From Epibacterium ulvae (GTDB lineage: Bacteria; Pseudomonadota; Alphaproteobacteria; Rhodobacterales; Rhodobacteraceae), in contig NZ_FMWG01000001.1 of assembly GCF_900102795.1 (NCBI RefSeq), positions 1 through 64,000 on the forward strand: a stretch of DNA of 64,000 nucleotides. The letters run 5' to 3'. How positions within the stretch are numbered: the first letter of the stretch is position 1; the number at the start of each line of letters is the position of its first letter. Under the pieces are notes generated by a model. That model ran no database searches. It saw only the letters and a program-made list of their open reading frames with translations, and was not told the origin of the DNA. A program made the position numbers and the translations under genes. Below are positions 1 to 64,000 of this stretch, one piece after another.

Positions 1-15
1 GTCACCGCCAAACCT
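1..15 (+). rRNA. rrf: 5S ribosomal RNA, 3' end only
   Basis: The first bases (GTCACCGCCAAACCT) match the expected 3' terminus of an alphaproteobacterial 5S rRNA, whose CCAAACCT end pairs with an AGGTTTGG-type 5' end. The tRNA-fMet 185 bases downstream supports this, because rhodobacterial rRNA operons commonly end 5S then tRNA-fMet. Only the tail is in the window, so the call rests on a short match plus context. Confidence 0.6.
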
Positions 16-200
16 AGTAAAATCCACAAAACTCTCAAGACGATAACAAAAAAAATACCCCTCAAAAGCCCCGGCTCAAAAAAGGGGAAAACACCAAAAC
101 AGACAAATCTGTCGCGGTGAAAAAGATCAAAACCGTGCGACACCGGAACATGATCTCATGGCTTAAATAAGCCCATAAGGGCAAAAGCCCAAAAAAGCGT

Positions 201-277
<77 letters not shown>

Positions 278-565
278 ATAATAGCATAATATATCATGTT
301 GTTGATGTTAAAGATGCCAAACCGGCCGCATCGGGGGCTGTTTGCGTTTTAGCGCTAATCTCTTATTGCATAGGTTCAAGTTTGGAAAGCCCCGCTTCAA
401 CACGAGGACCACTTCAAAGCCTGCGACGAGGGGGAAGACCTGTAGCGTGTAAGCGTCGCATATGGGGCAAAAATAGCACGACATCCCGTCGAGCATTAAA
501 ACCTCAATGATACTGAATAGTTGTATATTGATGATCAAAACATAACCTATCCAAGACACAGGCTG
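278..565. other. Intergenic stretch, no convincing gene
   Basis: Apart from the hairpin above, this 288-base stretch contains only an 83-codon GTG-started minus-strand frame (559-308) just after the LysR stop. It has no ribosome binding site I can see and no recognisable domain, though it includes a CPIC pair of cysteines. I treat it as non-coding. Confidence 0.4.
316..350 (+). terminator. Possible rRNA/tRNA operon terminator
   Basis: An imperfect hairpin (GCCAAAC with GTTTGC, inner GCC with GGC) is followed by GTTTT about 40 bases after tRNA-fMet. Position suits the end of the rRNA operon, but the stem has bulges and the T tract is short. Confidence 0.35.
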
Positions 566-1483
566 TCATTTGGCACTAAGCGATTTCAAACGATCCCAAA
601 TATGAGCCGCCACATCATTGCGGGTGCCCGACCGCAGGCGGACGGCATGAATTTGTGAGATAACTTGATAAAGCTCAGAGGCAACAGGGATGAGTTTTCC
701 GGCGCTCACCCAGTGTTCGGCATAGTGGTTTGGAATAAGGCCCACATGCGTGCCAGCAAGCGTCAGGTAAGCTGTCGATTCGACGTTGCCTTGTGAAACT
801 TCTGCGTTTTCCTCCAGAAGATGGATTTCGAGATGTTCGTCGATAGGGTTATTCAAGAAGCTATGGGCTGAAATTTTGCTGTCTTTCAGCCGGGCCTCTT
901 GCGTCTTGGTGTCCATGGATTGACCGCATGGATGCTCTGGTGAGCAATATAACCCGCTTTTCTCGTCATAGAGGTGCAAGGTCTCCAAATCCCCGGGCGC
1001 CTGCGCTTCCCAGCTGGTACCCACTACAATGATATCAAGTCGCCCTGCACGAAGTTCCGTCAAATTATCGAGGTAGTCGTAGACGCCAACGCGTATACGC
1101 AACTGGTTAAAGGCTGCGTTGGCTTTCTCGATCGCCTTGCTCACCGGGTTGGAAACGTCGGTTGCCATACAATCGACCACCCCAATCCGAACAAGCTGCG
1201 TTGCCCGCCCGCCGATTTCATTCAGTTTAGACGCATAAGAATCGAGATGGCTCAGAAGCTTGTTGGTTTCGGTCAAAACTTCATGCCCAGCTGGCGTCAA
1301 TGAAAACCCCTGTCGACCACGATTACAAAGCCGCACATTCAGCCGTTGTTCAAGATTGGCGATATGAGCACTGATCGCAGGTTGACTGATTCCAAGCTGG
1401 CCTTGCGCTTTTACAAAGCCTCCCATTTCGGCGACGGCTTTGAAAACGCGTAACAAACGTAAGTCGATATCGGATAAACGCAC
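566..1483 (-). CDS. LysR-family transcriptional regulator
   Basis: 305-residue LysR-type regulator, the usual length. Residues about 5-65 form the winged helix-turn-helix (core GQLGISQPAISAHIANLEQRL), joined by a linker helix to a two-lobed effector-binding region. It is transcribed divergently from the ABC transporter operon that starts at 1671, the classic arrangement for a LysR protein controlling its neighbours. Its ligand is not predictable, but the transported compound or a product of the DUF917 enzyme is the natural candidate. Confidence 0.9.
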   Translation of the reverse strand: MRLSDIDLRLLRVFKAVAEMGGFVKAQGQLGISQPAISAHIANLEQRLNVRLCNRGRQGFSLTPAGHEVLTETNKLLSHLDSYASKLNEIGGRATQLVRIGVVDCMATDVSNPVSKAIEKANAAFNQLRIRVGVYDYLDNLTELRAGRLDIIVVGTSWEAQAPGDLETLHLYDEKSGLYCSPEHPCGQSMDTKTQEARLKDSKISAHSFLNNPIDEHLEIHLLEENAEVSQGNVESTAYLTLAGTHVGLIPNHYAEHWVSAGKLIPVASELYQVISQIHAVRLRSGTRNDVAAHIWDRLKSLSAK

Positions 1484-1538
1484 CTTGCTCCTCCGATCAG
1501 AAGTGATTGAAAATTAAGCCGAATTCGGCAAGCATGTG

Positions 1539-1555
1539 GTATGGATTATGCATAC
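1539..1555. promoter_or_regulatory. Candidate LysR operator in divergent promoter region
   Basis: GTATG and CATAC arms are separated by 7 bases, and an 8-bp palindrome TATGCATA lies inside. The site is between the divergent LysR gene and the importer operon. Dyads of this sort are typical LysR binding sites; assignment is by position only. Confidence 0.35.
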
Positions 1556-1670
1556 ATCACCTGATTGATATGGTTTTCAACTATGCATGCAGCTTAGCTT
1601 TGATGAAACGTAAAAATTACCAAGGCAGGCTGTCTTCTCGCTCGCCAACTAAACACAGGGGGTTCAATTC

Positions 1671-2720
1671 ATGCAACCGGTCAAAACACTTGCTGTAACG
1701 GTAGGCTTGGTAGCGGCCTTGGCGACCAGCACAACTGCGGAGGAAATCACCGTAAGCTCTTGGGGTGGTTTTTTTGAAGAGACCCTGAAAACCGCGATTT
1801 ATCCGGGATTTACCGAAGAAACCGGGATTGAGGTGCGCTCCATTGCGCAACCCGCTGATCAAGCTTGGTTGACCCAACTCACAAACGCTGCGCGCGCAAA
1901 AAAGGCCCCCGCCGATCTTTCACTTGTCGCTGACGAAGTGTTCATTCGTGGACAATCAATTGGTCTTTGGGCCAACCTGAATGCGGAGGATATCCCGAAC
2001 ACCGCAACCCTGATGGATGGCTTCACCAAGCAAAACGAAAGTGGCGATCTGAATGCCGTTGGCGCACTGACCTGGTTCACCACCTTTGTCACAAATACAG
2101 ACGCGTCGCCTGATGCGCCGACCTCTTGGTCAGACCTCTGGACCCGTGATTGGAGCGGCAAACTCGGGCTGACCTCAAACTCGAACAGCGGCCTGATCGA
2201 AGCTACGGCGCTTACGTTCTTTGATGGATATGAAACCATGGAGACCCGCGAAGGTCTTGAAAAGATCATCGCCAAAATCGCGGAACTGAAGCCTCAGGTG
2301 CAGCTCTGGTATCGTGACGAAGGCCAATTCCAGCAAAGCCTGGAAGCAGGAGAACTGGCTGGCGGCCTGTATTATCACGATGTGACCATACTCTCGGCAG
2401 CCGATGGACGCCCAGTCGCGTCCACATTTCCACAGGAGGGCGGCATCCTTGGCGATGCATATTGGATCGTGCCGCGCGATTCCAAGAACGTGGACGCGGC
2501 TGAAAAGTTTATCAACTATATGATCCGACCTGACATACAGGCGAAACTTGCGCGTAACCTTGGCGTGGCGCCTGTTGCGAAACGCGATACAATGGATCTG
2601 TCAGATGAAGAATTTGCAGCCGTCAGCACAACTGGTACAGCAATTCGGACTCAAACAGAAATTCACCTGCGCGAAGGCGATTGGCTGTCGGACAAGTACC
2701 TCGAGATGATTTCACGCTAA
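1671..2720 (+). CDS. ABC transporter periplasmic substrate-binding protein (PotD-like)
   Basis: 349 residues. A cleavable signal peptide is clear (TLAVTVGLVAALATSTTAEE), then a mature solute-binding fold beginning ITVSSWGGFFEE, typical of the spermidine/putrescine and iron-type binding proteins (SBP_bac_8-like). It should capture the substrate in the periplasm for the ATPase and permeases encoded next. Because this family also binds other amines and organic anions, and the operon ends with a DUF917 gene, polyamine specificity is only one possibility. A strong hairpin follows the stop codon and may raise the amount of this transcript relative to the downstream genes. Confidence 0.88.
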   Translation: MQPVKTLAVTVGLVAALATSTTAEEITVSSWGGFFEETLKTAIYPGFTEETGIEVRSIAQPADQAWLTQLTNAARAKKAPADLSLVADEVFIRGQSIGLWANLNAEDIPNTATLMDGFTKQNESGDLNAVGALTWFTTFVTNTDASPDAPTSWSDLWTRDWSGKLGLTSNSNSGLIEATALTFFDGYETMETREGLEKIIAKIAELKPQVQLWYRDEGQFQQSLEAGELAGGLYYHDVTILSAADGRPVASTFPQEGGILGDAYWIVPRDSKNVDAAEKFINYMIRPDIQAKLARNLGVAPVAKRDTMDLSDEEFAAVSTTGTAIRTQTEIHLREGDWLSDKYLEMISR

Positions 2721-2751
2721 GGCGGAGAGAAACAAGCCTAATTTTGGTTTT

Positions 2752-2783
2752 ACCGGCTTCCAGATCTTGGTGCGGAAGCCGGT
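2752..2783 (+). promoter_or_regulatory. Intercistronic hairpin after binding-protein gene
   Basis: A perfect 10-bp stem (ACCGGCTTCC with GGAAGCCGGT) with a 12-base loop sits between the binding-protein stop and the ATPase start. No T tract follows, so it looks more like an mRNA-stabilising or processing element than a terminator. Such elements commonly give excess binding protein over membrane components. Confidence 0.6.
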
Positions 2784-2806
2784 GTAGTCGTCAGAAAGAA
2801 ATACGC

Positions 2807-3856
2807 ATGGCCTCCCTATCGCTCTCCAATATCCAAAAAACATTTGGCACTTTCAAAGCGCTGCAAGATGTGAACCTTGAAATTGAATCCGGTGAATTCA
2901 TTTGCTTGCTTGGGGGATCTGGCTGCGGCAAGACGACCCTTTTACGAATAATTGCAGGACTGGAAACCAAGACATCTGGTAACCTGATGTTGGACAGTTC
3001 AAACCTATCAGAGGTTGATTGCCACAAACGCAACGTCGGAATGGTTTTCCAGAGTCTTGCTTTGTTCCCTCATCTGAATGTGGGAGACAATATTGCATAT
3101 GGTCTGGAAGTACGTGGCGTGGAAAAGTCCAAACGTGCTGCCAAAGCCGTAGAATTGCTCGAAGTGGTTGGTCTTGGTGGGTTATATGAACGCAAGGTGT
3201 CGGCCCTGTCAGGCGGGCAAAGACAGCGTGTCGCTATCGCCCGGGCGCTCGCTATCGAGCCAAAGCTCTTTTTGATGGACGAGCCATTCAGCGCGCTGGA
3301 TGCTGGCCTGCGCGAGCATTTGCAGATCGAAGTCAAGAAGCTGCAACGCAAACTTGGTGTGACCACGATTTTTGTAACCCATGATCAGCATGAAGCGATG
3401 TCGATCGCGGATCGCATCGTCATTTTGAACGAAGGGCGCATTGAACAGGCTGGCACCCCCACCGAGGTGTACGCCAAACCGCAGACCCGATTTGTCGCCG
3501 ACTTCATGGGAACGAACAACATTTTCAGTCCGGTTTTTTCGGCCGGCCAGGATGCGATGCTGGAAAACGCCAACCTAGGCATGCCAACCGGCGATCTGGC
3601 GAATGTCAACGGCAAATACACAATTGCTGTCCGCCCAGAATATCTGCGTTTGAAACCTGCTTCAGAATACAGCAAAGGCCTTGTGGGTACTGTTGATTTT
3701 GTCCGTTTGCTTGGCGCATCAATTGAAACAGAGCTTAGTGTAGGGGATCGCAGTTTCATCCATACTATGGTCTCTGATCGCGCACCTGAATTTGCGGTTG
3801 GAGATCGTGCAGAAATCGATTTCGATTTTGACCATGCTTGGGTGATCCCGTCATGA
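2807..3856 (+). CDS. ABC transporter ATP-binding protein (PotA-like)
   Basis: 349 residues from ATG 2807. Walker A is GGSGCGKTT at about 36-44, Q-loop VFQS near 80, signature LSGGQ at 134-138, Walker B LFLMDEP at 154-160, and the switch histidine in FVTHDQ. The C-terminal third is a TOBE/MOP-type regulatory domain (about 275-349), as in PotA, FbpC and related importers. I prefer the ATG at 2807 over an upstream in-frame start because the protein then begins right at the conserved beta strand. Its stop overlaps the next start (ATGA), indicating translational coupling. Confidence 0.92.
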   Translation: MASLSLSNIQKTFGTFKALQDVNLEIESGEFICLLGGSGCGKTTLLRIIAGLETKTSGNLMLDSSNLSEVDCHKRNVGMVFQSLALFPHLNVGDNIAYGLEVRGVEKSKRAAKAVELLEVVGLGGLYERKVSALSGGQRQRVAIARALAIEPKLFLMDEPFSALDAGLREHLQIEVKKLQRKLGVTTIFVTHDQHEAMSIADRIVILNEGRIEQAGTPTEVYAKPQTRFVADFMGTNNIFSPVFSAGQDAMLENANLGMPTGDLANVNGKYTIAVRPEYLRLKPASEYSKGLVGTVDFVRLLGASIETELSVGDRSFIHTMVSDRAPEFAVGDRAEIDFDFDHAWVIPS

Positions 3857-4704
3857 AGAACAGAGCCATTCCCCATATGATCGGGCTGTTCCCTCTTGGA
3901 ATGATGAGCCTGTTTTTCCTAGCTCCACTCGCCTTTATGATGATCGTAAGCTTTTATGAGCGCGACCCGCTGGGTTTCTATAATGTCGCCTTTGTCTGGG
4001 ACAACTACAGTAAGTTTTTCTCAAGCTTCTACTATTTGATCTCGCTGAGGTCTCTTTGGTCGGCTTCACTTGGCGCGGTGATTGTTGTGCTGCTGGCCTT
4101 CCCAGCGATGTACATCATCGTTGACATGTCCCGCCGCTGGCAGCTGTTCTGGGTCATTCTACTATTGTCACTGATGTGCCTGAGCGAAGTGATCATCGGT
4201 TTTGCTTGGTTGATCCTGTTCTCTGAAAACTCGGGCATTCCAAAATTTCTGGGCTGGACAGGTCTCTGGCGTGATCCACGTTCGTTGTCGCCAAGTTTCG
4301 GGGCGATGATGGTGGGCTATGTCACGCTTGGGTTTTCACTGGTTGCTTTGATGTTCCTACCGCAGCTAGCGCGCCGGGACCGCAGCATCGAAGAGGCAGC
4401 GCTGACACTGGGCACCCCTCCGATACGGGTTTTTGCCAAGGTTATCCTGCCAAACTTTAAGGCGGGGTTGATCTCGGCTCTGGTTACAATGTTCGTCTAT
4501 TTTCTAGGCGTCTTTGTGATGCCGACAATGCTTGGCCGCCCGCAAGACTGGAATATGACTGTGATCATCACCGACAAAGCTGTTGGTGACGCGAACATGC
4601 CGCTTGGCGCCGCGCTTTCCGTCATCATGTTGATCTTTACGCTGATGATTATTGGTACGTTGGCTTACGCCTCGCGCAGCAAGGATCAAGGAGCGCAACC
4701 ATGA
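3853..4704 (+). CDS. ABC transporter permease (PotB-like)
   Basis: 283 residues with about six hydrophobic segments and the cytoplasmic EAA loop EAALTLGTPPIRVFAKVILP near residues 180-200, which docks on the ATPase. Start is the ATG that overlaps the ATPase stop by four bases. It forms the transmembrane channel with the following permease. The next gene again overlaps by ATGA, so the three transporter genes are one tightly coupled unit. Confidence 0.9.
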   Translation: MKNRAIPHMIGLFPLGMMSLFFLAPLAFMMIVSFYERDPLGFYNVAFVWDNYSKFFSSFYYLISLRSLWSASLGAVIVVLLAFPAMYIIVDMSRRWQLFWVILLLSLMCLSEVIIGFAWLILFSENSGIPKFLGWTGLWRDPRSLSPSFGAMMVGYVTLGFSLVALMFLPQLARRDRSIEEAALTLGTPPIRVFAKVILPNFKAGLISALVTMFVYFLGVFVMPTMLGRPQDWNMTVIITDKAVGDANMPLGAALSVIMLIFTLMIIGTLAYASRSKDQGAQP

Positions 4705-5492
4705 CCCTGTTCCTGAAACGCGTGTTCGTTTGCTCTATCGGAGCGGGATTAATCCTGCCCTTCTTGATTGTTGCAGGAGTATCGGTCAATTCCGCGAGCA
4801 ATATTTCCTTCCCCCCGCAAGAGTTGTCACTGCAATGGTACACACAGCTATTGACCGAGCCCGACTGGTTACGGCCTATCCGTAACTCACTGGTTATCGC
4901 ATTCTTTGCGGGTTTGATCGCCGTTTCGATCGCACTGGCCGCGAACTATGTACTTTGGCGGTTGAAGTCTGGTTTTGGTAAACTGGTATTCGGCCTTGGC
5001 CTTGGCCCGTTCATGCTGCCACCGATCATTATTGCCATGGGCGCGAGCGTGTTCTGGGCCGAAATGGGCTGGTACGGGCGCGCTGAAGCAACCGTGATCT
5101 CGCATGGCGTCTTTTTTGTGACCTTGCCGTTGGTGATTATCGCACGCGGCTTTGCAGCCTTGTCTGATGATGTAATCGAAGCGTCTCGCACCATGGGAGC
5201 GACGCCTTGGCAAACCTTCGCCAAAGTGATCTTTCCTTTGGTTCTGCCCTATGCGATCACGGGCTACGCTCTGGTCGCCATTATCTCGGTGAACGAATAT
5301 CTGATTTCCTACATGGTTTCAGGTTTTGCGGTGGAAACCCTCCCGATTCGCATCTTCAATAATGTGCGCTATGGCTACACGCCTGTCGTTGCCTCCGCCG
5401 CAATGGGGTTCGCGCTACTGACGATCGGCACACTGCTCGTACTGTCGATGTTCACGGACCTTTTGAAACTTCTTGGCGCGTCTCGCGACTGA
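4701..5492 (+). CDS. ABC transporter permease (PotC-like)
   Basis: 263 residues, the second inner-membrane permease. It starts with a hydrophobic segment (LILPFLIVAGVSVNSAS), has about six membrane spans, and carries the EAA loop EASRTMGATPWQTFAKVIFP around 155-175. Length and motif match PotC-type permeases. A 26-base gap separates it from the DUF917 gene, which is very likely in the same transcript. Confidence 0.9.
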   Translation: MTLFLKRVFVCSIGAGLILPFLIVAGVSVNSASNISFPPQELSLQWYTQLLTEPDWLRPIRNSLVIAFFAGLIAVSIALAANYVLWRLKSGFGKLVFGLGLGPFMLPPIIIAMGASVFWAEMGWYGRAEATVISHGVFFVTLPLVIIARGFAALSDDVIEASRTMGATPWQTFAKVIFPLVLPYAITGYALVAIISVNEYLISYMVSGFAVETLPIRIFNNVRYGYTPVVASAAMGFALLTIGTLLVLSMFTDLLKLLGASRD

Positions 5493-5518
5493 TCCCCATA
5501 CATTCTAGGAATGAAACA

Positions 5519-6616
5519 ATGAAACAACTGTCTCGGCAGAATCTGGAAGATATTCTTATTGGTGCAACCATCCTAGGTACAGGAGGTGGCGGTGAAATGT
5601 CACTGGGTCTAGAGATGATCGATGACGCGTTGGCGCAGGGCAAAAGCTTTAACATGGTTAGTTTGGATGAAGCGCCCGAGGACGCACTTGTCTGTACACC
5701 GTATATGTTAGGGGCGATCTCACCTCTGCCAGCCGAGGAAGAAAAGAAATACGAGCGCCTTCCGAGGATTTCAGAACCTGCAATCTTGGCCGCTTTCAAA
5801 CGATTTGAAGATTACCTCGGGCGTAAATTCTATGGCACAATTTCTTGCGAATTGGGTGGCTCCAACACGGCGACTGCGTTTTATGCCGCGGCCATGGCAG
5901 ATGCTTATATCATCGACGCCGACCCAGCTGGGCGTGCGGTGCCTGAAATCACCCATTCAACCTACTATATCAACGGTCTTCCTGCTGCGCCGATTGTGAC
6001 TGCGAATGCTTTTGGCGAAACGGTCATCTGCGAAAACGTGATGGATGATGAGCGCGCCGAACACATCGTGCGGGCGCTGTCAGTGGTGAGCAGAAATGAC
6101 ATCGCAGCGATTGATCATGCGCTTGAAGTGCGCGAGATCCGCCATGCCGTTATACCGGGTGCCATTTCGATGGCCATGCGTATGGGAGAAGTCTGGCGTA
6201 AGGCCAAAGATGTTGGTTCCGACGTGCCTGACGCCATTGCGACCGAGGGTCAGGGCGCTGTTGTGTTCCGAGGCACCGTTGATGAAAACAACTGGAAGAC
6301 CGAAAATGGGTTCACGATCGGTGATATTGCAATCGAAGGAATTGAGGAAAATTCCGGGGATACCTATCATATCTGGCTCAAGAATGAGAACATGATTGGT
6401 CGTTTGAACGGTCAGGTTCACGCAACCATTCCGGATCTCATTTGTCTGATCGACACCGAAACAGGCTATGCTGTGACCAATCCCAATTACTATCAGGGCC
6501 AAAGGGTTGCGGTGGTGGTTCTGCCGGCGCCCGCGCCGTTCCTTACCCCCAAAGGACTTTCGGCCTTTGGCCCTGCCTACCTTGGGCTGAAGCAGGAATA
6601 TCGACCTGCGACTTAA
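5519..6616 (+). CDS. DUF917 family protein
   Basis: 365 residues of the DUF917 family, members of which include S-methyl-thiohydantoin desulfurase and proteins linked to hydantoin utilisation. Visible family features are the N-terminal glycine-rich LGTGGGGE (about 19-27) and the conserved central region with ELGGSNTATA and DADPAGRAVPE. Directly downstream of a binding-protein-dependent importer and under a divergent LysR gene, it is likely a catabolic enzyme acting on the imported compound. The substrate is unknown; a thiohydantoin- or hydantoin-like heterocycle is an inference from the family only. Confidence 0.82.
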   Translation: MKQLSRQNLEDILIGATILGTGGGGEMSLGLEMIDDALAQGKSFNMVSLDEAPEDALVCTPYMLGAISPLPAEEEKKYERLPRISEPAILAAFKRFEDYLGRKFYGTISCELGGSNTATAFYAAAMADAYIIDADPAGRAVPEITHSTYYINGLPAAPIVTANAFGETVICENVMDDERAEHIVRALSVVSRNDIAAIDHALEVREIRHAVIPGAISMAMRMGEVWRKAKDVGSDVPDAIATEGQGAVVFRGTVDENNWKTENGFTIGDIAIEGIEENSGDTYHIWLKNENMIGRLNGQVHATIPDLICLIDTETGYAVTNPNYYQGQRVAVVVLPAPAPFLTPKGLSAFGPAYLGLKQEYRPAT

Positions 6617-6816
6617 AATTTGCGGTTGCTGTGATGAGCTGAACGGTCAATTTTGACCGCAACTTTCGAGCTGTTTCTGGCGAGGGGCGCAGAGGGCAAA
6701 TGAGGAGGCAGATGCAACGCTTACATTGCCACAAGCATCAAGACTTCCCTGACGAATAGAAGGGTAAGAGTTCACAGTTTTGCGTAGGTCACGGTTTTGA
6801 GTTTAATAGGCTGGCT

Positions 6817-7428
6817 TTAGCTTCCAAACCGGGAAGATAATTCATTTTCATACGCCTCATAGGCTGATGAAAATCCTTCCAATGACCAGTTACGCTCAAA
6901 AGAACGCCCATGGCGATCGATAAAACGGAGCTCCAAAACTTCACCTGACAAAAGGGCGGACAAAATCTCGTCAGAGGTTGATGATGTGAAATCACATTCT
7001 CCAAATCGAAGGCATCGAAAGTCTGTTAAACGCCAGATAACCTCACCTCCTTGGGTGATCTGAAAGCCATCTCGTACAAAGACTGTGCCTCTCTCGACAC
7101 CGAACATCACGTCGTGACCGGCGATCGTCCCTTCACCACGCGGTGTGATAAACGTAAATATTCCACCGAATTGTGGGCGAGGCGCATATACATCCACCCA
7201 GCGAATATAGCAGCGCTCTTTCAATATGCCATTTTCTTCGCGTTCGTCACAGATAGTGTTCCAGATCCCGTGAAAGCTGTGGTGTGTACCACGCCAGTTT
7301 GAGGCAGTATCGCGGCCATCAATGTCTTGGGCAAACGCTCTGGTTACGCCTAAGCAGATGATTGTAAATAAGGGAAAAAGAGTTTGCAAAATATAGCTGC
7401 GGGCTGAATTTTGTCTGCTAGGTGACAT
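6817..7428 (-). CDS. Secreted protein of unknown function
   Basis: 203 residues with a signal peptide (core LFPLFTIICLGVTRAFA, cleavage probably before QD). The mature part has four cysteines (CDEREENGILKERC and CLRFGEC spacing) suggesting two disulfides in the periplasm, and many aromatic residues in a beta-rich pattern. I do not recognise the family. GGAG lies six bases before the ATG. A ten-G tract and a 12-bp palindrome lie 30-50 bases upstream of the start, in the promoter region. It stands alone: convergent with the DUF917 operon and next to tRNA-Trp. Confidence 0.75.
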   Translation of the reverse strand: MSPSRQNSARSYILQTLFPLFTIICLGVTRAFAQDIDGRDTASNWRGTHHSFHGIWNTICDEREENGILKERCYIRWVDVYAPRPQFGGIFTFITPRGEGTIAGHDVMFGVERGTVFVRDGFQITQGGEVIWRLTDFRCLRFGECDFTSSTSDEILSALLSGEVLELRFIDRHGRSFERNWSLEGFSSAYEAYENELSSRFGS

Positions 7429-7457
7429 GGCTGGCTCCGTGCTGTGTTCGCAGAAAA

Positions 7458-7478
7458 GGGGGGGGGGACCATATGGTC
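7458..7478. repeat. Poly-G tract (10) fused to 12-bp palindrome
   Basis: Ten consecutive G residues (7458-7467) run into the perfect palindrome GACCATATGGTC (7467-7478). The element lies just upstream of the minus-strand secreted-protein gene. Confidence 0.85.
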
Positions 7479-7642
7479 ATTCACATGAGTAGAGACAGAT
7501 TTATGTCTCGCCTGCTTGGAATATCACTATACGATTGAACGATAGAGCAATAGCTGCGTGCGTTCACTTTGGAGCGAGATAACAATCGTCGTACCAGAGC
7601 GACACTCTGCTATATTACAAATTATCAAATTTATGCCTATAA

Positions 7643-7718
7643 TGGCAGGGGCACCAGGGCTCGAACCCGGGACCTACGGTTTTGGAGACCGTCGCTCTAC
7701 CAACTGAGCTATACCCCT
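7643..7718 (-). tRNA. tRNA-Trp (CCA)
   Basis: 76-nt cloverleaf on the minus strand: acceptor AGGGGTA / TGCCCCT, D arm AGCTCAGTTGGTAGAGC, anticodon stem ACGGT/ACCGT enclosing loop CTCCAAA with anticodon CCA, T arm CGGGTTCGAGCCCTG, and an encoded 3' CCA. Confidence 0.97.
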
Positions 7719-7850
7719 ACAGTGACGGTGTTCCTAAGCCACATAGTCGGGCGTGGCAAGAGGTATTTCGCCATAACGACTATGCTTTGAACAAGAACTC
7801 TGGTCGATGTCGTGGTGTTCATTTATGAGCACCTCAAAAAGGTGTATGTT

Positions 7851-8534
7851 TTGAGTATTCGTAAGAAAATTGCGGACAGCCCTAGGTTTAATCGTGCGAT
7901 CGAAGGGCTTTTGGCTGCCTATGTGCGATTCGCGTTTTATACGTCACGGTGGCAGCGTGATGGCTTTGAGGACATGGATGGCTGCGTGCGTCGGGGTGAA
8001 GCCGTTATCTTTGTGTTGTGGCATCAGCGGCTAATCATGGCACCCTTTTTGTTTGATACGTCGCTTGGCCGCATTTGTGCGTTGACATCAGGTGCGCGTG
8101 CGGGACGGTTGGCCGGACAGATTCTGGTGCGGCTTGGGTTTGAAACCATTCCGATGCATAGCCATACACGCCATGTTGCACTGTCACGTGAAGTGTTGCG
8201 ACGCACCAAGGAAGGGTGCTCTATTGGGCTTGCGGCTGACGGGCCGCGCGGGCCAGCACGGGTCAGTTCTGAAGTGCCTATCATGTGGGCGCGAACGACA
8301 GGCTGCCGGGTGTTTACGGTGTCTTTTGCAGAACGGCGGGTTATCAAACTCCCGACTTGGGATAAGCAGATGTTGCCGGTTCCCTTTTCTCGTGGCGTCC
8401 TCATGTGCAAAGAATGGCACTGTGAAGTGCCTCGCAAGCCATCCCCAGAACAGGTTGAGGCATTGCAGAAAAACCTATCAGCCGCCTTGGATGAGATTAC
8501 CGATGCAGCGGATACCGCGGTCTCGAAACTCTAA
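7851..8534 (+). CDS. DUF374 lysophospholipid acyltransferase family protein
   Basis: 227 residues. The DUF374 / LPLAT hallmarks are present: WHQRLIMAPF near residue 60, the ADGPRGPARV motif around 130, and a following PIMWARTTGCRV stretch. Proteins of this family are inner-membrane-associated acyltransferases thought to modify lipids or lipid A. I chose TTG 7851 because AAAAAGG sits about eight bases upstream and the protein then begins LSIRKKIADSPRFN, as in relatives I know; an in-frame GTG at 7812 would add 13 residues but lacks a ribosome binding site. Confidence 0.8.
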   Translation: MSIRKKIADSPRFNRAIEGLLAAYVRFAFYTSRWQRDGFEDMDGCVRRGEAVIFVLWHQRLIMAPFLFDTSLGRICALTSGARAGRLAGQILVRLGFETIPMHSHTRHVALSREVLRRTKEGCSIGLAADGPRGPARVSSEVPIMWARTTGCRVFTVSFAERRVIKLPTWDKQMLPVPFSRGVLMCKEWHCEVPRKPSPEQVEALQKNLSAALDEITDAADTAVSKL

Positions 8535-8693
8535 TACACCTGATTTACTAAGCGTTTGATCAAATTATTCCTACGCCTTGCCCTGCAGCCAGCAGCGGTT
8601 AACTGATTTTTGTTGGTTTCTTCTTAGTTCAAGAAGCAAGATAAGCTCATTGTGATTGGTGAGTCTTGCGTGTTGATAACAAGGCGAGGTTTC

Positions 8694-9620
8694 ATGTTTT
8701 TTCTAGATACTAATAGCGCTCGTGTATTTTTCCTGTCGGGTTTTTTGCTGTCCACGACTGCAGGTTTTGCGCAGACCGTAAAGCCGGATCACGTGCTTCA
8801 GGTTACGGAGACTGTGATTCAAGAGCTGCAGGCACTGAACGAGGAAAACTTTACCCAGGCTTCCTCAGTTGCACGTCCTACTACGCCAGCAATGCCGCGT
8901 CATGTTCTTTTTCTCGCGCGTGATCGCTGGCGCAAGGTGCAGCTGTTAAGGTTTATGAATGGTCTGGAAACCCACGGCCTAGATGATGTGGTGGTTCACC
9001 AGATTACGCCGGGTGAAGTGAAGGCGCTTGTTGATCAACTTTTGCGCGAGACCCGAGAACTGCGGCCTGCATATGGGCTTGCGAAAAGCGACCTGGACGC
9101 TGCGATGACATCTGGCAAGAAGCCGGTGGACGTTTATGGGAGCCTCATCCAGGTTTCCGCTGAATTGCAATCTTTGGGGGTGCCTGCCACCGTTCCCAAT
9201 GATGTTTATCGCGTTGCATTGACCGTTTCCCATTCCCTCGAGCAGATCGCAGAGAAGCAGGGGGTTAAAGTTGATTTGAGTGGCCTTAAACCTGAGCAGG
9301 GGCGCACTCCCGTTGATGCCTATCGCGGTGCTCTGGGTTTGTTACAGGATTTGCAAACATTAACAACTGATCACAACACGTATACAGTGCCGGGCGGTGT
9401 CGCTATTCCTGATGAGAAATCTAAAGGCATATCGCCTGATGATGTCATTCTCGTGCTGTCGCGCGCGTTGGCTGATGTGATGGCGATTATGCATGTCACT
9501 CAAACGGCGTCAGCGCTAACTTACGCGCCCTATGTCGGCGGTAAAACGCCCTCTGATGTTTATTATGAGATCAAGCGGGCTCAGCACATTATTTCATCTC
9601 TGAACGACAAAGCCGCATGA
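8694..9620 (+). CDS. Periplasmic repeat protein preceding a chemoreceptor
   Basis: 308 residues from ATG 8694 (preceded by AAGGCGAGG). A signal peptide (RVFFLSGFLLSTTAGFAQ) ends near residue 26. The mature protein is mostly helical and contains about seven or eight degenerate copies of a roughly 19-residue unit of form x-P-x-[DE]-V-[YL]-x8-10-L-x2-L, for example at 143-161, 167-185, 205-223 and 285-303 (KPVDVY, VPNDVY, TPVDAY, TPSDVY starts), with weaker copies at 30-48, 104-123 and 246-265. No known domain recognised. It ends 33 bases before the methyl-accepting chemotaxis gene, so the two are probably co-transcribed, suggesting a periplasmic partner or ligand-binding accessory for that receptor. 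Confidence 0.8.
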   Translation: MFFLDTNSARVFFLSGFLLSTTAGFAQTVKPDHVLQVTETVIQELQALNEENFTQASSVARPTTPAMPRHVLFLARDRWRKVQLLRFMNGLETHGLDDVVVHQITPGEVKALVDQLLRETRELRPAYGLAKSDLDAAMTSGKKPVDVYGSLIQVSAELQSLGVPATVPNDVYRVALTVSHSLEQIAEKQGVKVDLSGLKPEQGRTPVDAYRGALGLLQDLQTLTTDHNTYTVPGGVAIPDEKSKGISPDDVILVLSRALADVMAIMHVTQTASALTYAPYVGGKTPSDVYYEIKRAQHIISSLNDKAA

Positions 9621-9653
9621 GCGATTTTTGCATTAACTCTTTGAGGGTTAGAT

Positions 9654-11585
9654 ATGTCACATGATAATCCAACCAAGCCTCGGCTTGGGATTCAAATCCG
9701 TCTGGCGACTCGCATTCTTGCATGGGTTGTTTTCCCAATGTTGATTTTGTCTTGTATTGCCTTGGCGACAATCTGGTTTGCTGATCGGCAATCACAGCAG
9801 CTATTACAACAACAAGCCAAATTGGTTAGCAACAATCAGCTTTTAACGCAAAATAGTAATGCGTTGACTCGTGCGTTATCGGAAATCAATCGCACATTGG
9901 TTCAGATAGAAAGCGAACGTCGCGCTAACCTGACGGCTGAACGGTTCGATCCGTCATCTGAAGTCGCGTTGCGTTCACAATTCCAAGCGTCAATTCGCTC
10001 TTATCTGAAGGGAATGATCGGCTTCTCTTCGGCGATTGAAAAGACACAGTTGCCGCGCGAAGATTTGGAAAAGCATGTTGTGTATCTCACCCGTGCTGCG
10101 GGGCAAATTGATCGCCTTGCTTCTCTTTATATGGTTGCCAATAGCCGTACTTTGCGACTGGCCTCAGACGGCGATTTTGTCGGTGCGCGCAATAACTTCC
10201 GTTTTGAAGAGCTTTTGCAAACCAAAACCCTGCGTAAAAACATGGATCTGGCAAGCATCCGTTTTTCTGAACTGTCAGAGCTCCTGATGGAGGTTCAAAG
10301 TCGTATAACAACAGAACAAATCGTGGCCTCTGAGACCCGCCAAGCGGAACTTAAACAAAGTGCCTACATTGCGCTTGCGGTGATTGTAGTGTTGGTGGCA
10401 AGTGCTGCGCTCTTTTCCGTCAGGCGCGGTATCATCCGTCCCATTCGGTCCATTCCAGAACGGGTTAAGAGTATTGGACAGAACGAGCAGGGCAAGGCTG
10501 AGGTCGCTGAAACAGCCCGTAAGGATGAGATCGGTGATATCTTGCAAGCGGTTGCCGCCTTTGGGGCCAGGATCGAAGCCGAGCAACGTGCGCAGAAAGA
10601 AGAAGCCGATCGCAAATATGCAGAACAAACAAGTGCTGTCACGATGATTGGGGCCGGGCTTGCCCAATTGTCCAAAGGGGACCTTTCAGTCCGCATTTCT
10701 CACAATTTGCCCTCAGAGTATGAGAAGCTGAAACATGATTTTAATCATGCGCTGAGCAAGCTGGATGAAACCGTATCACAGGTTGTAACCTCCACACGAT
10801 CGATTTCCAATGGGGCATCGGAGCTGGATCAAGCGGCGAGTGAATTGTCGCGTCGCACAGAGAGTCAGGCGGCCACATTGGAAGAGACTGCGGCTGCATT
10901 GGAACAAATGACGGCAAGCGTCAAATCAACGGCTGGGCGTGCGCGGGATGTTGAAAACAACATGAAGGGCGCGCGTACGGAAGCGGAATCCAGCAGCGTT
11001 GTTGTACGCAATGCGGTAGATGCGATGGAGCAACTGGAGCGCGGTTCGGAAAAAATCTCGCAAATTATCGGTGTGATTGATGATATTGCCTTTCAGACCA
11101 ATTTGCTTGCGCTGAATGCAGGGGTAGAGGCAGCACGGGCTGGGGAAGCTGGGCGCGGGTTTGCTGTGGTTGCCTCCGAGGTGCGATCCTTGGCGCAACG
11201 GTCCTCGGATGCTGCGCTTGAGATTAAGTCGCTGATTGGCGAGAGCTCTCAGCAGGTCTCAAACGGGGTGCGTCTTGTGGGGCAGGCAGGAGATGCGATT
11301 ACTGCGATTTCGTCTCAGGTGAGCGAGATCTCAGATCTCATCTCTGGAATCGCAAGCGGTGCTGCAGAGCAATCGACTGGCCTTGATGAAATCAATGTAG
11401 GGGTCACACAGTTGGATGGGGTGACACAGCAAAACGCAGCTATGGTCGAGGAAGCCACTGCTGCGGTTCATATGATGTCCACAGATACATCCAAATTAAA
11501 CCATTTGATTGCGTTCTTTGATGTGGATCCCCCTAATGATCTGCTTGGACGCAGCGAGGGGCGTACACTGGCTGCAAACATGTAG
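9654..11585 (+). CDS. Methyl-accepting chemotaxis protein
   Basis: 643 residues. Transmembrane helix 1 is about 20-43, a helical periplasmic sensor region about 44-240, transmembrane helix 2 about 243-262, a HAMP linker to about 311, a second HAMP-like segment about 325-385, and the signalling domain from about 400. The hairpin tip that contacts CheA/CheW is visible as the [21 protein letters not shown] region. The C-terminus (RTLAANM) lacks an NWETF-type CheR/CheB tether. No cheA, cheW or cheR is nearby, so it must signal to components elsewhere; an orphan cheB-like/cheD pair lies at 53-55 kb. Confidence 0.93.
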
Positions 11586-11594
11586 TTTTTTAGT

Positions 11595-11625
11595 GGCGCG
11601 CGCTGTTTTTGCGCGCCGTTATTTT
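11595..11625. terminator. Terminator between chemoreceptor and lysE genes
   Basis: GGCGCGC pairs with GCGCGCC around a loop GCTGTTTTT, followed by GTTATTTTA. It lies in the 38-base gap between convergent genes and overlaps the lysE-family stop codon. Confidence 0.65.
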
Positions 11626-12220
11626 ATCGGTTCAGAAAGACTGGATAGAGCGAACAAACCAAAAGTGCAGCCATAGACCAATTGAAGGCGCGTAATCGTT
11701 GCGGATTGGTCAAGATACGGCGCAGTTGTTGCCCTAATACCGTCCAGGTGGTGGTGGAGATACATCCCATCATGACATAGGTGCCTGACACCCAAAGCAC
11801 GGCCTGTAGATCACGACTGGCTGCATATAACGTAACGGCGCCAAGTGCCATTGCCCAGGCTTTGGGGTTAACCCATTGAAAAGCGCAGGCTTGTAAAAAG
11901 GTCAGTGGTTTTCCGTTGGCTTCACCTTGTTTGGGCGCGGCGGCATGAGCAATCTTCCATGCAAGCCATAACATGTAGACAACTGACAAGATTGTTAAGA
12001 TCCAATTCAGCGCTGGGAACAGATCAAACAGCTGCATCACGCCAAGGCCAACTGGTAGGATCATGAGCGGAAAGCCCAGCCCGACACCCAGAATGTGGGG
12101 TAAGGAGCGCTTGAACCCAAAATTTGCACCGGAGGTCATGAGCATTAGGTTGTTTGGCCCAGGTGTAATAACCGTGCCAAAGGCGAATCCTGCAAGAGCG
12201 ATAAATAGTTCATAAGTCAT
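11624..12220 (-). CDS. LysE family amino acid exporter
   Basis: 198 residues with about six membrane helices. The family signature TPGPNNLML sits at residues 19-27 and the mid-protein FQWVNPKAWAMALGA is the second conserved block of LysE/RhtB proteins. It should export an amino acid or related metabolite. It is divergent from an Lrp/AsnC regulator, a standard pairing in which the regulator senses the exported amino acid and switches on the exporter. Confidence 0.9.
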   Translation of the reverse strand: MTYELFIALAGFAFGTVITPGPNNLMLMTSGANFGFKRSLPHILGVGLGFPLMILPVGLGVMQLFDLFPALNWILTILSVVYMLWLAWKIAHAAAPKQGEANGKPLTFLQACAFQWVNPKAWAMALGAVTLYAASRDLQAVLWVSGTYVMMGCISTTTWTVLGQQLRRILTNPQRLRAFNWSMAALLVCSLYPVFLNR

Positions 12221-12252
12221 GACAGTATTTTGGCGCGTTATTACCCAAATGA

Positions 12253-12291
12253 AATTGTGTTTTAATATGATTTTTGTAATATATCACAATT
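12253..12291. promoter_or_regulatory. Candidate Lrp operator
   Basis: Inverted arms AATTGTG and CACAATT flank an AT-rich 25-base centre, ending one base before the Lrp-family start codon. AT-rich dyads like this are usual Lrp-type autoregulatory and divergent-promoter sites. Confidence 0.5.
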
Positions 12292-12292
12292 A

Positions 12293-12745
12293 ATGACGAA
12301 ATTTGACCGGATAAACCAACATATATTGCAAGAGCTTTCGCGTGATGGGCGGATCTCAAATCTTGAGCTTGCAGAACGCGTTGGTTTGTCGCCTTCAGCC
12401 TGTTTGCGCCGGGTTCAGGATCTGGAACGCGCTGGCGTCATCTCTGGATATCGCGCGGTTTTAAACAGGCAAGCACTGGGGCATGGTTTTGTGACGTACA
12501 TCGGCGTTGGTCTGGGTGAGCATACAAAAGATGCGCAGCAAGCCTTTGAAACTGCGATGCTGGGGGCGCCTGAAGTGGTCGAATGCCATAATATAACCGG
12601 TACAATTGAATACTTGTTGCGGGTCGAATGCGCTGATTTGCAAAGTTATAAACGGTTTCACACAGAAATTCTTGGGACATCGCCTTATGTTACGGCGATC
12701 ACCACCTATGTTGTGATGGATTCGACGAAAGATCTTCGCGGATAA
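12293..12745 (+). CDS. Lrp/AsnC family transcriptional regulator
   Basis: 150 residues. The N-terminal helix-turn-helix is clear (RISNLELAERVGLSPSACLRRVQDLERAGVI, residues about 20-50 in shorter pieces), followed by the C-terminal RAM effector-binding fold with the conserved EVVECHNITGTIEYLL segment. It is divergent from the LysE exporter and probably regulates it in response to an amino acid. Convergent with the lyase gene beyond it; a bidirectional terminator separates them. Confidence 0.9.
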   Translation: MTKFDRINQHILQELSRDGRISNLELAERVGLSPSACLRRVQDLERAGVISGYRAVLNRQALGHGFVTYIGVGLGEHTKDAQQAFETAMLGAPEVVECHNITGTIEYLLRVECADLQSYKRFHTEILGTSPYVTAITTYVVMDSTKDLRG

Positions 12746-12761
12746 TGCGGACCCAAAGCGA

Positions 12762-12793
12762 AAAAAAGGCGCCCTGTATCCGGCGCCTTTTTA
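12762..12793. terminator. Bidirectional terminator
   Basis: An A7 run, GGCGCC, an 8-base loop, GGCGCC and T5 form a symmetrical rho-independent terminator serving the convergent Lrp and lyase genes. Confidence 0.85.
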
Positions 12794-12816
12794 CGTGTGT
12801 TGGGATGTCTGAAGGC

Positions 12817-13776
12817 TTAGCTGTTTGCGATCAATTCAGCCTGTGCGACAATGACTTCGGCTTGTTTGATTGAGGCGATATCAACCAGACGCCCTTTATA
12901 GACCGTGGCGCCTGCGCCTGAGGCTTTGGCGTCTTCCATAGCTGCAAGGATTTCGCGGGCTTCGGTGACTGCTGCTTCGGATGGGGTGAAGACCTGATTG
13001 GCCAAGGCGATTTGCTTGGGGTGGATTGCCCATTTGCCAACCATGCCCAGTGTCGCGGAGCGTTTGGCCTGTGCGATATAGCCTTCATCGTCAGAAAAGT
13101 CCCCAAACGGGCCGTCTACGGGCAGAACGCCATGGGTTCGGCAGGCCGCGACGATTTTGGCCTGAGCCCAGTGCCACGGGTCCGACCAATGCTGGACGCC
13201 TTCGCGGAGCATATAGTAGTTTTCCTGCGTGCCCCCGATGCCCGTGGTTTGCATTCCCATGGACGCGGCAAAATCTGCAGCGCCCAGTGACATCGCTTGC
13301 AGGCGCGGGGAGGCGGCGGCAATTTCTTCGGCATGAGCGATACCCGCCGCAGATTCGATGATCACTTCAAAGGATATGCGCTTTGTACGGCCTTTTGCAG
13401 CCTCAATTGCGGTCACCAAGGCATCCACAGCATAGATATCCGCAGCACAGCCGACCTTTGGAATCATAATTTGATCTAACCGCTCACCGGCCTGTTCCAG
13501 CACGTCGACGACGTCTTTGTACCAGTAGGGCGTGTCGAGGCCATTGATGCGGACAGAGAGGTATTTATTCCCCCAATCGACTGTGTTGATTGCTTCGATG
13601 ACATTGGCGCGCGCCATATCTTTGTCGCTTGGTGCGACGGAATCTTCTAGGTCGAGGTTGATGACATCTGCCGCTGATGCCGCCATTTTGGCAAACAGTT
13701 TGGTATTTGAGCCGGGGCCAAATAGCTGACAGCGGTTCGGCCGGGCGGGCGCGGCGGGTTGGATGCGAAAGCTCAT
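12817..13776 (-). CDS. mcl1: L-malyl-CoA/beta-methylmalyl-CoA lyase
   Basis: 319 residues, CitE/HpcH aldolase superfamily and very close in pattern to rhodobacterial Mcl1. It cleaves malyl-CoA to glyoxylate and acetyl-CoA, and beta-methylmalyl-CoA to glyoxylate and propionyl-CoA, in the ethylmalonyl-CoA and related carbon pathways. Visible landmarks: CQLFGPGSN near 17-25, INLDLEDSVAP around 39-49, the Mg-binding glutamate in SFEVIIESAAGI, and MSLGAADFAASMG with the metal-binding aspartate. It is a single-gene unit between the Lrp terminator and the upstream 300-base spacer. Confidence 0.9.
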   Translation of the reverse strand: MSFRIQPAAPARPNRCQLFGPGSNTKLFAKMAASAADVINLDLEDSVAPSDKDMARANVIEAINTVDWGNKYLSVRINGLDTPYWYKDVVDVLEQAGERLDQIMIPKVGCAADIYAVDALVTAIEAAKGRTKRISFEVIIESAAGIAHAEEIAAASPRLQAMSLGAADFAASMGMQTTGIGGTQENYYMLREGVQHWSDPWHWAQAKIVAACRTHGVLPVDGPFGDFSDDEGYIAQAKRSATLGMVGKWAIHPKQIALANQVFTPSEAAVTEAREILAAMEDAKASGAGATVYKGRLVDIASIKQAEVIVAQAELIANS

Positions 13777-14041
13777 GTAGCCTCCTTCTTGCGGTAAGAA
13801 AGTTTCACTTTTTTCTTATCTATTGGTATTTTATTTCAACACTGTCTGCAATGAGTATTTTGCACATGCAGCATTCCGATCCAGTCACGCTTAAGTCACA
13901 CTTGCGGTGGAAAATTCTACGGATATTAGATCTTCAATGAAAGATTTTACCGCTTGATGATGTCTTATTCGAAGAAAGTTGCGCTCTAGGTGAAGTGGAG
14001 CGTAGATTCAGGGAACCTCTCGCGTTCGGTCTCAATTAAAC
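13777..14041. other. Divergent intergenic region mcl1 / dgcN
   Basis: No gene. It carries the promoters of mcl1 (minus) and of the D-glutamate operon (plus). I see no clear sigma-70 pair, only AT-rich runs such as TTTTATTTC and the palindrome listed separately at 14042-14059. Confidence 0.5.
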
Positions 14042-14059
14042 AGAGTTAAAATTAACTCT
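14042..14059. promoter_or_regulatory. 18-bp palindrome upstream of dgcN
   Basis: AGAGTTAA and TTAACTCT arms with an AA centre, ending 19 bases before the dgcN start. Its position between promoter and ribosome binding site suits a repressor operator for the D-glutamate operon; no regulator gene is adjacent. Confidence 0.5.
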
Positions 14060-14078
14060 TTCAATGGAGCGCTCTGAC

Positions 14079-15080
14079 ATGATCGAGACCCCTTATCTGC
14101 TGTTTCTGGGCGACGCGCCTGATATGCTTGCTGCGAAAGTTGCAATTGGTATTCGCGACTGGCGTCCTGATAATGCGCTTGGCCAGATTCGTTTGCCCGG
14201 GTGTGGCGCGGATCTCGGTTTGACCGAAATGACTCTGGAGCAAGGCCTAGAAGCAGGTGCGAAAACTCTGGTGATCGGTGTGGCAAACCGCGGTGGTGTG
14301 ATTTCCGATGCCTGGAAAGAGGTTTTGGTTAAAGCACTTGAGCTGGGCTATGATATTGCATCGGGCCTTCACAACCTGTTGCGCGATGAGGGTGAACTGG
14401 TTGCCGCTGCACAAATGCACGGTCGCACCCTGCATGATGTGCGCGTACCAACAGTTGCTTATCCGATTGCAACTGGTGTGCCACGTTCGGGCAAGCGCTG
14501 TCTGGCCGTGGGGACGGACTGTTCTGTTGGCAAGATGTACACTGCAATGGCGATGGATGCCGAAATGCAGAAGCGCGGCATGAAGTCTACTTTCCGCGCG
14601 ACGGGCCAGACCGGTATTCTGATCACCGGATCCGGTGTGCCTTTGGACGCCGTTATTGCTGACTTCATGGCGGGTGCGGTTGAATATCTGACACCTGACA
14701 ATGACGACGATCATTGGGACTTTATCGAAGGTCAAGGATCACTGTTCCACGTATCGTATTCCGGTGTGACGATGGCGCTGGTACACGGTGGTCAGCCTGA
14801 TGCATTGATCCTGTGTCATGAACCGACACGCGATCACATGCGCGGTTTGCCAGGCTTTAAACTGCCGACTCTGGAAGCGCTGCGCGATGTCGCACTGCAA
14901 TTGGCCAAAGTGTCGAACCCTGATGTTGTTGTGTCTGGTATCTCGATCAACACACAGCATATGAATGATGAAGACGCGGCCGCATATTGTGCGAAAGTTG
15001 AAGAAGAAATGGGCCTGCCCACTGTTGACCCATATCGCCATGGCGCTGAGCGTCTGGTCGACGCGCTGGCTGCGATCTGA
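14079..15080 (+). CDS. dgcN: DUF1611 family N-acetyltransferase DgcN
   Basis: 333 residues. A P-loop (GTDCSVGKMYTA, about 146-157) and the following FRATGQTGILITGSG block are the marks of the DUF1611 family, whose characterised member DgcN acts with DgcA in D-glutamate breakdown by N-acetylating D-glutamate. ATG 14079 is preferred over an in-frame ATG 15 bases upstream because GGAGC lies at the right distance before it. The gene is followed by a hairpin and then by dgcA and a D-amino acid transaminase, which supports the assignment. Confidence 0.87.
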   Translation: MIETPYLLFLGDAPDMLAAKVAIGIRDWRPDNALGQIRLPGCGADLGLTEMTLEQGLEAGAKTLVIGVANRGGVISDAWKEVLVKALELGYDIASGLHNLLRDEGELVAAAQMHGRTLHDVRVPTVAYPIATGVPRSGKRCLAVGTDCSVGKMYTAMAMDAEMQKRGMKSTFRATGQTGILITGSGVPLDAVIADFMAGAVEYLTPDNDDDHWDFIEGQGSLFHVSYSGVTMALVHGGQPDALILCHEPTRDHMRGLPGFKLPTLEALRDVALQLAKVSNPDVVVSGISINTQHMNDEDAAAYCAKVEEEMGLPTVDPYRHGAERLVDALAAI

Positions 15081-15096
15081 TCTAAGACAATGGCTG

Positions 15097-15126
15097 AGAG
15101 GCTCTTGCAGTGTTTGCAGAGCCTCT
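15097..15126 (+). promoter_or_regulatory. Intercistronic hairpin between dgcN and dgcA
   Basis: AGAGGCTCTTGCA pairs with TGCAGAGCCTCT (one bulge) around a four-base loop. It is followed by TTGTGCTT rather than a pure T tract, so it may be a leaky terminator or mRNA-processing site that lowers dgcA-dat expression. Confidence 0.55.
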
Positions 15127-15192
15127 TGTGCTTAAGAGTAGACGCTTTGCTGGTGTTTACTCTCAAAAGAACAGAAAAAAGAGGGCAAAGCG

Positions 15193-16158
15193 ATGCAAAT
15201 CACCGTAACATGGGACGTCTTTAAACTGGCGCAGGTCTTTACGATTGCGCGGGGCTCTCGGACAGAAGCAAAGGTGCTGACTGTCAAGATCGAGCAGGAT
15301 GGTTTTACCGGTTGGGGAGAATGTGTGCCCTATGCGAGATATAATGAAACGCTGGAAAGCGTAACGGCCGAGATTGAAGCGCTGCCCGAAACATTTACGC
15401 GGGAAGAGCTGCAATCCTTGTTGCCTGCGGGGGCTGCCCGAAATGCAGTGGACTGCGCAATGTGGGATCTGGAAGCGAAAATTGCTGGGAAACCCGTTTG
15501 GGAGTTGGCTGGACTGCCAGAGCCAAGCCCAGAAATCACAGCTTACACATTGTCGTTGGCAAGTCCTGAAGAGATGCAAAAGCAGGCTGCTGAAAATGCG
15601 CACCGCCCATTGCTGAAAATCAAACTTGGTACGCCGGATGATATGCCTCGCTTGGAAGCAGTGCGTGCTGGTGCGCCTGACGCGCGTATTATTATTGATG
15701 CAAATGAAGGCTGGTCGGCTGAAGACTATGCCGCCCTTGCGCCGAATTTGGTGCGTCTGGGCGTAGAATTGGTGGAGCAGCCTTTGCCATCTGGCGAGGA
15801 TGCGGCCCTTGTTGGCATGGAACGTCCCGTTCCTGTCTGCGCGGATGAGAGCTGTCATGACCGCACAAGCCTCCCCAAACTGAAGGGCAAATACGATGTT
15901 GTGAACATCAAATTGGATAAGACGGGTGGCTTGACCGAAGCGCTGAAACTCCGTGAAGCAGCCTTGGCAGAAGGTTATCAAGTGATGGTTGGATGTATGG
16001 TGGGGTCCTCTTTGGCGATGGCGCCGGCGACATTGATTGCACAAGGCATGTTGGTCACGGATTTGGATGGACCGCTTTTGCTTGCAGAAGATCGGGATGT
16101 TCCTTTGACATTTGACACAGATGGCGTACACCCGCCAAAAGCCGAACTTTGGGGTTAA
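15193..16158 (+). CDS. dgcA: N-acetyl-D-glutamate racemase DgcA (dipeptide epimerase family)
   Basis: 321 residues, enolase superfamily, muconate-lactonising subgroup. The catalytic set is complete: KIK with K142 and K144, metal ligands D169 (IIIDANEGW), E195 (ELVEQPLP) and D218 (VCADES), and the opposing lysine K240 (NIKLDKTGG). It resembles L-Ala-D/L-Glu epimerases, but next to dgcN the likely reaction is racemisation of N-acetyl-D-glutamate, which feeds the carbon into L-glutamate. GAGGGCAAAG precedes the ATG. The next gene starts 10 bases after the stop. Confidence 0.87.
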   Translation: MQITVTWDVFKLAQVFTIARGSRTEAKVLTVKIEQDGFTGWGECVPYARYNETLESVTAEIEALPETFTREELQSLLPAGAARNAVDCAMWDLEAKIAGKPVWELAGLPEPSPEITAYTLSLASPEEMQKQAAENAHRPLLKIKLGTPDDMPRLEAVRAGAPDARIIIDANEGWSAEDYAALAPNLVRLGVELVEQPLPSGEDAALVGMERPVPVCADESCHDRTSLPKLKGKYDVVNIKLDKTGGLTEALKLREAALAEGYQVMVGCMVGSSLAMAPATLIAQGMLVTDLDGPLLLAEDRDVPLTFDTDGVHPPKAELWG

Positions 16159-16168
16159 GGAGACACAT

Positions 16169-17029
16169 ATGACCCGTACCGTTTACGTAAATGGCGAATA
16201 TCTACCGGAAACCGAAGCAAAGGTTTCGATCTTTGACCGTGGGTTCCTGTTTGCCGATGCGGTCTATGAGGTAACCTCGATTCTGGACGGCAAACTGATC
16301 GATTTTGAAGGCCACGCGGTGCGTCTGGAGCGGTCGTTGAAGGAACTGGATATGGCCAGCCCTTGCTCAAAAGATGAGTTGTTGGAAATTCACCAGAAGC
16401 TGGTTGAGTTGAACGATATCAACGAAGGCCTGATTTACCTGCAAGTTAGCCGGGGGTCTGATGGGGACCGTGATTTTGTATTCCCTTCTGCAGACACCAA
16501 GCCGACACTGGTTTTGTTCACGCAGAACAAGCCGGGTCTTGCGGACAGTGATGCGTCTCGAAAGGGTGCCAAGGTTATCTCGATTGAGGATATCCGTTGG
16601 GGCCGTCGTGATATTAAGACTGTGCAGCTCTTGTACCCTTCAATGGGTAAGATGATGGCAAAAGCGGCTGGTGCGGATGACGCGTGGATGATCGAAGATG
16701 GTCATGTCACCGAAGGCACATCAAACAATGCTTATTTCGTCAAAGATGGCACCATCGTAACGCGCCCTCTGTCCAACGATATTTTGCACGGTATTACCCG
16801 CAAAGCAGTGCTACGTATGGCCGAAGAAGCGCAGATGAAAATCGAAGAGCGCCTTTTCACCATTGATGAAGCAAAAGAAGCTGATGAGGCGTTCACAACC
16901 TCTGCGTCAGCCTTTGTGATGCCGGTTGTTGAAATTGACGGCCAGCAGCTTGGTGATGGCACTCCAGGGCCAATCGCAAAACGCTTGCGCGAGATCTATC
17001 TAGAAGAGAGCCGCGCGGCAGCTATCTAA
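16169..17029 (+). CDS. dat: D-amino acid aminotransferase
   Basis: 286 residues from ATG 16169, preceded by AAGGAGAC. Fold-type IV PLP aminotransferase: the N-terminal SIFDRGFLFADAVYEV block, the PLP lysine K150 in RRDIKTVQLLYP, and the TEGTSNNAYFV phosphate-cradle motif near 180. These suit D-alanine/D-glutamate transaminase rather than the branched-chain enzyme. As last gene of dgcN-dgcA-dat, it probably interconverts D-glutamate with other D-amino acids such as D-alanine, funnelling peptidoglycan-derived D-amino acids into the pathway. A terminator follows. Confidence 0.85.
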   Translation: MTRTVYVNGEYLPETEAKVSIFDRGFLFADAVYEVTSILDGKLIDFEGHAVRLERSLKELDMASPCSKDELLEIHQKLVELNDINEGLIYLQVSRGSDGDRDFVFPSADTKPTLVLFTQNKPGLADSDASRKGAKVISIEDIRWGRRDIKTVQLLYPSMGKMMAKAAGADDAWMIEDGHVTEGTSNNAYFVKDGTIVTRPLSNDILHGITRKAVLRMAEEAQMKIEERLFTIDEAKEADEAFTTSASAFVMPVVEIDGQQLGDGTPGPIAKRLREIYLEESRAAAI

Positions 17030-17054
17030 GAGGATGATCTTAGGTCGGAAATTT

Positions 17055-17083
17055 AAAGCAGCGGGTCATCCGCTGCTTTTTTG
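17055..17083. terminator. Terminator of dgcN-dgcA-dat
   Basis: AAGCAGCGG pairs with CCGCTGCTT around loop GTCAT, followed by T6; the AAA before the stem lets it also work for the convergent DUF1244 gene. Confidence 0.85.
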
Positions 17084-17106
17084 TTTGAGTTTTTCAAAAG
17101 GAAGAC

Positions 17107-17421
17107 TCAGGATTTATCTGCAACGTTTTCCTGAAATGCTGTTTCAAAAGCCGTCTGTTGAGATGCGCTTGCATCGGTCTGATAATTGGCTTTCCACTCA
17201 TCCATTGTCATGCCGTAAAACAGTTCGCGTGCTTCAGATTTTCCCATTTCAATTCCGCGCTCAGCCGCGGCCTCTTGGTACCAGCGGCTCAAACAGTTGC
17301 GGCAAAAACCGGCAAGGTTCATCATATCGATGTTTTGCACATCCGTGCGGTCTTGCATGAGATGTTGCTGCAACCGGCGAAAGGCAGCTGCTTGTAGTTC
17401 GATTTCTGTTTGTTGGTCCAT
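17107..17421 (-). CDS. DUF1244 family protein
   Basis: 104 residues from ATG 17421, which is preceded by GAGGGGG. The DUF1244 signature is unmistakable: FRRLQQHLMQDRTDVQN then NLAGFCRNCLSRWYQEAA, including a CxxC pair (about 41-44). The family is small, soluble and widespread in Alpha- and Gammaproteobacteria, without an assigned biochemical role. An upstream in-frame start would add 19 residues unlike the family. Confidence 0.88.
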   Translation of the reverse strand: MDQQTEIELQAAAFRRLQQHLMQDRTDVQNIDMMNLAGFCRNCLSRWYQEAAAERGIEMGKSEARELFYGMTMDEWKANYQTDASASQQTAFETAFQENVADKS

Positions 17422-17499
17422 GTCAGATCCCCCTCTTTCAGTCTGTGGATATGTAGGAGCGATGCGACGCGCTGTCACCTCGACGGCCTTTGCATTTGC

Positions 17500-18240
17500 T
17501 CATAGATCTGCCGCTTTTCGCGCTTTTTTCAACAAAGGTGCAAGTCGCGTAGCCCAGGCCTGCTGTTGTGCAGCGGTTTCTATTAGGTCGTTGCGCAGTT
17601 CAATCAGCGTGTTGGGGCGGTTCTGTTTGGTGGCATGCGTGTCGATCGCATCACCCGGAAGATAACCCACGTAGGGTTCGTTTTCTCCCACACAAAGATC
17701 GCCCTCCTGTTTGAGGGTGGTCACGAAATGAGGTGAAAAGCGCTCTTGGTCGGGGAAAAGGATACCGATTTCCCAAGGCCGTGGCGGGCGGCCGCGCAGT
17801 TGGCGTGTGAATGAATGAACAGAGACGATGATAACATCCGAATCGCGCGCTGCGAGTTCCGCCAGTTTGGCATGGTAGGGTCGATAGCAGGCTGTCAGGC
17901 GGTTCTCTAAATCTGCTGTGTCTGCGTGACGATTCGCAGGAATGAGGGTGCCATCATAGAGCTTCATTAAAAGTGTCGGATCATCATCACCCCGATTTGG
18001 ATCTATGACGAGGCGTGAAAAGTTAGAGGCGATTACAGGTGCATTGAGCAATTCACCTAAAATCCGTGCAGTTCCATAGGCACCGGGATCATAAGCGATG
18101 TGGCGTGCCATATCTTCTGCAGGCAGGCCAAGATCGCCATCATTTACAAAAGAAGGGACATGATTGGTCGCGTGGTCACAAGTGATCAACCATTTACCGC
18201 GGCGTGTCTCACCATGTGTGAAAAAGGGTGTATATGTCAT
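17500..18240 (-). CDS. N-formylglutamate amidohydrolase
   Basis: 246 residues from ATG 18240. The family pattern is visible: LITCDHATNHVP near the N-terminus (metal-binding His/Asp), ASNFSRLVIDPNR around 75-87, and IIVSVHSFTRQL mid-protein. It hydrolyses N-formyl-L-glutamate to formate and glutamate, as in the histidine-degradation route, although no hut genes are nearby. Longer in-frame starts upstream (to 18321) would add up to 27 residues that do not look like the family. It is divergent from pyruvate kinase. Confidence 0.82.
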   Translation of the reverse strand: MTYTPFFTHGETRRGKWLITCDHATNHVPSFVNDGDLGLPAEDMARHIAYDPGAYGTARILGELLNAPVIASNFSRLVIDPNRGDDDPTLLMKLYDGTLIPANRHADTADLENRLTACYRPYHAKLAELAARDSDVIIVSVHSFTRQLRGRPPRPWEIGILFPDQERFSPHFVTTLKQEGDLCVGENEPYVGYLPGDAIDTHATKQNRPNTLIELRNDLIETAAQQQAWATRLAPLLKKARKAADL

Positions 18241-18377
18241 AGAGCCTGCCATCTTTGTCTGTAGCAGCTTTACGGGAGTTGCCACAAAATTGGAATTAGG
18301 CGATAAGCATGCCGAAAACATGTTTGCGGTAACATTTCCGCTCCGACATATGGTCCTATACCCAGAGGAGAGACCTC

Positions 18378-19823
18378 ATGAGACGTCAGCGCAATGTAAA
18401 GATCGTGGCGACACTTGGCCCCGCTTCCAGCGACTATGAAACCATTCGCGCGTTGCATGAGGCTGGTGCTGATGTGTTCCGCCTGAATATGTCGCACGGA
18501 AGTCACGAAGAGATTGCCGAGCGTCATCGCATCATTCGCAAAGTAGAAACAGATTTGGATAGCGCAATTGCGATTCTGGCGGACTTGCAAGGCCCCAAGC
18601 TGCGTGTTGGGACTTTTGCAAATGGATCAGAAGAACTGGTTGAAGGTGCCGCTTTCCGTATGGATCTGGACGAAACTCCCGGGGATGTGAACCGTGTAAA
18701 CCTACCACATCCTGAGATTTTCCAAGCACTTGAGCCGGGTGCGAGCCTGCTTGTCAACGATGGTAAAATCCGTTTGAAAGTTGAGAGCTGTGGTGTGGAT
18801 TTTGCAGATTGCTCTGTCGTGATTGGTGGGACAATTTCCAATCGTAAAGGGGTCAACGTTCCTGATGTGATGCTGCCACTCGCCGCGCTGTCTGAAAAAG
18901 ACCGCAAAGATCTAGAGTTTGTCTGCGAACTTGGCGTGGATTGGCTGGCATTATCCTTTGTGCAGCGCGCAAAAGATGTTTTTGAGGCCAAAGGTCTTGC
19001 AGATGGGCGTGCAGCAGTACTGGCGAAAATTGAAAAGCCAAAGGCCGTTGAGTTCTTTGAAGAGATTTTGGATGCCTCAGACGGTATCATGGTCGCACGT
19101 GGAGATCTGGGTGTTGAGCTGCCCGTTTCTGCGGTGCCTCCTATCCAAAAGCGCCTGATCCGGAAATGTCGTTCTGCGGCGAAACCGGTGATCGTGGCGA
19201 CTCAGATGCTGGAAAGCATGATTGAAAGCCCAATGCCAACACGCGCAGAGGTTTCGGATGTTGCCACAGCGATCTATGAAGGATCGGACGCGATCATGTT
19301 GAGCGCGGAATCCGCAGCGGGCCAATATCCGATCGAAGCCGTACAAACCATGGATCAGGTCGCAAAAGAAGTGGAGGCAGATGGCACCTATCGTGAGGTG
19401 ATTAATGCATCTCGTAAGGCGGTTGGAACAACTGTTGCTGATGGTATCGTTGCTGCGGCACGTGAAATCGCTGAGAAAACAGACATCAAGGCAATCGCTT
19501 GCTTTACTCAAAGCGGGACAACCGCGCTTTTGACAGCGCGCGAACGTCCATCTGTGCCGATCCTTGCGATGACACCTATTGAAGGAACAGCACGTCGTCT
19601 CGCGCTTAGCTGGGGGTGTAACTGCGTGGTGACACCAACCGTGGAACGCTTTAAGGGCGCTGTGGTTGCCGCGGTTCGCGGCGCGCGTGCGGGTGGTTTT
19701 GCAAGTGAAGGTGATCAGATCGTTGTAACGGCGGGCGTCCCCTTTAATGTTTCGGGCACAACCAATATTCTGCGGGTTGCGCCCTGTGATGAACGTTTGA
19801 TTTACAGCACTGACCCAGAGTAA
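18378..19823 (+). CDS. pyk: Pyruvate kinase
   Basis: 481 residues, normal length. It transfers phosphate from phosphoenolpyruvate to ADP. Motifs in order: KIVATLGPAS (8-17), RLNMSHG with the substrate-binding Asn, DLQGPKLRVG, the catalytic lysine region AKIEKPKAVEF, MVARGDLGVELP with metal ligands, and MLESMIESPMPTRAEVSD; the C-terminal regulatory domain follows. GGAGAG lies just before the ATG. Confidence 0.96.
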   Translation: MRRQRNVKIVATLGPASSDYETIRALHEAGADVFRLNMSHGSHEEIAERHRIIRKVETDLDSAIAILADLQGPKLRVGTFANGSEELVEGAAFRMDLDETPGDVNRVNLPHPEIFQALEPGASLLVNDGKIRLKVESCGVDFADCSVVIGGTISNRKGVNVPDVMLPLAALSEKDRKDLEFVCELGVDWLALSFVQRAKDVFEAKGLADGRAAVLAKIEKPKAVEFFEEILDASDGIMVARGDLGVELPVSAVPPIQKRLIRKCRSAAKPVIVATQMLESMIESPMPTRAEVSDVATAIYEGSDAIMLSAESAAGQYPIEAVQTMDQVAKEVEADGTYREVINASRKAVGTTVADGIVAAAREIAEKTDIKAIACFTQSGTTALLTARERPSVPILAMTPIEGTARRLALSWGCNCVVTPTVERFKGAVVAAVRGARAGGFASEGDQIVVTAGVPFNVSGTTNILRVAPCDERLIYSTDPE

Positions 19824-19857
19824 CCTGTCCCAAGGTTATCTGGGATGGGAGGGATGA

Positions 19858-20079
19858 ATGGATCCCGATCTGAGTTTGATTGTAGGGCTGGGGCTGGGGG
19901 TATTGTCCGTCCCGGCCCTTTTATCTTCTATCAGTGATGCGCGTGCCCCCCGTGGCGGCGGTGTGGCTCTTATGTTGGCAGTTGCTTTGATTGTTTATGC
20001 CATGCTGGAGAAGCCGGGCGGGTACACATTGGATGACCTACCCAATGTGCTATCCACGGTGACGAACCGCTATCTATAG
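19858..20079 (+). CDS. Small two-helix membrane protein, unknown function
   Basis: 73 residues with two predicted membrane helices (LSLIVGLGLGVLSVPALL and VALMLAVALIVYAML) joined by a short SDARAPRGGG loop, then a soluble tail. GGGAGGG precedes the ATG. It follows pyk by 34 bases and is probably co-transcribed. Its stop overlaps the convergent azoreductase gene by six bases. I do not recognise a function. Confidence 0.75.
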   Translation: MDPDLSLIVGLGLGVLSVPALLSSISDARAPRGGGVALMLAVALIVYAMLEKPGGYTLDDLPNVLSTVTNRYL

Positions 20080-20748
20080 ATGCAACTTATGCGCTCTATG
20101 TGTGTTCAGTGAGCGTGCCAATTTTTGCGCACAGGTTGTCGCGTTTTGGAATGCACGTTCGACAGAGTGATCGTGCCTCTGGTCTCCAAATTCCTGATAT
20201 TCAATTCGAATGATTTCTACTGTTTCTGCACCAAGGTATTTTGCAACAGTCTGAATATGCGGCACAAGATGATCGTCTGCATGTCGTATCCCGCTTGGTT
20301 CAAAACCAAATTCACCACTGGACGTCAGAATAACAAGTGTTTTCCCCGATAGGGTTGGTTCAATGGGCACGTCGCCGCGGGAGAGATCAAAGCTGAATGT
20401 TTGCCCTATGCGCACCACCTTATCGAACCAAGCTTTTAACGACGCGGGCATGCCGTAGTTGTAGAGAGGCGTCGCAATCAAGATCAGATCGGCAGCTTTG
20501 ACCTCTGCAATCAACTGATCGGACTCTGCCAAAACCCTACGATCCTGTTCTGTCCGTTGCTTTTCAGGCGTGAAGGCTGCCGCAATCCAGGCCTCGGTCA
20601 GAAAGTCAGGTGGTGTGACGCCGACATCTCGTTTGGCGACTTCACTGTCGGGTGTGCCAGCCAGCAAAGTCTCAAGGAAGTGCGTGGCTAATTTTCGTGT
20701 TAACGAGCGTTCTAGGCGTGCGCTTGCATCAATTCGGAGTATGTTCAT
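20074..20748 (-). CDS. azoR: FMN-dependent NADH-azoreductase (AzoR-like)
   Basis: 224 residues, flavodoxin-like NAD(P)H:quinone/azo reductase. The flavin-binding N-terminus NILRIDASAR, the mid-protein PLYNYGMPASLKAWFDKV motif and the GEFGFEPSGIRHAD region place it with AzoR. Physiologically such enzymes reduce quinones and electrophiles. The divergent LysR gene 92 bases away is its likely regulator, with a clear dyad between them. Confidence 0.88.
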   Translation of the reverse strand: MNILRIDASARLERSLTRKLATHFLETLLAGTPDSEVAKRDVGVTPPDFLTEAWIAAAFTPEKQRTEQDRRVLAESDQLIAEVKAADLILIATPLYNYGMPASLKAWFDKVVRIGQTFSFDLSRGDVPIEPTLSGKTLVILTSSGEFGFEPSGIRHADDHLVPHIQTVAKYLGAETVEIIRIEYQEFGDQRHDHSVERAFQNATTCAQKLARSLNTHRAHKLHL

Positions 20749-20759
20749 TTGTATGAGCC

Positions 20760-20793
20760 TTGTTCATGTGTTCGCACAAATTCACCTGAACAA
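20760..20793. promoter_or_regulatory. Candidate LysR operator for azoR
   Basis: Perfect 7-bp arms TTGTTCA and TGAACAA separated by 20 bases, within the 92-base divergent promoter region between azoR and its LysR regulator. Confidence 0.6.
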
Positions 20794-20840
20794 TTCATTT
20801 TTACAAAAGCGAAAACTTCATCAAGGATTGAGAAATATTC

Positions 20841-21707
20841 ATGCGACGCGTTTCACTCACTAGTTTGCGGGCATTTGAACGCGTTGCCGCTACGGCGTCG
20901 CAGAAAATGGCGGCTGAAGAGCTTGGCGTTACGCAGACCGCGGTGTCTCATGCCATTCGTACATTGGAAGGCCAGCTGGGTACGGATCTGTTTAGTCGAA
21001 GAAATGGCGGTTCTACCTTGACGCAGGCGGGCAGGGATCTGGCCTTTGAGCTCACGCCATCTTTCGCGCGCATTGATGCAGCGGTTGCGTCTGTATTTGA
21101 ACGGTCAACGACACTTACCCTTTCAGTGACCCCCGCGTTCGCAGCCTGTTGGCTTGCCCCCCGCTTGGCTCAAACGGCAGCTGAGGGACATATGATTCCT
21201 GTGCAAATTCTTGCGACAACAGAAACAGTATCGCTGTCTGCAAAAGGGGCTGATCTTGCTGTCCGCTATGCTGCACGATCAGAGGGAGAGCTTCTGGCGA
21301 CAGAAATGTTTCGTGCGGTCACGGGCCGGTCTGTGACGTGTTGCAGCACGGGGCTACCAGATCTTCCGCTGATCGAAACGCGCTGGGCTAGGGGGCGCGG
21401 TTTCGCGCCTAACTGGCAGGACTGGTTTGCGCTACAAGGGAAAGCTATGCCCGATGCTGTCCAAGTGCTTCAGCTTCCGGATGAAAATCTAGCTCTACAA
21501 GCTGCGTTGTCCGGAGCTGGCGTTGCCTTGGCCAGTGATGTTCTGGCGGCTCCTCTGTTGCAGCAGGGCCTGTTGCGTATAGTGCAATCTGATGTCGCCA
21601 TTACAGGGCTTTCTTATTGGCTTTTGCAGGATCAGGCCCGTTCTAGATCTCGGGATATTGTTAAACTTTGCAATTGGATTCGCGACGGCTTTTGTGGTGA
21701 GTTCTAA
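20841..21707 (+). CDS. LysR-family regulator, GcvA type
   Basis: 288 residues. The N-terminal DNA-binding helix-turn-helix reads SQKMAAEELGVTQTAVSHAI (about 16-35), in the style of the GcvA/AmpR subgroup, and the effector domain begins near 90 with SVTPAFAACWLAPRL. It is divergent from the azoreductase and likely controls it in response to quinones or electrophiles; this ligand idea is inference. Confidence 0.88.
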   Translation: MRRVSLTSLRAFERVAATASQKMAAEELGVTQTAVSHAIRTLEGQLGTDLFSRRNGGSTLTQAGRDLAFELTPSFARIDAAVASVFERSTTLTLSVTPAFAACWLAPRLAQTAAEGHMIPVQILATTETVSLSAKGADLAVRYAARSEGELLATEMFRAVTGRSVTCCSTGLPDLPLIETRWARGRGFAPNWQDWFALQGKAMPDAVQVLQLPDENLALQAALSGAGVALASDVLAAPLLQQGLLRIVQSDVAITGLSYWLLQDQARSRSRDIVKLCNWIRDGFCGEF

Positions 21708-21893
21708 GTAAGGGAGACGCGTTTAGCCTGTTTTCGGATTCTACGGGATTTGTTTGGTGTGATTAAAGTGCGTGCCCGCCATTAGGCCTTGCATCTGACG
21801 GTGAATTTTCATAAACGGCAGCACTCATCGCGCGTCCGGCCAGTTGGCATGCCGAGTCGCGTGAATAGCGAACCCGCATTGAAGGAGACGGAA

Positions 21894-22094
21894 ATGCCTA
21901 AGATGAAGACCAAGTCGAGCGCAAAAAAGCGCTTTAAAATGACCGCCTCTGGCAAGGTCAAAGCAGGTCAGGCTGGCAAACGCCACGGCATGATCAAGCG
22001 TACCAACAAATTCCTGCGTGATGCACGCGGAACCACCACCCTGTCCGCGCCGGACGCCAAGATCGTTAAGGGCTTTATGCCCTACGCCCGCTAA
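21894..22094 (+). CDS. rpmI: 50S ribosomal protein L35
   Basis: 66 residues, normal length, starting at ATG 21894 after GGAGACGG. The sequence [15 protein letters not shown] and [16 protein letters not shown] are typical L35. It precedes rplT by 15 bases. infC is not next to it here. Confidence 0.97.
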
Positions 22095-22109
22095 GAGGAG
22101 ATCTGAGAT

Positions 22110-22475
22110 ATGTCACGCGTTAAAGGTGGTACCGTCACTCACGCCCGTCACAAGAAGGTTATCAAGGCAGCGAAAGGCTACTACGGTCGTCGCAAGAATA
22201 CCTTCAAGGTCGCCCGTCAGGCGGTCGATAAAGCAAACCAATATGCAACCCGCGACCGTAAGAACCGCAAGCGGAATTTCCGCGCGCTGTGGATCCAGCG
22301 TATCAATGCGGCTGTTCGCAGCCATGACGAGGCACTGACATATTCACGCTTCATCAATGGCCTGAATCTGGCTGGTATCGAAGTGGACCGTAAGGTTCTG
22401 GCGGATCTTGCTGTACATGAGCCCGAAGCGTTTGGTGCAATTGTAAAGCAAGCACAATCTGCACTGGCAGCATAA
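22110..22475 (+). CDS. rplT: 50S ribosomal protein L20
   Basis: 121 residues, normal for L20, an assembly protein of the large subunit binding 23S rRNA. Conserved stretches [19 protein letters not shown] and [18 protein letters not shown] are present. AGGAG lies seven bases upstream. A strong terminator closes the operon. Confidence 0.97.
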
Positions 22476-22492
22476 GCTTCGCATATTTAAAC

Positions 22493-22524
22493 AAAAACCC
22501 CGCAGTGAAAACTGCGGGGTTTTT
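22493..22524. terminator. rpmI-rplT terminator
   Basis: CCCCGCAGT pairs with ACTGCGGGG around GAAA, flanked by A5 and T5, a near-ideal rho-independent terminator usable from both strands; the convergent RTX gene also ends here. Confidence 0.95.
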
Positions 22525-22546
22525 GCTTTGATGTCGCCACAGGTGA

Positions 22547-23524
22547 TCAGGTCAAAACAACGCTTATATCAGCACCTTCTAAATCTTGGGGACTCACGCC
22601 AAGAAGAATAACAACAGCGTCGTTCAATGTGTTTTCTAAGATTTCTGCTGAAGCACTATCGTGGGCTGTAGGTTCAACAAGCGTTGCAGGACCTTGCGGC
22701 GTGTCGATCTCGCTGAGGGTATAACTGAAATCCTGTGACACATCGGGTAAATTCGCATCGGGTGCCACCTCCAGTTCGATCTGAAGCGCGTCCTCTGCCG
22801 GAGCAAAGTCTGTGATTGCCACGATCGTTTCGACGACAGCCGCCTCATTCTCTTCGACATGATTTGTTTGAACGACGACAGCATCTTCGCCCTCACCGAG
22901 ATGTACGATATGTGCTCCGCCAAGCAATGTGACAGAATCATCGCCATCACCGCCTGAGATTAGGCGCAGCGATCCTGTTTCCAAGGCACCGCTCGCAAAT
23001 ATCACGTCATTCCCATCGCCGCCAAATAACGTATCTTGGCTTCCGTCGTCGAAGGTTTCGATCACATCATCATCGCCATCGCCGCCGGAAAGATAATCGC
23101 TGCCGTCACCGCCAAAAATTTGGTCGTTTCCGCCCTGACCAAACACCGAGTCATTGCCTTCATCCCCAAATAAAACATCGTCTAATTCGCTGCCAATTAA
23201 AGTATCATCACCTTCAAGAGCAAAGACCACGGCGGATGGGGAGAAATCTGGATGAGTTTCAGGATCTGCTTCGGGCAGAACCAAAAGATCATCTCCATCA
23301 GTAATAGAGAAGTCTAAGTCGTAGGAGGCTTCTTCGCCAAGGGCAAGGTAAGGATCCAGCGCGACCGGCTCGACGCCCTCTTCTTCGAGCTCCTCAATGA
23401 GCTGACCAAGATCCGTAATATCACCCTCTTCAAGGGCAGCGAGGTCTTCTTCATCGGAAGATTGAAAAAAATCTGTAGCCGCCATGGTGCCGGCGGCTAC
23501 GGTGAGGAGAAGCAATGGCCACAT
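22547..23524 (-). CDS. Acidic RTX-type calcium-binding protein
   Basis: 325 residues from ATG 23524 (a GTG nine bases upstream is possible). An N-terminal hydrophobic segment (WPLLLLTVAAGTMAA) is followed by a very acidic region, then hemolysin-type nonapeptide repeats of the GGxGxDxUx type at about 120-205 (GDEGNDSVFGQGGNDQIFGG style), then a domain with few repeats. Such repeats fold into a Ca-binding beta-roll. The N-terminal signal or anchor is unusual for RTX proteins, which mostly use a C-terminal type I secretion signal. No type I transporter genes lie near it. Confidence 0.8.
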   Translation of the reverse strand: MWPLLLLTVAAGTMAATDFFQSSDEEDLAALEEGDITDLGQLIEELEEEGVEPVALDPYLALGEEASYDLDFSITDGDDLLVLPEADPETHPDFSPSAVVFALEGDDTLIGSELDDVLFGDEGNDSVFGQGGNDQIFGGDGSDYLSGGDGDDDVIETFDDGSQDTLFGGDGNDVIFASGALETGSLRLISGGDGDDSVTLLGGAHIVHLGEGEDAVVVQTNHVEENEAAVVETIVAITDFAPAEDALQIELEVAPDANLPDVSQDFSYTLSEIDTPQGPATLVEPTAHDSASAEILENTLNDAVVILLGVSPQDLEGADISVVLT

Positions 23525-23609
23525 GAAAATCACCAGAACATATAAATTTCAATTCAATTTATGCGTGTTTTTCAATTTTGTAAACTTGCTTTTTGTGAGC
23601 CGAACGCGA

Positions 23610-23905
23610 CTAAAGATCTGACTGTTCTACGATTGGGATATCAGGTAGCTCGTAATACCCGCCTTTGGTTGCCGTATGAATTTGCTGTACCAGTTTTAAG
23701 CCTTCACTGCTGTCGAGTGTCCCGGAAAAAATAGAGGTTTTTGACCATCTCCGGGTTGCCAGAACAAATTACTGCCGCAAACACCGCAGAATCCGCGACG
23801 GGCTGTTTGTGATGATGGATATCAGGTGACTTCACCAGTGATTTCAAGTACGATGTTTCATCGCAGCCTGCCGACTGAATGATCCGCAGATGCGTTTTCG
23901 CCTGT
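23610..23905 (-). pseudogene. Remnant of a glutathione-dependent formaldehyde-activating (GFA) family gene
   Basis: Reading the minus strand gives LEITGEVT-stop-YPSSQTARRGFCG then VCGSNLFWQPGDGQK, the GFA CxxC region with the expected Trp codon replaced by TGA. The C-terminal part, SIFSGTLDSSEGLK then TKGGYYELPDIPIVEQSDL and a stop, is in another frame; restoring one A in the run near 23743 joins the two. The N-terminal half appears to have further shifts, with only a weak trace of the CxxC region (ICGSFSRQAAMK). GFA proteins bind zinc through these cysteines. The gene is inactivated by at least a nonsense change and a frameshift. Confidence 0.75.
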
Positions 23906-23975
23906 TGCTGCAAAAGCTATGCGCGTTGCTGTGATGCTACAGGCCCTCTTGCTTTCGTGGACGCGTGTGATAGCA

Positions 23976-24000
23976 GGTTCCCAACAGAATTCGGGGAACC
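23976..24000 (+). promoter_or_regulatory. Hairpin covering the pheS ribosome binding site
   Basis: GGTTCCC pairs with GGGAACC over an 11-base loop. The 3' arm contains the GGGGA ribosome binding site and ends three bases before the pheS ATG, so the fold would hide the site from ribosomes. Confidence 0.5.
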
Positions 24001-24003
24001 GTT

Positions 24004-25080
24004 ATGGACGATCTTAAGGCAAAATATCTGGGTCAGATTGCTGAGGCCGCTGATGAAGCCACGCTGGAAGGCATTCGTGTTTCTGCGGTCGGCAAAAAAG
24101 GCGAAGTGGCGCTCAAGATGCGCGAGCTGGGCAAGATGACGCCAGAAGAGCGCCAGATTGCAGGTCCTGCATTGAATGCGCTCAAGGATGAGATCAATTC
24201 AGCTCTTGTCGCAAAGAAGGCCGCGTTGGCTGATGCAGCCTTGGATGAACGCCTAAGATCGGAATGGCTGGATGTCACCTTGCCCACGCGCCCACAGCGC
24301 CGCACGGGCACGCTGCATCCGATCGGTCAGGTGCAGGAAGAGATCACAGCGATTTTTGCGGAGCTGGGTTTTTCCGTGCAGGAGGGTCCGCGCATTGATA
24401 CCGATTGGTATAACTTTGACGCGTTGAACATTCCTGGCCACCACCCAGCGCGCGCAGAAATGGACACGTTTTATCTGCACCGCGCAGAAGGGGATGATCG
24501 CCCACCGCATGTGCTGCGGACCCACACCAGCCCTGTGCAGATCCGATCTATGGAAAAAATGGGCGCGCCCTTGCGTATTATCTGTCCCGGCGGCGTTTAT
24601 CGCGCAGATTATGACCAGACCCACACACCGATGTTCCATCAGGTCGAAGGGCTTGCGCTCGACAAAGATATCTCGATGGCGAACCTGAAATGGGTTCTGG
24701 AAGAGTTTGTAAAAGCGTTTTTTGAAGTGGACGACGTGGAACTGCGCTTCCGCGCTTCGCACTTCCCCTTCACCGAGCCGTCTGCCGAAGTGGATATTCG
24801 CTGTTCTTGGGAAGGTGGCACGCTGAAAGTGGGCGAAGGTGATGACTGGCTAGAGGTTCTGGGATCCGGCATGGTGCACCCCAAGGTAATTGCTGCCGGT
24901 GGCATTGATCCCGAGATCTATCAGGGCTTTGCTTTTGGTATTGGCATCGACCGGTTGGCGATGCTGAAATACGGCATCCCCGATCTGCGCGCCTTCTTTG
25001 ACAGCGACCTGCGCTGGCTGCGTCATTATGGCTTCCAATGTCTGGATACGCCGACGTTGCATGGTGGCCTGTCGCGTTGA
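24004..25080 (+). CDS. pheS: Phenylalanine--tRNA ligase alpha subunit
   Basis: 358 residues, normal length. Class II synthetase catalytic subunit that charges tRNA-Phe with the beta chain. An N-terminal coiled coil (1-90) binds tRNA; class II motifs appear as [20 protein letters not shown], the [10 protein letters not shown] region, and motif 3 in [17 protein letters not shown] near the C-terminus. pheT lies 1.6 kb downstream, separated by two unrelated genes. Confidence 0.96.
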
Positions 25081-25586
25081 CTGTAGCCAATTGGATAGTA
25101 ATCATTGTGCCGATTATTGGTGTGGTCGGTGCAGCTATTCTATATATTGTCCAAAAGCATATTGATCGCGAAACAGAGGTTCGACGAGAACGTCGACAAC
25201 TTTATCGTAGCGCAGCGGTGGCGTTGGAAAGGTCCTTTCAAGAAATTAAGAAAGACAAGGCCGACGCAGAAATGCTGCAAAGAGCACTTTTTGAGTTTGA
25301 GCAAGTGGTGGCTGAAATTCAAGTCTCTGCGCCTGACAGTGTGGCCGAAGCATGGATGAAAATTCCTAGTCTATTACTTCTTCTGAGTTGGGGGAGTGGC
25401 AATGATCCAGAAAATTACGATTTTCAGAGCTTTGAAATGCACTTGAAAGCGTTCAACAGCGCTAGAGCAGAAGCACTGAACCAGATGCGCCGTGATACAT
25501 TCGGAGACACACGAATTACCTTGAACATTATTATGGAGGCGTTCGCGGCACTGGGAAAGGTTCAGCAACATTTGCTCAGGCTTTGA
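25077..25586 (+). CDS. Membrane-anchored coiled-coil protein of unknown function
   Basis: 169 residues from TTG 25077, overlapping the pheS stop by four bases (TTGA); an ATG at 25038 inside pheS would add 13 residues. One N-terminal membrane helix ([19 protein letters not shown]), then a charged helical region ([37 protein letters not shown]) likely cytoplasmic. No domain recognised. It is more AT-rich in codon choice than pheS and pheT and breaks their usual adjacency, so it may be a later insertion, though translational coupling to pheS would express it. Confidence 0.65.
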
Positions 25587-25763
25587 ATTCTTGACGGTCG
25601 GGCGCAGGTTTGCTTTCGCAAACGGGGAGGGCGCTTTCTCAACCACTCCGGCTTGGAGGCTGCCCTATGTGTGGTACCGAGGAGCTGTTAACATCTGAGG
25701 GATCGCTTTGTTCCCACAGATTTGTGACGTGACAGGTGCGTCTTATCCGCTAGGGTCGCCGCC

Positions 25764-26561
25764 ATGATCAAAACACTGACATTTTGCTTTTTCGCCTTTG
25801 CGTCTGCCGCTCATGCCATGGGGCCGTGGAACTCGGATTGCCATGGAACCACGCCTTGTGAGATCGGGGAGCGGTCTTATCACGTGTTAGAGCCTGAAGG
25901 CTGGGACGGAGAAACGCCTCTGCCGGTGTTGATGCATTTTCATGGGTGGTCCCGCACCGGGAAACATGCGCAAAATAGTGAACGCATTGGGGCCTCAACT
26001 GTGCGGCGGGGCGTGTTGCTGGTGACACCAAATGGCGCGAACAAAACATGGGATTTCTGGCAGGCTGATACGGATGATGTGGCCTTTGGGGACGCGGTGC
26101 TTGCTGATGTGGCTAAACGCTATCCGGTGGCATCGGATAAGATTTATGTGTCTGGCTATTCCTACGGATCTGCGATGGCATGGCGGTATGTTTGCCACAG
26201 CGGCAATGATGTGAGTGCCTTGTTGGGGATCGCCGGGAGCATTTCACAATCTGAAACTTGCGACGAAGCGCCAGCGGCGGTGCGGCATGTGCATGGGCTG
26301 AATGATACGGTGGCGCGTGTGCCACTTGGACAGGGCGATGCGGCCCCTTTGCGCTTGTGGCGCGCGCGGCTGGGATGTGAGGATAGCACACCCGGTGGCA
26401 GCTGGCAGGCACGCGAGTTTTTGACGCTGGAGCGTACCAATTGGGATTGTGCCGATGGTAGCGTGACAGTTGATTTACATCCGGGGGGGCATTTTGTGCC
26501 CCATGGTTGGATTGGGCGGCAGCTGGACGAGCTTTTGGGTCTCACTCCCAGTTATCCTTAG
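25764..26561 (+). CDS. Secreted alpha/beta hydrolase, PHB-depolymerase/LpqC-like
   Basis: 265 residues with a signal peptide (TLTFCFFAFASAAHAM). The alpha/beta hydrolase fold is seen in LPVLMHFHGWSRTGK (oxyanion region), the nucleophile elbow GYSYGSAMAWRY (Ser about 133), VHGLNDTVARVP with the acid Asp, and a C-terminal histidine in PGGHFVPHGW. Paired cysteines suggest periplasmic disulfides. It resembles polyhydroxybutyrate depolymerase and feruloyl esterase relatives; substrate is unknown. It sits between pheS and pheT. Confidence 0.8.
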   Translation: MIKTLTFCFFAFASAAHAMGPWNSDCHGTTPCEIGERSYHVLEPEGWDGETPLPVLMHFHGWSRTGKHAQNSERIGASTVRRGVLLVTPNGANKTWDFWQADTDDVAFGDAVLADVAKRYPVASDKIYVSGYSYGSAMAWRYVCHSGNDVSALLGIAGSISQSETCDEAPAAVRHVHGLNDTVARVPLGQGDAAPLRLWRARLGCEDSTPGGSWQAREFLTLERTNWDCADGSVTVDLHPGGHFVPHGWIGRQLDELLGLTPSYP

Positions 26562-26651
26562 GCTCTGCGCCGGCCTAGGCTTGCACATGGGGCAATTCTT
26601 TGCCATTGCCTCAGGTCAATGACACATGGCTTGCCATAGGGATTCCTGACG

Positions 26652-29048
26652 ATGAAATTCACGCTGTCCTGGCTGAAAGAACATCTTGATACCACTGCAA
26701 CAGTGGACGAGATCACCGAAGCGCTTACTGATCTTGGATTAGAGGTCGAAGAGGTGGTGAACCCCGCCGATCGTCTTAAGGATTTCAAACTAGGCTATGT
26801 GAAACATGCCGAAAAGCATCCAGATGCGGATAAGCTTCGCGTGTGTAAGGTGGATACCGACGAAGGCGAGATGCAGATCATCTGCGGCGCGCCCAATGCA
26901 CGTGAAGGTATCACGGTCGTTGTCTGTAAGCCCGGCATGTATATTCCCGGTCTTGATATCACAATTGGTGTTGGCAAAATCCGCGGCGTGGACAGCTTTG
27001 GCATGATGGCCTCTGAGCGTGAGCTGGAGCTATCAGATGAACACAACGGAATTATCGAACTGCCTTCAGGGGCTGTGGGCGACACATTCGTGGATTGGCT
27101 TGCGGCCAATGATCCGGCCAAAGTTGATCCGATGATAGAGATCGCGATCACGCCCAATCGTCAGGATGCGCTGGGCGTCTATGGTATTGCGCGTGATCTG
27201 GCTGCACGTGGTTTAGGTACGCTCAAGACCACTGAATATACCGCCACTGAGGGGCAGTTTACGAGCCCGATTAAAGTGTCAATTGATGAAGACACACGAG
27301 ATGGCTGCCCGCTCTTTTCTGGCCGTCTGATCCGAGGTGTTAAGAATGGTCCGAGCCCCCAATGGCTCCAAGACCGTTTGACCGCTATCGGCCTCCGCCC
27401 GATTTCAACCTTGGTTGATATCACAAACTTCTTCACCTTTGATCAGAACCGCCCATTGCATGTATTTGATGCGGCAAAGGTTTCGGGGGACCTGCGTGTT
27501 CATCGTGCCGCTGGTGGTGAAACGCTGAAAGCTTTGGATGAGAAAGAATACACTTTCTCGGCTGGGCAGATCGTGATTTCTGATGACAACGGTGTGGAAA
27601 GCGTCGCGGGCATCATGGGGGGCGAAGAAACCGGCTGCACAGATGAGACCGTTGATGTGTTTCTGGAAAGCGCTTTTTGGGATCATATCCAGATCGCCAC
27701 AACAGGCCGTGCACTTAAGATCAACTCAGATGCACGCTACCGGTTTGAGCGTGGTGTGGATCCTGAATACACTATCGAAGGTTTGGAACGTGCGACCCAG
27801 ATGATACTGGAGCTCTGCGGAGGTGAACCCTCTGAAATGGTCATCGCAGGGGATGTGCCTAATCACGCCCGTGCTTACAAATTGGATCCTGAGCGGGTGC
27901 AATCTTTGGTTGGCATGGAGATCCCTGAGTCAGATCAACGTCAAACGCTGACACGGCTGGGATTCCGATTGGAAGGCAATATGGCTCATGTGCCGACATG
28001 GCGTCCCGATGTGCAGGGTGAGGCGGATCTGGTGGAAGAGGTTGCCCGGATTGCTTCATTGACCAAGCTGAAAGGTGTTCCGCTGCCACGGTTGGGTGAT
28101 GGTATTCCTAAACCTGTTATGACAGCGCAACAGCGCCGTTTGCAGATGGCGCGCCGGACGTCAGCGGCTTTGGGCTATAATGAATTGGTCAGCTATACCT
28201 TTATTGATCAAGCTGCAGCTGCGCTTTTTGGCGGCGGGGATGACGCCACGAAACTCGCCAATCCTATCTCATCTGAGATGAGTCACATGCGTCCTGATCT
28301 GTTACCGGGCCTCTTGCAGGCTGCTGCGCGCAATCAGGCGCGTGGCTATATGGATTTGGCTTTGTTTGAAGTTGGACCAGTTTTCCAGGGTGGGGAACCG
28401 GGTGAGCAATGCGAGCAGATTGCAGGTATTCTTATCGGTCGTACCGGACCTAAAGATGTGCATGGGGCATCGCGCGCCGTTGATCTTTATGATGCAAAAG
28501 CTGACATTGAGGCTGTTCTTGCAGCAATTGGTGCGCCCGCAAAGGTTCAGATTCTGCGCGGCGGTGAAGGATGGTGGCACCCCGGTCGCCATGGTCGGAT
28601 TTGTCTGGGGCCGAAAAAGACGCTGGGCGTTTTTGGTGAAATCCATCCCAAAGTACTACAAGAGCTGGGCATCAAGGGAGCCGCTGTTGCATTCAGCATC
28701 TGGCCCGAGGAAATTCCACTGCCACGCAAATCGGCAACCACGCGAGCAGCGCTGGATATCAGCGATTTACAGGCCGTAGAACGCGATTTCGCCTTTGTGG
28801 TTGATGACAGTGTGGAAGCGCTGACTTTGGTGAATGCTGCAGCTGGGGCAGATAAGGCGCTTGTTGAAAATGTGCGCGTCTTTGATGAATTTATCGGTGG
28901 AAGTCTGGGTGAGGGGAAGAAGTCCCTTGCTATTACGGTACGCTTGCAACCCACAGATAAGACGTTGAAAGAAAAAGACATCGAAGCTGTAAGCGAAAAG
29001 ATTATCGCCAAGGTTACAAAAGCGACTGGCGGGACATTGCGTGGTTAA
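26652..29048 (+). CDS. pheT: Phenylalanine--tRNA ligase beta subunit
   Basis: 798 residues, full length. Domains in order: N-terminal tRNA-binding (OB) region about 40-150, B3/B4 editing domain about 210-390 that clears Tyr-tRNA-Phe, B5 about 400-475, the catalytic-like core, and the C-terminal ferredoxin-like anticodon-binding domain about 705-798 (ISDLQAVERDFAFVVD onward). Pairs with PheS to form the (alpha-beta)2 enzyme. A terminator follows at once. Confidence 0.96.
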   Translation: MKFTLSWLKEHLDTTATVDEITEALTDLGLEVEEVVNPADRLKDFKLGYVKHAEKHPDADKLRVCKVDTDEGEMQIICGAPNAREGITVVVCKPGMYIPGLDITIGVGKIRGVDSFGMMASERELELSDEHNGIIELPSGAVGDTFVDWLAANDPAKVDPMIEIAITPNRQDALGVYGIARDLAARGLGTLKTTEYTATEGQFTSPIKVSIDEDTRDGCPLFSGRLIRGVKNGPSPQWLQDRLTAIGLRPISTLVDITNFFTFDQNRPLHVFDAAKVSGDLRVHRAAGGETLKALDEKEYTFSAGQIVISDDNGVESVAGIMGGEETGCTDETVDVFLESAFWDHIQIATTGRALKINSDARYRFERGVDPEYTIEGLERATQMILELCGGEPSEMVIAGDVPNHARAYKLDPERVQSLVGMEIPESDQRQTLTRLGFRLEGNMAHVPTWRPDVQGEADLVEEVARIASLTKLKGVPLPRLGDGIPKPVMTAQQRRLQMARRTSAALGYNELVSYTFIDQAAAALFGGGDDATKLANPISSEMSHMRPDLLPGLLQAAARNQARGYMDLALFEVGPVFQGGEPGEQCEQIAGILIGRTGPKDVHGASRAVDLYDAKADIEAVLAAIGAPAKVQILRGGEGWWHPGRHGRICLGPKKTLGVFGEIHPKVLQELGIKGAAVAFSIWPEEIPLPRKSATTRAALDISDLQAVERDFAFVVDDSVEALTLVNAAAGADKALVENVRVFDEFIGGSLGEGKKSLAITVRLQPTDKTLKEKDIEAVSEKIIAKVTKATGGTLRG

Positions 29049-29072
29049 ACGCTTTGTCAGGTTTTAAATGAG

Positions 29073-29108
29073 AAACGCGCGCTTCTTTTGAAGGGCGCGT
29101 TTTCTTTT
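29073..29108 (+). terminator. pheT terminator
   Basis: AACGCGC pairs with GCGCGTT, with an inner CTTC/GAAG helix closing a TTTT loop, followed by TTTCTTTT. Confidence 0.85.
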
Positions 29109-29119
29109 GGAGAGAACTG

Positions 29120-29530
29120 ATGACACAGGCACTTGTTCCCGAGCTTTCTGTGAGGAGTTGGAAAAGATCACGACAGTTTTATTGTGATGTCCTGGGGTTT
29201 TCGGTGGCTTATGAACGGCCCGAGGAGGGGTTTTCGTATCTCAAACTTGGAATGGCTGAAATGATGATCGATCAGATTGGCCTAGGACGTGATTTTGACG
29301 ATTTAACACCAGATACCCCTTTGGGGCGTGGGGTGAATTTTCAAATTGAAGTCGCAGAGATTGCAGGGCTTTACGTCACGGTGAAGGGTGTGGCAGCGGA
29401 AATTATCCTTCCACTCGAAGACAAATGGTACAGGACTTCTGATTGTGAAGCGGGCAACCGGCAGTTTGTCGTTGCTGATCCTGACGGGTATCTTTTGCGG
29501 TTTTTGCAGGATCTGGGAACAAGAACCTAA
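29120..29530 (+). CDS. VOC (glyoxalase/bleomycin resistance) family protein
   Basis: 136 residues with the two-beta-alpha-beta-beta-beta-module layout. The N-terminal PELSVRSWKRSRQFYCDVLGF and the C-terminal QFVVADPDGYLLRFLQDLG are the family's typical ends. The first metal His is replaced (PELSV), which is common in bleomycin-resistance-type members that bind drugs instead of catalysing. Precise role unknown. GGAGAG precedes the ATG. Confidence 0.85.
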   Translation: MTQALVPELSVRSWKRSRQFYCDVLGFSVAYERPEEGFSYLKLGMAEMMIDQIGLGRDFDDLTPDTPLGRGVNFQIEVAEIAGLYVTVKGVAAEIILPLEDKWYRTSDCEAGNRQFVVADPDGYLLRFLQDLGTRT

Positions 29531-29599
29531 ACGGGTTGGCCTGTCTGGGCTGCTACGCTAGGACTTTGGCAACTGAAAATAGACAAAGGATTGTATCAG

Positions 29600-30046
29600 A
29601 TGTTGAGTGTTTATCTTTCCGGTGAAATTCACACTGATTGGCGTGAACAGATCACCGAAGGTGCTGATGGTATGGGGATCTTGTTCAATGCACCTGTGAC
29701 GGATCATGCAGCAAGCGATGATTGTGGTGTTGCGATTCTGGGCGGCGAAGAGAGCAAATTCTGGCACGATCACAAAGGCGCCAAATTAAATGCGATCCGC
29801 ACCCGCAAAGGCATTGAAGAAGCAGACGTTGTGGTTGTTCGTTTTGGTGACAAATACAAACAATGGAACGCGGCTTTTGATGCAGGTTATGCAGCGGCTT
29901 TAGGGAAATCCATTATTGTGCTGAGCCCGCCTGAACATCAGCATGCTTTGAAAGAAGTTCATGCAGCAGCGCTTGCAGTGGCTGAGACACCTCAACAAGT
30001 GGTAGAATTACTGACTTATGTGGTTGAGGGTACGCTGCCTAAATGA
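29600..30046 (+). CDS. YtoQ family protein
   Basis: 148 residues from ATG 29600, with AAAGGA about ten bases upstream. The sequence VYLSGEIHTDWREQI and later GIEEADVVVVRFGDKYKQWNAAFDAGYA is the YtoQ family pattern, related in fold to nucleoside 2-deoxyribosyltransferases, with an unassigned reaction. The stop overlaps the next gene start (ATGA), so the two are coupled. Confidence 0.85.
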   Translation: MLSVYLSGEIHTDWREQITEGADGMGILFNAPVTDHAASDDCGVAILGGEESKFWHDHKGAKLNAIRTRKGIEEADVVVVRFGDKYKQWNAAFDAGYAAALGKSIIVLSPPEHQHALKEVHAAALAVAETPQQVVELLTYVVEGTLPK

Positions 30047-30564
30047 CCACCCTGCGCAGCCCACGTGTGATGATGCGTCCGCATGGCTTACAAGACCTGC
30101 GTGACCTCAGCGAGATGTGGGTGATACCGCAGGTCGTTGAACATATTTCTGGCGCGCCATTGTCGAGCGACGAGGTCTGGGCCAAGCTGATGTTTCATAT
30201 CGGTCATTGGCAGGCGCTAGGCTTTGGATATTGGGCTGTTCTAGATGCCACCACTGGTCACTATCTTGGAATGGTCGGTTTTGCAGTACGCCCTCGCAAT
30301 ACTGAGCCGACATTGCCAGATAGTGTTGAGGCAGGGTGGGTTCTGCATCCAAAGGTTCAGTCTAAGGGCATTGCATTTGAAGCAATGCAGCTTGCCTATG
30401 CATGGGCTGATGAACATCAGAATTGGGATAAAACCCATTGCCTGATTTCACCAGAAAACCTTGCATCATTGAAACTTGCTGCCAGACTTGGATTTCAACC
30501 TTTTCAGGAGGTCCGCTATCGCGGCGGACCTTCGATGGTTTTAGAGCGTGTGTGCGCCCCTTAG
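30043..30564 (+). CDS. GNAT family N-acetyltransferase
   Basis: 173 residues, RimJ/RimL-like GNAT. The acetyl-CoA binding region is [21 protein letters not shown] (about 103-123, Q/R-x-x-G-x-A type), followed by the [20 protein letters not shown] block typical of alanine/serine acetyltransferases. It could acetylate a small amine or a protein N-terminus. Starts by overlapping ytoQ. Its TAG stop overlaps the mscL stop on the other strand by four bases. Confidence 0.88.
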
Positions 30565-30992
30565 CTGGATTTATTTAGCGCGTCGCGGATTTCGAGTAAG
30601 ACATCCAGCTCACTTGGACCTTTGGGAGTCTCTTCAACGGTTTCTTCCTGTTTTTCCATCCGGTCTTTGATTTTGTTGACGTTACGGACCAGTTGAAACA
30701 CAACAAATGCAATGATCAGAAAGTTGATAATTGCCATGAAAAATGCGCCGTAAGCAAAGACCGCAGCGCCAGCTTCACGCGCGGCTTCGAGTGAAGCATA
30801 TGTGTTCTCGCCAGAAAGAACCCAGAAATTATTAGTGAAATCAATGCCACCTAAGAACAAACCAATTATGGGGTTAATCAAGTCATCGACCATTGATTTT
30901 ACAATTGCTGTAAAAGCTGCACCGATGATGATCCCGACGGCCATGTCCATAACATTGCCGCGCGCGATAAAGGATTTGAATTCGTTCAACAT
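30561..30992 (-). CDS. mscL: Large-conductance mechanosensitive channel MscL
   Basis: 143 residues, normal size. TM1 is [25 protein letters not shown] (in two pieces, about 16-42), including the gate region, and TM2 is [19 protein letters not shown] (about 84-102), ending with the charged C-terminal helix. It opens under membrane tension to release solutes on osmotic downshock. It is tail-to-tail with the GNAT gene without any spacer. Confidence 0.95.
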
Positions 30993-31085
30993 TGTGCAGG
31001 CCCTCTCTGCAGGATTTGTTTTGTTAAGCGTAACATTGTTTTGATTTTACGCAAAAGAGAGCAATTCATTAGATGATTTAAGGGG

Positions 31086-31113
31086 AAACCGGGGCGGCGA
31101 GGCACCCCGGTTT
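31086..31113 (-). terminator. Hairpin downstream of ald
   Basis: AAACCGGGG pairs perfectly with CCCCGGTTT around ten bases, 13 bases beyond the ald stop on the minus strand. The T tract is weak (TTTCCCC), so termination may be partial. Confidence 0.6.
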
Positions 31114-31125
31114 GGATTTAATCGC

Positions 31126-32241
31126 TTATTTGATCGCAATGTTTGGGGAAATCACGTCAATGCCGAGGGCTTTTCCGACGGCAAAGTAGGTCAGTTGACC
31201 TGCATGAACGTTCAAGCCATTCAACAGATGGGGATCGTCTGCACAGGCTTGTTTCCAGCCTTTATTCGCCAAGTTTAGCAAGAAAGGCAGGGTTGCATTG
31301 CCAAGTGCCTGCGTTGAAGTGCGCGCGACAGCGCCCGGCATATTGGCGACGCAATAGTGCATAACACCATCAACCTCATAGATTGGGTCGGCATGTGTGG
31401 TCGCTCGTGAGGTTTCAAAACATCCGCCTTGGTCAATCGCGACGTCTACAAGTACTGCACCGGGTTTCATCTCTGATAGTTGAGATTTTGAAACTAGTTT
31501 GGGGGCAGCAGCACCGGGAATAAGGACTGCGCCAATGACCATATCTGCCTCACGGACAAGTTCTGCAGTTGCGCCTGCAGTCGAATATTGGTTTTTGAAG
31601 TCCCGCCCAAAGACATCATCAAGGTATTTCAATCGATTTAGCGAGCGGTCCAAGACTGTCACGTCTGCACCCATGCCTGCAGCAATACGCGCAGCATGCG
31701 TGCCCACGACACCTCCTCCGATCACGACGACTTTGGCGGGGGCAACCCCTGGGACGCCGCCCATCAAAACGCCGCGTCCGCCATTGGCTTTTTGGAGAGT
31801 GTATGAACCCACCTGCGGGGCCAAGCGGCCAGCAACTTCTGACATAGGCGCTAGCAATGGAAGGCCGCCGCTGGCATCTGTGACGGTTTCATATGCAATT
31901 GCTGTACAGCCAGACGCCAGCAGATCATGCGTTTGTTCAGGATCCGGAGCCAAATGCAGGTAGGTGAACAGCAACTGCCCCTCGCGCAGCATCTTGCGCT
32001 CAACAGCTTGTGGTTCTTTGACTTTGACGATCATATCGGCGGTTGCAAAGATCTCTTCTGCGGTATCAATCACGACAGCCCCGGCAGCTGTGTAATCTGC
32101 ATCTGTAAAACCAGCGCCAAGCCCCGCGCCTTTTTGGATCAGGACGTCATGGCCATGCTGCACGGTCTCACGTGCTGCATCTGGCGTCATGCCGACACGA
32201 AACTCTTGGGGTTTGATTTCTGTTGGGCATCCAATTTTCAT
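31126..32241 (-). CDS. ald: Alanine dehydrogenase
   Basis: 371 residues, typical length. It interconverts L-alanine and pyruvate plus ammonium with NAD. Visible: N-terminal MKIGCPTEIKPQEFRVGMTP, catalytic K74 region IVKVKEPQ, H96 region LFTYLHLAPD, the Rossmann GGGVVGTHAARIAAGMGADV (about 173-192), and HADPIYEVDGVMHYCVANMP near 285-305. It is divergent from an Lrp-type regulator that probably senses alanine. Confidence 0.94.
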   Translation of the reverse strand: MKIGCPTEIKPQEFRVGMTPDAARETVQHGHDVLIQKGAGLGAGFTDADYTAAGAVVIDTAEEIFATADMIVKVKEPQAVERKMLREGQLLFTYLHLAPDPEQTHDLLASGCTAIAYETVTDASGGLPLLAPMSEVAGRLAPQVGSYTLQKANGGRGVLMGGVPGVAPAKVVVIGGGVVGTHAARIAAGMGADVTVLDRSLNRLKYLDDVFGRDFKNQYSTAGATAELVREADMVIGAVLIPGAAAPKLVSKSQLSEMKPGAVLVDVAIDQGGCFETSRATTHADPIYEVDGVMHYCVANMPGAVARTSTQALGNATLPFLLNLANKGWKQACADDPHLLNGLNVHAGQLTYFAVGKALGIDVISPNIAIK

Positions 32242-32377
32242 GGTTTCCTCCTGAGTGTTCTTTGCGCTGAGAGTGAACGTGATCGGGGAAAATATGCTTC
32301 TTTTTTAGGCACATTAAAAACATGACATTCGAAGATTATTCGACAATATTGCAAGTTGTTGAAAGGATCATCGCATA

Positions 32378-32839
32378 ATGTCTATAGATGAAACGGATCG
32401 TCGTATTCTAAAGGTTTTGCAAAGGCAGGGTCGTATTTCGAATTCTGACCTGTCTGAACAAGTTAACCTGTCAGCATCAGCCTGTCACAGACGGGTGCAG
32501 CGACTCGAAAGTGAAGGATATATTCGCGACTATGTGGCGTTGTTGGATGCCCGTAAGATGAATGTCCCAACGACGGTGTTTGTTGAAATCACCTTATCTG
32601 GTCAAGCGGATGAAGTGTTGGATGCTTTTGAACGGGCTGTTGCGTTGATTCCAGACGTGCTCGAATGTCATTTGATGGCAGGAACAGCGGATTACATTCT
32701 CAAAGTTGTTGCAGAGAATACAGACGATTTCGCTCGTATTCACCGTCGGTTCCTTGCGCGTCTCCCAGGCGTTGCGCAGATGCAAAGTTCGTTTGCGTTA
32801 CGCACTGTTTTTAAAACCACTGCACTGCCCGTTGCTTAA
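32378..32839 (+). CDS. Lrp/AsnC family regulator (AldR-like)
   Basis: 153 residues. HTH: RISNSDLSEQVNLSASACHRRV (about 20-41), then the RAM domain with DVLECHLMAGTADYIL. The divergent placement 136 bases from ald matches the AldR arrangement, in which an alanine-responsive Lrp protein controls alanine dehydrogenase. Confidence 0.9.
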   Translation: MSIDETDRRILKVLQRQGRISNSDLSEQVNLSASACHRRVQRLESEGYIRDYVALLDARKMNVPTTVFVEITLSGQADEVLDAFERAVALIPDVLECHLMAGTADYILKVVAENTDDFARIHRRFLARLPGVAQMQSSFALRTVFKTTALPVA

Positions 32840-33013
32840 TCAGGCTATACGCTTTGAAATAATTTACATTTTTCATTTAAGTTTATGAGATCATGTTTGC
32901 GATCCTTTCATGACCTGTGTCTTGTACCCTTAGGTCCCAACTGACATGAAAGGATCACATGGCGGCGCTATAGCCTCACATCATGTAATACGCCGAACCT
33001 GAAGGAGAGACCT

Positions 33014-33931
33014 GTGCACAGCGACGAGACCCAAGATCCCTTTGATTGGCTGGAAGCTGAATTGCAGGACACATTTGACGAAGACTTGGAAATCGAGTTT
33101 TCAGAGCCGATGCTCTCGATGGAATTGCGTAAAATTTACAAAGCGCAACATCCCGAGATGCTGGACCGCAAGGTTTACTTTAAGAACTTGCTCCGCTTGC
33201 AAGCTGAATTGATCAAACTTCAGGATTGGGTGCAACATACCGGGGCAAAGGTTTGCGTCATTATGGAAGGGCGCGATTCAGCTGGGAAAGGGGGCGTGAT
33301 CAAACGGATTACGCAGCGCTTAAACCCTCGTGTCGCGCGGGTCGTCGCATTGCCTGCTCCGTCAAAGCGAGAGCAAAGCCAATGGTATTTCCAGCGCTAT
33401 GTGCCCCATTTGCCTGCGGGCGGTGAAATCGTGTTGTTTGACCGTTCATGGTATAACCGCGCCGGGGTTGAGCGTGTTATGGGCTTCGCGACAGACACCC
33501 AAGTGGAACAGTTTTTTCAAGACGTTCCAGAATTTGAACGTATGCTCGTGCGATCAGGTGTTATCCTCCTGAAATACTGGTTTTCAATTACCGATGAAGA
33601 GCAACAACTGCGCTTTATGATGCGTATTCATGATCCGATGAAGCAGTGGAAGCTGTCCCCGATGGACCTTCAAAGTCGGATTCGCTGGGAGCAATACACA
33701 AAGGCTAAGGAGGAGATGTTTGCACGAACAAACATCCCCGAAGCGCCTTGGTTTATTGTGGAAGGGAATGACAAAAAGCGGGAGCGGCTAAATTGCATCG
33801 AACACCTTTTGTCACAGATCCCCTATGCAGAGAGTCAGCACGAAAAGGTGACGCTCCCAGATCGTGAGTACAATCCAGACTACGAGCGCCGCATCCTTCC
33901 GGATGAGCTCTATGTACCTAAGATCTATTGA
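33014..33931 (+). CDS. ppk2: Polyphosphate kinase 2
   Basis: 305 residues from GTG 33014 (AAGGAGAG upstream). PPK2 P-loop kinase: Walker A EGRDSAGKGGVIKRI (about 87-101), the lid and Walker B region LFDRSWYNRAGVERVMGF (about 144-161), and DLQSRIRWEQYTKAKEEMF. PPK2 enzymes move phosphate between polyphosphate and nucleoside di- or monophosphates. The single-domain length fits class I enzymes that use polyphosphate to make GTP/ATP. Confidence 0.93.
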   Translation: MHSDETQDPFDWLEAELQDTFDEDLEIEFSEPMLSMELRKIYKAQHPEMLDRKVYFKNLLRLQAELIKLQDWVQHTGAKVCVIMEGRDSAGKGGVIKRITQRLNPRVARVVALPAPSKREQSQWYFQRYVPHLPAGGEIVLFDRSWYNRAGVERVMGFATDTQVEQFFQDVPEFERMLVRSGVILLKYWFSITDEEQQLRFMMRIHDPMKQWKLSPMDLQSRIRWEQYTKAKEEMFARTNIPEAPWFIVEGNDKKRERLNCIEHLLSQIPYAESQHEKVTLPDREYNPDYERRILPDELYVPKIY

Positions 33932-33962
33932 TCCTTTGTGGCTCAGGCGGTTCGTGATTGCC

Positions 33963-35267
33963 TTAGAATATAAAGTCTGAGCTGCTCAAACTTGCTAGGT
34001 CAGTATTTAGCAGACGCAGACTATGGCCATCCTCACTGGTTATGAGCAGATCAGCTCCGTCCTGTGTGATATGGTTGGCAATCAGGTCTGCAAAAGAGGA
34101 AACGCCATTTGCGCTGCCCAGATTGATCAGATCGCCTTCGCTTTGGTCGAAATCTGTGACTTGATCTTGGCCGGGGCTAAAATAGAAAGTGTCTGCACCG
34201 ATGCCGCCTTCAAGCGTATCGGCGCCTTGCCCGCCACGCAGCTGGTCGTTGTCATCTCCTCCAGACAGTGAATCGCTGCCTTTCCCGCCAAAGAGGCGAT
34301 CGTTGCCGCTGCCGCCTTGTAGTAGGTCACGTCCTGCGTCTCCAAAAAGCAGATCAGCCCCTGCGTCCCCTTCCAGAGAGTCGTCTCCACGGCCACCACG
34401 CAATCGGTCGCTGCCATTGCCACCGTCAAGTATATCCGCAGATGCGCCGCCCTTGAGCAGGTCCTGACCTGCACCGCCCTCTAATGTGTCAGCCCCTCCG
34501 CCGCCAAACAGCCGATCATGTCCCGCATCACCCGCTAATGAGTCATCTCCGCCGCGGCCAAATAAACGGTCAGCACCAGTTCCACCATTGAGTTGATCGT
34601 CTTCCATACTGCCTCGCAAGACGTCGTTGCCGCCACGGCCATTCACTTGTCCGGCTGCTGTCAGCTCGATCTGATCTGTACGATCGGTTGTTTCAGGTGG
34701 TGTATCGGCAGACGCGCTTTCTGTATCTTCTGCGAGGGTCTCGGTTTGTTGTGGTGACGTTGGAGCAGTCTCAGGTTGCGCAGCCGTGCCCGTGTCAGGA
34801 CTTTCTCCAGTATCCAACATAACTTCTGCTGCCGTGCGTGCGAAGTTCTGAGTCACTATGATCGCGTCGTGCCCGTTGAATTCGCCCAGTTCGATTCCGA
34901 TGCCAATATATGTAACGTTCGGATCAAGAATATTTGCGCGGTGACCAGGGCTGTTCATCAGTGCATTGTGCAGGTCGATGACATCATCTGAAAGTCCGGG
35001 GTCGCCTCGTAGGCTTTGCCAAGCAAGATTTTCTGCCCAAGACCAGCGCCCTGTGAAATCAAATCCAGCCTGTTCGATGCGGTCTCCGGCGGATGATCCA
35101 CCTGCACCGGTATGTGAGAAAACATTCTGTTCAAGTTGCCAGATACTGTGATCTGCCGCAGCGGCATTTAACTGAACTTCGAGTTGCAGTTCATTTAAGC
35201 CGTTCGCACGACGCTCGGCATTTATTAGGTCAAGCATTTGACGTTCATATGTGTCGGCGATGCCCAT
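33963..35267 (-). CDS. CAP/SCP domain protein with RTX calcium-binding repeats
   Basis: 434 residues. Residues about 5-150 form a bacterial CAP/SCP domain: MLDLINAERRANGL, SQ-like FSHTGAGGSSAGDRI, and NSPGHRANILDPNVTYIG. A low-complexity Thr/Glu/Pro linker (about 155-205) leads to a block of glycine/aspartate nonapeptide repeats (about 210-370, GGxGxDxLxGG), then a C-terminal LRLLNTDLASLSSSDFIF ending. There is no N-terminal signal peptide, so export by a type I system using the C-terminal signal is expected. No such transporter is in the window. Confidence 0.9.
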   Translation of the reverse strand: MGIADTYERQMLDLINAERRANGLNELQLEVQLNAAAADHSIWQLEQNVFSHTGAGGSSAGDRIEQAGFDFTGRWSWAENLAWQSLRGDPGLSDDVIDLHNALMNSPGHRANILDPNVTYIGIGIELGEFNGHDAIIVTQNFARTAAEVMLDTGESPDTGTAAQPETAPTSPQQTETLAEDTESASADTPPETTDRTDQIELTAAGQVNGRGGNDVLRGSMEDDQLNGGTGADRLFGRGGDDSLAGDAGHDRLFGGGGADTLEGGAGQDLLKGGASADILDGGNGSDRLRGGRGDDSLEGDAGADLLFGDAGRDLLQGGSGNDRLFGGKGSDSLSGGDDNDQLRGGQGADTLEGGIGADTFYFSPGQDQVTDFDQSEGDLINLGSANGVSSFADLIANHITQDGADLLITSEDGHSLRLLNTDLASLSSSDFIF

Positions 35268-35480
35268 GCGTATTAATCCTTATGGTCACGTTCCGCGTGA
35301 AGCGGATGTAGGTCTTTCACGCTGTTTTAACTCAATGGGTGAGCTGCGTGGTTGTTGTTAAGGATTGGGTAAGAAAAGGGCGAGAATGTGCTCGAATACG
35401 CGTGATTTGTCGGCGGTGTTTCGCAATTTGAAACGAAACGTAAAGAAATGCCTAACTGGATTTTAAATCCCTAATAATGA

Positions 35481-35508
35481 CAAACCCCCGCAGCCAAGCT
35501 ACGGGGGT
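35481..35508 (-). terminator. rpsU terminator
   Basis: On the minus strand ACCCCCG and CGGGGGT form the stem and TTTGTCATT follows. It lies 39-66 bases after the rpsU stop. Confidence 0.7.
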
Positions 35509-35546
35509 CATCAATTCGTGGTATCCAGAAAAGCTGGAAGAAGACC

Positions 35547-35753
35547 TTAGAGAAGACCTTCACGCTGTGCTTTCTTACGTGCCAATTTACGGGCACGGCG
35601 AATCGCTTCAGCTTTCTCGCGCGCTTTTTTCTCGGACGGCTTTTCGAAATGTTGCTTGAGCTTCATTTCGCGGAAGACGCCTTCACGCTGCAGCTTTTTC
35701 TTCAGGGCACGAAGCGCCTGATCGACGTTGTTGTCGCGAACACTAACCTGCAT
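35547..35753 (-). CDS. rpsU: 30S ribosomal protein S21
   Basis: 68 residues, typical for S21. Sequence features [20 protein letters not shown] and the basic tail [20 protein letters not shown] are diagnostic. It helps start translation on the small subunit. Single-gene transcript divergent from the COQ9 gene. Confidence 0.96.
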
Positions 35754-35880
35754 GTGGTTTTCACCACCTTTCTAAGTTTGAGTTGCAAGGAAATTGCAGG
35801 AAGCTGGCATATAGCAAGGAGCCATGTTTTTGTCTAGTACTGAGGAAGATTGGATTTGCAGCATGAGAGAGGCAGGACAC

Positions 35881-36576
35881 ATGACAGAGCAGGTGACAGA
35901 CACACACAATCGGGCTCTGGCAGAGTTGTTGGATGCTGCGTTGATGCATGTCGCTTTTGATGGCTGGAGTGATGCAACGTTTCAGGCTGCGCTGCGTGAT
36001 TGTGATATAGATGGCAGTTTAGCCAAGGCCATATGCCCGCGTGGCGCTTTGGATCTGGCGATCGCATATCACAAAGCAGGAGACCAAAAGATGTTGGCAG
36101 CCCTTGCTGAGGCGAACAAAGATGATTTGCGCTTTCGTGACAAAGTCGCGTTGGCAGTCCGTCTTAGATTAGAAGCGGCTGACGACAAAGAAGCAGTTCG
36201 GCGTGGGACCACGCTATTTGCTTTGCCTCATCACGCAAGCGAAGGGGCTGCGTTGATTTGGGGCACCTGTGACGCGATTTGGAATGCGCTCGGAGATACA
36301 TCAGAGGACGCCAATTGGTACAGTAAACGCGCGACGCTTTCTGCAGTATATTCGACGACCGTTCTGTTTTGGTTGGGGGATGACAGTTCGGATCATCATG
36401 CCACATGGGAATTTTTGGACCGACGCATTGATAACGTCATGGGGTTTGAAAAGGTCAAAGCCCAGCTGCAGAAGAATCCTTTGCTGAAACCTCTTATGGC
36501 TGCTCCAAACTGGTTGGCCGCGCAGATCCGTAAGCCGGAAACACGCGATGATTTGCCCGGCCGCACGCAGGGATAA
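35881..36576 (+). CDS. COQ9 family ubiquinone biosynthesis protein
   Basis: 231 residues from ATG 35881 (AGGCAGG upstream); longer in-frame starts exist to 35824. COQ9 proteins have a TetR-like helical fold and bind lipids to support COQ7-type hydroxylation in ubiquinone synthesis. Family pattern visible in HVAFDGWSDATFQAALRDC near the N-terminus and TVLFWLGDDSSDHHATWEFLDRRI in the C-terminal part. A quinone oxidoreductase follows 13 bases later, perhaps in the same transcript. Confidence 0.88.
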   Translation: MTEQVTDTHNRALAELLDAALMHVAFDGWSDATFQAALRDCDIDGSLAKAICPRGALDLAIAYHKAGDQKMLAALAEANKDDLRFRDKVALAVRLRLEAADDKEAVRRGTTLFALPHHASEGAALIWGTCDAIWNALGDTSEDANWYSKRATLSAVYSTTVLFWLGDDSSDHHATWEFLDRRIDNVMGFEKVKAQLQKNPLLKPLMAAPNWLAAQIRKPETRDDLPGRTQG

Positions 36577-36589
36577 AAAGGGAAGAGGA

Positions 36590-37570
36590 ATGGTTCAAGT
36601 GATGCGAGCAGTTGAGATATCGGAGCCGGGTGGCCCTGACGTTCTAAAAATGGTGGAGCGCCCACGCCCCAGCCCTGACGTTGGTGAGGTTGTTCTTAAA
36701 GTGGCTTATGCAGGGGTGAATCGCCCAGATGCATTGCAACGTGCTGGGTCTTACGCCCCCCCGAAGGGAGCAAGTGATCTTCCCGGTTTGGAAGCTTCTG
36801 GCGAAGTGGTCGCTGTTGGAGCTGGGGTAGAAGGTCTGAAACCGGGGGATCAGGTCTGTGCCCTATTGCCTGGCGGCGGCTATGCCGAATATGTGGCGAC
36901 ACCAGCTGCGCACTGTCTACCGGTTCCTGCTGGATTGAATTTGCAGCAGGCGGCCTGTCTCCCTGAGACGTTTTTTACGGTTTGGTCCAATGTTTTTGGG
37001 CGGGGGCGTCTGAAAGCAGGCGAGCGCTTTCTGGTGCATGGCGGATCTTCTGGCATTGGAACAACGGCGATCCAATTGGCGCATGCACGGGGCGCACGGG
37101 TCTTTGCAACGGCTGGATCGGATGACAAATGCGCGGCATGCACCACATTGGGCGCCGAGCGTGCTATCAATTACCGCACACAAGATTTTGTGGCTGAGTT
37201 AAAGGCTGAAGGGGGCGCTGATGTCATTTTGGATATGGTCGGTGGCGATTATATCCCGCGCAATCTGAAATGTTTGGCTGATGATGGCAGATTGGTGCAG
37301 ATCGCTTTTCTTGCGGGTCCCAAAGTTGAGCTTAACTTTGTTCATGTGATGACCCGCAGATTGACCCTCACAGGATCCACGCTGCGGCCTCAAAGTGATC
37401 TCGCAAAAGCTGAGATCGCACAGGATTTGCTAAGAGAGGTCTGGCCTTTGTTGGAAAGTGGGCGCATTGCACCTGTTATGGATCAATGCTTTGATCTTGC
37501 TGATGCGGCTGCTGCACACGCCCGCATGGAAAGTTCACAGCATATCGGCAAAATCGTTCTGAAAATCTGA
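36590..37570 (+). CDS. NAD(P)H quinone oxidoreductase, PIG3 family
   Basis: 326 residues from ATG 36590, with AGAGG just upstream. Medium-chain dehydrogenase/reductase without catalytic zinc, quinone-oxidoreductase type. The N-terminal GroES-like part has VAYAGVNRPDALQRAG; the Rossmann site is LVHGGSSGIGTTAIQLAHARG (about 147-167). It probably reduces quinones with NADPH. The neighbouring COQ9 gene gives a loose link to quinone metabolism. A terminator follows. Confidence 0.9.
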   Translation: MVQVMRAVEISEPGGPDVLKMVERPRPSPDVGEVVLKVAYAGVNRPDALQRAGSYAPPKGASDLPGLEASGEVVAVGAGVEGLKPGDQVCALLPGGGYAEYVATPAAHCLPVPAGLNLQQAACLPETFFTVWSNVFGRGRLKAGERFLVHGGSSGIGTTAIQLAHARGARVFATAGSDDKCAACTTLGAERAINYRTQDFVAELKAEGGADVILDMVGGDYIPRNLKCLADDGRLVQIAFLAGPKVELNFVHVMTRRLTLTGSTLRPQSDLAKAEIAQDLLREVWPLLESGRIAPVMDQCFDLADAAAAHARMESSQHIGKIVLKI

Positions 37571-37594
37571 GTGTGTTGAAGGATCGTATGTGAG

Positions 37595-37630
37595 AAAGCC
37601 GGAGGCATCAAAAACCTCCGGCTTTTTCTT
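37595..37630. terminator. Terminator between quinone oxidoreductase and DUF2189 genes
   Basis: AAAGCCGGAGG pairs with CCTCCGGCTTT over a nine-base loop, followed by TTCTT. Convergent genes on both sides. Confidence 0.9.
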
Positions 37631-37644
37631 GTTACGTGTTCTGG

Positions 37645-38499
37645 TCAGACAACTGCGCGGCGGTACAGGTGCCATGTAGCATGGCCTAGAACAGGCACCA
37701 CGATGATCATGCCCACAAAGAAGGGGATCGCAGCCAGAGCGAGGCTGGCTCCAATGATGACTCCCCAGATCATTGTGATTTTGAAATTTAGCCTGACAGC
37801 CCGTAGTGATGTTACGACTGCGACTGGCAACCCGGCTCGACGATCCAGTAACATTGGGAATGAGATAAAGCTGACCGCAAAAGCTGTGACCGCAAAAAGA
37901 GCACCAACAAACATCCCGCTGAGCGCCATGATGTGGCCGGAACGGGAGGTAAAGACCTCTGTCAGGAAGCTACGCATATTCTCTGGTTGATCAGGTCCCA
38001 ATGTGTGGATGTATATTAAATTAGCAGCGACCAGCCATGTGATAAAGAGAGCGGCAAGAAACAGGCTTAAGATCAGGATTGGGAGAAAGGCAGTTGAGCG
38101 CAAGACGCTGAAGGCGTCGCTCCACCGTGGTTTAAACCCTGCCTCGCGCCGTGCGGACATTTCATAAAGGCCCAAGGCGGCGACGGGGCCGATTATGGCA
38201 AACCCGAGTATCATAGGCACCATTAACGGAAATAGTTGCTCGGCCATGGCTGACATGATCAGCGCAATACCAATCAATGGATAGAAAAAGACCAGAAACA
38301 TTGCATCACTGCGGCAGGATGCAAAATCTTGCAGACCCAGTTTCAATACTTGAACAAGATCCTGCATCGCCAGACGCCTGATTTGCGGAATGTCATTGGT
38401 AGGCGATTTTACCTGTTCGATCGATTCACCCAAGTGTGTGCCTGCACCGCCAACATTCTGCGCCAGCCAGGAAAGCGGATTGCCAATTGTTTGTCCCAT
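37645..38499 (-). CDS. DUF2189 integral membrane protein
   Basis: 284 residues from ATG 38499, preceded by AAGGAGATATTG. About six membrane helices, with the DUF2189 N-terminal stretch IPQIRRLAMQDLVQVLKLGLQDF and the AIIGPVAALGLYEMSARREAG motif. Function unknown; the family is common in Alphaproteobacteria, where members are inner-membrane proteins. Confidence 0.87.
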   Translation of the reverse strand: MGQTIGNPLSWLAQNVGGAGTHLGESIEQVKSPTNDIPQIRRLAMQDLVQVLKLGLQDFASCRSDAMFLVFFYPLIGIALIMSAMAEQLFPLMVPMILGFAIIGPVAALGLYEMSARREAGFKPRWSDAFSVLRSTAFLPILILSLFLAALFITWLVAANLIYIHTLGPDQPENMRSFLTEVFTSRSGHIMALSGMFVGALFAVTAFAVSFISFPMLLDRRAGLPVAVVTSLRAVRLNFKITMIWGVIIGASLALAAIPFFVGMIIVVPVLGHATWHLYRRAVV

Positions 38500-38701
38500 C
38501 AATATCTCCTTGTGCTGTCCAACATGTGGACCGCGTCAGAGGCTAGTGAGAGCTGGCCTCAGGCGGCCCTAAGGAAATTTACCATAAAACGGGCGATCTT
38601 GGGCGTAGAAGCCTGCAAATTTCGCCGGTTTGATGGAAACGTGATGTCTCGTGGGGTCCCTTGGGTGGTTTGCGACGCAGATTGTCAACTTTAAGTTGTT
38701 T

Positions 38702-39346
38702 TTAGCGCAAAGGTTCAAATAACGCGTCATCTAAGGTGCAGTCTTTAATGACGTCGCGCCCACAAGGAACCGGGTCAAGGCTGCGTGACAGGCAGACACG
38801 TGCTTCTTGTATGTATCCTTGACGGCAGGTGATCGTCAGGCTGTCTTTTGACAGCAAAGGATTGTCTTTCAGAAAGGCTTCTTCAACCAGACTTGCGGGA
38901 AGCTTTACAGCTTTGTCAAGTTTCCGGAAGATTGCGGGCTTTTGCACGGCGTCGAAAGCCTGTCGCGATAGATCGAAATAGGCTGCAGAAGACAAGCCGG
39001 AACAGGTTCCATGTTTCTTCCACTGATGCCAAGCAAGGCCGGAGGTTCCCATAATATCGCGCATGGCGGCTGTTTGTTCACGGCGGGGCGGGGTCTCGAC
39101 AGTGCGGCAATAGCTGGGCCAACCCCGGTGGAACTGGGGCCAGAGGCCATGCAAGATCCAGCCATAGTCGTGCTGTGGTTCGCACTGTTCCGAGTCGCGC
39201 GCATCACCTTCGACCGCACACCAGTTTGGCGACCAACTGAGAGCAAGAACATAATAGTCAAACTCCCCGGCGCGTTCACCCTCTGCCAGAAGAGGCTGGG
39301 TGAGCAGGGAAATACTGGTGATCAGGGAAACAATTAAGCTGCGCAT
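38702..39346 (-). CDS. Ribonuclease T2 family protein
   Basis: 214 residues with a signal peptide (SLIVSLITSISLLTQPLLAE). Both T2 active-site blocks are intact: CAS I ILHGLWPQF and CAS II WHQWKKHGTCSG, each with its catalytic histidine. Several cysteines fit periplasmic disulfides. It cuts RNA non-specifically outside the cytoplasm, probably for phosphate and nucleoside scavenging. Confidence 0.92.
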   Translation of the reverse strand: MRSLIVSLITSISLLTQPLLAEGERAGEFDYYVLALSWSPNWCAVEGDARDSEQCEPQHDYGWILHGLWPQFHRGWPSYCRTVETPPRREQTAAMRDIMGTSGLAWHQWKKHGTCSGLSSAAYFDLSRQAFDAVQKPAIFRKLDKAVKLPASLVEEAFLKDNPLLSKDSLTITCRQGYIQEARVCLSRSLDPVPCGRDVIKDCTLDDALFEPLR

Positions 39347-39493
39347 TGGCCTCTTTCCTTATGGGTCAGGGGGGACTATATAGAAACCAAGTTCCCCGAC
39401 AACGGAAACCAACCCCAAATGCGGGGCAGCCTTTTTCCAGGCGACAAGGAAGTTGTATTTGGGGTTTGGATATATGTTTAAGGAGATGAGCGC

Positions 39494-40252
39494 ATGGCGA
39501 AACCGTTGATGGCCAAAGCGACAGCCGTGTGGCTGGTGGACAATACCACCATCAGCTTCAAACAGATCGCCGATTTTGTCGGTATGCATGAGCTGGAAAT
39601 TCAAGGTATCGCGGATGGCGATGTGGCTGCGGGCGTAAAGGGTTACGATCCGATTGCGAACAATCAGTTGACCCATGACGAGATCGAAAAGGCGCAAAAC
39701 AGCCCTTTGCATAAGCTGCGGTTGAAGTTCAATCCAGCTGCTGCAGGCGAAGAAAAGCGTCGTGGACCGCGCTATACGCCACTGTCAAAACGTCAGGACC
39801 GTCCGAACTCGATCCTGTGGCTGGTGAAATTCCACCCAGAACTGTCAGATGCGCAAATCGCAAAGCTGGTCGGTACCACTAAACCAACCATCCAGTCGAT
39901 TCGCGAGCGGACGCACTGGAACATCGCAAACATGCAGCCTATCGATCCGGTGGCGCTGGGCCTGTGTAAACAGTCAGAACTGGACGCGATCGTGCAAAAA
40001 GCTGCGGCTGCAAAAGCAGCAGAAGGCGGCGTCATGAGCGATGACGAGCGTCGTAAACTGGTTTCAACCGAACAATCTCTTGAGATGGAAGCAGAGCCTA
40101 AGATCCCAACGGGTATCGAAGGTCTGGAGACTTTCACTTTGGGTGATGCACCTGAAAAACCTGAGGCTGAAGAGGAGATTATCGATGCAGATAGCTTCTT
40201 TAACTTGCCATCGGGTGGTGGTGACGATGATGACGAAGAGTCCAAATACTAA
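39494..40252 (+). CDS. trcR: Cell cycle transcriptional regulator TrcR (DUF1013)
   Basis: 252 residues. DUF1013 family, named TrcR from Caulobacter. Two HTH-like segments are visible: TISFKQIADFVGMHELEIQGIAD (about 20-42, in part) and ELSDAQIAKLVGTTKPTIQSIRERT (about 117-141, in part), followed by a long acidic tail ending GGGDDDDEESKY. It is thought to act with cell-cycle regulators on RNA polymerase. AGGAGATG lies upstream. A strong terminator separates it from the urea transporter operon. Confidence 0.9.
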   Translation: MAKPLMAKATAVWLVDNTTISFKQIADFVGMHELEIQGIADGDVAAGVKGYDPIANNQLTHDEIEKAQNSPLHKLRLKFNPAAAGEEKRRGPRYTPLSKRQDRPNSILWLVKFHPELSDAQIAKLVGTTKPTIQSIRERTHWNIANMQPIDPVALGLCKQSELDAIVQKAAAAKAAEGGVMSDDERRKLVSTEQSLEMEAEPKIPTGIEGLETFTLGDAPEKPEAEEEIIDADSFFNLPSGGGDDDDEESKY

Positions 40253-40278
40253 TTTGGATATATAAGTCTGGACTGTTC

Positions 40279-40314
40279 AGGCTCCACCGTAAAAACGGTG
40301 GAGCCTTTGTTTTG
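40279..40314. terminator. Terminator between trcR and urtE
   Basis: AGGCTCCACCGT pairs with ACGGTGGAGCCT around AAAA, followed by TTGTTTTG. It serves both convergent transcripts. Confidence 0.9.
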
Positions 40315-40318
40315 ACAG

Positions 40319-41017
40319 CTAGATCGATACGCTGTTCAGCAGCGCATCGCGGCTGATCTTACCTGCTGCCGCATTTACGATGACCTTCCCTTGATTGAGC
40401 GCGACGAAAGAATCGCCCAGATCATGTGCGAAATCAAAAAACTGCTCGACCAGAACAATGGCCATATCACCACGATCCCGCAGGTAGCGAATGACGTCAC
40501 CAATGTGTTTGATAATATTGGGCTGAATGCCCTCAGTGGGTTCATCCAGCAGCAACAGTTTTGGTCGTGTAACCAAAGCACGCGCAATCGCAAGCTGCTG
40601 TTGCTGCCCGCCTGACAGGTCTCCACCCCTGCGGTTGCGCATGTCGTGGAGCACTGGGAACAATTCGTAAATTTCATCGGGGACGTTGCGTTCTGTGCGG
40701 GGCAAGCAGGCGTAACCGGTTTCCAGATTTTCACGCACTGTCATCAAAGGAAATACATCACGCCCTTGCGGCACATAACCGACGCCAAGGCGCGCCAAAG
40801 CATGGGCCGAGGTGGTTTTGGCAATCTCTTTATTGCCCAGAAGCATTGAACCGCCAGAGCGCGGATGCGTGCCAGAAATTGCTTTTAAGAGGCTGGTTTT
40901 CCCAACGCCGTTGGTGCCCATCAGGCAAGTCACCTTTCCAAGCTCTGCTTTGAGTGAGACATCATAAAGGATCTGAGAATGCCCATAGTGAAGGGTCAGG
41001 TTTTCAATCGTCAGCAT
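40319..41017 (-). CDS. urtE: Urea ABC transporter ATP-binding protein UrtE
   Basis: 232 residues, LivF-type ATPase. Walker A GTNGVGKTSLL (about 34-44), signature LSGGQQQQLAIARALV, Walker B LLLLDEPTEGIQP; the last stretch EGIQP is characteristic of UrtE and relatives. It energises the urea importer with UrtD. Last gene of urtABCDE, four bases after urtD. Confidence 0.94.
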   Translation of the reverse strand: MLTIENLTLHYGHSQILYDVSLKAELGKVTCLMGTNGVGKTSLLKAISGTHPRSGGSMLLGNKEIAKTTSAHALARLGVGYVPQGRDVFPLMTVRENLETGYACLPRTERNVPDEIYELFPVLHDMRNRRGGDLSGGQQQQLAIARALVTRPKLLLLDEPTEGIQPNIIKHIGDVIRYLRDRGDMAIVLVEQFFDFAHDLGDSFVALNQGKVIVNAAAGKISRDALLNSVSI

Positions 41018-41020
41018 AGA

Positions 41021-41761
41021 TTACCGCCCTAGATAAACATCAATGACTTCAGGGTTTTGTGTGACATGATCGAGTGACCCTTCGGCCAGAACCGATCCTT
41101 CATGCAGCACGGTGACCTTACAATTCAGGCGCCGTACAAATTCCATATCATGTTCCACAACGACAACCGCACGGGTCTTTGCAGCCTCAACCAGAATCTC
41201 GGTTGTTTTCTCTCGCTCAAATGGAGACATGCCCGCCGCTGGTTCATCGACCAGCAATAGGCGCGGATCTTGTGCCAGAAGCATCCCGATCTCTAGCCAT
41301 TGTTTCTGCCCGTGGCTCAACTCACCTGCGATCCGGGGTAGCTGTTCTGTGAGATTGATCTGCTCAGCCAGTGCTTCAATCCGGGCCGCACCATTTGCGG
41401 ATTTCTTGTAAAATAATACGTCAAAAGGTCCGCGTGGATTCTTGAGTGCCATTGCGAGGTTTTCACGCACGGTTTGGGCTTCAAATACCGTGGGTTTTTG
41501 AAATTTACGCCCAATCCCTTCGCGTGCGATATGGCTTTCGGATTTGCCGATCAGGTTGATGTTTTTCTCACCCCAGATCACGCGGCCTTCGTCGGGTTTT
41601 GTTTTGCCGGTGATGATGTCCATGAATGTGGTTTTGCCCGCGCCATTGGGGCCGATAATGGCGCGCATTTCTGGTTCTCCAATTTGAAAGGCGAGATTGT
41701 TGATTGCCTTAAATCCGTCAAAGGAGACCGATACACCTGAAAGCTCTAGTAGAGTGCTCAT
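41021..41761 (-). CDS. urtD: Urea ABC transporter ATP-binding protein UrtD
   Basis: 246 residues, LivG-type ATPase. Walker A GPNGAGKTTFMDII (about 39-52), signature LSHGQKQWLEIGMLLAQ (the SHGQ variant typical of UrtD), Walker B LLLVDEPAAGM. Start overlaps the urtC stop by four bases. Confidence 0.94.
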   Translation of the reverse strand: MSTLLELSGVSVSFDGFKAINNLAFQIGEPEMRAIIGPNGAGKTTFMDIITGKTKPDEGRVIWGEKNINLIGKSESHIAREGIGRKFQKPTVFEAQTVRENLAMALKNPRGPFDVLFYKKSANGAARIEALAEQINLTEQLPRIAGELSHGQKQWLEIGMLLAQDPRLLLVDEPAAGMSPFEREKTTEILVEAAKTRAVVVVEHDMEFVRRLNCKVTVLHEGSVLAEGSLDHVTQNPEVIDVYLGR

Positions 41762-42924
41762 GATCTTTCCTTTTTGAAACGGTCAAAGAGTGCCCCTATG
41801 CCGCCGGGGAAGAACAATGTTACGGCGACAAATGAGACGCCTAGCAAAACCAGCCACCACTCTGTCCATTGGATGGTGTAAAAGCTAAGGTTTACATTGG
41901 GTGCGCCGCCGCCGGTGAACCAGCTCGAGAGCAGCGACACAAAAGCGGTGCCAATGACCGCACCATAAAGGCGCCCGCGCCCCCCAATGGCGACCCAGAC
42001 AGCGAGATAGATTGATGCAATCGGCGCGATTTCGGCCGGGTTGATGATCCCAGCCTGTGGATAGTAAAGCGCGCCAGCAATGCCAGAGACGACTGCTGTA
42101 AGTGTAAAGACAAACAGCTTATAGCTTTCGACGTGATAGCCAAGAAACCGGACACGGGCTTCATCATCGCGGATTGCCCGGATGACGCTTCCCATTTTCC
42201 CGGTCAGGACGCGTGCAAAAAGAACATATCCCAGTGCGAGGGCCATGGCAGAGGCCCAAAAGAACGCGATAGAGATAACGGATTGTGGAACGGCTTCATA
42301 GCCGGGAATGTTTTGTAGTCCTGAAAGGCCATTGTTGCCACGCAATCCACTGGCGTTTTGGAACAGGTACAAGGACAGTGCCAATGTCATAGCCTGTGTC
42401 AGTATAGACAGATAAACCCCTGCGACCCGTGAGCGGAACGCAAGCCAGCCAAAAACGAGTGCTAAGATGCCGGGAACCAGTATAACCATGAACAATTGTA
42501 GTGTTAAGCTGTGAGAAAACGCCCAGATCGCAGGAAACTCAGAAGAGCCGACCACGCCAAAAATCTGTGTTGCAATGGCTTCGGTGACTTCATCTGGAGT
42601 GGGAGGAATGCTGCGTTCGGCCAAGCTTTGCAGAACGATGTTTTCGGTGCGTTCATACATCAACCACATGCCGACCGCATAGCCACCGATGCCGAAAAAG
42701 GCGAAGTGTCCCAAGGATAGTATACCACAATAGCCCCAGATCACATCCATCGCGATGGCAATTAGGCAAAGGCACAGCACTTTGCCCAGTGTTTTCACAA
42801 AAGAGGTTGAGATCAGTCCAACACCTGTCGCCTCAGACAGGATCGTGACGATTAATGTGAACAGTCCAAGACTGGCGAGGAACCAGAGCACGGATGGGTT
42901 TTGTGCAATAAAGCTTTTTTGCAT
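41758..42924 (-). CDS. urtC: Urea ABC transporter permease UrtC
   Basis: 388 residues with about ten membrane segments, LivM-like. The cytoplasmic loop MGSVIRAIRDDEARVRFLGY (about 245-264) is the conserved coupling region of this permease family. A long loop with SIPPTPDEVTEAIATQIFG (about 105-124) is typical of UrtC. It forms the channel with UrtB. Confidence 0.93.
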   Translation of the reverse strand: MQKSFIAQNPSVLWFLASLGLFTLIVTILSEATGVGLISTSFVKTLGKVLCLCLIAIAMDVIWGYCGILSLGHFAFFGIGGYAVGMWLMYERTENIVLQSLAERSIPPTPDEVTEAIATQIFGVVGSSEFPAIWAFSHSLTLQLFMVILVPGILALVFGWLAFRSRVAGVYLSILTQAMTLALSLYLFQNASGLRGNNGLSGLQNIPGYEAVPQSVISIAFFWASAMALALGYVLFARVLTGKMGSVIRAIRDDEARVRFLGYHVESYKLFVFTLTAVVSGIAGALYYPQAGIINPAEIAPIASIYLAVWVAIGGRGRLYGAVIGTAFVSLLSSWFTGGGAPNVNLSFYTIQWTEWWLVLLGVSFVAVTLFFPGGIGALFDRFKKERS

Positions 42925-42927
42925 GTC

Positions 42928-44865
42928 TTAATCCCCCGCTGCGCGCCCTTTGAGGGCGATGATGCCCTTGGGCCGAAACTGGATGAATAGAATGATGAAG
43001 AGGATCATGTAGGTTTGGGCCGCCAGCGTGTTGGAAGGGTTGAGCCATTCGACACCTTTTTGGAAGGTGCCGATCATCACGGCTCCGGCCAACGTTCCCC
43101 AGACATTGCCGACACCGCCGACCACAACTGTCATGAAACTTTGTACGATATAATCAGATCCCATTTCTGAAGTAACTTTGGCGAAGAGACCTATCGCCAC
43201 ACCTGCAATGCCAGCGATGCCTGAACCAAGGCCAAAGGTCATCATCTTAATCCGATCCGGGTTGATCCCCATGGAAGCCGCCATACGTGGATTTTGTGTG
43301 ACTGCGCGTACCTCTAACCCTAGGCGCGTTTTATTGAGGATGAAGAGCAAAAGCCCAAGGAACAGGAGCGCAAGCACGAAAATTGCAATACGGATATAGC
43401 TGATCTGGACCACATCGTTGATAATCCACGCCCCATCCAGCCAGGCGGGAGAGGTCAGCGGACGCGCTTGGGTGCCAAAGATGTTTTTGGCCAACTGTTG
43501 CAGGGCGATCGAGACACCAAAGGTGGCTAGCAAGGTCTCTAAGGGGCGATTGTACAACCAACGGATCACCAGCCGTTCCATCGCGACGCCAGCACCAAAG
43601 GTTACGAAAAACGCGAGTGGGAAGGCAATCATAAGGGCAATCGTGTAGTCGGGCACGATTTGCTGAACCACATAGCCTGTATATGCGCCCATCATGATAA
43701 ATTCGCCATGGGCCATGTTAATTACGCCCATCACGCCAAAGGTGATCGCAAGCCCCACAGCTGCAAGAAAGTAAATGGAGGCGAGCGAGATTGCATCAAG
43801 GCTCAGATCAAAAAACTGGTTCACGCCAACACGTGTCTGTACTGAAGTTTGTGCGGCTTTTGCAGCCTCAGTAATCTCAGCGTTGGGTTCTATGTAGACT
43901 TGATACAGGCCGTAGGTTTGAAGCGCTGTTGTAATGTCTGTGTCGGTGATACGGGGGGGAACCAGATTATTCTCAGCAAGGCGGTCATAAGCGTTGAGAC
44001 GTTTTTCGGTTTCATTCAGGTTGTGTATTGGAACACCACCGACTTGGGCGTTTTCGATATGCGCCTCAAGCGCCAAGCGTATGTCGTTTGGGCGAAGTTG
44101 TGCCGGAAGACCTTGATGGGTGACAAGGAGGGCATACGCCTCTTCAGAAGAAAGGTCCGTACCGACCGCAAGGCGTTTGGCGACGTTTGTGCTTGGCAGT
44201 GTCTCTGACACGACAAGCTCGGTTTCCAGAATTTGCGACAAAACCGCGCGACCCTCGACACTGAGATCGCGCGCCATTGCGTTGATTGCAGCAATGCGAT
44301 CTAGTGGATTTTGGTCAAAACGCGCAGCCAGATAGTTTGACAGTTGGACTTTGCGTGCTCTTAACGCGGGGTCGGTCTCTCCATCAATTGAAGCGCGTAG
44401 CTGGGGCAGCTGTGCGGCAGTCATATTTTGCGCGATCGCCTGTACCGCGTCACGCCGACGGTTCAGATTAGGATCGCTGAGCCCAAAAGGCACGAGGGCT
44501 GCTGCGATGGCTTTACGCACGCCGCCGTTTGGTTTGATTTGTTTAAATGCCTTCTCATCTACGTTGGTCAGCGCAGCGCCCGTGTCGATATCAATGAATT
44601 GGATGGCGCCATCTGATTTTGAACCGTAAAAGAAAAACCCATCAGATTTGCGGGTATAAACGCCTTTGTCCTGCCAAGTTTGCAGAAACTCGGGGATTGA
44701 AGGCAGACCAGATGCCACAAGGGCTTCAAGGGCAGGTGCCACCGTCTTCCGTGAAGGTTTTGCAATCACCTTCTGATGGTCTTGCAATATCGGCTGTAAG
44801 CTATCTGCGTGCGCAAGGAATGGCAGGCAAAGGCTTGCCAGCACCAAAAGTAGTATCCGCATCAT
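42928..44865 (-). CDS. urtB: Urea ABC transporter permease UrtB
   Basis: 645 residues from ATG 44865. A signal peptide (RILLLVLASLCLPFLAHA) and a roughly 340-residue helical periplasmic domain precede the LivH-like membrane part (about 350-640) with GVINMAHGEFIMMGAY and the loop LGLEVRAVTQNPRMAASMGI. The long N-terminal extension is usual for UrtB. It follows urtA, separated by a hairpin. An upstream in-frame start would add ten residues before the signal peptide. Confidence 0.93.
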   Translation of the reverse strand: MMRILLLVLASLCLPFLAHADSLQPILQDHQKVIAKPSRKTVAPALEALVASGLPSIPEFLQTWQDKGVYTRKSDGFFFYGSKSDGAIQFIDIDTGAALTNVDEKAFKQIKPNGGVRKAIAAALVPFGLSDPNLNRRRDAVQAIAQNMTAAQLPQLRASIDGETDPALRARKVQLSNYLAARFDQNPLDRIAAINAMARDLSVEGRAVLSQILETELVVSETLPSTNVAKRLAVGTDLSSEEAYALLVTHQGLPAQLRPNDIRLALEAHIENAQVGGVPIHNLNETEKRLNAYDRLAENNLVPPRITDTDITTALQTYGLYQVYIEPNAEITEAAKAAQTSVQTRVGVNQFFDLSLDAISLASIYFLAAVGLAITFGVMGVINMAHGEFIMMGAYTGYVVQQIVPDYTIALMIAFPLAFFVTFGAGVAMERLVIRWLYNRPLETLLATFGVSIALQQLAKNIFGTQARPLTSPAWLDGAWIINDVVQISYIRIAIFVLALLFLGLLLFILNKTRLGLEVRAVTQNPRMAASMGINPDRIKMMTFGLGSGIAGIAGVAIGLFAKVTSEMGSDYIVQSFMTVVVGGVGNVWGTLAGAVMIGTFQKGVEWLNPSNTLAAQTYMILFIILFIQFRPKGIIALKGRAAGD

Positions 44866-44893
44866 GAGGGAGATCGTCCAAAAAGGGAGCGCC

Positions 44894-44912
44894 AAGGCGC
44901 GCGATGCGCCTT
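44894..44912 (-). promoter_or_regulatory. Intercistronic hairpin between urtA and urtB
   Basis: AAGGCGC pairs perfectly with GCGCCTT around five bases, between the urtA stop and urtB start, without a T tract. Like the hairpin after the binding-protein gene at 2.75 kb, it may stabilise the binding-protein mRNA. Confidence 0.55.
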
Positions 44913-44933
44913 AGCAGGAGGATGTATTATAGA

Positions 44934-46214
44934 TCAGTAGTTAGATTTGATCTGAACACAGCTGTTTGTTTCGGTGTTGAACATGCCACAACCAAGATCT
45001 TTCCAGTCTGATTTCAAAACCGCAGAAGCAGGCAGGAAATCAGTCCATGCGTCACCCGCAACTTCGGAAGTTTGCGAGATGATATCAAACTGGCCGTCGT
45101 CCTGAATTTCACCAATCAGAACTGGCTTGGCGAGGTGGTGGTTTGGCAGCATAACTGCTGTACCGCCAGTCAGGTTGGGGAATTCTTGACCATACATCGC
45201 AGTGCGTACCGCGTCCACATCGGTGCTGCCTGCGGCTTCGGCGGCGTTCACCCACATGTTGAAACCGATATAATGTGCTTCCATTGGGTCGTTGGTCACA
45301 CGCTCTGTACCGGCGTATTCTTTCCAGGCATCAATGAAATCAGCATTCACGTCGGTTTCAGCTGATTGGAAATAGTTCCAGGCTGCCAGATGGCCGACAA
45401 GGTTGGTGGTGTCCAGACCAGAGAGTTCTTCTTCACCAACTGAGAAGGCAACCACGGGAATATCATCCGCAGAAATACCAGCTGCAGCCAGCTCTTTGTA
45501 GAAGCCGATGTTTGCATCTCCATTGATGGTAGAGATCACACCAACGGATTTACCATCTTCGCCCAAAGCTACAACATCTGCCACGATGGTCGCCCAGTCA
45601 GAGTGACCAAATGGCGTGTAGTTCACAAAGATGTCGTCTTTTGCGATACCATTGTCTTGCAGGTATTGCTCAAGAATATTGTTGGTGGTGCGAGGGTATA
45701 CATAGTCGGTCCCCAGCAGCGCGAATTTCTCGACACCCAATTCTTCTAGGAAATAGTCAACCGCAGGAATGGCTTGCTGGTTGGGGGCAGCGCCTGTGTA
45801 GAAGACGTTTTTGGAGCTTTCTTCGCCCTCATATTGCACAGGGTAGAACAGCAGGCCGTTCAGCTCTTCGATCACTGGCAAAACAGATTTGCGCGAAACG
45901 GATGTCCAGTTTCCAAAGATCACGTCAACTTCGTGCGTCGTCAAAAGCTCGCGTGCTTTTTCCGCAAACAATGGCCAGTCAGATGCGGGATCTACAACAA
46001 CGGGCTCGATCTGGCATCCCAGAACACCGCCCTTTGCGTTTTGTTGATCAACCAGCATCAGCATGGTGTCTTTTAATGTGGTTTCAGAAATTGCCATCGT
46101 GCCTGACAATGAGTGGAGAACGCCAACCTTAACTGGGCAATCTGCCGCTGCGGCAGCAGAAGCAACCACTGCAAGTGCGGCTGCGCTGGTCATGGTTTTT
46201 GCAAATTTCATCAT
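44934..46214 (-). CDS. urtA: Urea ABC transporter substrate-binding protein UrtA
   Basis: 426 residues from ATG 46214 (GGGGAG five bases upstream; GTG 46220 possible). Signal peptide TMTSAAALAVVASAAAAADC, then a type I periplasmic binding fold: VGVLHSLSGTMAISETTLKD, NWTSVSRKSVLPVIEELNGLLFYPVQYEGEE (in parts) and GTDYVYPRTTNN are typical of UrtA/FmdD. It binds urea for import, feeding the divergent urease operon. First gene of urtABCDE. Confidence 0.95.
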   Translation of the reverse strand: MMKFAKTMTSAAALAVVASAAAAADCPVKVGVLHSLSGTMAISETTLKDTMLMLVDQQNAKGGVLGCQIEPVVVDPASDWPLFAEKARELLTTHEVDVIFGNWTSVSRKSVLPVIEELNGLLFYPVQYEGEESSKNVFYTGAAPNQQAIPAVDYFLEELGVEKFALLGTDYVYPRTTNNILEQYLQDNGIAKDDIFVNYTPFGHSDWATIVADVVALGEDGKSVGVISTINGDANIGFYKELAAAGISADDIPVVAFSVGEEELSGLDTTNLVGHLAAWNYFQSAETDVNADFIDAWKEYAGTERVTNDPMEAHYIGFNMWVNAAEAAGSTDVDAVRTAMYGQEFPNLTGGTAVMLPNHHLAKPVLIGEIQDDGQFDIISQTSEVAGDAWTDFLPASAVLKSDWKDLGCGMFNTETNSCVQIKSNY

Positions 46215-46550
46215 TTTCACTCCCCACGGAGTCGCCCTGGGATTGCGTGAGAGGTCGCAAGCACATAGCTATGACTCCGCAACGTTTGTTGCATTTCGTG
46301 TGGCGGTCACTTCGAGGTCCAATTCGTTAGACCGTCACACACCCGTGATCCTCTGACCAAGCCGTAGCTGATCAGACGGCTTCATGAAGGTCGTGCCAGC
46401 GTAACCTTTCAACTGTTGCAATTGTAACTTCGTAGTTTTTCGGTTGTCTGGTTGATTTACAGGCAGCTGAAAGGCGATTTGCCTATTTTTTGTGCGAAGC
46501 TATGTGGGAATACATCATTTTTGCTGTTCTGGGGTCACTTCTAGCCAAGT
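46215..46550. promoter_or_regulatory. Divergent promoter region of urt and ure operons
   Basis: 336 bases without a gene. It must hold the promoters of urtABCDE and ureDABCEFG. The clearest dyad is GTTGCAATTGTAAC (46415-46428), nearly palindromic around CAATTG, near the middle. A TGGCACG block on the minus strand (about 46393-46399) recalls a sigma-54 -24 element, but no proper -12 partner follows, so I do not call one. Confidence 0.5.
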
Positions 46551-47423
46551 TTGGTCAAAGATGTGGCAGTGCGTGATTGGGAGATTTACGATATCTTTAC
46601 ACTGGCCGAAAAGACCGAAGCCTCTGTTTCTGAGGAGATTCCTCGCACGAAGGGCACGCTTTTCCTTTCAACAAAGCAGGTTGCCCAACGCAGTGGGTTG
46701 GATGGGTTTCGCACTTCGGGTGCGATGAAAGCGCTGTTCCCACGCACAGAGGAGGTTCAAGCGATTCTGATCAACACGTCTGGTGGGCTGACCGGCGGAG
46801 ATCAGCTTGATATTGAAGCCTGCGCCGGAACCAACAGCGCCTTGTCATTGACGACACAGGCAGCAGAACGCGCTTATCGCGCCCAGTCGGGTGTTGCGCG
46901 CGTCACAACCAATCTTCGGGTGCAGTCCGGTGCGGAGCTGAATTGGTTGCCGCAGGAACTCATTCTGTTTCAGGGTGCAGCGCTTCAACGCAGCTTGGCG
47001 ATCCGGTTGGAAGAGGATGCACGCGTTCTTATGATTGAACCTGTTGTGTTTGGCCGAACTGCGATGGGCGAGACAATAACTGAACTTTCTTTTCGCGATC
47101 GGGTTTCTATCACACGAGCGGGCCGCCCGGTTTATCGCGATGGTTTGGATATGACTGGGGACGCTACAGCACAGTTGGCAAGACGAGCTGTTGCGCAGGG
47201 GGCAAAAGCCATGGCCAGTCTTGTCTATATCGCGCCTGATGCCGAAGCGCATCTGCCGGTTCTGCGGCAGATGTTAAATGATACCAGCGGGGTCAGTTTG
47301 AAATCTGCTGACCTTCTTGTGGGACGCCTTTTGGCGTCTGATAGTTTTGAATTGCGGAAGATGTTGCTGCCTATTTTGGATCGCCTCAGCAGTGATCGTC
47401 TTCCAACGTCCTGGAGACTTTGA
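46551..47423 (+). CDS. ureD: Urease accessory protein UreD
   Basis: 290 residues from TTG 46551; GTG 46563 is an alternative. UreD (UreH) is the scaffold that holds apo-urease with UreF and UreG during nickel insertion. Family marks: [25 protein letters not shown] (about 64-88, in part), [11 protein letters not shown] and [15 protein letters not shown]. First gene of the operon; its stop lies within a few bases of ureA. Confidence 0.93.
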
Positions 47424-47425
47424 AT

Positions 47426-47728
47426 ATGAACCTGACCCCAAGAGAGAAAGACAAGCTGCTTGTTGCAATGGCGGCAGAGGTGGCGCGGAAGCGTTTGGCG
47501 CGTGGTGTAAAGCTGAATCATCCAGAAGCAATTGCTTTGATCACTGATGCTGTCGTTGAAGGTGCACGTGATGGTCGATCCGTTGCGGATATGATGGAAG
47601 CTGGTGCACAGGTCGTGACACGGGCGCAATGTATGGAAGGGGTTCCTGAGATGATCCACGACGTTCAGGTTGAGGCCACGTTTCCTGATGGAACCAAATT
47701 GGTCACTGTCCACAATCCAATTCGTTAA
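47426..47728 (+). CDS. ureA: Urease gamma subunit
   Basis: 100 residues, exact family length, starting [20 protein letters not shown]. Contains [21 protein letters not shown] and [20 protein letters not shown]. Smallest structural subunit of the (gamma-beta-alpha)3 enzyme. Twelve bases separate it from a small unannotated ORF. Confidence 0.97.
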
Positions 47729-47740
47729 AGGAGCGATACG

Positions 47741-47920
47741 ATGAAATATCTTTTCCCGCTTTTGGTTGTACTTGGTTCTCCTCTTTATGCGCATCCTGCT
47801 GCACATGGTCACACGCATGGGGACGCCACATGGGGCATCGTGGTCTGTGGTCTCGCAGTTCTGGCCGGTGCTGTCTGGTTCAGACGTAAATCTCTTTCGG
47901 ATAAGGAGGAGCGCGCATGA
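47741..47920 (+). CDS. 59-residue His-containing membrane mini-protein in urease operon
   Basis: ATG 47741 to TGA 47920, preceded by AAAGGAGCG, an excellent ribosome binding site. The 59 residues start with a hydrophobic, signal-like segment ([16 protein letters not shown]), then [11 protein letters not shown] with four histidines, then a membrane helix ([17 protein letters not shown]) and a charged tail [12 protein letters not shown]. Its stop overlaps the ureB start (ATGA), so it is translated within the operon. The His cluster in a periplasmic loop suggests nickel or other metal contact; function unknown. Easily missed by length filters. Confidence 0.8.
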
Positions 47921-48222
47921 TACCGGGAGAGATTATGCCAGCTGCTGGAACACTGACGCTGAATGCAGACAGCACAGCGATGACGTTAATGGTTGCCAAT
48001 ACCGGAGATCGTCCGGTGCAGGTGGGCAGTCATTATCATTTCGCAGAAACCAATCCTGCGCTCGATTTTGATCGTGAGGCAGCCTATGGGTTGCGGCTTG
48101 ATATCGCTGCCGGGACAGCGGTGCGGTTCGAACCTGGACAACGTCGCGAGGTGCAGTTGATCCCGATTTCAGGCGCCCGGCGTGTTTTTGGGTTTAATCA
48201 ATCTGTGATGGGGGATCTTTGA
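47917..48222 (+). CDS. ureB: Urease beta subunit
   Basis: 101 residues, family length, starting [18 protein letters not shown] and containing [20 protein letters not shown] and [13 protein letters not shown]. Structural subunit. Its ATG overlaps the stop of the mini-ORF. Confidence 0.97.
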
Positions 48223-48224
48223 TC

Positions 48225-49937
48225 ATGGCAGTGGATATAAAGCGTTCTGACTATGCAGCGATGTTTGGCCCCACTGTGGGCGATAAAGTGCGTCTTGCAG
48301 ACACAGATCTGATCGTCGAAGTCGAAAAGGACCTGACCGGACCATACGGCGAAGAGGTAAAGTTTGGTGGCGGCAAAGTAATCCGCGATGGGATGGGGCA
48401 GGCTCAGACCACGCGTGCAGATGGCGCTGTCGATACGGTGATCACTAATGCATTGATTGTGGATTATACTGGTATTGTTAAGGCTGACGTAGGCTTGAAA
48501 GACGGGCGTATTCACAAAATTGGCAAGGCGGGGAATCCAGATACGCAACCAAATGTAGATATTATCGTTGGTCCCGGCACCGAAGTAATTGCAGGGGAAG
48601 GGCGGATCTTAACCGCAGGGGGATTTGACAGCCATATCCATTTTATCTGCCCGCAACAGATTGAGGATGCGCTTCATTCTGGCCTGACCACAATGCTGGG
48701 TGGAGGCACCGGGCCAGCCCATGGGACCTTGGCCACCACCTGTACTCCCGGTGCCTGGCACCTTGGCCGTATGATGCAGGCCGCAGATGCTTTCCCTATG
48801 AACCTCGCCTTTGCAGGTAAGGGCAACGCGAGCCTGCCTGGCGCGCTGGAAGAGCAGATCAAGGGGGGGGCTTGTGCGCTGAAGCTGCATGAAGATTGGG
48901 GAACTACTCCAGCTGCAATTGATTGCTGTCTGGGGGTTGCCGATGCCATGGATGTTCAAGTCATGATCCACACTGATACGCTGAACGAAAGTGGGTTTGT
49001 TGAGCATACAGTGGGAGCGATGAAGGGACGCACGATCCATGCGTTTCATACCGAAGGTGCAGGCGGGGGGCATGCGCCGGATATCATCAAGATTTGTGGT
49101 GAAGACTATGTTCTGCCCTCATCTACCAATCCAACCCGCCCGTTCACGGTGAATACCATCGAAGAACATCTGGATATGTTGATGGTGTGTCACCATCTGG
49201 ATAAATCCATCCCCGAGGATGTGGCCTTTGCCGAAAGCCGCATTCGGCGCGAGACGATTGCGGCAGAAGACATTCTGCACGATATGGGCGCTTTCAGTAT
49301 TATTGCATCTGACAGCCAGGCGATGGGCCGCGTTGGGGAAGTGTTGATCCGGACCTGGCAGACCGCGGATAAGATGAAAAAACAGCGCGGTCGCCTCGCT
49401 GAAGAGACCGGCGACAATGACAATTTTCGCGTCCGTCGCTATGTCGCCAAATATACGATTAACCCGGCAATTGCGCATGGCATTTCACATGAAATTGGCT
49501 CGATTGAGGAAGGCAAGCGCGCCGACCTTGTGCTGTGGAATCCTGCTTTCTTTGGGATCAAGCCCGAGATGGTCTTGCTGGGTGGAACCATTGCAATGGC
49601 GCAAATGGGGGATCCCAATGCCTCTATTCCGACGCCGCAACCGGTTTACTCCCGCCCCATGTGGGGGGCTTATGGGCGGTCGGTTGAACATTCTGCTGTG
49701 ACCTTTGTGTCTGCAGCAGCCCAGGCAGAGGGAATTGCCAATCAACTGGGGCTGGCCAAACAAACGCTTGCAGTACGTCACACCCGCGATATTGGCAAAA
49801 AGGATCTCAAGCTGAACACGGCAACTCCTAAGGTTGAGGTTGATCCAGAAACCTATGAAGTGCGTGCCGATGGCGAATTATTGACCTGCCAGCCCGCTGC
49901 AGAATTGCCAATGGCACAGCGTTATTTCCTATTCTAG
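48225..49937 (+). CDS. ureC: Urease alpha subunit (catalytic)
   Basis: 570 residues from ATG 48225. It hydrolyses urea to ammonia and carbamate at a dinuclear nickel site. The ligands are present: HIHFICPQ (His pair near 135), the lysine to be carbamylated in [12 protein letters not shown] (about 218), [24 protein letters not shown] and the Asp in [13 protein letters not shown]; the flap [20 protein letters not shown] carries the catalytic His. Length and motifs are complete, so the enzyme should be active. Confidence 0.98.
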
Positions 49938-49946
49938 AGATCTGAT

Positions 49947-50426
49947 ATGACTGACCTACCTTTAGCACAGCATTTGTATCAAGGCGATACAGCAACGGTA
50001 CAGGATACCGTAACGCTCTCGTATGAGGGGCGGTTTCTCCGACGTAAAAGGCTGCAAACGGATACGGGTACCGCGTTTGTTATTGATCTAGAAAAGGCAA
50101 CCTCGCTCAATCATGATGATGTGCTTGAATTGTCAGATGGTAGACTTGTGCAGATTAAAGCCGCGCGTGAAAATGTTCTGGTGATTACGGGAGCGAATTT
50201 ACCGCAGCTGGCCTGGCATATCGGAAACCGTCATACGCCTTGTCAGATCGAAGTCACACGATTGGTGATACAGAATGATCCGGTCATTCGTCATATGTTG
50301 GAGCATTTAGAGGCCGAGATCGCAGAAGCCCATGAGCCTTTTGTGCCAGAAGGGGGGGCTTATGGTCATGGGCGGACTCATTCACACGAACATGGCCATT
50401 CTGCCCATGCGCCTCATGCCCATTGA
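49947..50426 (+). CDS. ureE: Urease accessory protein UreE (nickel chaperone)
   Basis: 159 residues. It delivers nickel to the UreDFG complex. N-terminal peptide-binding domain, then the metal-binding domain with ITGANLPQLAWHIGNRHTPCQ, and a His-rich tail ([19 protein letters not shown]) typical of high-capacity nickel-binding UreE. The 3' end overlaps the ureF start region. Confidence 0.94.
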   Translation: MTDLPLAQHLYQGDTATVQDTVTLSYEGRFLRRKRLQTDTGTAFVIDLEKATSLNHDDVLELSDGRLVQIKAARENVLVITGANLPQLAWHIGNRHTPCQIEVTRLVIQNDPVIRHMLEHLEAEIAEAHEPFVPEGGAYGHGRTHSHEHGHSAHAPHAH

Positions 50427-51063
50427 TGCGCGTCTGCTTATCGTGACGCAGTGGCTGTCGCCAGCCTTCCCGGTTGGCGCATTCGCGTATTCACATGGAT
50501 TAGAGCAGGCGATCTATTCCGGTTGGGTGTCTGATCAAGAGAGTCTGCGCGACTGGCTAAAAGATGTCTTGTGGTCAGGAACGGGTCGCAATGATGCCAT
50601 CTGGATCCGTTTGGCCTATGCATGTGACAACATAGACGCTTTACTTGATTTAGAGAGCGAGGCACGGGCCTTTGCACCTTCGGCAGAACGGCTAAAGGAA
50701 AGCACGCGGCAGGGGCATGCCTTTGCGCAAATTGTCTCGTCAGTGTGGAATCTAGAGATACCGCAATCGCAGCTACCCGTGGCGCTGGGCTATGCGGCGC
50801 GTGCGGTCGATCTGTGCGTGGAAAGTGTCTGTGCGCTCTATTTGCAAGCGATGCTCAGCAATTTGGTATCTGCAGCACAGCGCCTGATGCCGATTGGCCA
50901 GACCGCAGCGCAGGCTGTTCTGGCAGAACTGACAGCAGATTGTCCAAACGTTGCACAAGCAACCTCAGAGATTGGGATTGACGATCTGTCCTCCATTGCG
51001 TTTTTATCTGATATCGCAGCGATGCGTCATGAAATGCTGCAACCAAGGATTTTCCAAACATGA
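50416..51063 (+). CDS. ureF: Urease accessory protein UreF
   Basis: 215 residues from ATG 50416, inside the last codons of ureE; longer in-frame starts run through the ureE tail but would add non-family sequence. All-helical partner that gates nickel delivery by UreG. Family pattern [20 protein letters not shown] and [14 protein letters not shown]. Its stop overlaps ureG by four bases. Confidence 0.92.
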
Positions 51064-51689
51064 CAAAATTGAATGGCCCCTTGCGGGTTGGTATCGGCGG
51101 GCCGGTTGGGGCAGGAAAAACCACCCTGACAGCGCGGCTCTCAGAGCTGTTGAAAGATCGCTATTCGATCGGGGTCATTACAAATGACATCTACACACAG
51201 GAAGATGCAGAAGCGTTGATGCGTATGCAAATCTTGCCGCAGGACCGTGTCATTGGTGTGGAAACTGGGGGCTGCCCGCATACTGCTATCCGTGAAGATG
51301 CCTCAATCAATCTTGCGGCGATTGCAGAGTTGCAGAACCGTCATGCGGATCTTGAGATTGTTTTGATTGAAAGCGGGGGGGACAATCTCTCGGCCACGTT
51401 TAGCCCAGAGCTTGCTGATTTGACTGTATATGTCATTGATGTTGCTGCGGGCGAAGAAATCCCGCGCAAGGGTGGCCCTGCCCTGACGCGTTCGGATATA
51501 TTGGTCATCAATAAAATCGACCTTGCTCCACACGTGGGTGCCTCGCTTGATGTGATGCAGCGGGACGCGACTCAAGGCCGACAGGGGCGTCCATTCTATT
51601 TCACCAATCTAAAAGCACGAGAGGGTGTGAAGGATGTGGCCACTTGTCTGTTAGAGATGGCAGGCCTGTCAGGTGTTGCCGCGCAATAG
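51060..51689 (+). CDS. ureG: Urease accessory protein UreG (GTPase)
   Basis: 209 residues, SIMIBI-class GTPase that powers nickel insertion. P-loop [15 protein letters not shown] (about 13-27), metal-binding [13 protein letters not shown] (CPH motif), [15 protein letters not shown], and the guanine-specifying NKIDL. Last gene of ureDABCEFG; no clear terminator follows. Confidence 0.96.
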
Positions 51690-51789
51690 GGTGGTCTATT
51701 AACCGATAAGACACTGTTAGCGCCTTAGGTTAGACAGGGGCGGTATTGGCCCCATTGTATCCTGCTGATGCTCTGTTTAACCTAGGGAT

Positions 51790-52842
51790 ATGCAGCAATT
51801 AAAAGGCGCACCACCTGTGACATCTGACAGCCATCGACCGCTTACCCTTCGTGATGTTTCAGAAGCCACTGGGGTTTCAGAGATGACCGTCAGCCGCGTG
51901 TTACGCAATCGGGGCGATGTGTCTGAAAAGACACGGCAAAAGGTGTTGATCGCTGCCAAAGAACTGGGGTACGTGCCAAACAAGATTGCTGGTGCACTGG
52001 CCTCTAGCCGCGTCAATCTAGTTGCTGTGATTATTCCATCATTATCCAATATGGTGTTTCCAGAGGTTATGACCGGCATCAATCGGGTGTTGGAAAATAC
52101 AGAGCTGCAGCCTGTTGTCGGGGTCACGGATTACCAACCTGAAAAGGAAGAAAAAGTCCTTTATGAGATGCTCTCATGGCGCCCATCTGGTGTCATCATC
52201 GCGGGGCTTGAACATACAGATGCAGCACGTGCGATGCTGAATGCATCTGGTATTCCTGTCGTGGAGATCATGGATACGGATGGTAAGCCTGTAGATGCGA
52301 TGGTCGGTATTTCACATCGACGCGCTGGGCGGGAAATGGCCAAAGCCATTTTGAAGGCAGGCTATCGCCATATTGGCTTCATGGGCACAAAAATGCCACT
52401 CGATCACCGGGCGCGTAAGCGCTTTGAAGGGCTGACAGAAGGTCTTGCAAAAGAAGGTGTAGAGATCGAGGATCGTGCATTTTATTCCGGCGGGTCTGCC
52501 CTGGCAAAAGGGCGCGAGATGACCAAAGACATGCTGGAGAGATCGCCTGATCTTGATTTTCTGTATTATTCCAATGATATGATCGGTGCCGGTGGATTGC
52601 TCTATCTGATGGAGCAAGGGGTCGATATTCCTGGCCAGATCGGTTTGGCGGGATTTAACGGCGTTGAGTTGCTTGATGGATTGCCAAGGCGCCTTGCAAC
52701 CATGGATGCGTGTCGACAGGAAATTGGCCGGAAAGCGGCGGAGCTTATCGCCAGCCAATTGAATGACAATCAAGACACTATTGAAAAGCATATCACGTTG
52801 ACGCCGACTATCGACTTTGGTGACACTCTAAAGCGCCGTTAG
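51790..52842 (+). CDS. LacI family transcriptional regulator
   Basis: 350 residues. Helix-turn-helix LTLRDVSEATGVSEMTVSRV (about 19-38) with hinge helix GALASSRVN, then the periplasmic-binding-like sugar domain. Similar in pattern to gluconate-type repressors (GntR of E. coli). No sugar genes are next to it, so the target is elsewhere. The 3' end forms a 7-bp hairpin AAGCGCC/GGCGCTT over the stop codon, without a T tract. Confidence 0.9.
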   Translation: MQQLKGAPPVTSDSHRPLTLRDVSEATGVSEMTVSRVLRNRGDVSEKTRQKVLIAAKELGYVPNKIAGALASSRVNLVAVIIPSLSNMVFPEVMTGINRVLENTELQPVVGVTDYQPEKEEKVLYEMLSWRPSGVIIAGLEHTDAARAMLNASGIPVVEIMDTDGKPVDAMVGISHRRAGREMAKAILKAGYRHIGFMGTKMPLDHRARKRFEGLTEGLAKEGVEIEDRAFYSGGSALAKGREMTKDMLERSPDLDFLYYSNDMIGAGGLLYLMEQGVDIPGQIGLAGFNGVELLDGLPRRLATMDACRQEIGRKAAELIASQLNDNQDTIEKHITLTPTIDFGDTLKRR

Positions 52843-52971
52843 GCGCTTCAAGTATGAATTAGAGAGTTGAGTTTGTTGATGTGATTCCCATTAAACGTAG
52901 TGGAATTGGCATGGTCATCGGTTCGCTTGTACTTTCTGCAACGCGTCGATGCCCCATACTTCCTGCATATA

Positions 52972-53000
52972 AGCCATTTATATCGTGAGATAAATGGGCT
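52972..53000. repeat. Inverted repeat in intergenic region before cheB-like gene
   Basis: AGCCATTTAT pairs with ATAAATGGGCT (one bulge) around nine bases, followed a few bases later by an eight-G run. No T tract, so not a terminator. The surrounding 52843-53182 stretch holds no gene I can support. Confidence 0.5.
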
Positions 53001-53182
53001 GCCCGGGGGGGGAGATGATTTGAAACACGACTAAATTACGCTGTTTCAACGATGACAATTTGCATGGAAAGAATTTGGGAAGGTTTTTCGTTTAGCTCTA
53101 TTCTTGCGTCGCTTTGTGCGGCTGTTTGAACCGGGATTCGAAACGATCGGCAGCTTTGCCGGCAAAGACCACAGGTGTTTCC

Positions 53183-54205
53183 TTGCCATCATCTTCTGTA
53201 CTTATTATCACAACCGATCGTAATTTTGCGCGCTCACTTCAGAGCCATATGCAGTCCGCTCGTCCTGGAATGCAGGTTATGTTGGCGAACAATCTTATGA
53301 TGGCTTATAATCAAGCTGAAGCCGGGCAACCAACATTTGCGTTTGTTGAGGATGGTTTCACGAAACTGCCCGAGTTTGAAATGATGTTGGCTTTGTTCTC
53401 GGCGCTAGATGTGCGTTGGGTCTCTGTAATGGATTCAGTGAACTCAGCGCCGGGGCAAAGTGTATCCCCCTTGCTGAACGTTGGGGCAGGTATTTTTGAA
53501 TTGACCAAAGCGGATCCGCCGCGGGACTTTCTGCAATACTTCGACATGATGGTTAAAGCGCCGCGTAGAAATGCGCTGGCACAACGTGCTGCTGCTCCAG
53601 CACGTGCGGCTCCTGCTCCACGGGCATCGGCTGGCTATTCAGGTAAAATTATTTTGATCGGTTCATCGACAGGTGGCGTTGAAGCTCTCCGCACCGTGTT
53701 AGGAGGTTTCCCCGCGCAGTGCCCACCCACGCTGATCGTTCAGCACACCGGCAGCAGTTTTGGGCCAGGGCTTGTGTCTCTTTTGGACCGTATCTGCCCG
53801 GCAAAAGTGGTCGCTGCAGATGATAACCTGTCGCTTGAACCCGGGCGTATTGTGATTGCTGCGGGTCAAAAGCGGCATATGGGTGTGTCGCCTCGTAAAC
53901 CTTTGCGTACGCGTATGAAGGACGGACCACCAATTTCTGGGCATCTGCCGTCTGTGGATGCGTTGTTCTCGGCTTGCTTGCCGGTTGCAAAAGATGTCGT
54001 CGCGGCGATTTTGACTGGGATGGGCCAAGATGGTGCACGCGGACTTTTGGACCTGCGCAAAGCCGGCGCGACAACTTTCGCGCAAGATGAGCAAAGCTCA
54101 GTCGTTTATGGCATGCCGCGCGTTGCGTGGGAAACAGGTGCTGCACAAAAGCAAGTATCACTTACAAGAATGTCAAAGGCACTACTTCAGGCCAGCCAAT
54201 CTTAA
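53183..54205 (+). CDS. cheB: CheB-type protein-glutamate methylesterase with degenerate receiver
   Basis: 340 residues from TTG 53183 (AGGTG upstream); an in-frame TTG at 53114 would add 23 residues. The C-terminal half is a CheB methylesterase that demethylates chemoreceptors: GSSTGGVEAL with the nucleophilic Ser, IVQHTGSSF with the His, and TGMGQDGARGL with the Asp, all present. The N-terminal receiver-like half lacks the acidic pair (ITTDRNF instead of VDDS) and the phosphorylatable Asp (FAFVEDGF), so it is probably not phosphorylated. Followed by cheD. Confidence 0.87.
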   Translation: MPSSSVLIITTDRNFARSLQSHMQSARPGMQVMLANNLMMAYNQAEAGQPTFAFVEDGFTKLPEFEMMLALFSALDVRWVSVMDSVNSAPGQSVSPLLNVGAGIFELTKADPPRDFLQYFDMMVKAPRRNALAQRAAAPARAAPAPRASAGYSGKIILIGSSTGGVEALRTVLGGFPAQCPPTLIVQHTGSSFGPGLVSLLDRICPAKVVAADDNLSLEPGRIVIAAGQKRHMGVSPRKPLRTRMKDGPPISGHLPSVDALFSACLPVAKDVVAAILTGMGQDGARGLLDLRKAGATTFAQDEQSSVVYGMPRVAWETGAAQKQVSLTRMSKALLQASQS

Positions 54206-54225
54206 CCAGTCACAGGGAGTCCGAG

Positions 54226-54786
54226 ATGAGTTCTGCTTTTACGAATAAGAAAAACGTGACGGTCCTTCAGGGAGATTATCGCGTATCGAAAAATACCGGT
54301 GAGTATTTTTCGACAGTTCTAGGGTCTTGTATTGCAGCCTGTATCTATGATGAAAAAAATGGTGTGGGCGGAATGAATCATTTTCTTTTGGCTCATGGCG
54401 GCAATGGTGGCGGTGCGAATGCCAGATATGGTGTTCATGCGATGGAATTGCTGATCAACGGTGTGATGAAGCAGGGTGCTGAGCGACGCAATCTAAAGGC
54501 CAAAGTATTTGGTGGTGCAAAGATGTCAGTGAACCTGGCTGATATCGGTGCGAAAAACACGGCGTTTATTCAAAGCTTTTTACGTGACGAGGGCATTCCC
54601 TGCATTTCATCAAGCGTTGGAGGAACGTCAGCGCGCCGGGTTCGTTTTGATCCGACTTCTGGCAGTGCGCAACAAACGCGTGTGCAAAATGATCAGAGTT
54701 TGGCAGATATGGAGCAAGCAGCGGCGGTTCGCCCGGCCCCAGCACCAAAACCCGCAGAACCTGCAGGCGATGTTATGCTCTTTTAG
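54226..54786 (+). CDS. cheD: Chemoreceptor glutamine deamidase CheD
   Basis: 186 residues from ATG 54226 (CACAGGGAG upstream). It deamidates receptor glutamines. Catalytic Cys is in TVLGSCIAACIYD (about residue 35), His in GGMNHFLLAHG, with the Thr later in the fold. The C-terminus is a Pro/Ala-rich linker ending AGDVMLF. It is 20 bases after cheB and likely co-transcribed; no cheA/cheW/cheR nearby. Confidence 0.92.
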   Translation: MSSAFTNKKNVTVLQGDYRVSKNTGEYFSTVLGSCIAACIYDEKNGVGGMNHFLLAHGGNGGGANARYGVHAMELLINGVMKQGAERRNLKAKVFGGAKMSVNLADIGAKNTAFIQSFLRDEGIPCISSSVGGTSARRVRFDPTSGSAQQTRVQNDQSLADMEQAAAVRPAPAPKPAEPAGDVMLF

Positions 54787-54882
54787 GGCCTTTAAAATGG
54801 CCGCGTAGTATGCGGATTAGCGGCTTTTGCGTCTTGAACCTCTCTCGTGAGACAGTCACTGTTATAGCTGGACAGTAGACAG

Positions 54883-55698
54883 GTGGCAGGCGTGCGGTCA
54901 GATTCAAAAGATCAGTTCTGGTTGAAGCATACGTTATGTTCTGTGCTGATCTCAGCTCTACTGATACTTGGCACATCAGCACGCGCGCAAACATCCACAG
55001 TTTTTGCGGCGGCCAGTCTGAAAGGTGCTTTGGATGAGATTGTGGCCACCTATGAAGAGGCAACAGATCACCGAATAATACTGTCCTTTGCAGGGTCTTC
55101 TGTACTCGCGCGGCAAATTCTATTTGGTGCTCCGGCAGATGTGTTTATCTCGGCCAATGCTAAATGGATGGATTACCTCGAAATTGAGGGCCTTGTAGCT
55201 CGCTCGTCTCGAGTAGAGATTGCTGCGAACAGGCTCGCCTTGGTGACTTCCGATCTGACCCTTCGCGGGGACATTGATCTTGGAGTTGGGCATTTTGACC
55301 TAATCGAAAAAGCAGATAAAATTGCGGTTGGCTTGGTCGAAGCTGTGCCTGCTGGACAATATGCTAAACAGGCGTTGAATGCCTTTGGTCTTTGGGCTGC
55401 GTTGGAAACACAGCTTGTACAGTTGGACAATGTACGCAGCGCATTAGCGCTTGTATCATTGGGAGAGGCGCGATTTGGAATAGTCTATTCCAGTGATCTG
55501 CGTGCCAGTGATCATGTTGCTTTGGTCGGTCTTTTTCCAGAAAATAGTCATACGGCGATCCGTTACCCTGCAGCTGCGTTGGGCGTGCATCCATCCGAGG
55601 CGGCGCTTGAATTTTTGCACTACCTTCAATCTAAACCTGCCCAATCGATTTTTAAGGCACATGGGTTTGTTGACTTAAAATCGGTCACAAAGCCATGA
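54883..55698 (+). CDS. modA: Molybdate ABC transporter substrate-binding protein ModA
   Basis: 271 residues from GTG 54883 (TTG 54922 possible). Signal peptide LCSVLISALLILGTSARAQ, then the ModA fold: VFAAASLKGALDEI, FAGSSVLARQI and GAPADVFISANAKWMD are diagnostic oxyanion-binding stretches. It captures molybdate. Its stop overlaps modB. Confidence 0.94.
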   Translation: MAGVRSDSKDQFWLKHTLCSVLISALLILGTSARAQTSTVFAAASLKGALDEIVATYEEATDHRIILSFAGSSVLARQILFGAPADVFISANAKWMDYLEIEGLVARSSRVEIAANRLALVTSDLTLRGDIDLGVGHFDLIEKADKIAVGLVEAVPAGQYAKQALNAFGLWAALETQLVQLDNVRSALALVSLGEARFGIVYSSDLRASDHVALVGLFPENSHTAIRYPAAALGVHPSEAALEFLHYLQSKPAQSIFKAHGFVDLKSVTKP

Positions 55699-56387
55699 TA
55701 GACGTTCTGGGGCCATTGGAATGGCAGGCCGTTTTTTTGTCGCTCAAGGTTGCATGCTGGGCAACAGTGGCAATCTTGCCAGTTGGTCTGTTGACGGCTT
55801 TTGCCCTTGCCCGTTGGGAGTTTCGTGGCAAAACGATATTAAATGGGGTCGTACATCTGCCCCTTGTCCTGCCGCCGGTTGTCACTGGTTATCTGCTGCT
55901 GTTGATATTTGGTCGTCAGGGTTTTGTCGGTGCAGCTTTGCAGGAATTGGGCATTGTCTTTGTATTCCGCTGGACGGGAGCAGCGCTGGCAGCTGCTGTT
56001 ATGGCCTTTCCTTTGATGGTGCGCGCCCTTCGTCTAGGGTTTGAGGCAATCGATCCAAAGCTGGAACAGGCCGCCCAGACTTTAGGGGCCTCTCCTATTT
56101 GGGTCTTTGCAACGGTGACATTGCCTTTGATGATCCCGGGTATTTTAACAGGTGCTATTCTGGCGTTTGCCAAAGCCTTGGGGGAATTTGGTGCCACAAT
56201 CACATTCGCCGCCAATATTCCTGGGCAGACGCAGACCATCCCCACTGCGATTTACGCAGCGCTGCAAGTGCCGGGACAAGAAAATAAAGCCACTTGGCTG
56301 GTCATGATCTCTATTGTGCTCGCCCTGTCTGCGCTCTTGCTGTCTGAGATACTTGCGCGTCAGGCACGTCGTCGGTTGGGAGCCTGA
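55695..56387 (+). CDS. modB: Molybdate ABC transporter permease ModB
   Basis: 230 residues, about five membrane helices, with the EAA loop EQAAQTLGASPIWVFATVTL and the ModB-typical LPPVVTGYLLL and AKALGEFGATITFA segments. Overlaps modA by four bases and precedes modC by three. Confidence 0.95.
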   Translation: MIDVLGPLEWQAVFLSLKVACWATVAILPVGLLTAFALARWEFRGKTILNGVVHLPLVLPPVVTGYLLLLIFGRQGFVGAALQELGIVFVFRWTGAALAAAVMAFPLMVRALRLGFEAIDPKLEQAAQTLGASPIWVFATVTLPLMIPGILTGAILAFAKALGEFGATITFAANIPGQTQTIPTAIYAALQVPGQENKATWLVMISIVLALSALLLSEILARQARRRLGA

Positions 56388-56390
56388 CTC

Positions 56391-57464
56391 ATGTTGGATG
56401 TAAGGTTGCGTCATCAGCTTGCGCGCTTGCCTTTAGATGTCGAATTTTCAACGCCCAAGGGTGTGACAGCTCTATTTGGACCCTCAGGGGCGGGGAAAAC
56501 ATCCATTGTGAATGCGGTTGCGGGTTTGATGCGTCCGACTGGTGCTCGTATTTCGGTTTCTGGGCAGGTGCTTTGCGATACCGACCTTAAACTTTGGGTG
56601 CCGCCACACCGCAGAGAGATCGGTTATATCTTTCAAGACGCACGTCTTTTCCCGCATCTGACGGTAAAGGCGAATTTATCCTATGGGCGTTGGTTTTCCC
56701 GTCACAGAAACCAGCCAAACTTTGACCGTATCGTCGAGATGCTCGGGCTTGGCACCTTGCTCGCACGGCGGGTTGCGGCTCTGTCAGGAGGAGAAAAACA
56801 GCGCGTTGCTATTGGTCGGGCACTCTTGGCGGCCCCGAAACTTATTCTTGCAGATGAACCTCTTGCAGCGTTGGATAGTGAACGAAAAGCAGAAATTTTA
56901 CCTTATTTTGAAAGGCTTCGTGATGAGGTAGATACGCCGATTTTGTATGTTAGCCATTCTCTGGCTGAGATTGCCCGACTTGCGACCACGGTTGTTGTTC
57001 TCGCCGAAGGCCGTGTTGTGACCTGTGCCCCGACGAAGGATGTGCTGCAAAACCCGGCACTTTTGCAATACGGCGATAAGCATGCGGGCGCGGTTCTGCA
57101 AATGCGGGTGGAAACGCATCATGCGGATGGATTGACTGAGCTTGGAAGTGCGGGTGAAAGCCTCTTGCTTCCGCGTTTGGGTATTGCCGTCGGGAGCCCT
57201 GTTTGTGTCAGAATCGCTGCACAGGATGTGATCCTGTCGACTGAGCACCCGACTGGTCTATCGGCGTTGAATATCATTGCCGGGACCATCAAGCAGGTTC
57301 ACCAAGACATAAATTGTGGCGCGACGGTTGCGGTGCAAACTGCAGCGGGTGTTATTCTTGCACGGCTTACATTGCGCTCTTTACAGGCGTTGAACTTACA
57401 AGAAGGTTCTCCGTGTTATGCGATTGTTAAATCTGTGGCATTGGCAGATACGGATCAGCTGTAA
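56391..57464 (+). CDS. modC: Molybdate ABC transporter ATP-binding protein ModC
   Basis: 357 residues. Walker A FGPSGAGKTSIV (about 29-40), signature LSGGEKQRVAIGRAL, Walker B LILADEPLAALD, switch His VSHSL. The C-terminal Mop-like domain (about 290-357, SALNIIAGTIKQV onward) binds molybdate and gives feedback inhibition. The que operon starts 88 bases later on the same strand. Confidence 0.95.
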   Translation: MLDVRLRHQLARLPLDVEFSTPKGVTALFGPSGAGKTSIVNAVAGLMRPTGARISVSGQVLCDTDLKLWVPPHRREIGYIFQDARLFPHLTVKANLSYGRWFSRHRNQPNFDRIVEMLGLGTLLARRVAALSGGEKQRVAIGRALLAAPKLILADEPLAALDSERKAEILPYFERLRDEVDTPILYVSHSLAEIARLATTVVVLAEGRVVTCAPTKDVLQNPALLQYGDKHAGAVLQMRVETHHADGLTELGSAGESLLLPRLGIAVGSPVCVRIAAQDVILSTEHPTGLSALNIIAGTIKQVHQDINCGATVAVQTAAGVILARLTLRSLQALNLQEGSPCYAIVKSVALADTDQL

Positions 57465-57481
57465 GTAACGCAGCTCTTGAT

Positions 57482-57553
57482 TTTTACCCAGAGAGAGCGG
57501 TATAGGCCACCGAACCGGTCGCAGCCTACCCGGTCATCAAAACAAGGGTAAAA
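57482..57553 (+). promoter_or_regulatory. Structured leader of queC, possible riboswitch-like element
   Basis: TTTTACCC (57482-57489) pairs perfectly with GGGTAAAA (57546-57553), which contains the AAGGG ribosome binding site and the A of the start codon. Inside, TAGGC (57503-57507) pairs with GCCTA (57524-57528), with ACCG/CGGT stacked within. The fold would block translation. It does not match the preQ1-I or preQ1-II consensus that I know. Confidence 0.45.
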
Positions 57554-58266
57554 TGATGAAAACAATTGTAATCTGCTCGGGCGGGATGGATTCGGTCTCT
57601 CTCGCTTATATGGTCGCTGAACAGCATGAGCTGACGCGGCTGGTCTCTTTCGACTATGGTCAACGACATCGCAAAGAGCTGGATTTTGCTGCTTTGGCTG
57701 CAAAACGTTTAGGTGTGCCCCATGACATCATTGACATGCGCGGCATTGGCGCTTCGCTGACGGGGTCAGCTTTGACTGACGATATCGACGTGCCTGATGG
57801 GCATTATGCCGAAGAGACGATGAAAGTCACAGTTGTTCCCAATCGGAATGCGATCATGTTGTCTGTGGCGTTTGGGGTTGCTGCTGCAAACGGCGATGAT
57901 GCTGTTGCAACGGCTGTGCATGGCGGCGATCATTTCATTTACCCCGATTGTCGCCCGGCCTTTACCGAAGCTTTCAATACGATGCAGCAGGCAGCACTTG
58001 ATGGGTACGCTGAGGTGAAACTTTATACACCTTTCGTGCACCGCTCTAAGGCTGACATCGCTGTTGAGGGCGCAAAAGTGAACACACCGTTTGCGGAGAC
58101 CTGGTCTTGCTACAAAGGTGGGGAAGATCACTGTGGTCGTTGTGGCACTTGTGTTGAACGCAGAGAGGCCTTTCATCTGGCGGGTTTAACAGACCCAACA
58201 ATCTACGAAGACCCGGATTTCTGGCGAAATGCAACGGGCGTCACAGCCACTGAGGAGACCATATAA
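57553..58266 (+). CDS. queC: 7-cyano-7-deazaguanine synthase QueC
   Basis: 237 residues. ATP-dependent conversion of carboxydeazaguanine to preQ0. PP-loop CSGGMDSVSLAY (about 7-18), FDYGQRHRKEL, VPNRNAIML, and a zinc site from CYKGGEDHCGRCGTCVERREAF near 180-205. First of queCDEF; a TGA/ATG junction joins it to queD. Confidence 0.95.
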   Translation: MMKTIVICSGGMDSVSLAYMVAEQHELTRLVSFDYGQRHRKELDFAALAAKRLGVPHDIIDMRGIGASLTGSALTDDIDVPDGHYAEETMKVTVVPNRNAIMLSVAFGVAAANGDDAVATAVHGGDHFIYPDCRPAFTEAFNTMQQAALDGYAEVKLYTPFVHRSKADIAVEGAKVNTPFAETWSCYKGGEDHCGRCGTCVERREAFHLAGLTDPTIYEDPDFWRNATGVTATEETI

Positions 58267-58616
58267 TGTATCGGATCACCAAAGAGTTCCAATTCTCGGC
58301 CTCCCATCGTTTGACCACGCTACAAGATGGTCACCCTTGTACACGGGTGCATGGGCACAACTATGTTGTTGTTGTTGAATTGGCTTCTGCAACTTTGGAT
58401 GAGCATGGTTTTGTGCGGGAATATCGTGATTTAGATCTTTTAAAGGCCTATATCGATGAAAATTTCGACCATCGTCATCTGAATGATGTTCTGGAAATGC
58501 CTACCTCAGAGGTATTAGCTAAGCATTTTTACGATTGGTGCCGTGAGCGTTGGGAAGAGGTGACATCTGTACGGATTTCTGAAACACCCAAAATCTGGGC
58601 TGAATATCGTCCATGA
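58266..58616 (+). CDS. queD: 6-carboxytetrahydropterin synthase QueD
   Basis: 116 residues, typical. Zinc histidines in [10 protein letters not shown] and [14 protein letters not shown], plus the DHRHLND block near 65. It makes the precursor of queuosine from dihydroneopterin triphosphate. Overlaps both neighbours by a few bases. Confidence 0.95.
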
Positions 58617-59320
58617 CGCTCCGCATTGCCGAGATCTTTGGGCCAACGATTCAAGGCGAAGGTGCTTTGATCGGAGAGCCGACAGTTTTTGTACGCGCGG
58701 GCGGGTGTGATTATCGCTGCAGCTGGTGCGACAGTTTGCACGCTGTTGATAGTGCCTTTCGGCACACCTGGACCCCAATGCAGGCCGCAGACGTCTGGCA
58801 ACAGGTTCTAGATCTGTCCGGTGATCGACCGCTGACTGTTTCAATTAGCGGGGGCAATCCGGCCATTCAGGATTTTGCGCCTGTTATTGCGTTGGGGCAA
58901 ACGGCTGGATACCGGTTTGCCTGCGAGACCCAAGGATCAATTGCAAAGCCGTGGTTTGCAGAGTTGAACACACTTGTTCTGTCTCCCAAACCTCCCTCAA
59001 GCGGTGAAACCGTTGATTGGGATGCATTTGATGCCTGTCTTGCAGCTGCTGGAGAGGCGCCAGAGGTCGTTTTGAAAATCGTCATCTTTGACGAAACTGA
59101 TTATGATTGGGCAAAAGAGGTTGCAGACCGTTATGCGCAGCTGCCGCTTTACCTTCAGCCGGGTAACCCCGAGGTTGACCCCGAAATACCGGTCGAAACC
59201 CAAGACACGCTTGATAGGCTGCTTTGGCTGGTGGATAAAACAACGGCGGAAGGGTGGTTCACGCCGCGTATTTTGCCACAACTTCATGTGCTCCTTTGGG
59301 GCAATAAACGGGGTGTTTAA
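58613..59320 (+). CDS. queE: 7-carboxy-7-deazaguanine synthase QueE
   Basis: 235 residues. Radical SAM enzyme; iron-sulfur motif [11 protein letters not shown] (CxxxCxxC, about 24-34), [18 protein letters not shown] at the start, and [11 protein letters not shown] after. Makes carboxydeazaguanine. Standard partner of QueC and QueD. Confidence 0.95.
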
Positions 59321-59346
59321 CCCCAGTTTCTTTCCGTGAGGACAAG

Positions 59347-59811
59347 ATGACAGACAGTATCTATAGCGACTTGAAGCAATTGGGCGGCGCAACCGTTATG
59401 CCGACCTCTCCTGAAGAGGCGGAGCTGGAGCGGGTGCCAAACCCGCAAGCGGATGTAAATTACAACGTGCGCTTTACCGCGCCCGAGTTTACGTCTTTGT
59501 GCCCGATGACAAGCCAGCCCGATTTTGCACATCTTGTGATCGATTATGTTCCGGGCGACTGGCTGATTGAAAGCAAAGCGTTGAAGCTTTATTTGGGCTC
59601 TTTCCGCAATCACGGCGCGTTTCACGAAGACTGCACCATTTCGATTGCCCGCCGGTTGGTCGGATTTCTGGAACCACGTTGGTTGCGGATTGGCGGCTAT
59701 TGGTATCCACGTGGCGGCATCCCAATTGATGTTTTCTGGCAAACGGGCGAGATGCCAAAAGACGTTTGGATCCCTGATCAAGGTGTTCCGCCGTACCGTG
59801 GTCGGGGTTGA
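59347..59811 (+). CDS. queF: NADPH-dependent 7-cyano-7-deazaguanine reductase QueF
   Basis: 154 residues, short (YkvM-type) QueF. It reduces preQ0 to preQ1. Catalytic Cys in [34 protein letters not shown] with the substrate-binding Glu and His. Completes queCDEF; GTGAGG lies before the ATG. A terminator follows. Confidence 0.95.
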
Positions 59812-59820
59812 GACCGGACA

Positions 59821-59849
59821 GGAAAGCGCATAGCTGCGCTTTCCTTGTT
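59821..59849. terminator. que operon terminator
   Basis: GGAAAGCGCA pairs with TGCGCTTTCC around TAGC, followed by TTGTT. It also faces the convergent receiver gene. Confidence 0.85.
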
Positions 59850-60240
59850 ATGCAGATTTTCCAACAGCTCCAAGCTGGTATCGATCAACCAGATGTAACA
59901 TTTGCACGGGCGTGACTGGTTTTTTGATACAATCCTGAAGATCATGATTTCCCCAGAAATGAATGTCGTGAGTGTGGTCTTCTGTGGTTAACGCGATGAC
60001 CGGTGGGGCTATTTCTGTATTTTGTGTCCTGCGGAAAGCATTGCGGTCTGCGCTGAGCAAAATATCAAGGCTAAGCAATATCATTCCGTAATGACCGGGA
60101 CGTGCTTGATAGAGGGCATAGCCCTCCGCAAATTCCGTGGCAATGTCGATATCGATATCCAGAGCATCCGCAATTTTGCGCATCATGAATTGCTCCGATA
60201 TATCCTCTTCTATCAAGAGTACCGATTTATTTTGTTTCAT
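59848..60240 (-). CDS. Receiver-like protein without phosphorylation site
   Basis: 130 residues from ATG 60240 (GGGAG upstream; longer starts to 60315 seem unlikely). Response-regulator receiver fold: SVLLIEEDISEQ at the N-terminus gives the acidic pair, and IKKPVTPVQML supplies the conserved Lys-Pro. The strand that should carry the phosphorylated Asp reads GMILLSLDILL, with Ser at that place, and an Asp two residues later. It is a single-domain, probably phosphorylation-independent or altered receiver. No histidine kinase nearby. Confidence 0.78.
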   Translation of the reverse strand: MKQNKSVLLIEEDISEQFMMRKIADALDIDIDIATEFAEGYALYQARPGHYGMILLSLDILLSADRNAFRRTQNTEIAPPVIALTTEDHTHDIHFWGNHDLQDCIKKPVTPVQMLHLVDRYQLGAVGKSA

Positions 60241-60412
60241 TTGTGCTCCCACTGCGATTGATTGCGGGAATACCACTGCGATTTGTTTGCCCAACTTTAG
60301 CGAATACAAACCCAATGCGTCACATGCAAATTCGTGCAGTGATGCATCAACCTTAGATTGTTTTCACCAGAAATCAATCATCTTATTTCGCACGCATTAT
60401 AAGCGTTTACTT

Positions 60413-61714
60413 CTAGATTTTGTCTCTAAGGCTATACCAGAGCATTGCTAGAACCATCAAAGGGCTGCGCAGAGCGGTGCCACCTGGAAAGCGCGGGGAC
60501 GGTAGGTTAGCCATAATGTCAAAGCGTTCCGCCTGACCGGCGATGGTTTCTGCAGCAATTTGTCCAGCCAAAGTTGCTATCGCGAGTCCATGACCTGAAA
60601 AGCCAGACAGGCTGAGCACATTACCCGAAAGTCTGGCAAAATGTGGCATTCGATTCATGGTGATCCCCAAGGTGCCCCCCCACGCATAATCGATACGGGT
60701 GCCTTTGAGCTGTGGGAAAGTTTCGAGCATAGGTTTTTGCACCGCAGCGGAAATATCAGTTGGGAATTTATAGCCGTAACTCTCGGTTCCACCAAATAGC
60801 AGTCGATGGTCGTCAGAAAATCGGAAATAGTTTACAACGAACTTACTGTCCGCGACAGCATAGTTGTTTCGCAAGATATTTTCCTGTTGTTCGGGCGAAA
60901 GAGGTTCGGTCGCGATAATGTAATTGTTGAGTGGCATCACATGGTTGGCGACATCGGGTTGTAAATGCCCCAAATATCCATTGCAGCCAAGGACGATATG
61001 AGAGGCGATGATGTCTGCCTCAGCTGTACGGGCAATGGCTGGTGTTTTATATTCAAGCTCTGTGACTTGTGACTGTTCGTAAATTCTGACGCCTGCAGCC
61101 TTGGCCATGCGTGCGAGCCCAAAAGCGAAAGCGAGGGGGTGAATATGCCCCGCCCCCGTATCCAGTGTGCCGCTACAATAGGCTGGAGAGTTCACCAAAT
61201 AGCGTAGTTCTTCCTGATCAAGATAGCGGATAAGATCATAGCCATATGAGTCATTCAGCTTTGCAGCATAATCTCGGCTATGTTTGCAGTATCGATGCTT
61301 GTGATCTGCGTGAATGATCCCGGGATGTACTTTTGCCTCTACCAGATCTGACCGGGCCAGATCTCGAACCAGATCAACAGCTTGCCGACCAATATCCCAG
61401 AGTGCGCGCGCTGTAAGGGCACCTGCGAGTGTTTCTAGCTCATCCTGATCAAGCCTTTGCCCTTGTCCGATTTGGCCACCATTGCGGCCAGACGCACCAA
61501 AGCCCACACGTTGCGCGTCCAGCAGCACCACATCGTAACCGCGCTGAGCAAGATGGAGCGCCGTAGACAGGCCCATGTAGCCACCACCTATCACGCAGAC
61601 ATCACATGTAATCCTGCCTTTCGCGGCTGCAAAGGGGGCTAAATGACGTGTTGTTGCCGCATAATAAGAGTTTGGATAAGCTCCCTGCTGGTCGTTCACA
61701 GTCAGCAGATCCAT
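60413..61714 (-). CDS. FAD-dependent amine oxidoreductase, PuuB-like
   Basis: 433 residues from ATG 61714, preceded by GGAGAAGGGG. DAO-family flavoenzyme: dinucleotide motif CVIGGGYMGLSTALHLAQRG (about 38-57), FGASGRNGGQIGQG (about 70-83), and LSGFSGHGLAIATLAG near 380. The pattern resembles gamma-glutamylputrescine oxidase (PuuB/OrdL). It could oxidise a polyamine conjugate or another secondary amine. Stand-alone gene. Confidence 0.85.
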   Translation of the reverse strand: MDLLTVNDQQGAYPNSYYAATTRHLAPFAAAKGRITCDVCVIGGGYMGLSTALHLAQRGYDVVLLDAQRVGFGASGRNGGQIGQGQRLDQDELETLAGALTARALWDIGRQAVDLVRDLARSDLVEAKVHPGIIHADHKHRYCKHSRDYAAKLNDSYGYDLIRYLDQEELRYLVNSPAYCSGTLDTGAGHIHPLAFAFGLARMAKAAGVRIYEQSQVTELEYKTPAIARTAEADIIASHIVLGCNGYLGHLQPDVANHVMPLNNYIIATEPLSPEQQENILRNNYAVADSKFVVNYFRFSDDHRLLFGGTESYGYKFPTDISAAVQKPMLETFPQLKGTRIDYAWGGTLGITMNRMPHFARLSGNVLSLSGFSGHGLAIATLAGQIAAETIAGQAERFDIMANLPSPRFPGGTALRSPLMVLAMLWYSLRDKI

Positions 61715-61833
61715 AGTATGCCCCTTCTCCACAAGCTGATATAGGCTTGCCAAATTATGTCGGGGCTCGCCATAGAAATTTGGTTAAACCTCTATGGCGC
61801 TAGGATTTAAATGTTAGGCGGTTTGTGAACCGC

Positions 61834-62964
61834 TTATTTTAAACATGCAATCAGCGTTTTGCCCATTTCCTGTAGAAGTTCGGGATAGAAATTAGAACCC
61901 AGTTCAAGATTTGTTCCGAGCGGGTCCAAAATTAACGCTCTTGCCTCCGTTCCTTCCAGCACGGTATCAACCAGACCGCTGTTGTACTGCGGTTCTCTGA
62001 AGGCGCAGGCAACATTCAGATCACGGACTGTATCGCGCACCTCTGCAATGCGGGCAGGGCTAGGGTCTGATGCATCCCCCAAAGAGATTGCACCTGCTGC
62101 GGTGACACCAAAGCTGACTTCAAAATACTGGTAAGCATCGTGAAAGACGACAAAACTCTTGTCTGCAATATTGCTAAGTTGTGGCGCCAAATCCGCTTTT
62201 GTCTGTTGGATTTTTGCGATCCCCTCTTGGGCATTCTTCTGGTATTTTGATGCGTTTTCCGGATCCAGTTCGGATAGTTCTTCTGCGATTACGCTAAGCC
62301 ACGTGATTGCATTTTCGGGCGAGAGCCAGACATGCGGATCGCCAGCGCTATGGTCATGACCGTGATGATCGTCATGCTTTTTATCATGATCTGCGTGTTC
62401 ATCCTGATGATGCTCATCATGCGCGTGCTCGTCATGTTCGGGATGCGCATCATGACTTTCATGCTCTTCATTATGTTTCGCGTGCTCATCGTGGTTATGT
62501 TCATCATGTGCGTGTTCGCTATGCTCGTCATGACCTTCGTGATCTTTATGATCATCGTCATGCCCATGATCATCGTGCGCATCATGTTCGTCATGGTCAT
62601 GAGCTTCAAACGTTGCGCCTTCGCGGTATGGAAGTATGGTCGTGCTGGGCTGTGCAAGCAACTCTAAGACATGCGCATTTGTGGCAAGTTGTTCGATCGA
62701 AGGCTCTAACCAAGGAGCCAGACCTTCGCCAATCCAGACGACAAGATCCGCTTGTGAAAGCGCACGTGCTTCAGAGGGGCGCAGCGCATAAGAATGGGGA
62801 GAAGCACCAGGGCGAATAATCAAATCTGGCTCTCCTAGATCTTTCATCACCTGTGAGACAAGCCCGTGTATTGGTGCGATATCTGTAGCAACGCGCGGCA
62901 CATCGGCCCAACTGATCGTTGCAATCCAAGTGGCGGCAAAGGCTGTTCCCAAAAGCTGTCTCAT
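61834..62964 (-). CDS. znuA: Zinc ABC transporter substrate-binding protein ZnuA
   Basis: 376 residues. Signal peptide LGTAFAATWIATISWA, then ZnuA fold: ASPHSYALRPSEA with ligand H57, GDPHVWLSPENA with H211, a third His in VFHDAYQYF, and the C-terminal part with FREPQYNSG. Between lies an 84-residue region (about 122-205) made almost only of His, Asp, Glu and Ala, an exceptionally long zinc-binding loop. Divergent from zur-znuC, with Zur-like boxes between. Confidence 0.94.
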   Translation of the reverse strand: MRQLLGTAFAATWIATISWADVPRVATDIAPIHGLVSQVMKDLGEPDLIIRPGASPHSYALRPSEARALSQADLVVWIGEGLAPWLEPSIEQLATNAHVLELLAQPSTTILPYREGATFEAHDHDEHDAHDDHGHDDDHKDHEGHDEHSEHAHDEHNHDEHAKHNEEHESHDAHPEHDEHAHDEHHQDEHADHDKKHDDHHGHDHSAGDPHVWLSPENAITWLSVIAEELSELDPENASKYQKNAQEGIAKIQQTKADLAPQLSNIADKSFVVFHDAYQYFEVSFGVTAAGAISLGDASDPSPARIAEVRDTVRDLNVACAFREPQYNSGLVDTVLEGTEARALILDPLGTNLELGSNFYPELLQEMGKTLIACLK

Positions 62965-62982
62965 GTCAGTCCTTCGTTACTT

Positions 62983-63022
62983 TATAACATTGCCCGACTT
63001 GATATGCGGGAAAGTATAACAT
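62983..63022. promoter_or_regulatory. Two putative Zur boxes between znuA and zur
   Basis: TATAACAT occurs at 62983-62990 and 63015-63022, 32 bases apart (about three helical turns), each within a longer similar context (ACTTTATAACATT, AAGTATAACATATC). AT-rich sequences of this type are Zur operators in Alphaproteobacteria. They would let Zur repress znuA and zur-znuC in both directions. Confidence 0.6.
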
Positions 63023-63064
63023 ATCAAGACAGAAACCTTCCTGCTCTTTTCAGAAAGCCCTCTT

Positions 63065-63547
63065 ATGCGTACCGTCAGCTTTGAGCCGCATGATCACAGT
63101 CGTTGCATTGCAACGACGCTTGAAACTGTCGCAGTGCTGTGCATCGACAAGGGGTTGCAGTTTACACCTGTGCGACGCAGAGTTTTGGAAATTTTATTGG
63201 AAGAACATCGCGCTTGGGGCGCCTATGAGATCTTAGATCGCCTGCGCGAAGACGGCTTGGGATCACAGCCTCCTGTTGCGTATCGTGCTCTGGATTTTTT
63301 GGTCAAGCATTCCTTTGCGCATCGGATAGAACGCCTGAATGCCTTTATCGCCTGCTCTCATCCAGGGACAGATCATGCACCCTTATTCATGATCTGCCGA
63401 AAGTGTGAGACCGTTGCTGAAGCTTCAGCAGAACTCCATCGGGGGCAGCTGAATGATACAGCACGTGCTGCCGGTTTTCAAATCGAAGGATCGATCATTG
63501 AGGCCGAGGGTGTGTGCCCAAAGTGCCAAGGTCCAGTTTCGCAATGA
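63065..63547 (+). CDS. zur: Zinc uptake regulator Zur (Fur family)
   Basis: 160 residues. Winged-helix N-terminus with FTPVRRRVLEILLEEHRAWGAYEIL, then the dimerisation domain with metal sites: CRKCETV and CPKCQG give two CxxC structural zinc pairs, and HPGTDHAPLFMIC supplies histidines. It represses zinc uptake when zinc is plentiful. Its stop overlaps znuC (ATGA). Confidence 0.92.
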   Translation: MRTVSFEPHDHSRCIATTLETVAVLCIDKGLQFTPVRRRVLEILLEEHRAWGAYEILDRLREDGLGSQPPVAYRALDFLVKHSFAHRIERLNAFIACSHPGTDHAPLFMICRKCETVAEASAELHRGQLNDTARAAGFQIEGSIIEAEGVCPKCQGPVSQ

Positions 63548-64000
63548 GCTTAATTTCTTTGACGGATCTTAGCGTCAAGTTTGGCGGATCAACAGTCTTG
63601 TCGCGGATCAATCTTGTAATCAACAAAGGTGAAATTGTTACGATTGTCGGACCAAATGGCTCTGGTAAATCGACCTTGTTACGCAATGTGATTGGGGCTT
63701 TGCAGCCAACTACGGGGTTTGTGGAACGCGCGCCGGGACTTCGTATCGGCTATGTGCCGCAAAAATTGCATATTGACCCGACATTGCCATTGACGGTTCG
63801 CCGTTTCCTAAGCCTCCCAAAACGTGTGAGCAATACACGCGCGCTGCATGCATTGGAAAAGGCTGGCGTCAGTGCGTTAGAGCAGCGACAGATGTCAGCA
63901 TTATCTGGTGGGCAATTCCAAAGAGTATTATTGGCGCGTGCCTTGTTGAATGATCCGCAGCTGTTGATTTTGGATGAGGCTACACAGGGATTGGATCAAC
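63544..64000 (+). CDS. znuC: Zinc ABC transporter ATP-binding protein ZnuC, partial
   Basis: The first 152 codons are in the window; the gene runs off the right edge. Walker A VGPNGSGKSTLL (about 35-46), Q-loop VPQK, signature SALSGGQFQRVLLARALL, and Walker B LLILDEATQGLDQ at the edge. ZnuB is expected just beyond. Coupled to zur by an ATGA overlap. Confidence 0.93.
   Translation, partial: MSLISLTDLSVKFGGSTVLSRINLVINKGEIVTIVGPNGSGKSTLLRNVIGALQPTTGFVERAPGLRIGYVPQKLHIDPTLPLTVRRFLSLPKRVSNTRALHALEKAGVSALEQRQMSALSGGQFQRVLLARALLNDPQLLILDEATQGLDQ

Follow-up and report, generated by a model that had tools for sequence, protein, structure and literature searches.

Our results suggest that a secreted helical-repeat protein (RP) of Epibacterium ulvae and the chemoreceptor encoded just downstream of it probably make up an operon-encoded two-part sensor, and that the RP family would serve more widely as a general periplasmic co-receptor module. 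The evidence computed here consists of the sequence repeats, a conserved adjacency of RP and receptor genes, the co-occurrence of the receptor's periplasmic domain with RP in one class sample, and a correlated divergence of the periplasmic parts. With a little less assurance, and still on the side of acceptance, we regard RP as belonging to an undescribed periplasmic co-receptor family, distinct from solute-binding proteins (SBPs) and with an all-helical eight-unit fold, which has been coupled more than once in evolution to receptors with different sensory domains (chemoreceptors, hybrid histidine kinases, a c-di-GMP enzyme) and may act as a general signal-capture module for transmembrane receptors. 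The window referred to throughout is the whole 64,000-nucleotide stretch of DNA that was analysed.

A probably exported protein encoded beside a chemoreceptor

The two genes and the features of their products, other than the repeat units, are as follows.

8694..9620, + strand: RP gene, encoding a helical-repeat secreted protein of 308 aa (open reading frame with ATG at 8694 and stop ending at 9620)
8694..8774, + strand: signal peptide, residues 1-27 (by inspection; hydrophobic stretch ending AGFA/Q)
9654..11585, + strand: partner gene, encoding a chemoreceptor (MCP) of 643 aa (PF00015, E 1.2e-48; PF00672 HAMP, E 2.8e-6)
9771..10364, + strand: receptor periplasmic domain, residues 40-237, a predicted four-helix bundle (hydropathy transmembrane segments 21-39 and 238-256; AlphaFold2)
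10140..10220, + strand: conserved receptor motif N163-x-R165 ... A178-x2-N181-F182-x2-E185-E186-x2-R/Q189 (sequence comparison; helix placement from the AlphaFold2 model)
11591..11621, + strand: terminator-like hairpin of 12 pairs followed by TTTT, 3' of the receptor gene (terminator scan)

The RP and chemoreceptor genes lie 33 bases apart on the same strand, and the span (8694-11585), the protein length and the gap given for them by an earlier, sequence-only reading of this DNA are correct. No terminator-like site was reported on the + strand between the two genes and a hairpin follows the receptor gene, an arrangement that fits a two-gene operon. RP is present as a single copy in the window's own genome, in which there are 11 matches to PF00015, the MCP signalling domain, the chemoreceptor at 9654 among them.

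That RP is secreted, as the same reading proposed, is suggested by an N-terminus reading ...TTAGFA/QTV, which is a signal peptide by inspection; residues 1-26 of the AlphaFold2 model have a pLDDT below 50. A hydropathy script detected a hydrophobic 12-mer (mean KD of at least 1.8) near the N-terminus of 55 of the 59 RP homologues in the fetched loci, two over-long ORF calls having been trimmed beforehand. A moderately hydrophobic 19-mer past residue 80 is found in a few homologues (mean KD 1.64-1.86 for the six highest), and for this reason a soluble periplasmic state is uncertain for some members.

The partner gene product has the features of an MCP, namely a signalling domain, a HAMP domain and two transmembrane segments (by hydropathy) around a periplasmic domain. 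An AlphaFold2 model of this domain built from 4 sequences (pLDDT 83.7, pTM 0.63) has helices at 2-76, 82-113, 117-153 and 157-239 of the modelled segment, so that the helical periplasmic domain ascribed to the receptor at the outset is now a predicted four-helix bundle. No Pfam sensory domain, neither TarH nor 4HB_MCP_1, matches it at E up to 1. Among the best 50 Foldseek matches listed, chains of Tsr, Tar and MCP2201 appear at probabilities of 0.96-1.00, with one Tar chain at 0.69; the best E for these chains is 0.019, and the top match is a designed helical bundle (0.0091). The conserved motif from N163 to R/Q189 flanks the alpha3-alpha4 turn, which is the membrane-distal end of the predicted bundle. 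Across 17 RP-receptor pairs, ten positions of the domain are conserved in 14 or more; nine of these lie at 147-189 and eight at 163-189, on both sides of that turn.

Eight helical units with variable linkers

The repeat units of RP, each placed by alignment, by a leave-one-unit-out matrix and by an AlphaFold2 helix start, are listed below.

8784..8846, + strand: repeat unit 1, P31
8895..8957, + strand: repeat unit 2, P68, reading PRHV; the lowest-scoring unit in the window
9009..9071, + strand: repeat unit 3, P106
9123..9185, + strand: repeat unit 4, P144
9195..9257, + strand: repeat unit 5, P168, after a short 24-residue step from unit 4
9309..9371, + strand: repeat unit 6, P206
9435..9497, + strand: repeat unit 7, P248
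9549..9611, + strand: repeat unit 8, P286

The motif P.[DENH][VA] occurs eight times in the mature RP; 20,000 shuffles of its residues averaged 0.54 occurrences and never reached eight. Taken alone this count is biased, because the motif was picked after viewing the sequence. For the leave-one-unit-out test, each unit was scored with a matrix derived from the remaining seven in an alignment of 37 family members, among them the window RP. The matrix placed its top score at the expected proline in 8/8 units of the window RP, and the shuffles matching the observed score numbered 0, 20, 0, 0, 0, 0, 1 and 0 of 2000 each for units 1 to 8; by this test the internal repeat is significant, a point on which the sequence-only reading had staked itself. 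In an alignment of six sequences (the window RP and five homologues that are 23-56% identical to it), 23 columns are invariant and include all eight repeat prolines, which are kept in 32, 35, 35, 34, 30, 28, 30 and 29 of the 37 aligned members.

The best AlphaFold2 model of RP, made with 5 sequences in the alignment (mean pLDDT 86.2, pTM 0.83), shows eight helices, and no strand in it is as long as 3 residues. These helices start at 31, 68, 106, 144, 168, 206, 248 and 286, which are the repeat prolines; the five models differ in confidence (pLDDT 86.2, 86.0, 71.2, 69.5 and 63.4). The copy number, first put at seven or eight degenerate repeats, is refined to eight. The 19-residue unit that had been suggested does not hold: the unit starts are spaced by 37, 38, 38, 24, 38, 42 and 38 residues and, with spacings of 37-42 and one of 24, the unit is therefore a helix of about 20 residues plus a linker and not a 19-residue tandem.

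Units were also counted across the family with one matrix, trained on 37 members with the window among them, and one cut-off. Eight units were found in 32 of 53 single-length members, seven in 12, and three to six in 9, while the same matrix gave 0.32 matches per 300 residues on 454 control ORFs. Six members are of double length (537-632 aa, one of them cut by a contig end); in these, 13-15 units were found, and each half contains one short step, of 25 residues.

Searches with the window RP returned no Pfam family at E up to 1 and no NCBIfam family. When the five aligned homologues were included, no Pfam repeat family (TPR, Sel1, ARM, HEAT) was matched at E up to 1, and the six sequences gave three weak matches to unrelated Pfam families (best E 0.041). 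A PDB sequence search yielded nothing significant (best E 0.11 and 0.48, chance-like), and Foldseek searches with the RP model found nothing below E 0.96 in PDB and nothing below E 0.17 in BFVD. We rejected RP as an SBP, given the lack of a Pfam profile and the all-helical model, and as a known solenoid repeat, given the lack of a Pfam repeat family. A search of openly licensed PMC papers found, among the titles and abstract openings listed, no account of such a family, which may have been described elsewhere.

Distribution of the RP family

In a collection of genome contigs, RP homologues were present at four loci, from a Shimia, a Kordiimonas, a MAG named Stygiobacter and a Gallionella MAG. 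Counts with the window's own genome included were 3/292 genomes in the order (one judged a chance match), 2/385 in the class and 32/398 in the phylum; in the order of the genome carrying locus L004, 13/100 genomes had a homologue, including the centre genome and one weak match. All of these counts may be low, as the initial search step scores only a few candidates per genome. Judged by such searches, the family is spread through the phylum yet patchy. No homologue was found in plasmid records, queried with the window RP and that of L053, or in viral contigs. One candidate (G039; E 6e-4, 85 residues) was dropped as a chance match, being antisense to a DNA-ligase-like ORF at locus L007; two others, G1071 (E 1.8e-4, 36 residues) and the contig-end fragment G749:C13, were dropped before counting.

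Conserved adjacency to membrane receptors

A membrane receptor lies within 134 bp of RP and on the same strand at 50 of 57 testable loci. The neighbours are 24 chemoreceptors, 25 histidine kinases and one GGDEF-EAL protein. The sequence-only reading expected homologues to lie mostly beside a chemoreceptor; most do adjoin a receptor, but the chemoreceptor as such accounts for only 24/57 loci, under half. For comparison, of the 351 other ORFs in these loci that reach 150 aa, 22 adjoin a same-strand signalling gene (>300 aa, within 150 bp), against 49/57 for RP under the exact labels and limits of that script, with the proviso that RP loci share ancestry and the 57 are not independent events. The GGDEF-EAL neighbour, at L101, was found by Pfam and is outside the script's labels.

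The first batch consisted of 42 fetched loci plus the window, two of them cut by a contig end, and 40 of its 41 testable loci have a directly adjacent same-strand receptor (16 chemoreceptors, 24 histidine kinases). One of these, the partner at L069, breaks off at 168 aa; we counted it as a kinase on the strength of a 166-residue match, at 77% identity, to the N-terminal end of its counterpart at L067. In the second batch, retrieved once the idea had formed, there are 17 loci, one cut by a contig end; 10 of the 16 testable ones have such a neighbour (8 chemoreceptors, 1 kinase and the GGDEF-EAL protein). The loci excluded from the 57 by contig-end cuts are L064, L065 and L090; at the last of these, the roughly 90 residues remaining after RP begin in a chemoreceptor-like manner by eye. 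The receptor gene follows that of RP in every first-batch locus counted, save the four of the 4HB class, in which RP lies downstream. At several kinase loci the next gene encodes about 560 aa, and in the one scanned (L042) the product is a CheB-CheR fusion.

Two unrelated genes standing side by side by chance would be a most improbable account of these counts. Coincidence was rejected as contradicted by the difference between 50/57 and 22/351, by the several receptor classes involved and by the occurrence of both gene orders.

The remaining 7 of the 57 loci lack a membrane receptor as immediate neighbour on the same strand. At L005 (Gallionella), the gene for a GGDEF response regulator precedes RP by 36 bp and that for a sensor kinase lies 825 bp downstream, all three on one strand. 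In L100, L102 and L103, which have near-identical neighbours, RP is followed at about 100 bp by a lone receiver-domain gene, beyond which is a gene for a 713-aa protein; scanned in L103, this protein has an exonuclease domain. At L089, L098 and L099, no signalling gene on the RP strand lies within 150 bp: RP is flanked by two opposite-strand kinases at L099, there is an opposite-strand sigma-54 response regulator and a kinase 1.5 kb away at L089, and at L098 there is a radical-SAM gene upstream and an opposite-strand receiver-domain gene. These seven loci, together with the soluble nature of the GGDEF response regulator beside RP at L005, would suit an explanation in which RP binds an envelope component or polymer (peptidoglycan, polysaccharide or an outer-membrane component) and is merely co-regulated with the receptor for the same signal, without contact. 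We give this explanation little credence, for reasons that come from co-occurrence and divergence (see below).

Receptor classes on the RP tree

When linked by sequence, the first-batch periplasmic domains form a helical NFxxEE-type class of 9, a group of 23 hybrid kinases, a chemoreceptor class of 4 and 3 singletons. In Pfam searches of selected receptors, the kinases of L042, L066, L075 and L097 (the last from the second batch) match PF21623, three of the four also matching dCache_1, and 4HB_MCP_1 is matched by L072 and the singleton L074. All 8 of the RP-adjacent chemoreceptors in the second batch belong to the domain family of the window receptor.

On the RP tree, the partners of NFEE-type chemoreceptors form one branch (support 100/99), as do those of the 4HB group (support 99/95), and the kinase group needs 5 changes. 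Five receptor labels in all, including four rows labelled unknown, require 8 changes; shuffled labels needed 19.0 on average, and 0/200 shuffles came as low as 8. Receptor classes cluster on the RP tree.

Co-occurrence and correlated divergence

A profile of the window receptor's periplasmic domain matches 2 of the 385 genomes in the class, exactly both of those that bear RP; this reverse test is clean but small, with two genomes of which one is the window's own. In 17 chemoreceptor pairs, the correlation of RP distances is r 0.92 with those of the periplasmic domain and 0.72 with those of the cytoplasmic domain, neither value being equalled in 5000 permutations; the partial correlation of RP with the periplasmic domain given the cytoplasmic is 0.83, and the RP-cytoplasmic partial is 0.13. 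The corresponding values for 18 kinase pairs are 0.94 and 0.81, with partials of 0.82 versus 0.35, and RP correlates with the cytoplasmic GAF domain at r 0.85. The kinase set comprises 18 of the 24 first-batch pairs and leaves out L048 and L069 (cut), L066-L068 (double-length) and L075 (divergent). Part of any such distance correlation is expected since neighbouring genes are co-inherited, and conservation is higher in the cytoplasmic kinase and signalling domains. As RP divergence tracks the periplasmic domain better than the cytoplasmic part, the comparison points to the periplasmic domain as the probable partner surface of RP, with neighbour co-inheritance probably contributing as well.

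This preference for the periplasmic over the cytoplasmic part argues against an envelope binder without contact, and so does the finding that the window-type receptor domain was not found without RP in 385 genomes, of which only two had either. Another explanation would make RP a constitutive subunit, structural or inhibitory (an assembly factor, a stabiliser or a brake), which binds no ligand and sets the folding, clustering or baseline of a receptor that senses directly. Adjacency, clade clustering and correlated divergence fit this explanation equally well, and Foldseek found no recognisable ligand-binding fold for RP. It would be unusual, however, for a single chaperone to work on four-helix bundles, dCache domains and other sensory domains alike, and the double-length RPs, with their 13-15 detectable units, hint weakly at a binding surface; we consider a structural role unlikely, if less so than co-regulation without contact.

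Proposed mechanism and implications

In the two-part sensor that we favour, the RP and chemoreceptor genes would be expressed as one operon and RP would be exported to the periplasm by the signal recognised on inspection. There it would dock on the periplasmic domain of the chemoreceptor, most likely at the membrane-distal tip with its N-x-R ... A-x2-NF-x2-EE motif. RP might bind a ligand or an envelope component, or change its own shape, and would in turn alter the receptor's signal to the chemotaxis machinery. For this pair we infer the contact, the ligand and the direction of signalling. Elsewhere the same family would serve 4HB chemoreceptors, a GGDEF-EAL protein and hybrid histidine kinases whose sensors are of the dCache type. 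One docking mode cannot serve all of these receptors because their sensory domains differ by class (helical versus dCache). The idea of a two-part sensory system, with which the sequence-only reading began, is thus supported by the genomic results and widened to a family paired with several receptor types.

The ligand is not known for many bacterial receptors. A dedicated periplasmic partner, if true, would explain why direct ligand screens could fail on such receptors; the target for screening would then be the partner protein rather than the receptor, and the receptors would become testable. One RP family acting on several receptor types would also be a natural series for studying how a periplasmic protein drives differently folded sensory domains.

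Comparison with known systems

The maltose-binding protein (MBP) docks at the tip of Tar, and a classical SBP folds into two mixed helix-and-strand lobes with a cleft between them. The proposed role of RP would resemble that of MBP with Tar, and of SBPs with the other receptors that they stimulate, in that the receptor's periplasmic domain would act together with a separately secreted protein. The stimulation of chemoreceptors, sensor kinases and c-di-GMP enzymes by separate, ligand-loaded periplasmic SBPs is an established indirect mode (PMC9602780), and MBP works with Tar (PMC7055323). RP differs from MBP and the SBPs in having no Pfam match at E up to 1 and an all-helical eight-unit model. 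The window receptor's domain, as a predicted four-helix bundle, is like those of Tar, Tsr and MCP2201, its Foldseek neighbours at weak E-values, but it has no TarH or 4HB_MCP_1 match and carries a conserved motif at its tip. Finally, RP shares regular helices and a repeating sequence signature with TPR, Sel1, Armadillo and similar proteins. It is set apart from the known helical repeats by matching no Pfam repeat family at E up to 1 and no PDB fold below E 0.96, and by the construction of its unit, which is one helix with a P-x-[DENH]-V start, joined to the next by linkers of variable length.

Genes neighbouring the helical-repeat protein genes

The pair of helical-repeat protein (RP) and receptor genes in L004 lies on a contig of a metagenome-assembled genome named Stygiobacter (Ignavibacteriota), and on the RP family tree this pair clusters with pairs from the Alphaproteobacteria; the name or the binning of this genome may be wrong.

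Further genes were found near RP genes, as follows.

L005, 4441-5013: zeta-toxin-like P-loop protein, between the RP gene and the sensor kinase gene on a Gallionella contig (PF06414, E 1.3e-6)
L002, 2180-4986, minus strand: set of ABC-type uptake genes, encoding a permease, a binding protein and an ATPase (assigned by eye)
Window, 6817-7428, minus strand: small secreted protein (IalB family match, E 2.6e-5, marginally above the cut-off)

The uptake set of L002, a Shimia locus, lies upstream on the opposite strand. Distant RP relatives in L100, L102 and L103 adjoin a single receiver-domain gene and the gene for a 713-aa protein. This protein contains an exonuclease domain of DnaQ-like type (PF00929, scan of L103), and its N-terminus shows hydrophobic segments on inspection by eye.

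Loci with hybrid kinases

In L065-L069 and L097 the RPs are of double length: they consist of two halves in tandem, and 13-15 units are detectable in them. Hybrid kinases adjoin them wherever the contig extends far enough, and PF21623 was confirmed with Pfam in the kinases of L066 and L097.

Two loci carry a CHASE3-domain protein gene (Pfam) immediately upstream of the RP gene.

L042, 5908-6954: CHASE3-domain protein gene
L053, 5115-6974: CHASE3-domain protein gene

It is possible that this protein is a third component. Genes of similar length and placement occur in L044 and L054.

In L042 (7896-13639), the next gene after RP encodes a very large hybrid kinase, and the one following it is a gene of ~560 aa. 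The same three-gene order, assigned from gene length and position, was seen in L043, L044, L046, L047, L049 (which is cut), L050, L052-L054, L059 and L060. The L042 kinase has the domains PF21623-HAMP-GAF-HisKA-HATPase-receivers, and the ~560-aa gene product is a CheB-CheR fusion. A hybrid kinase adjoined by a chemotaxis-type adaptation pair seems to be an unusual arrangement.
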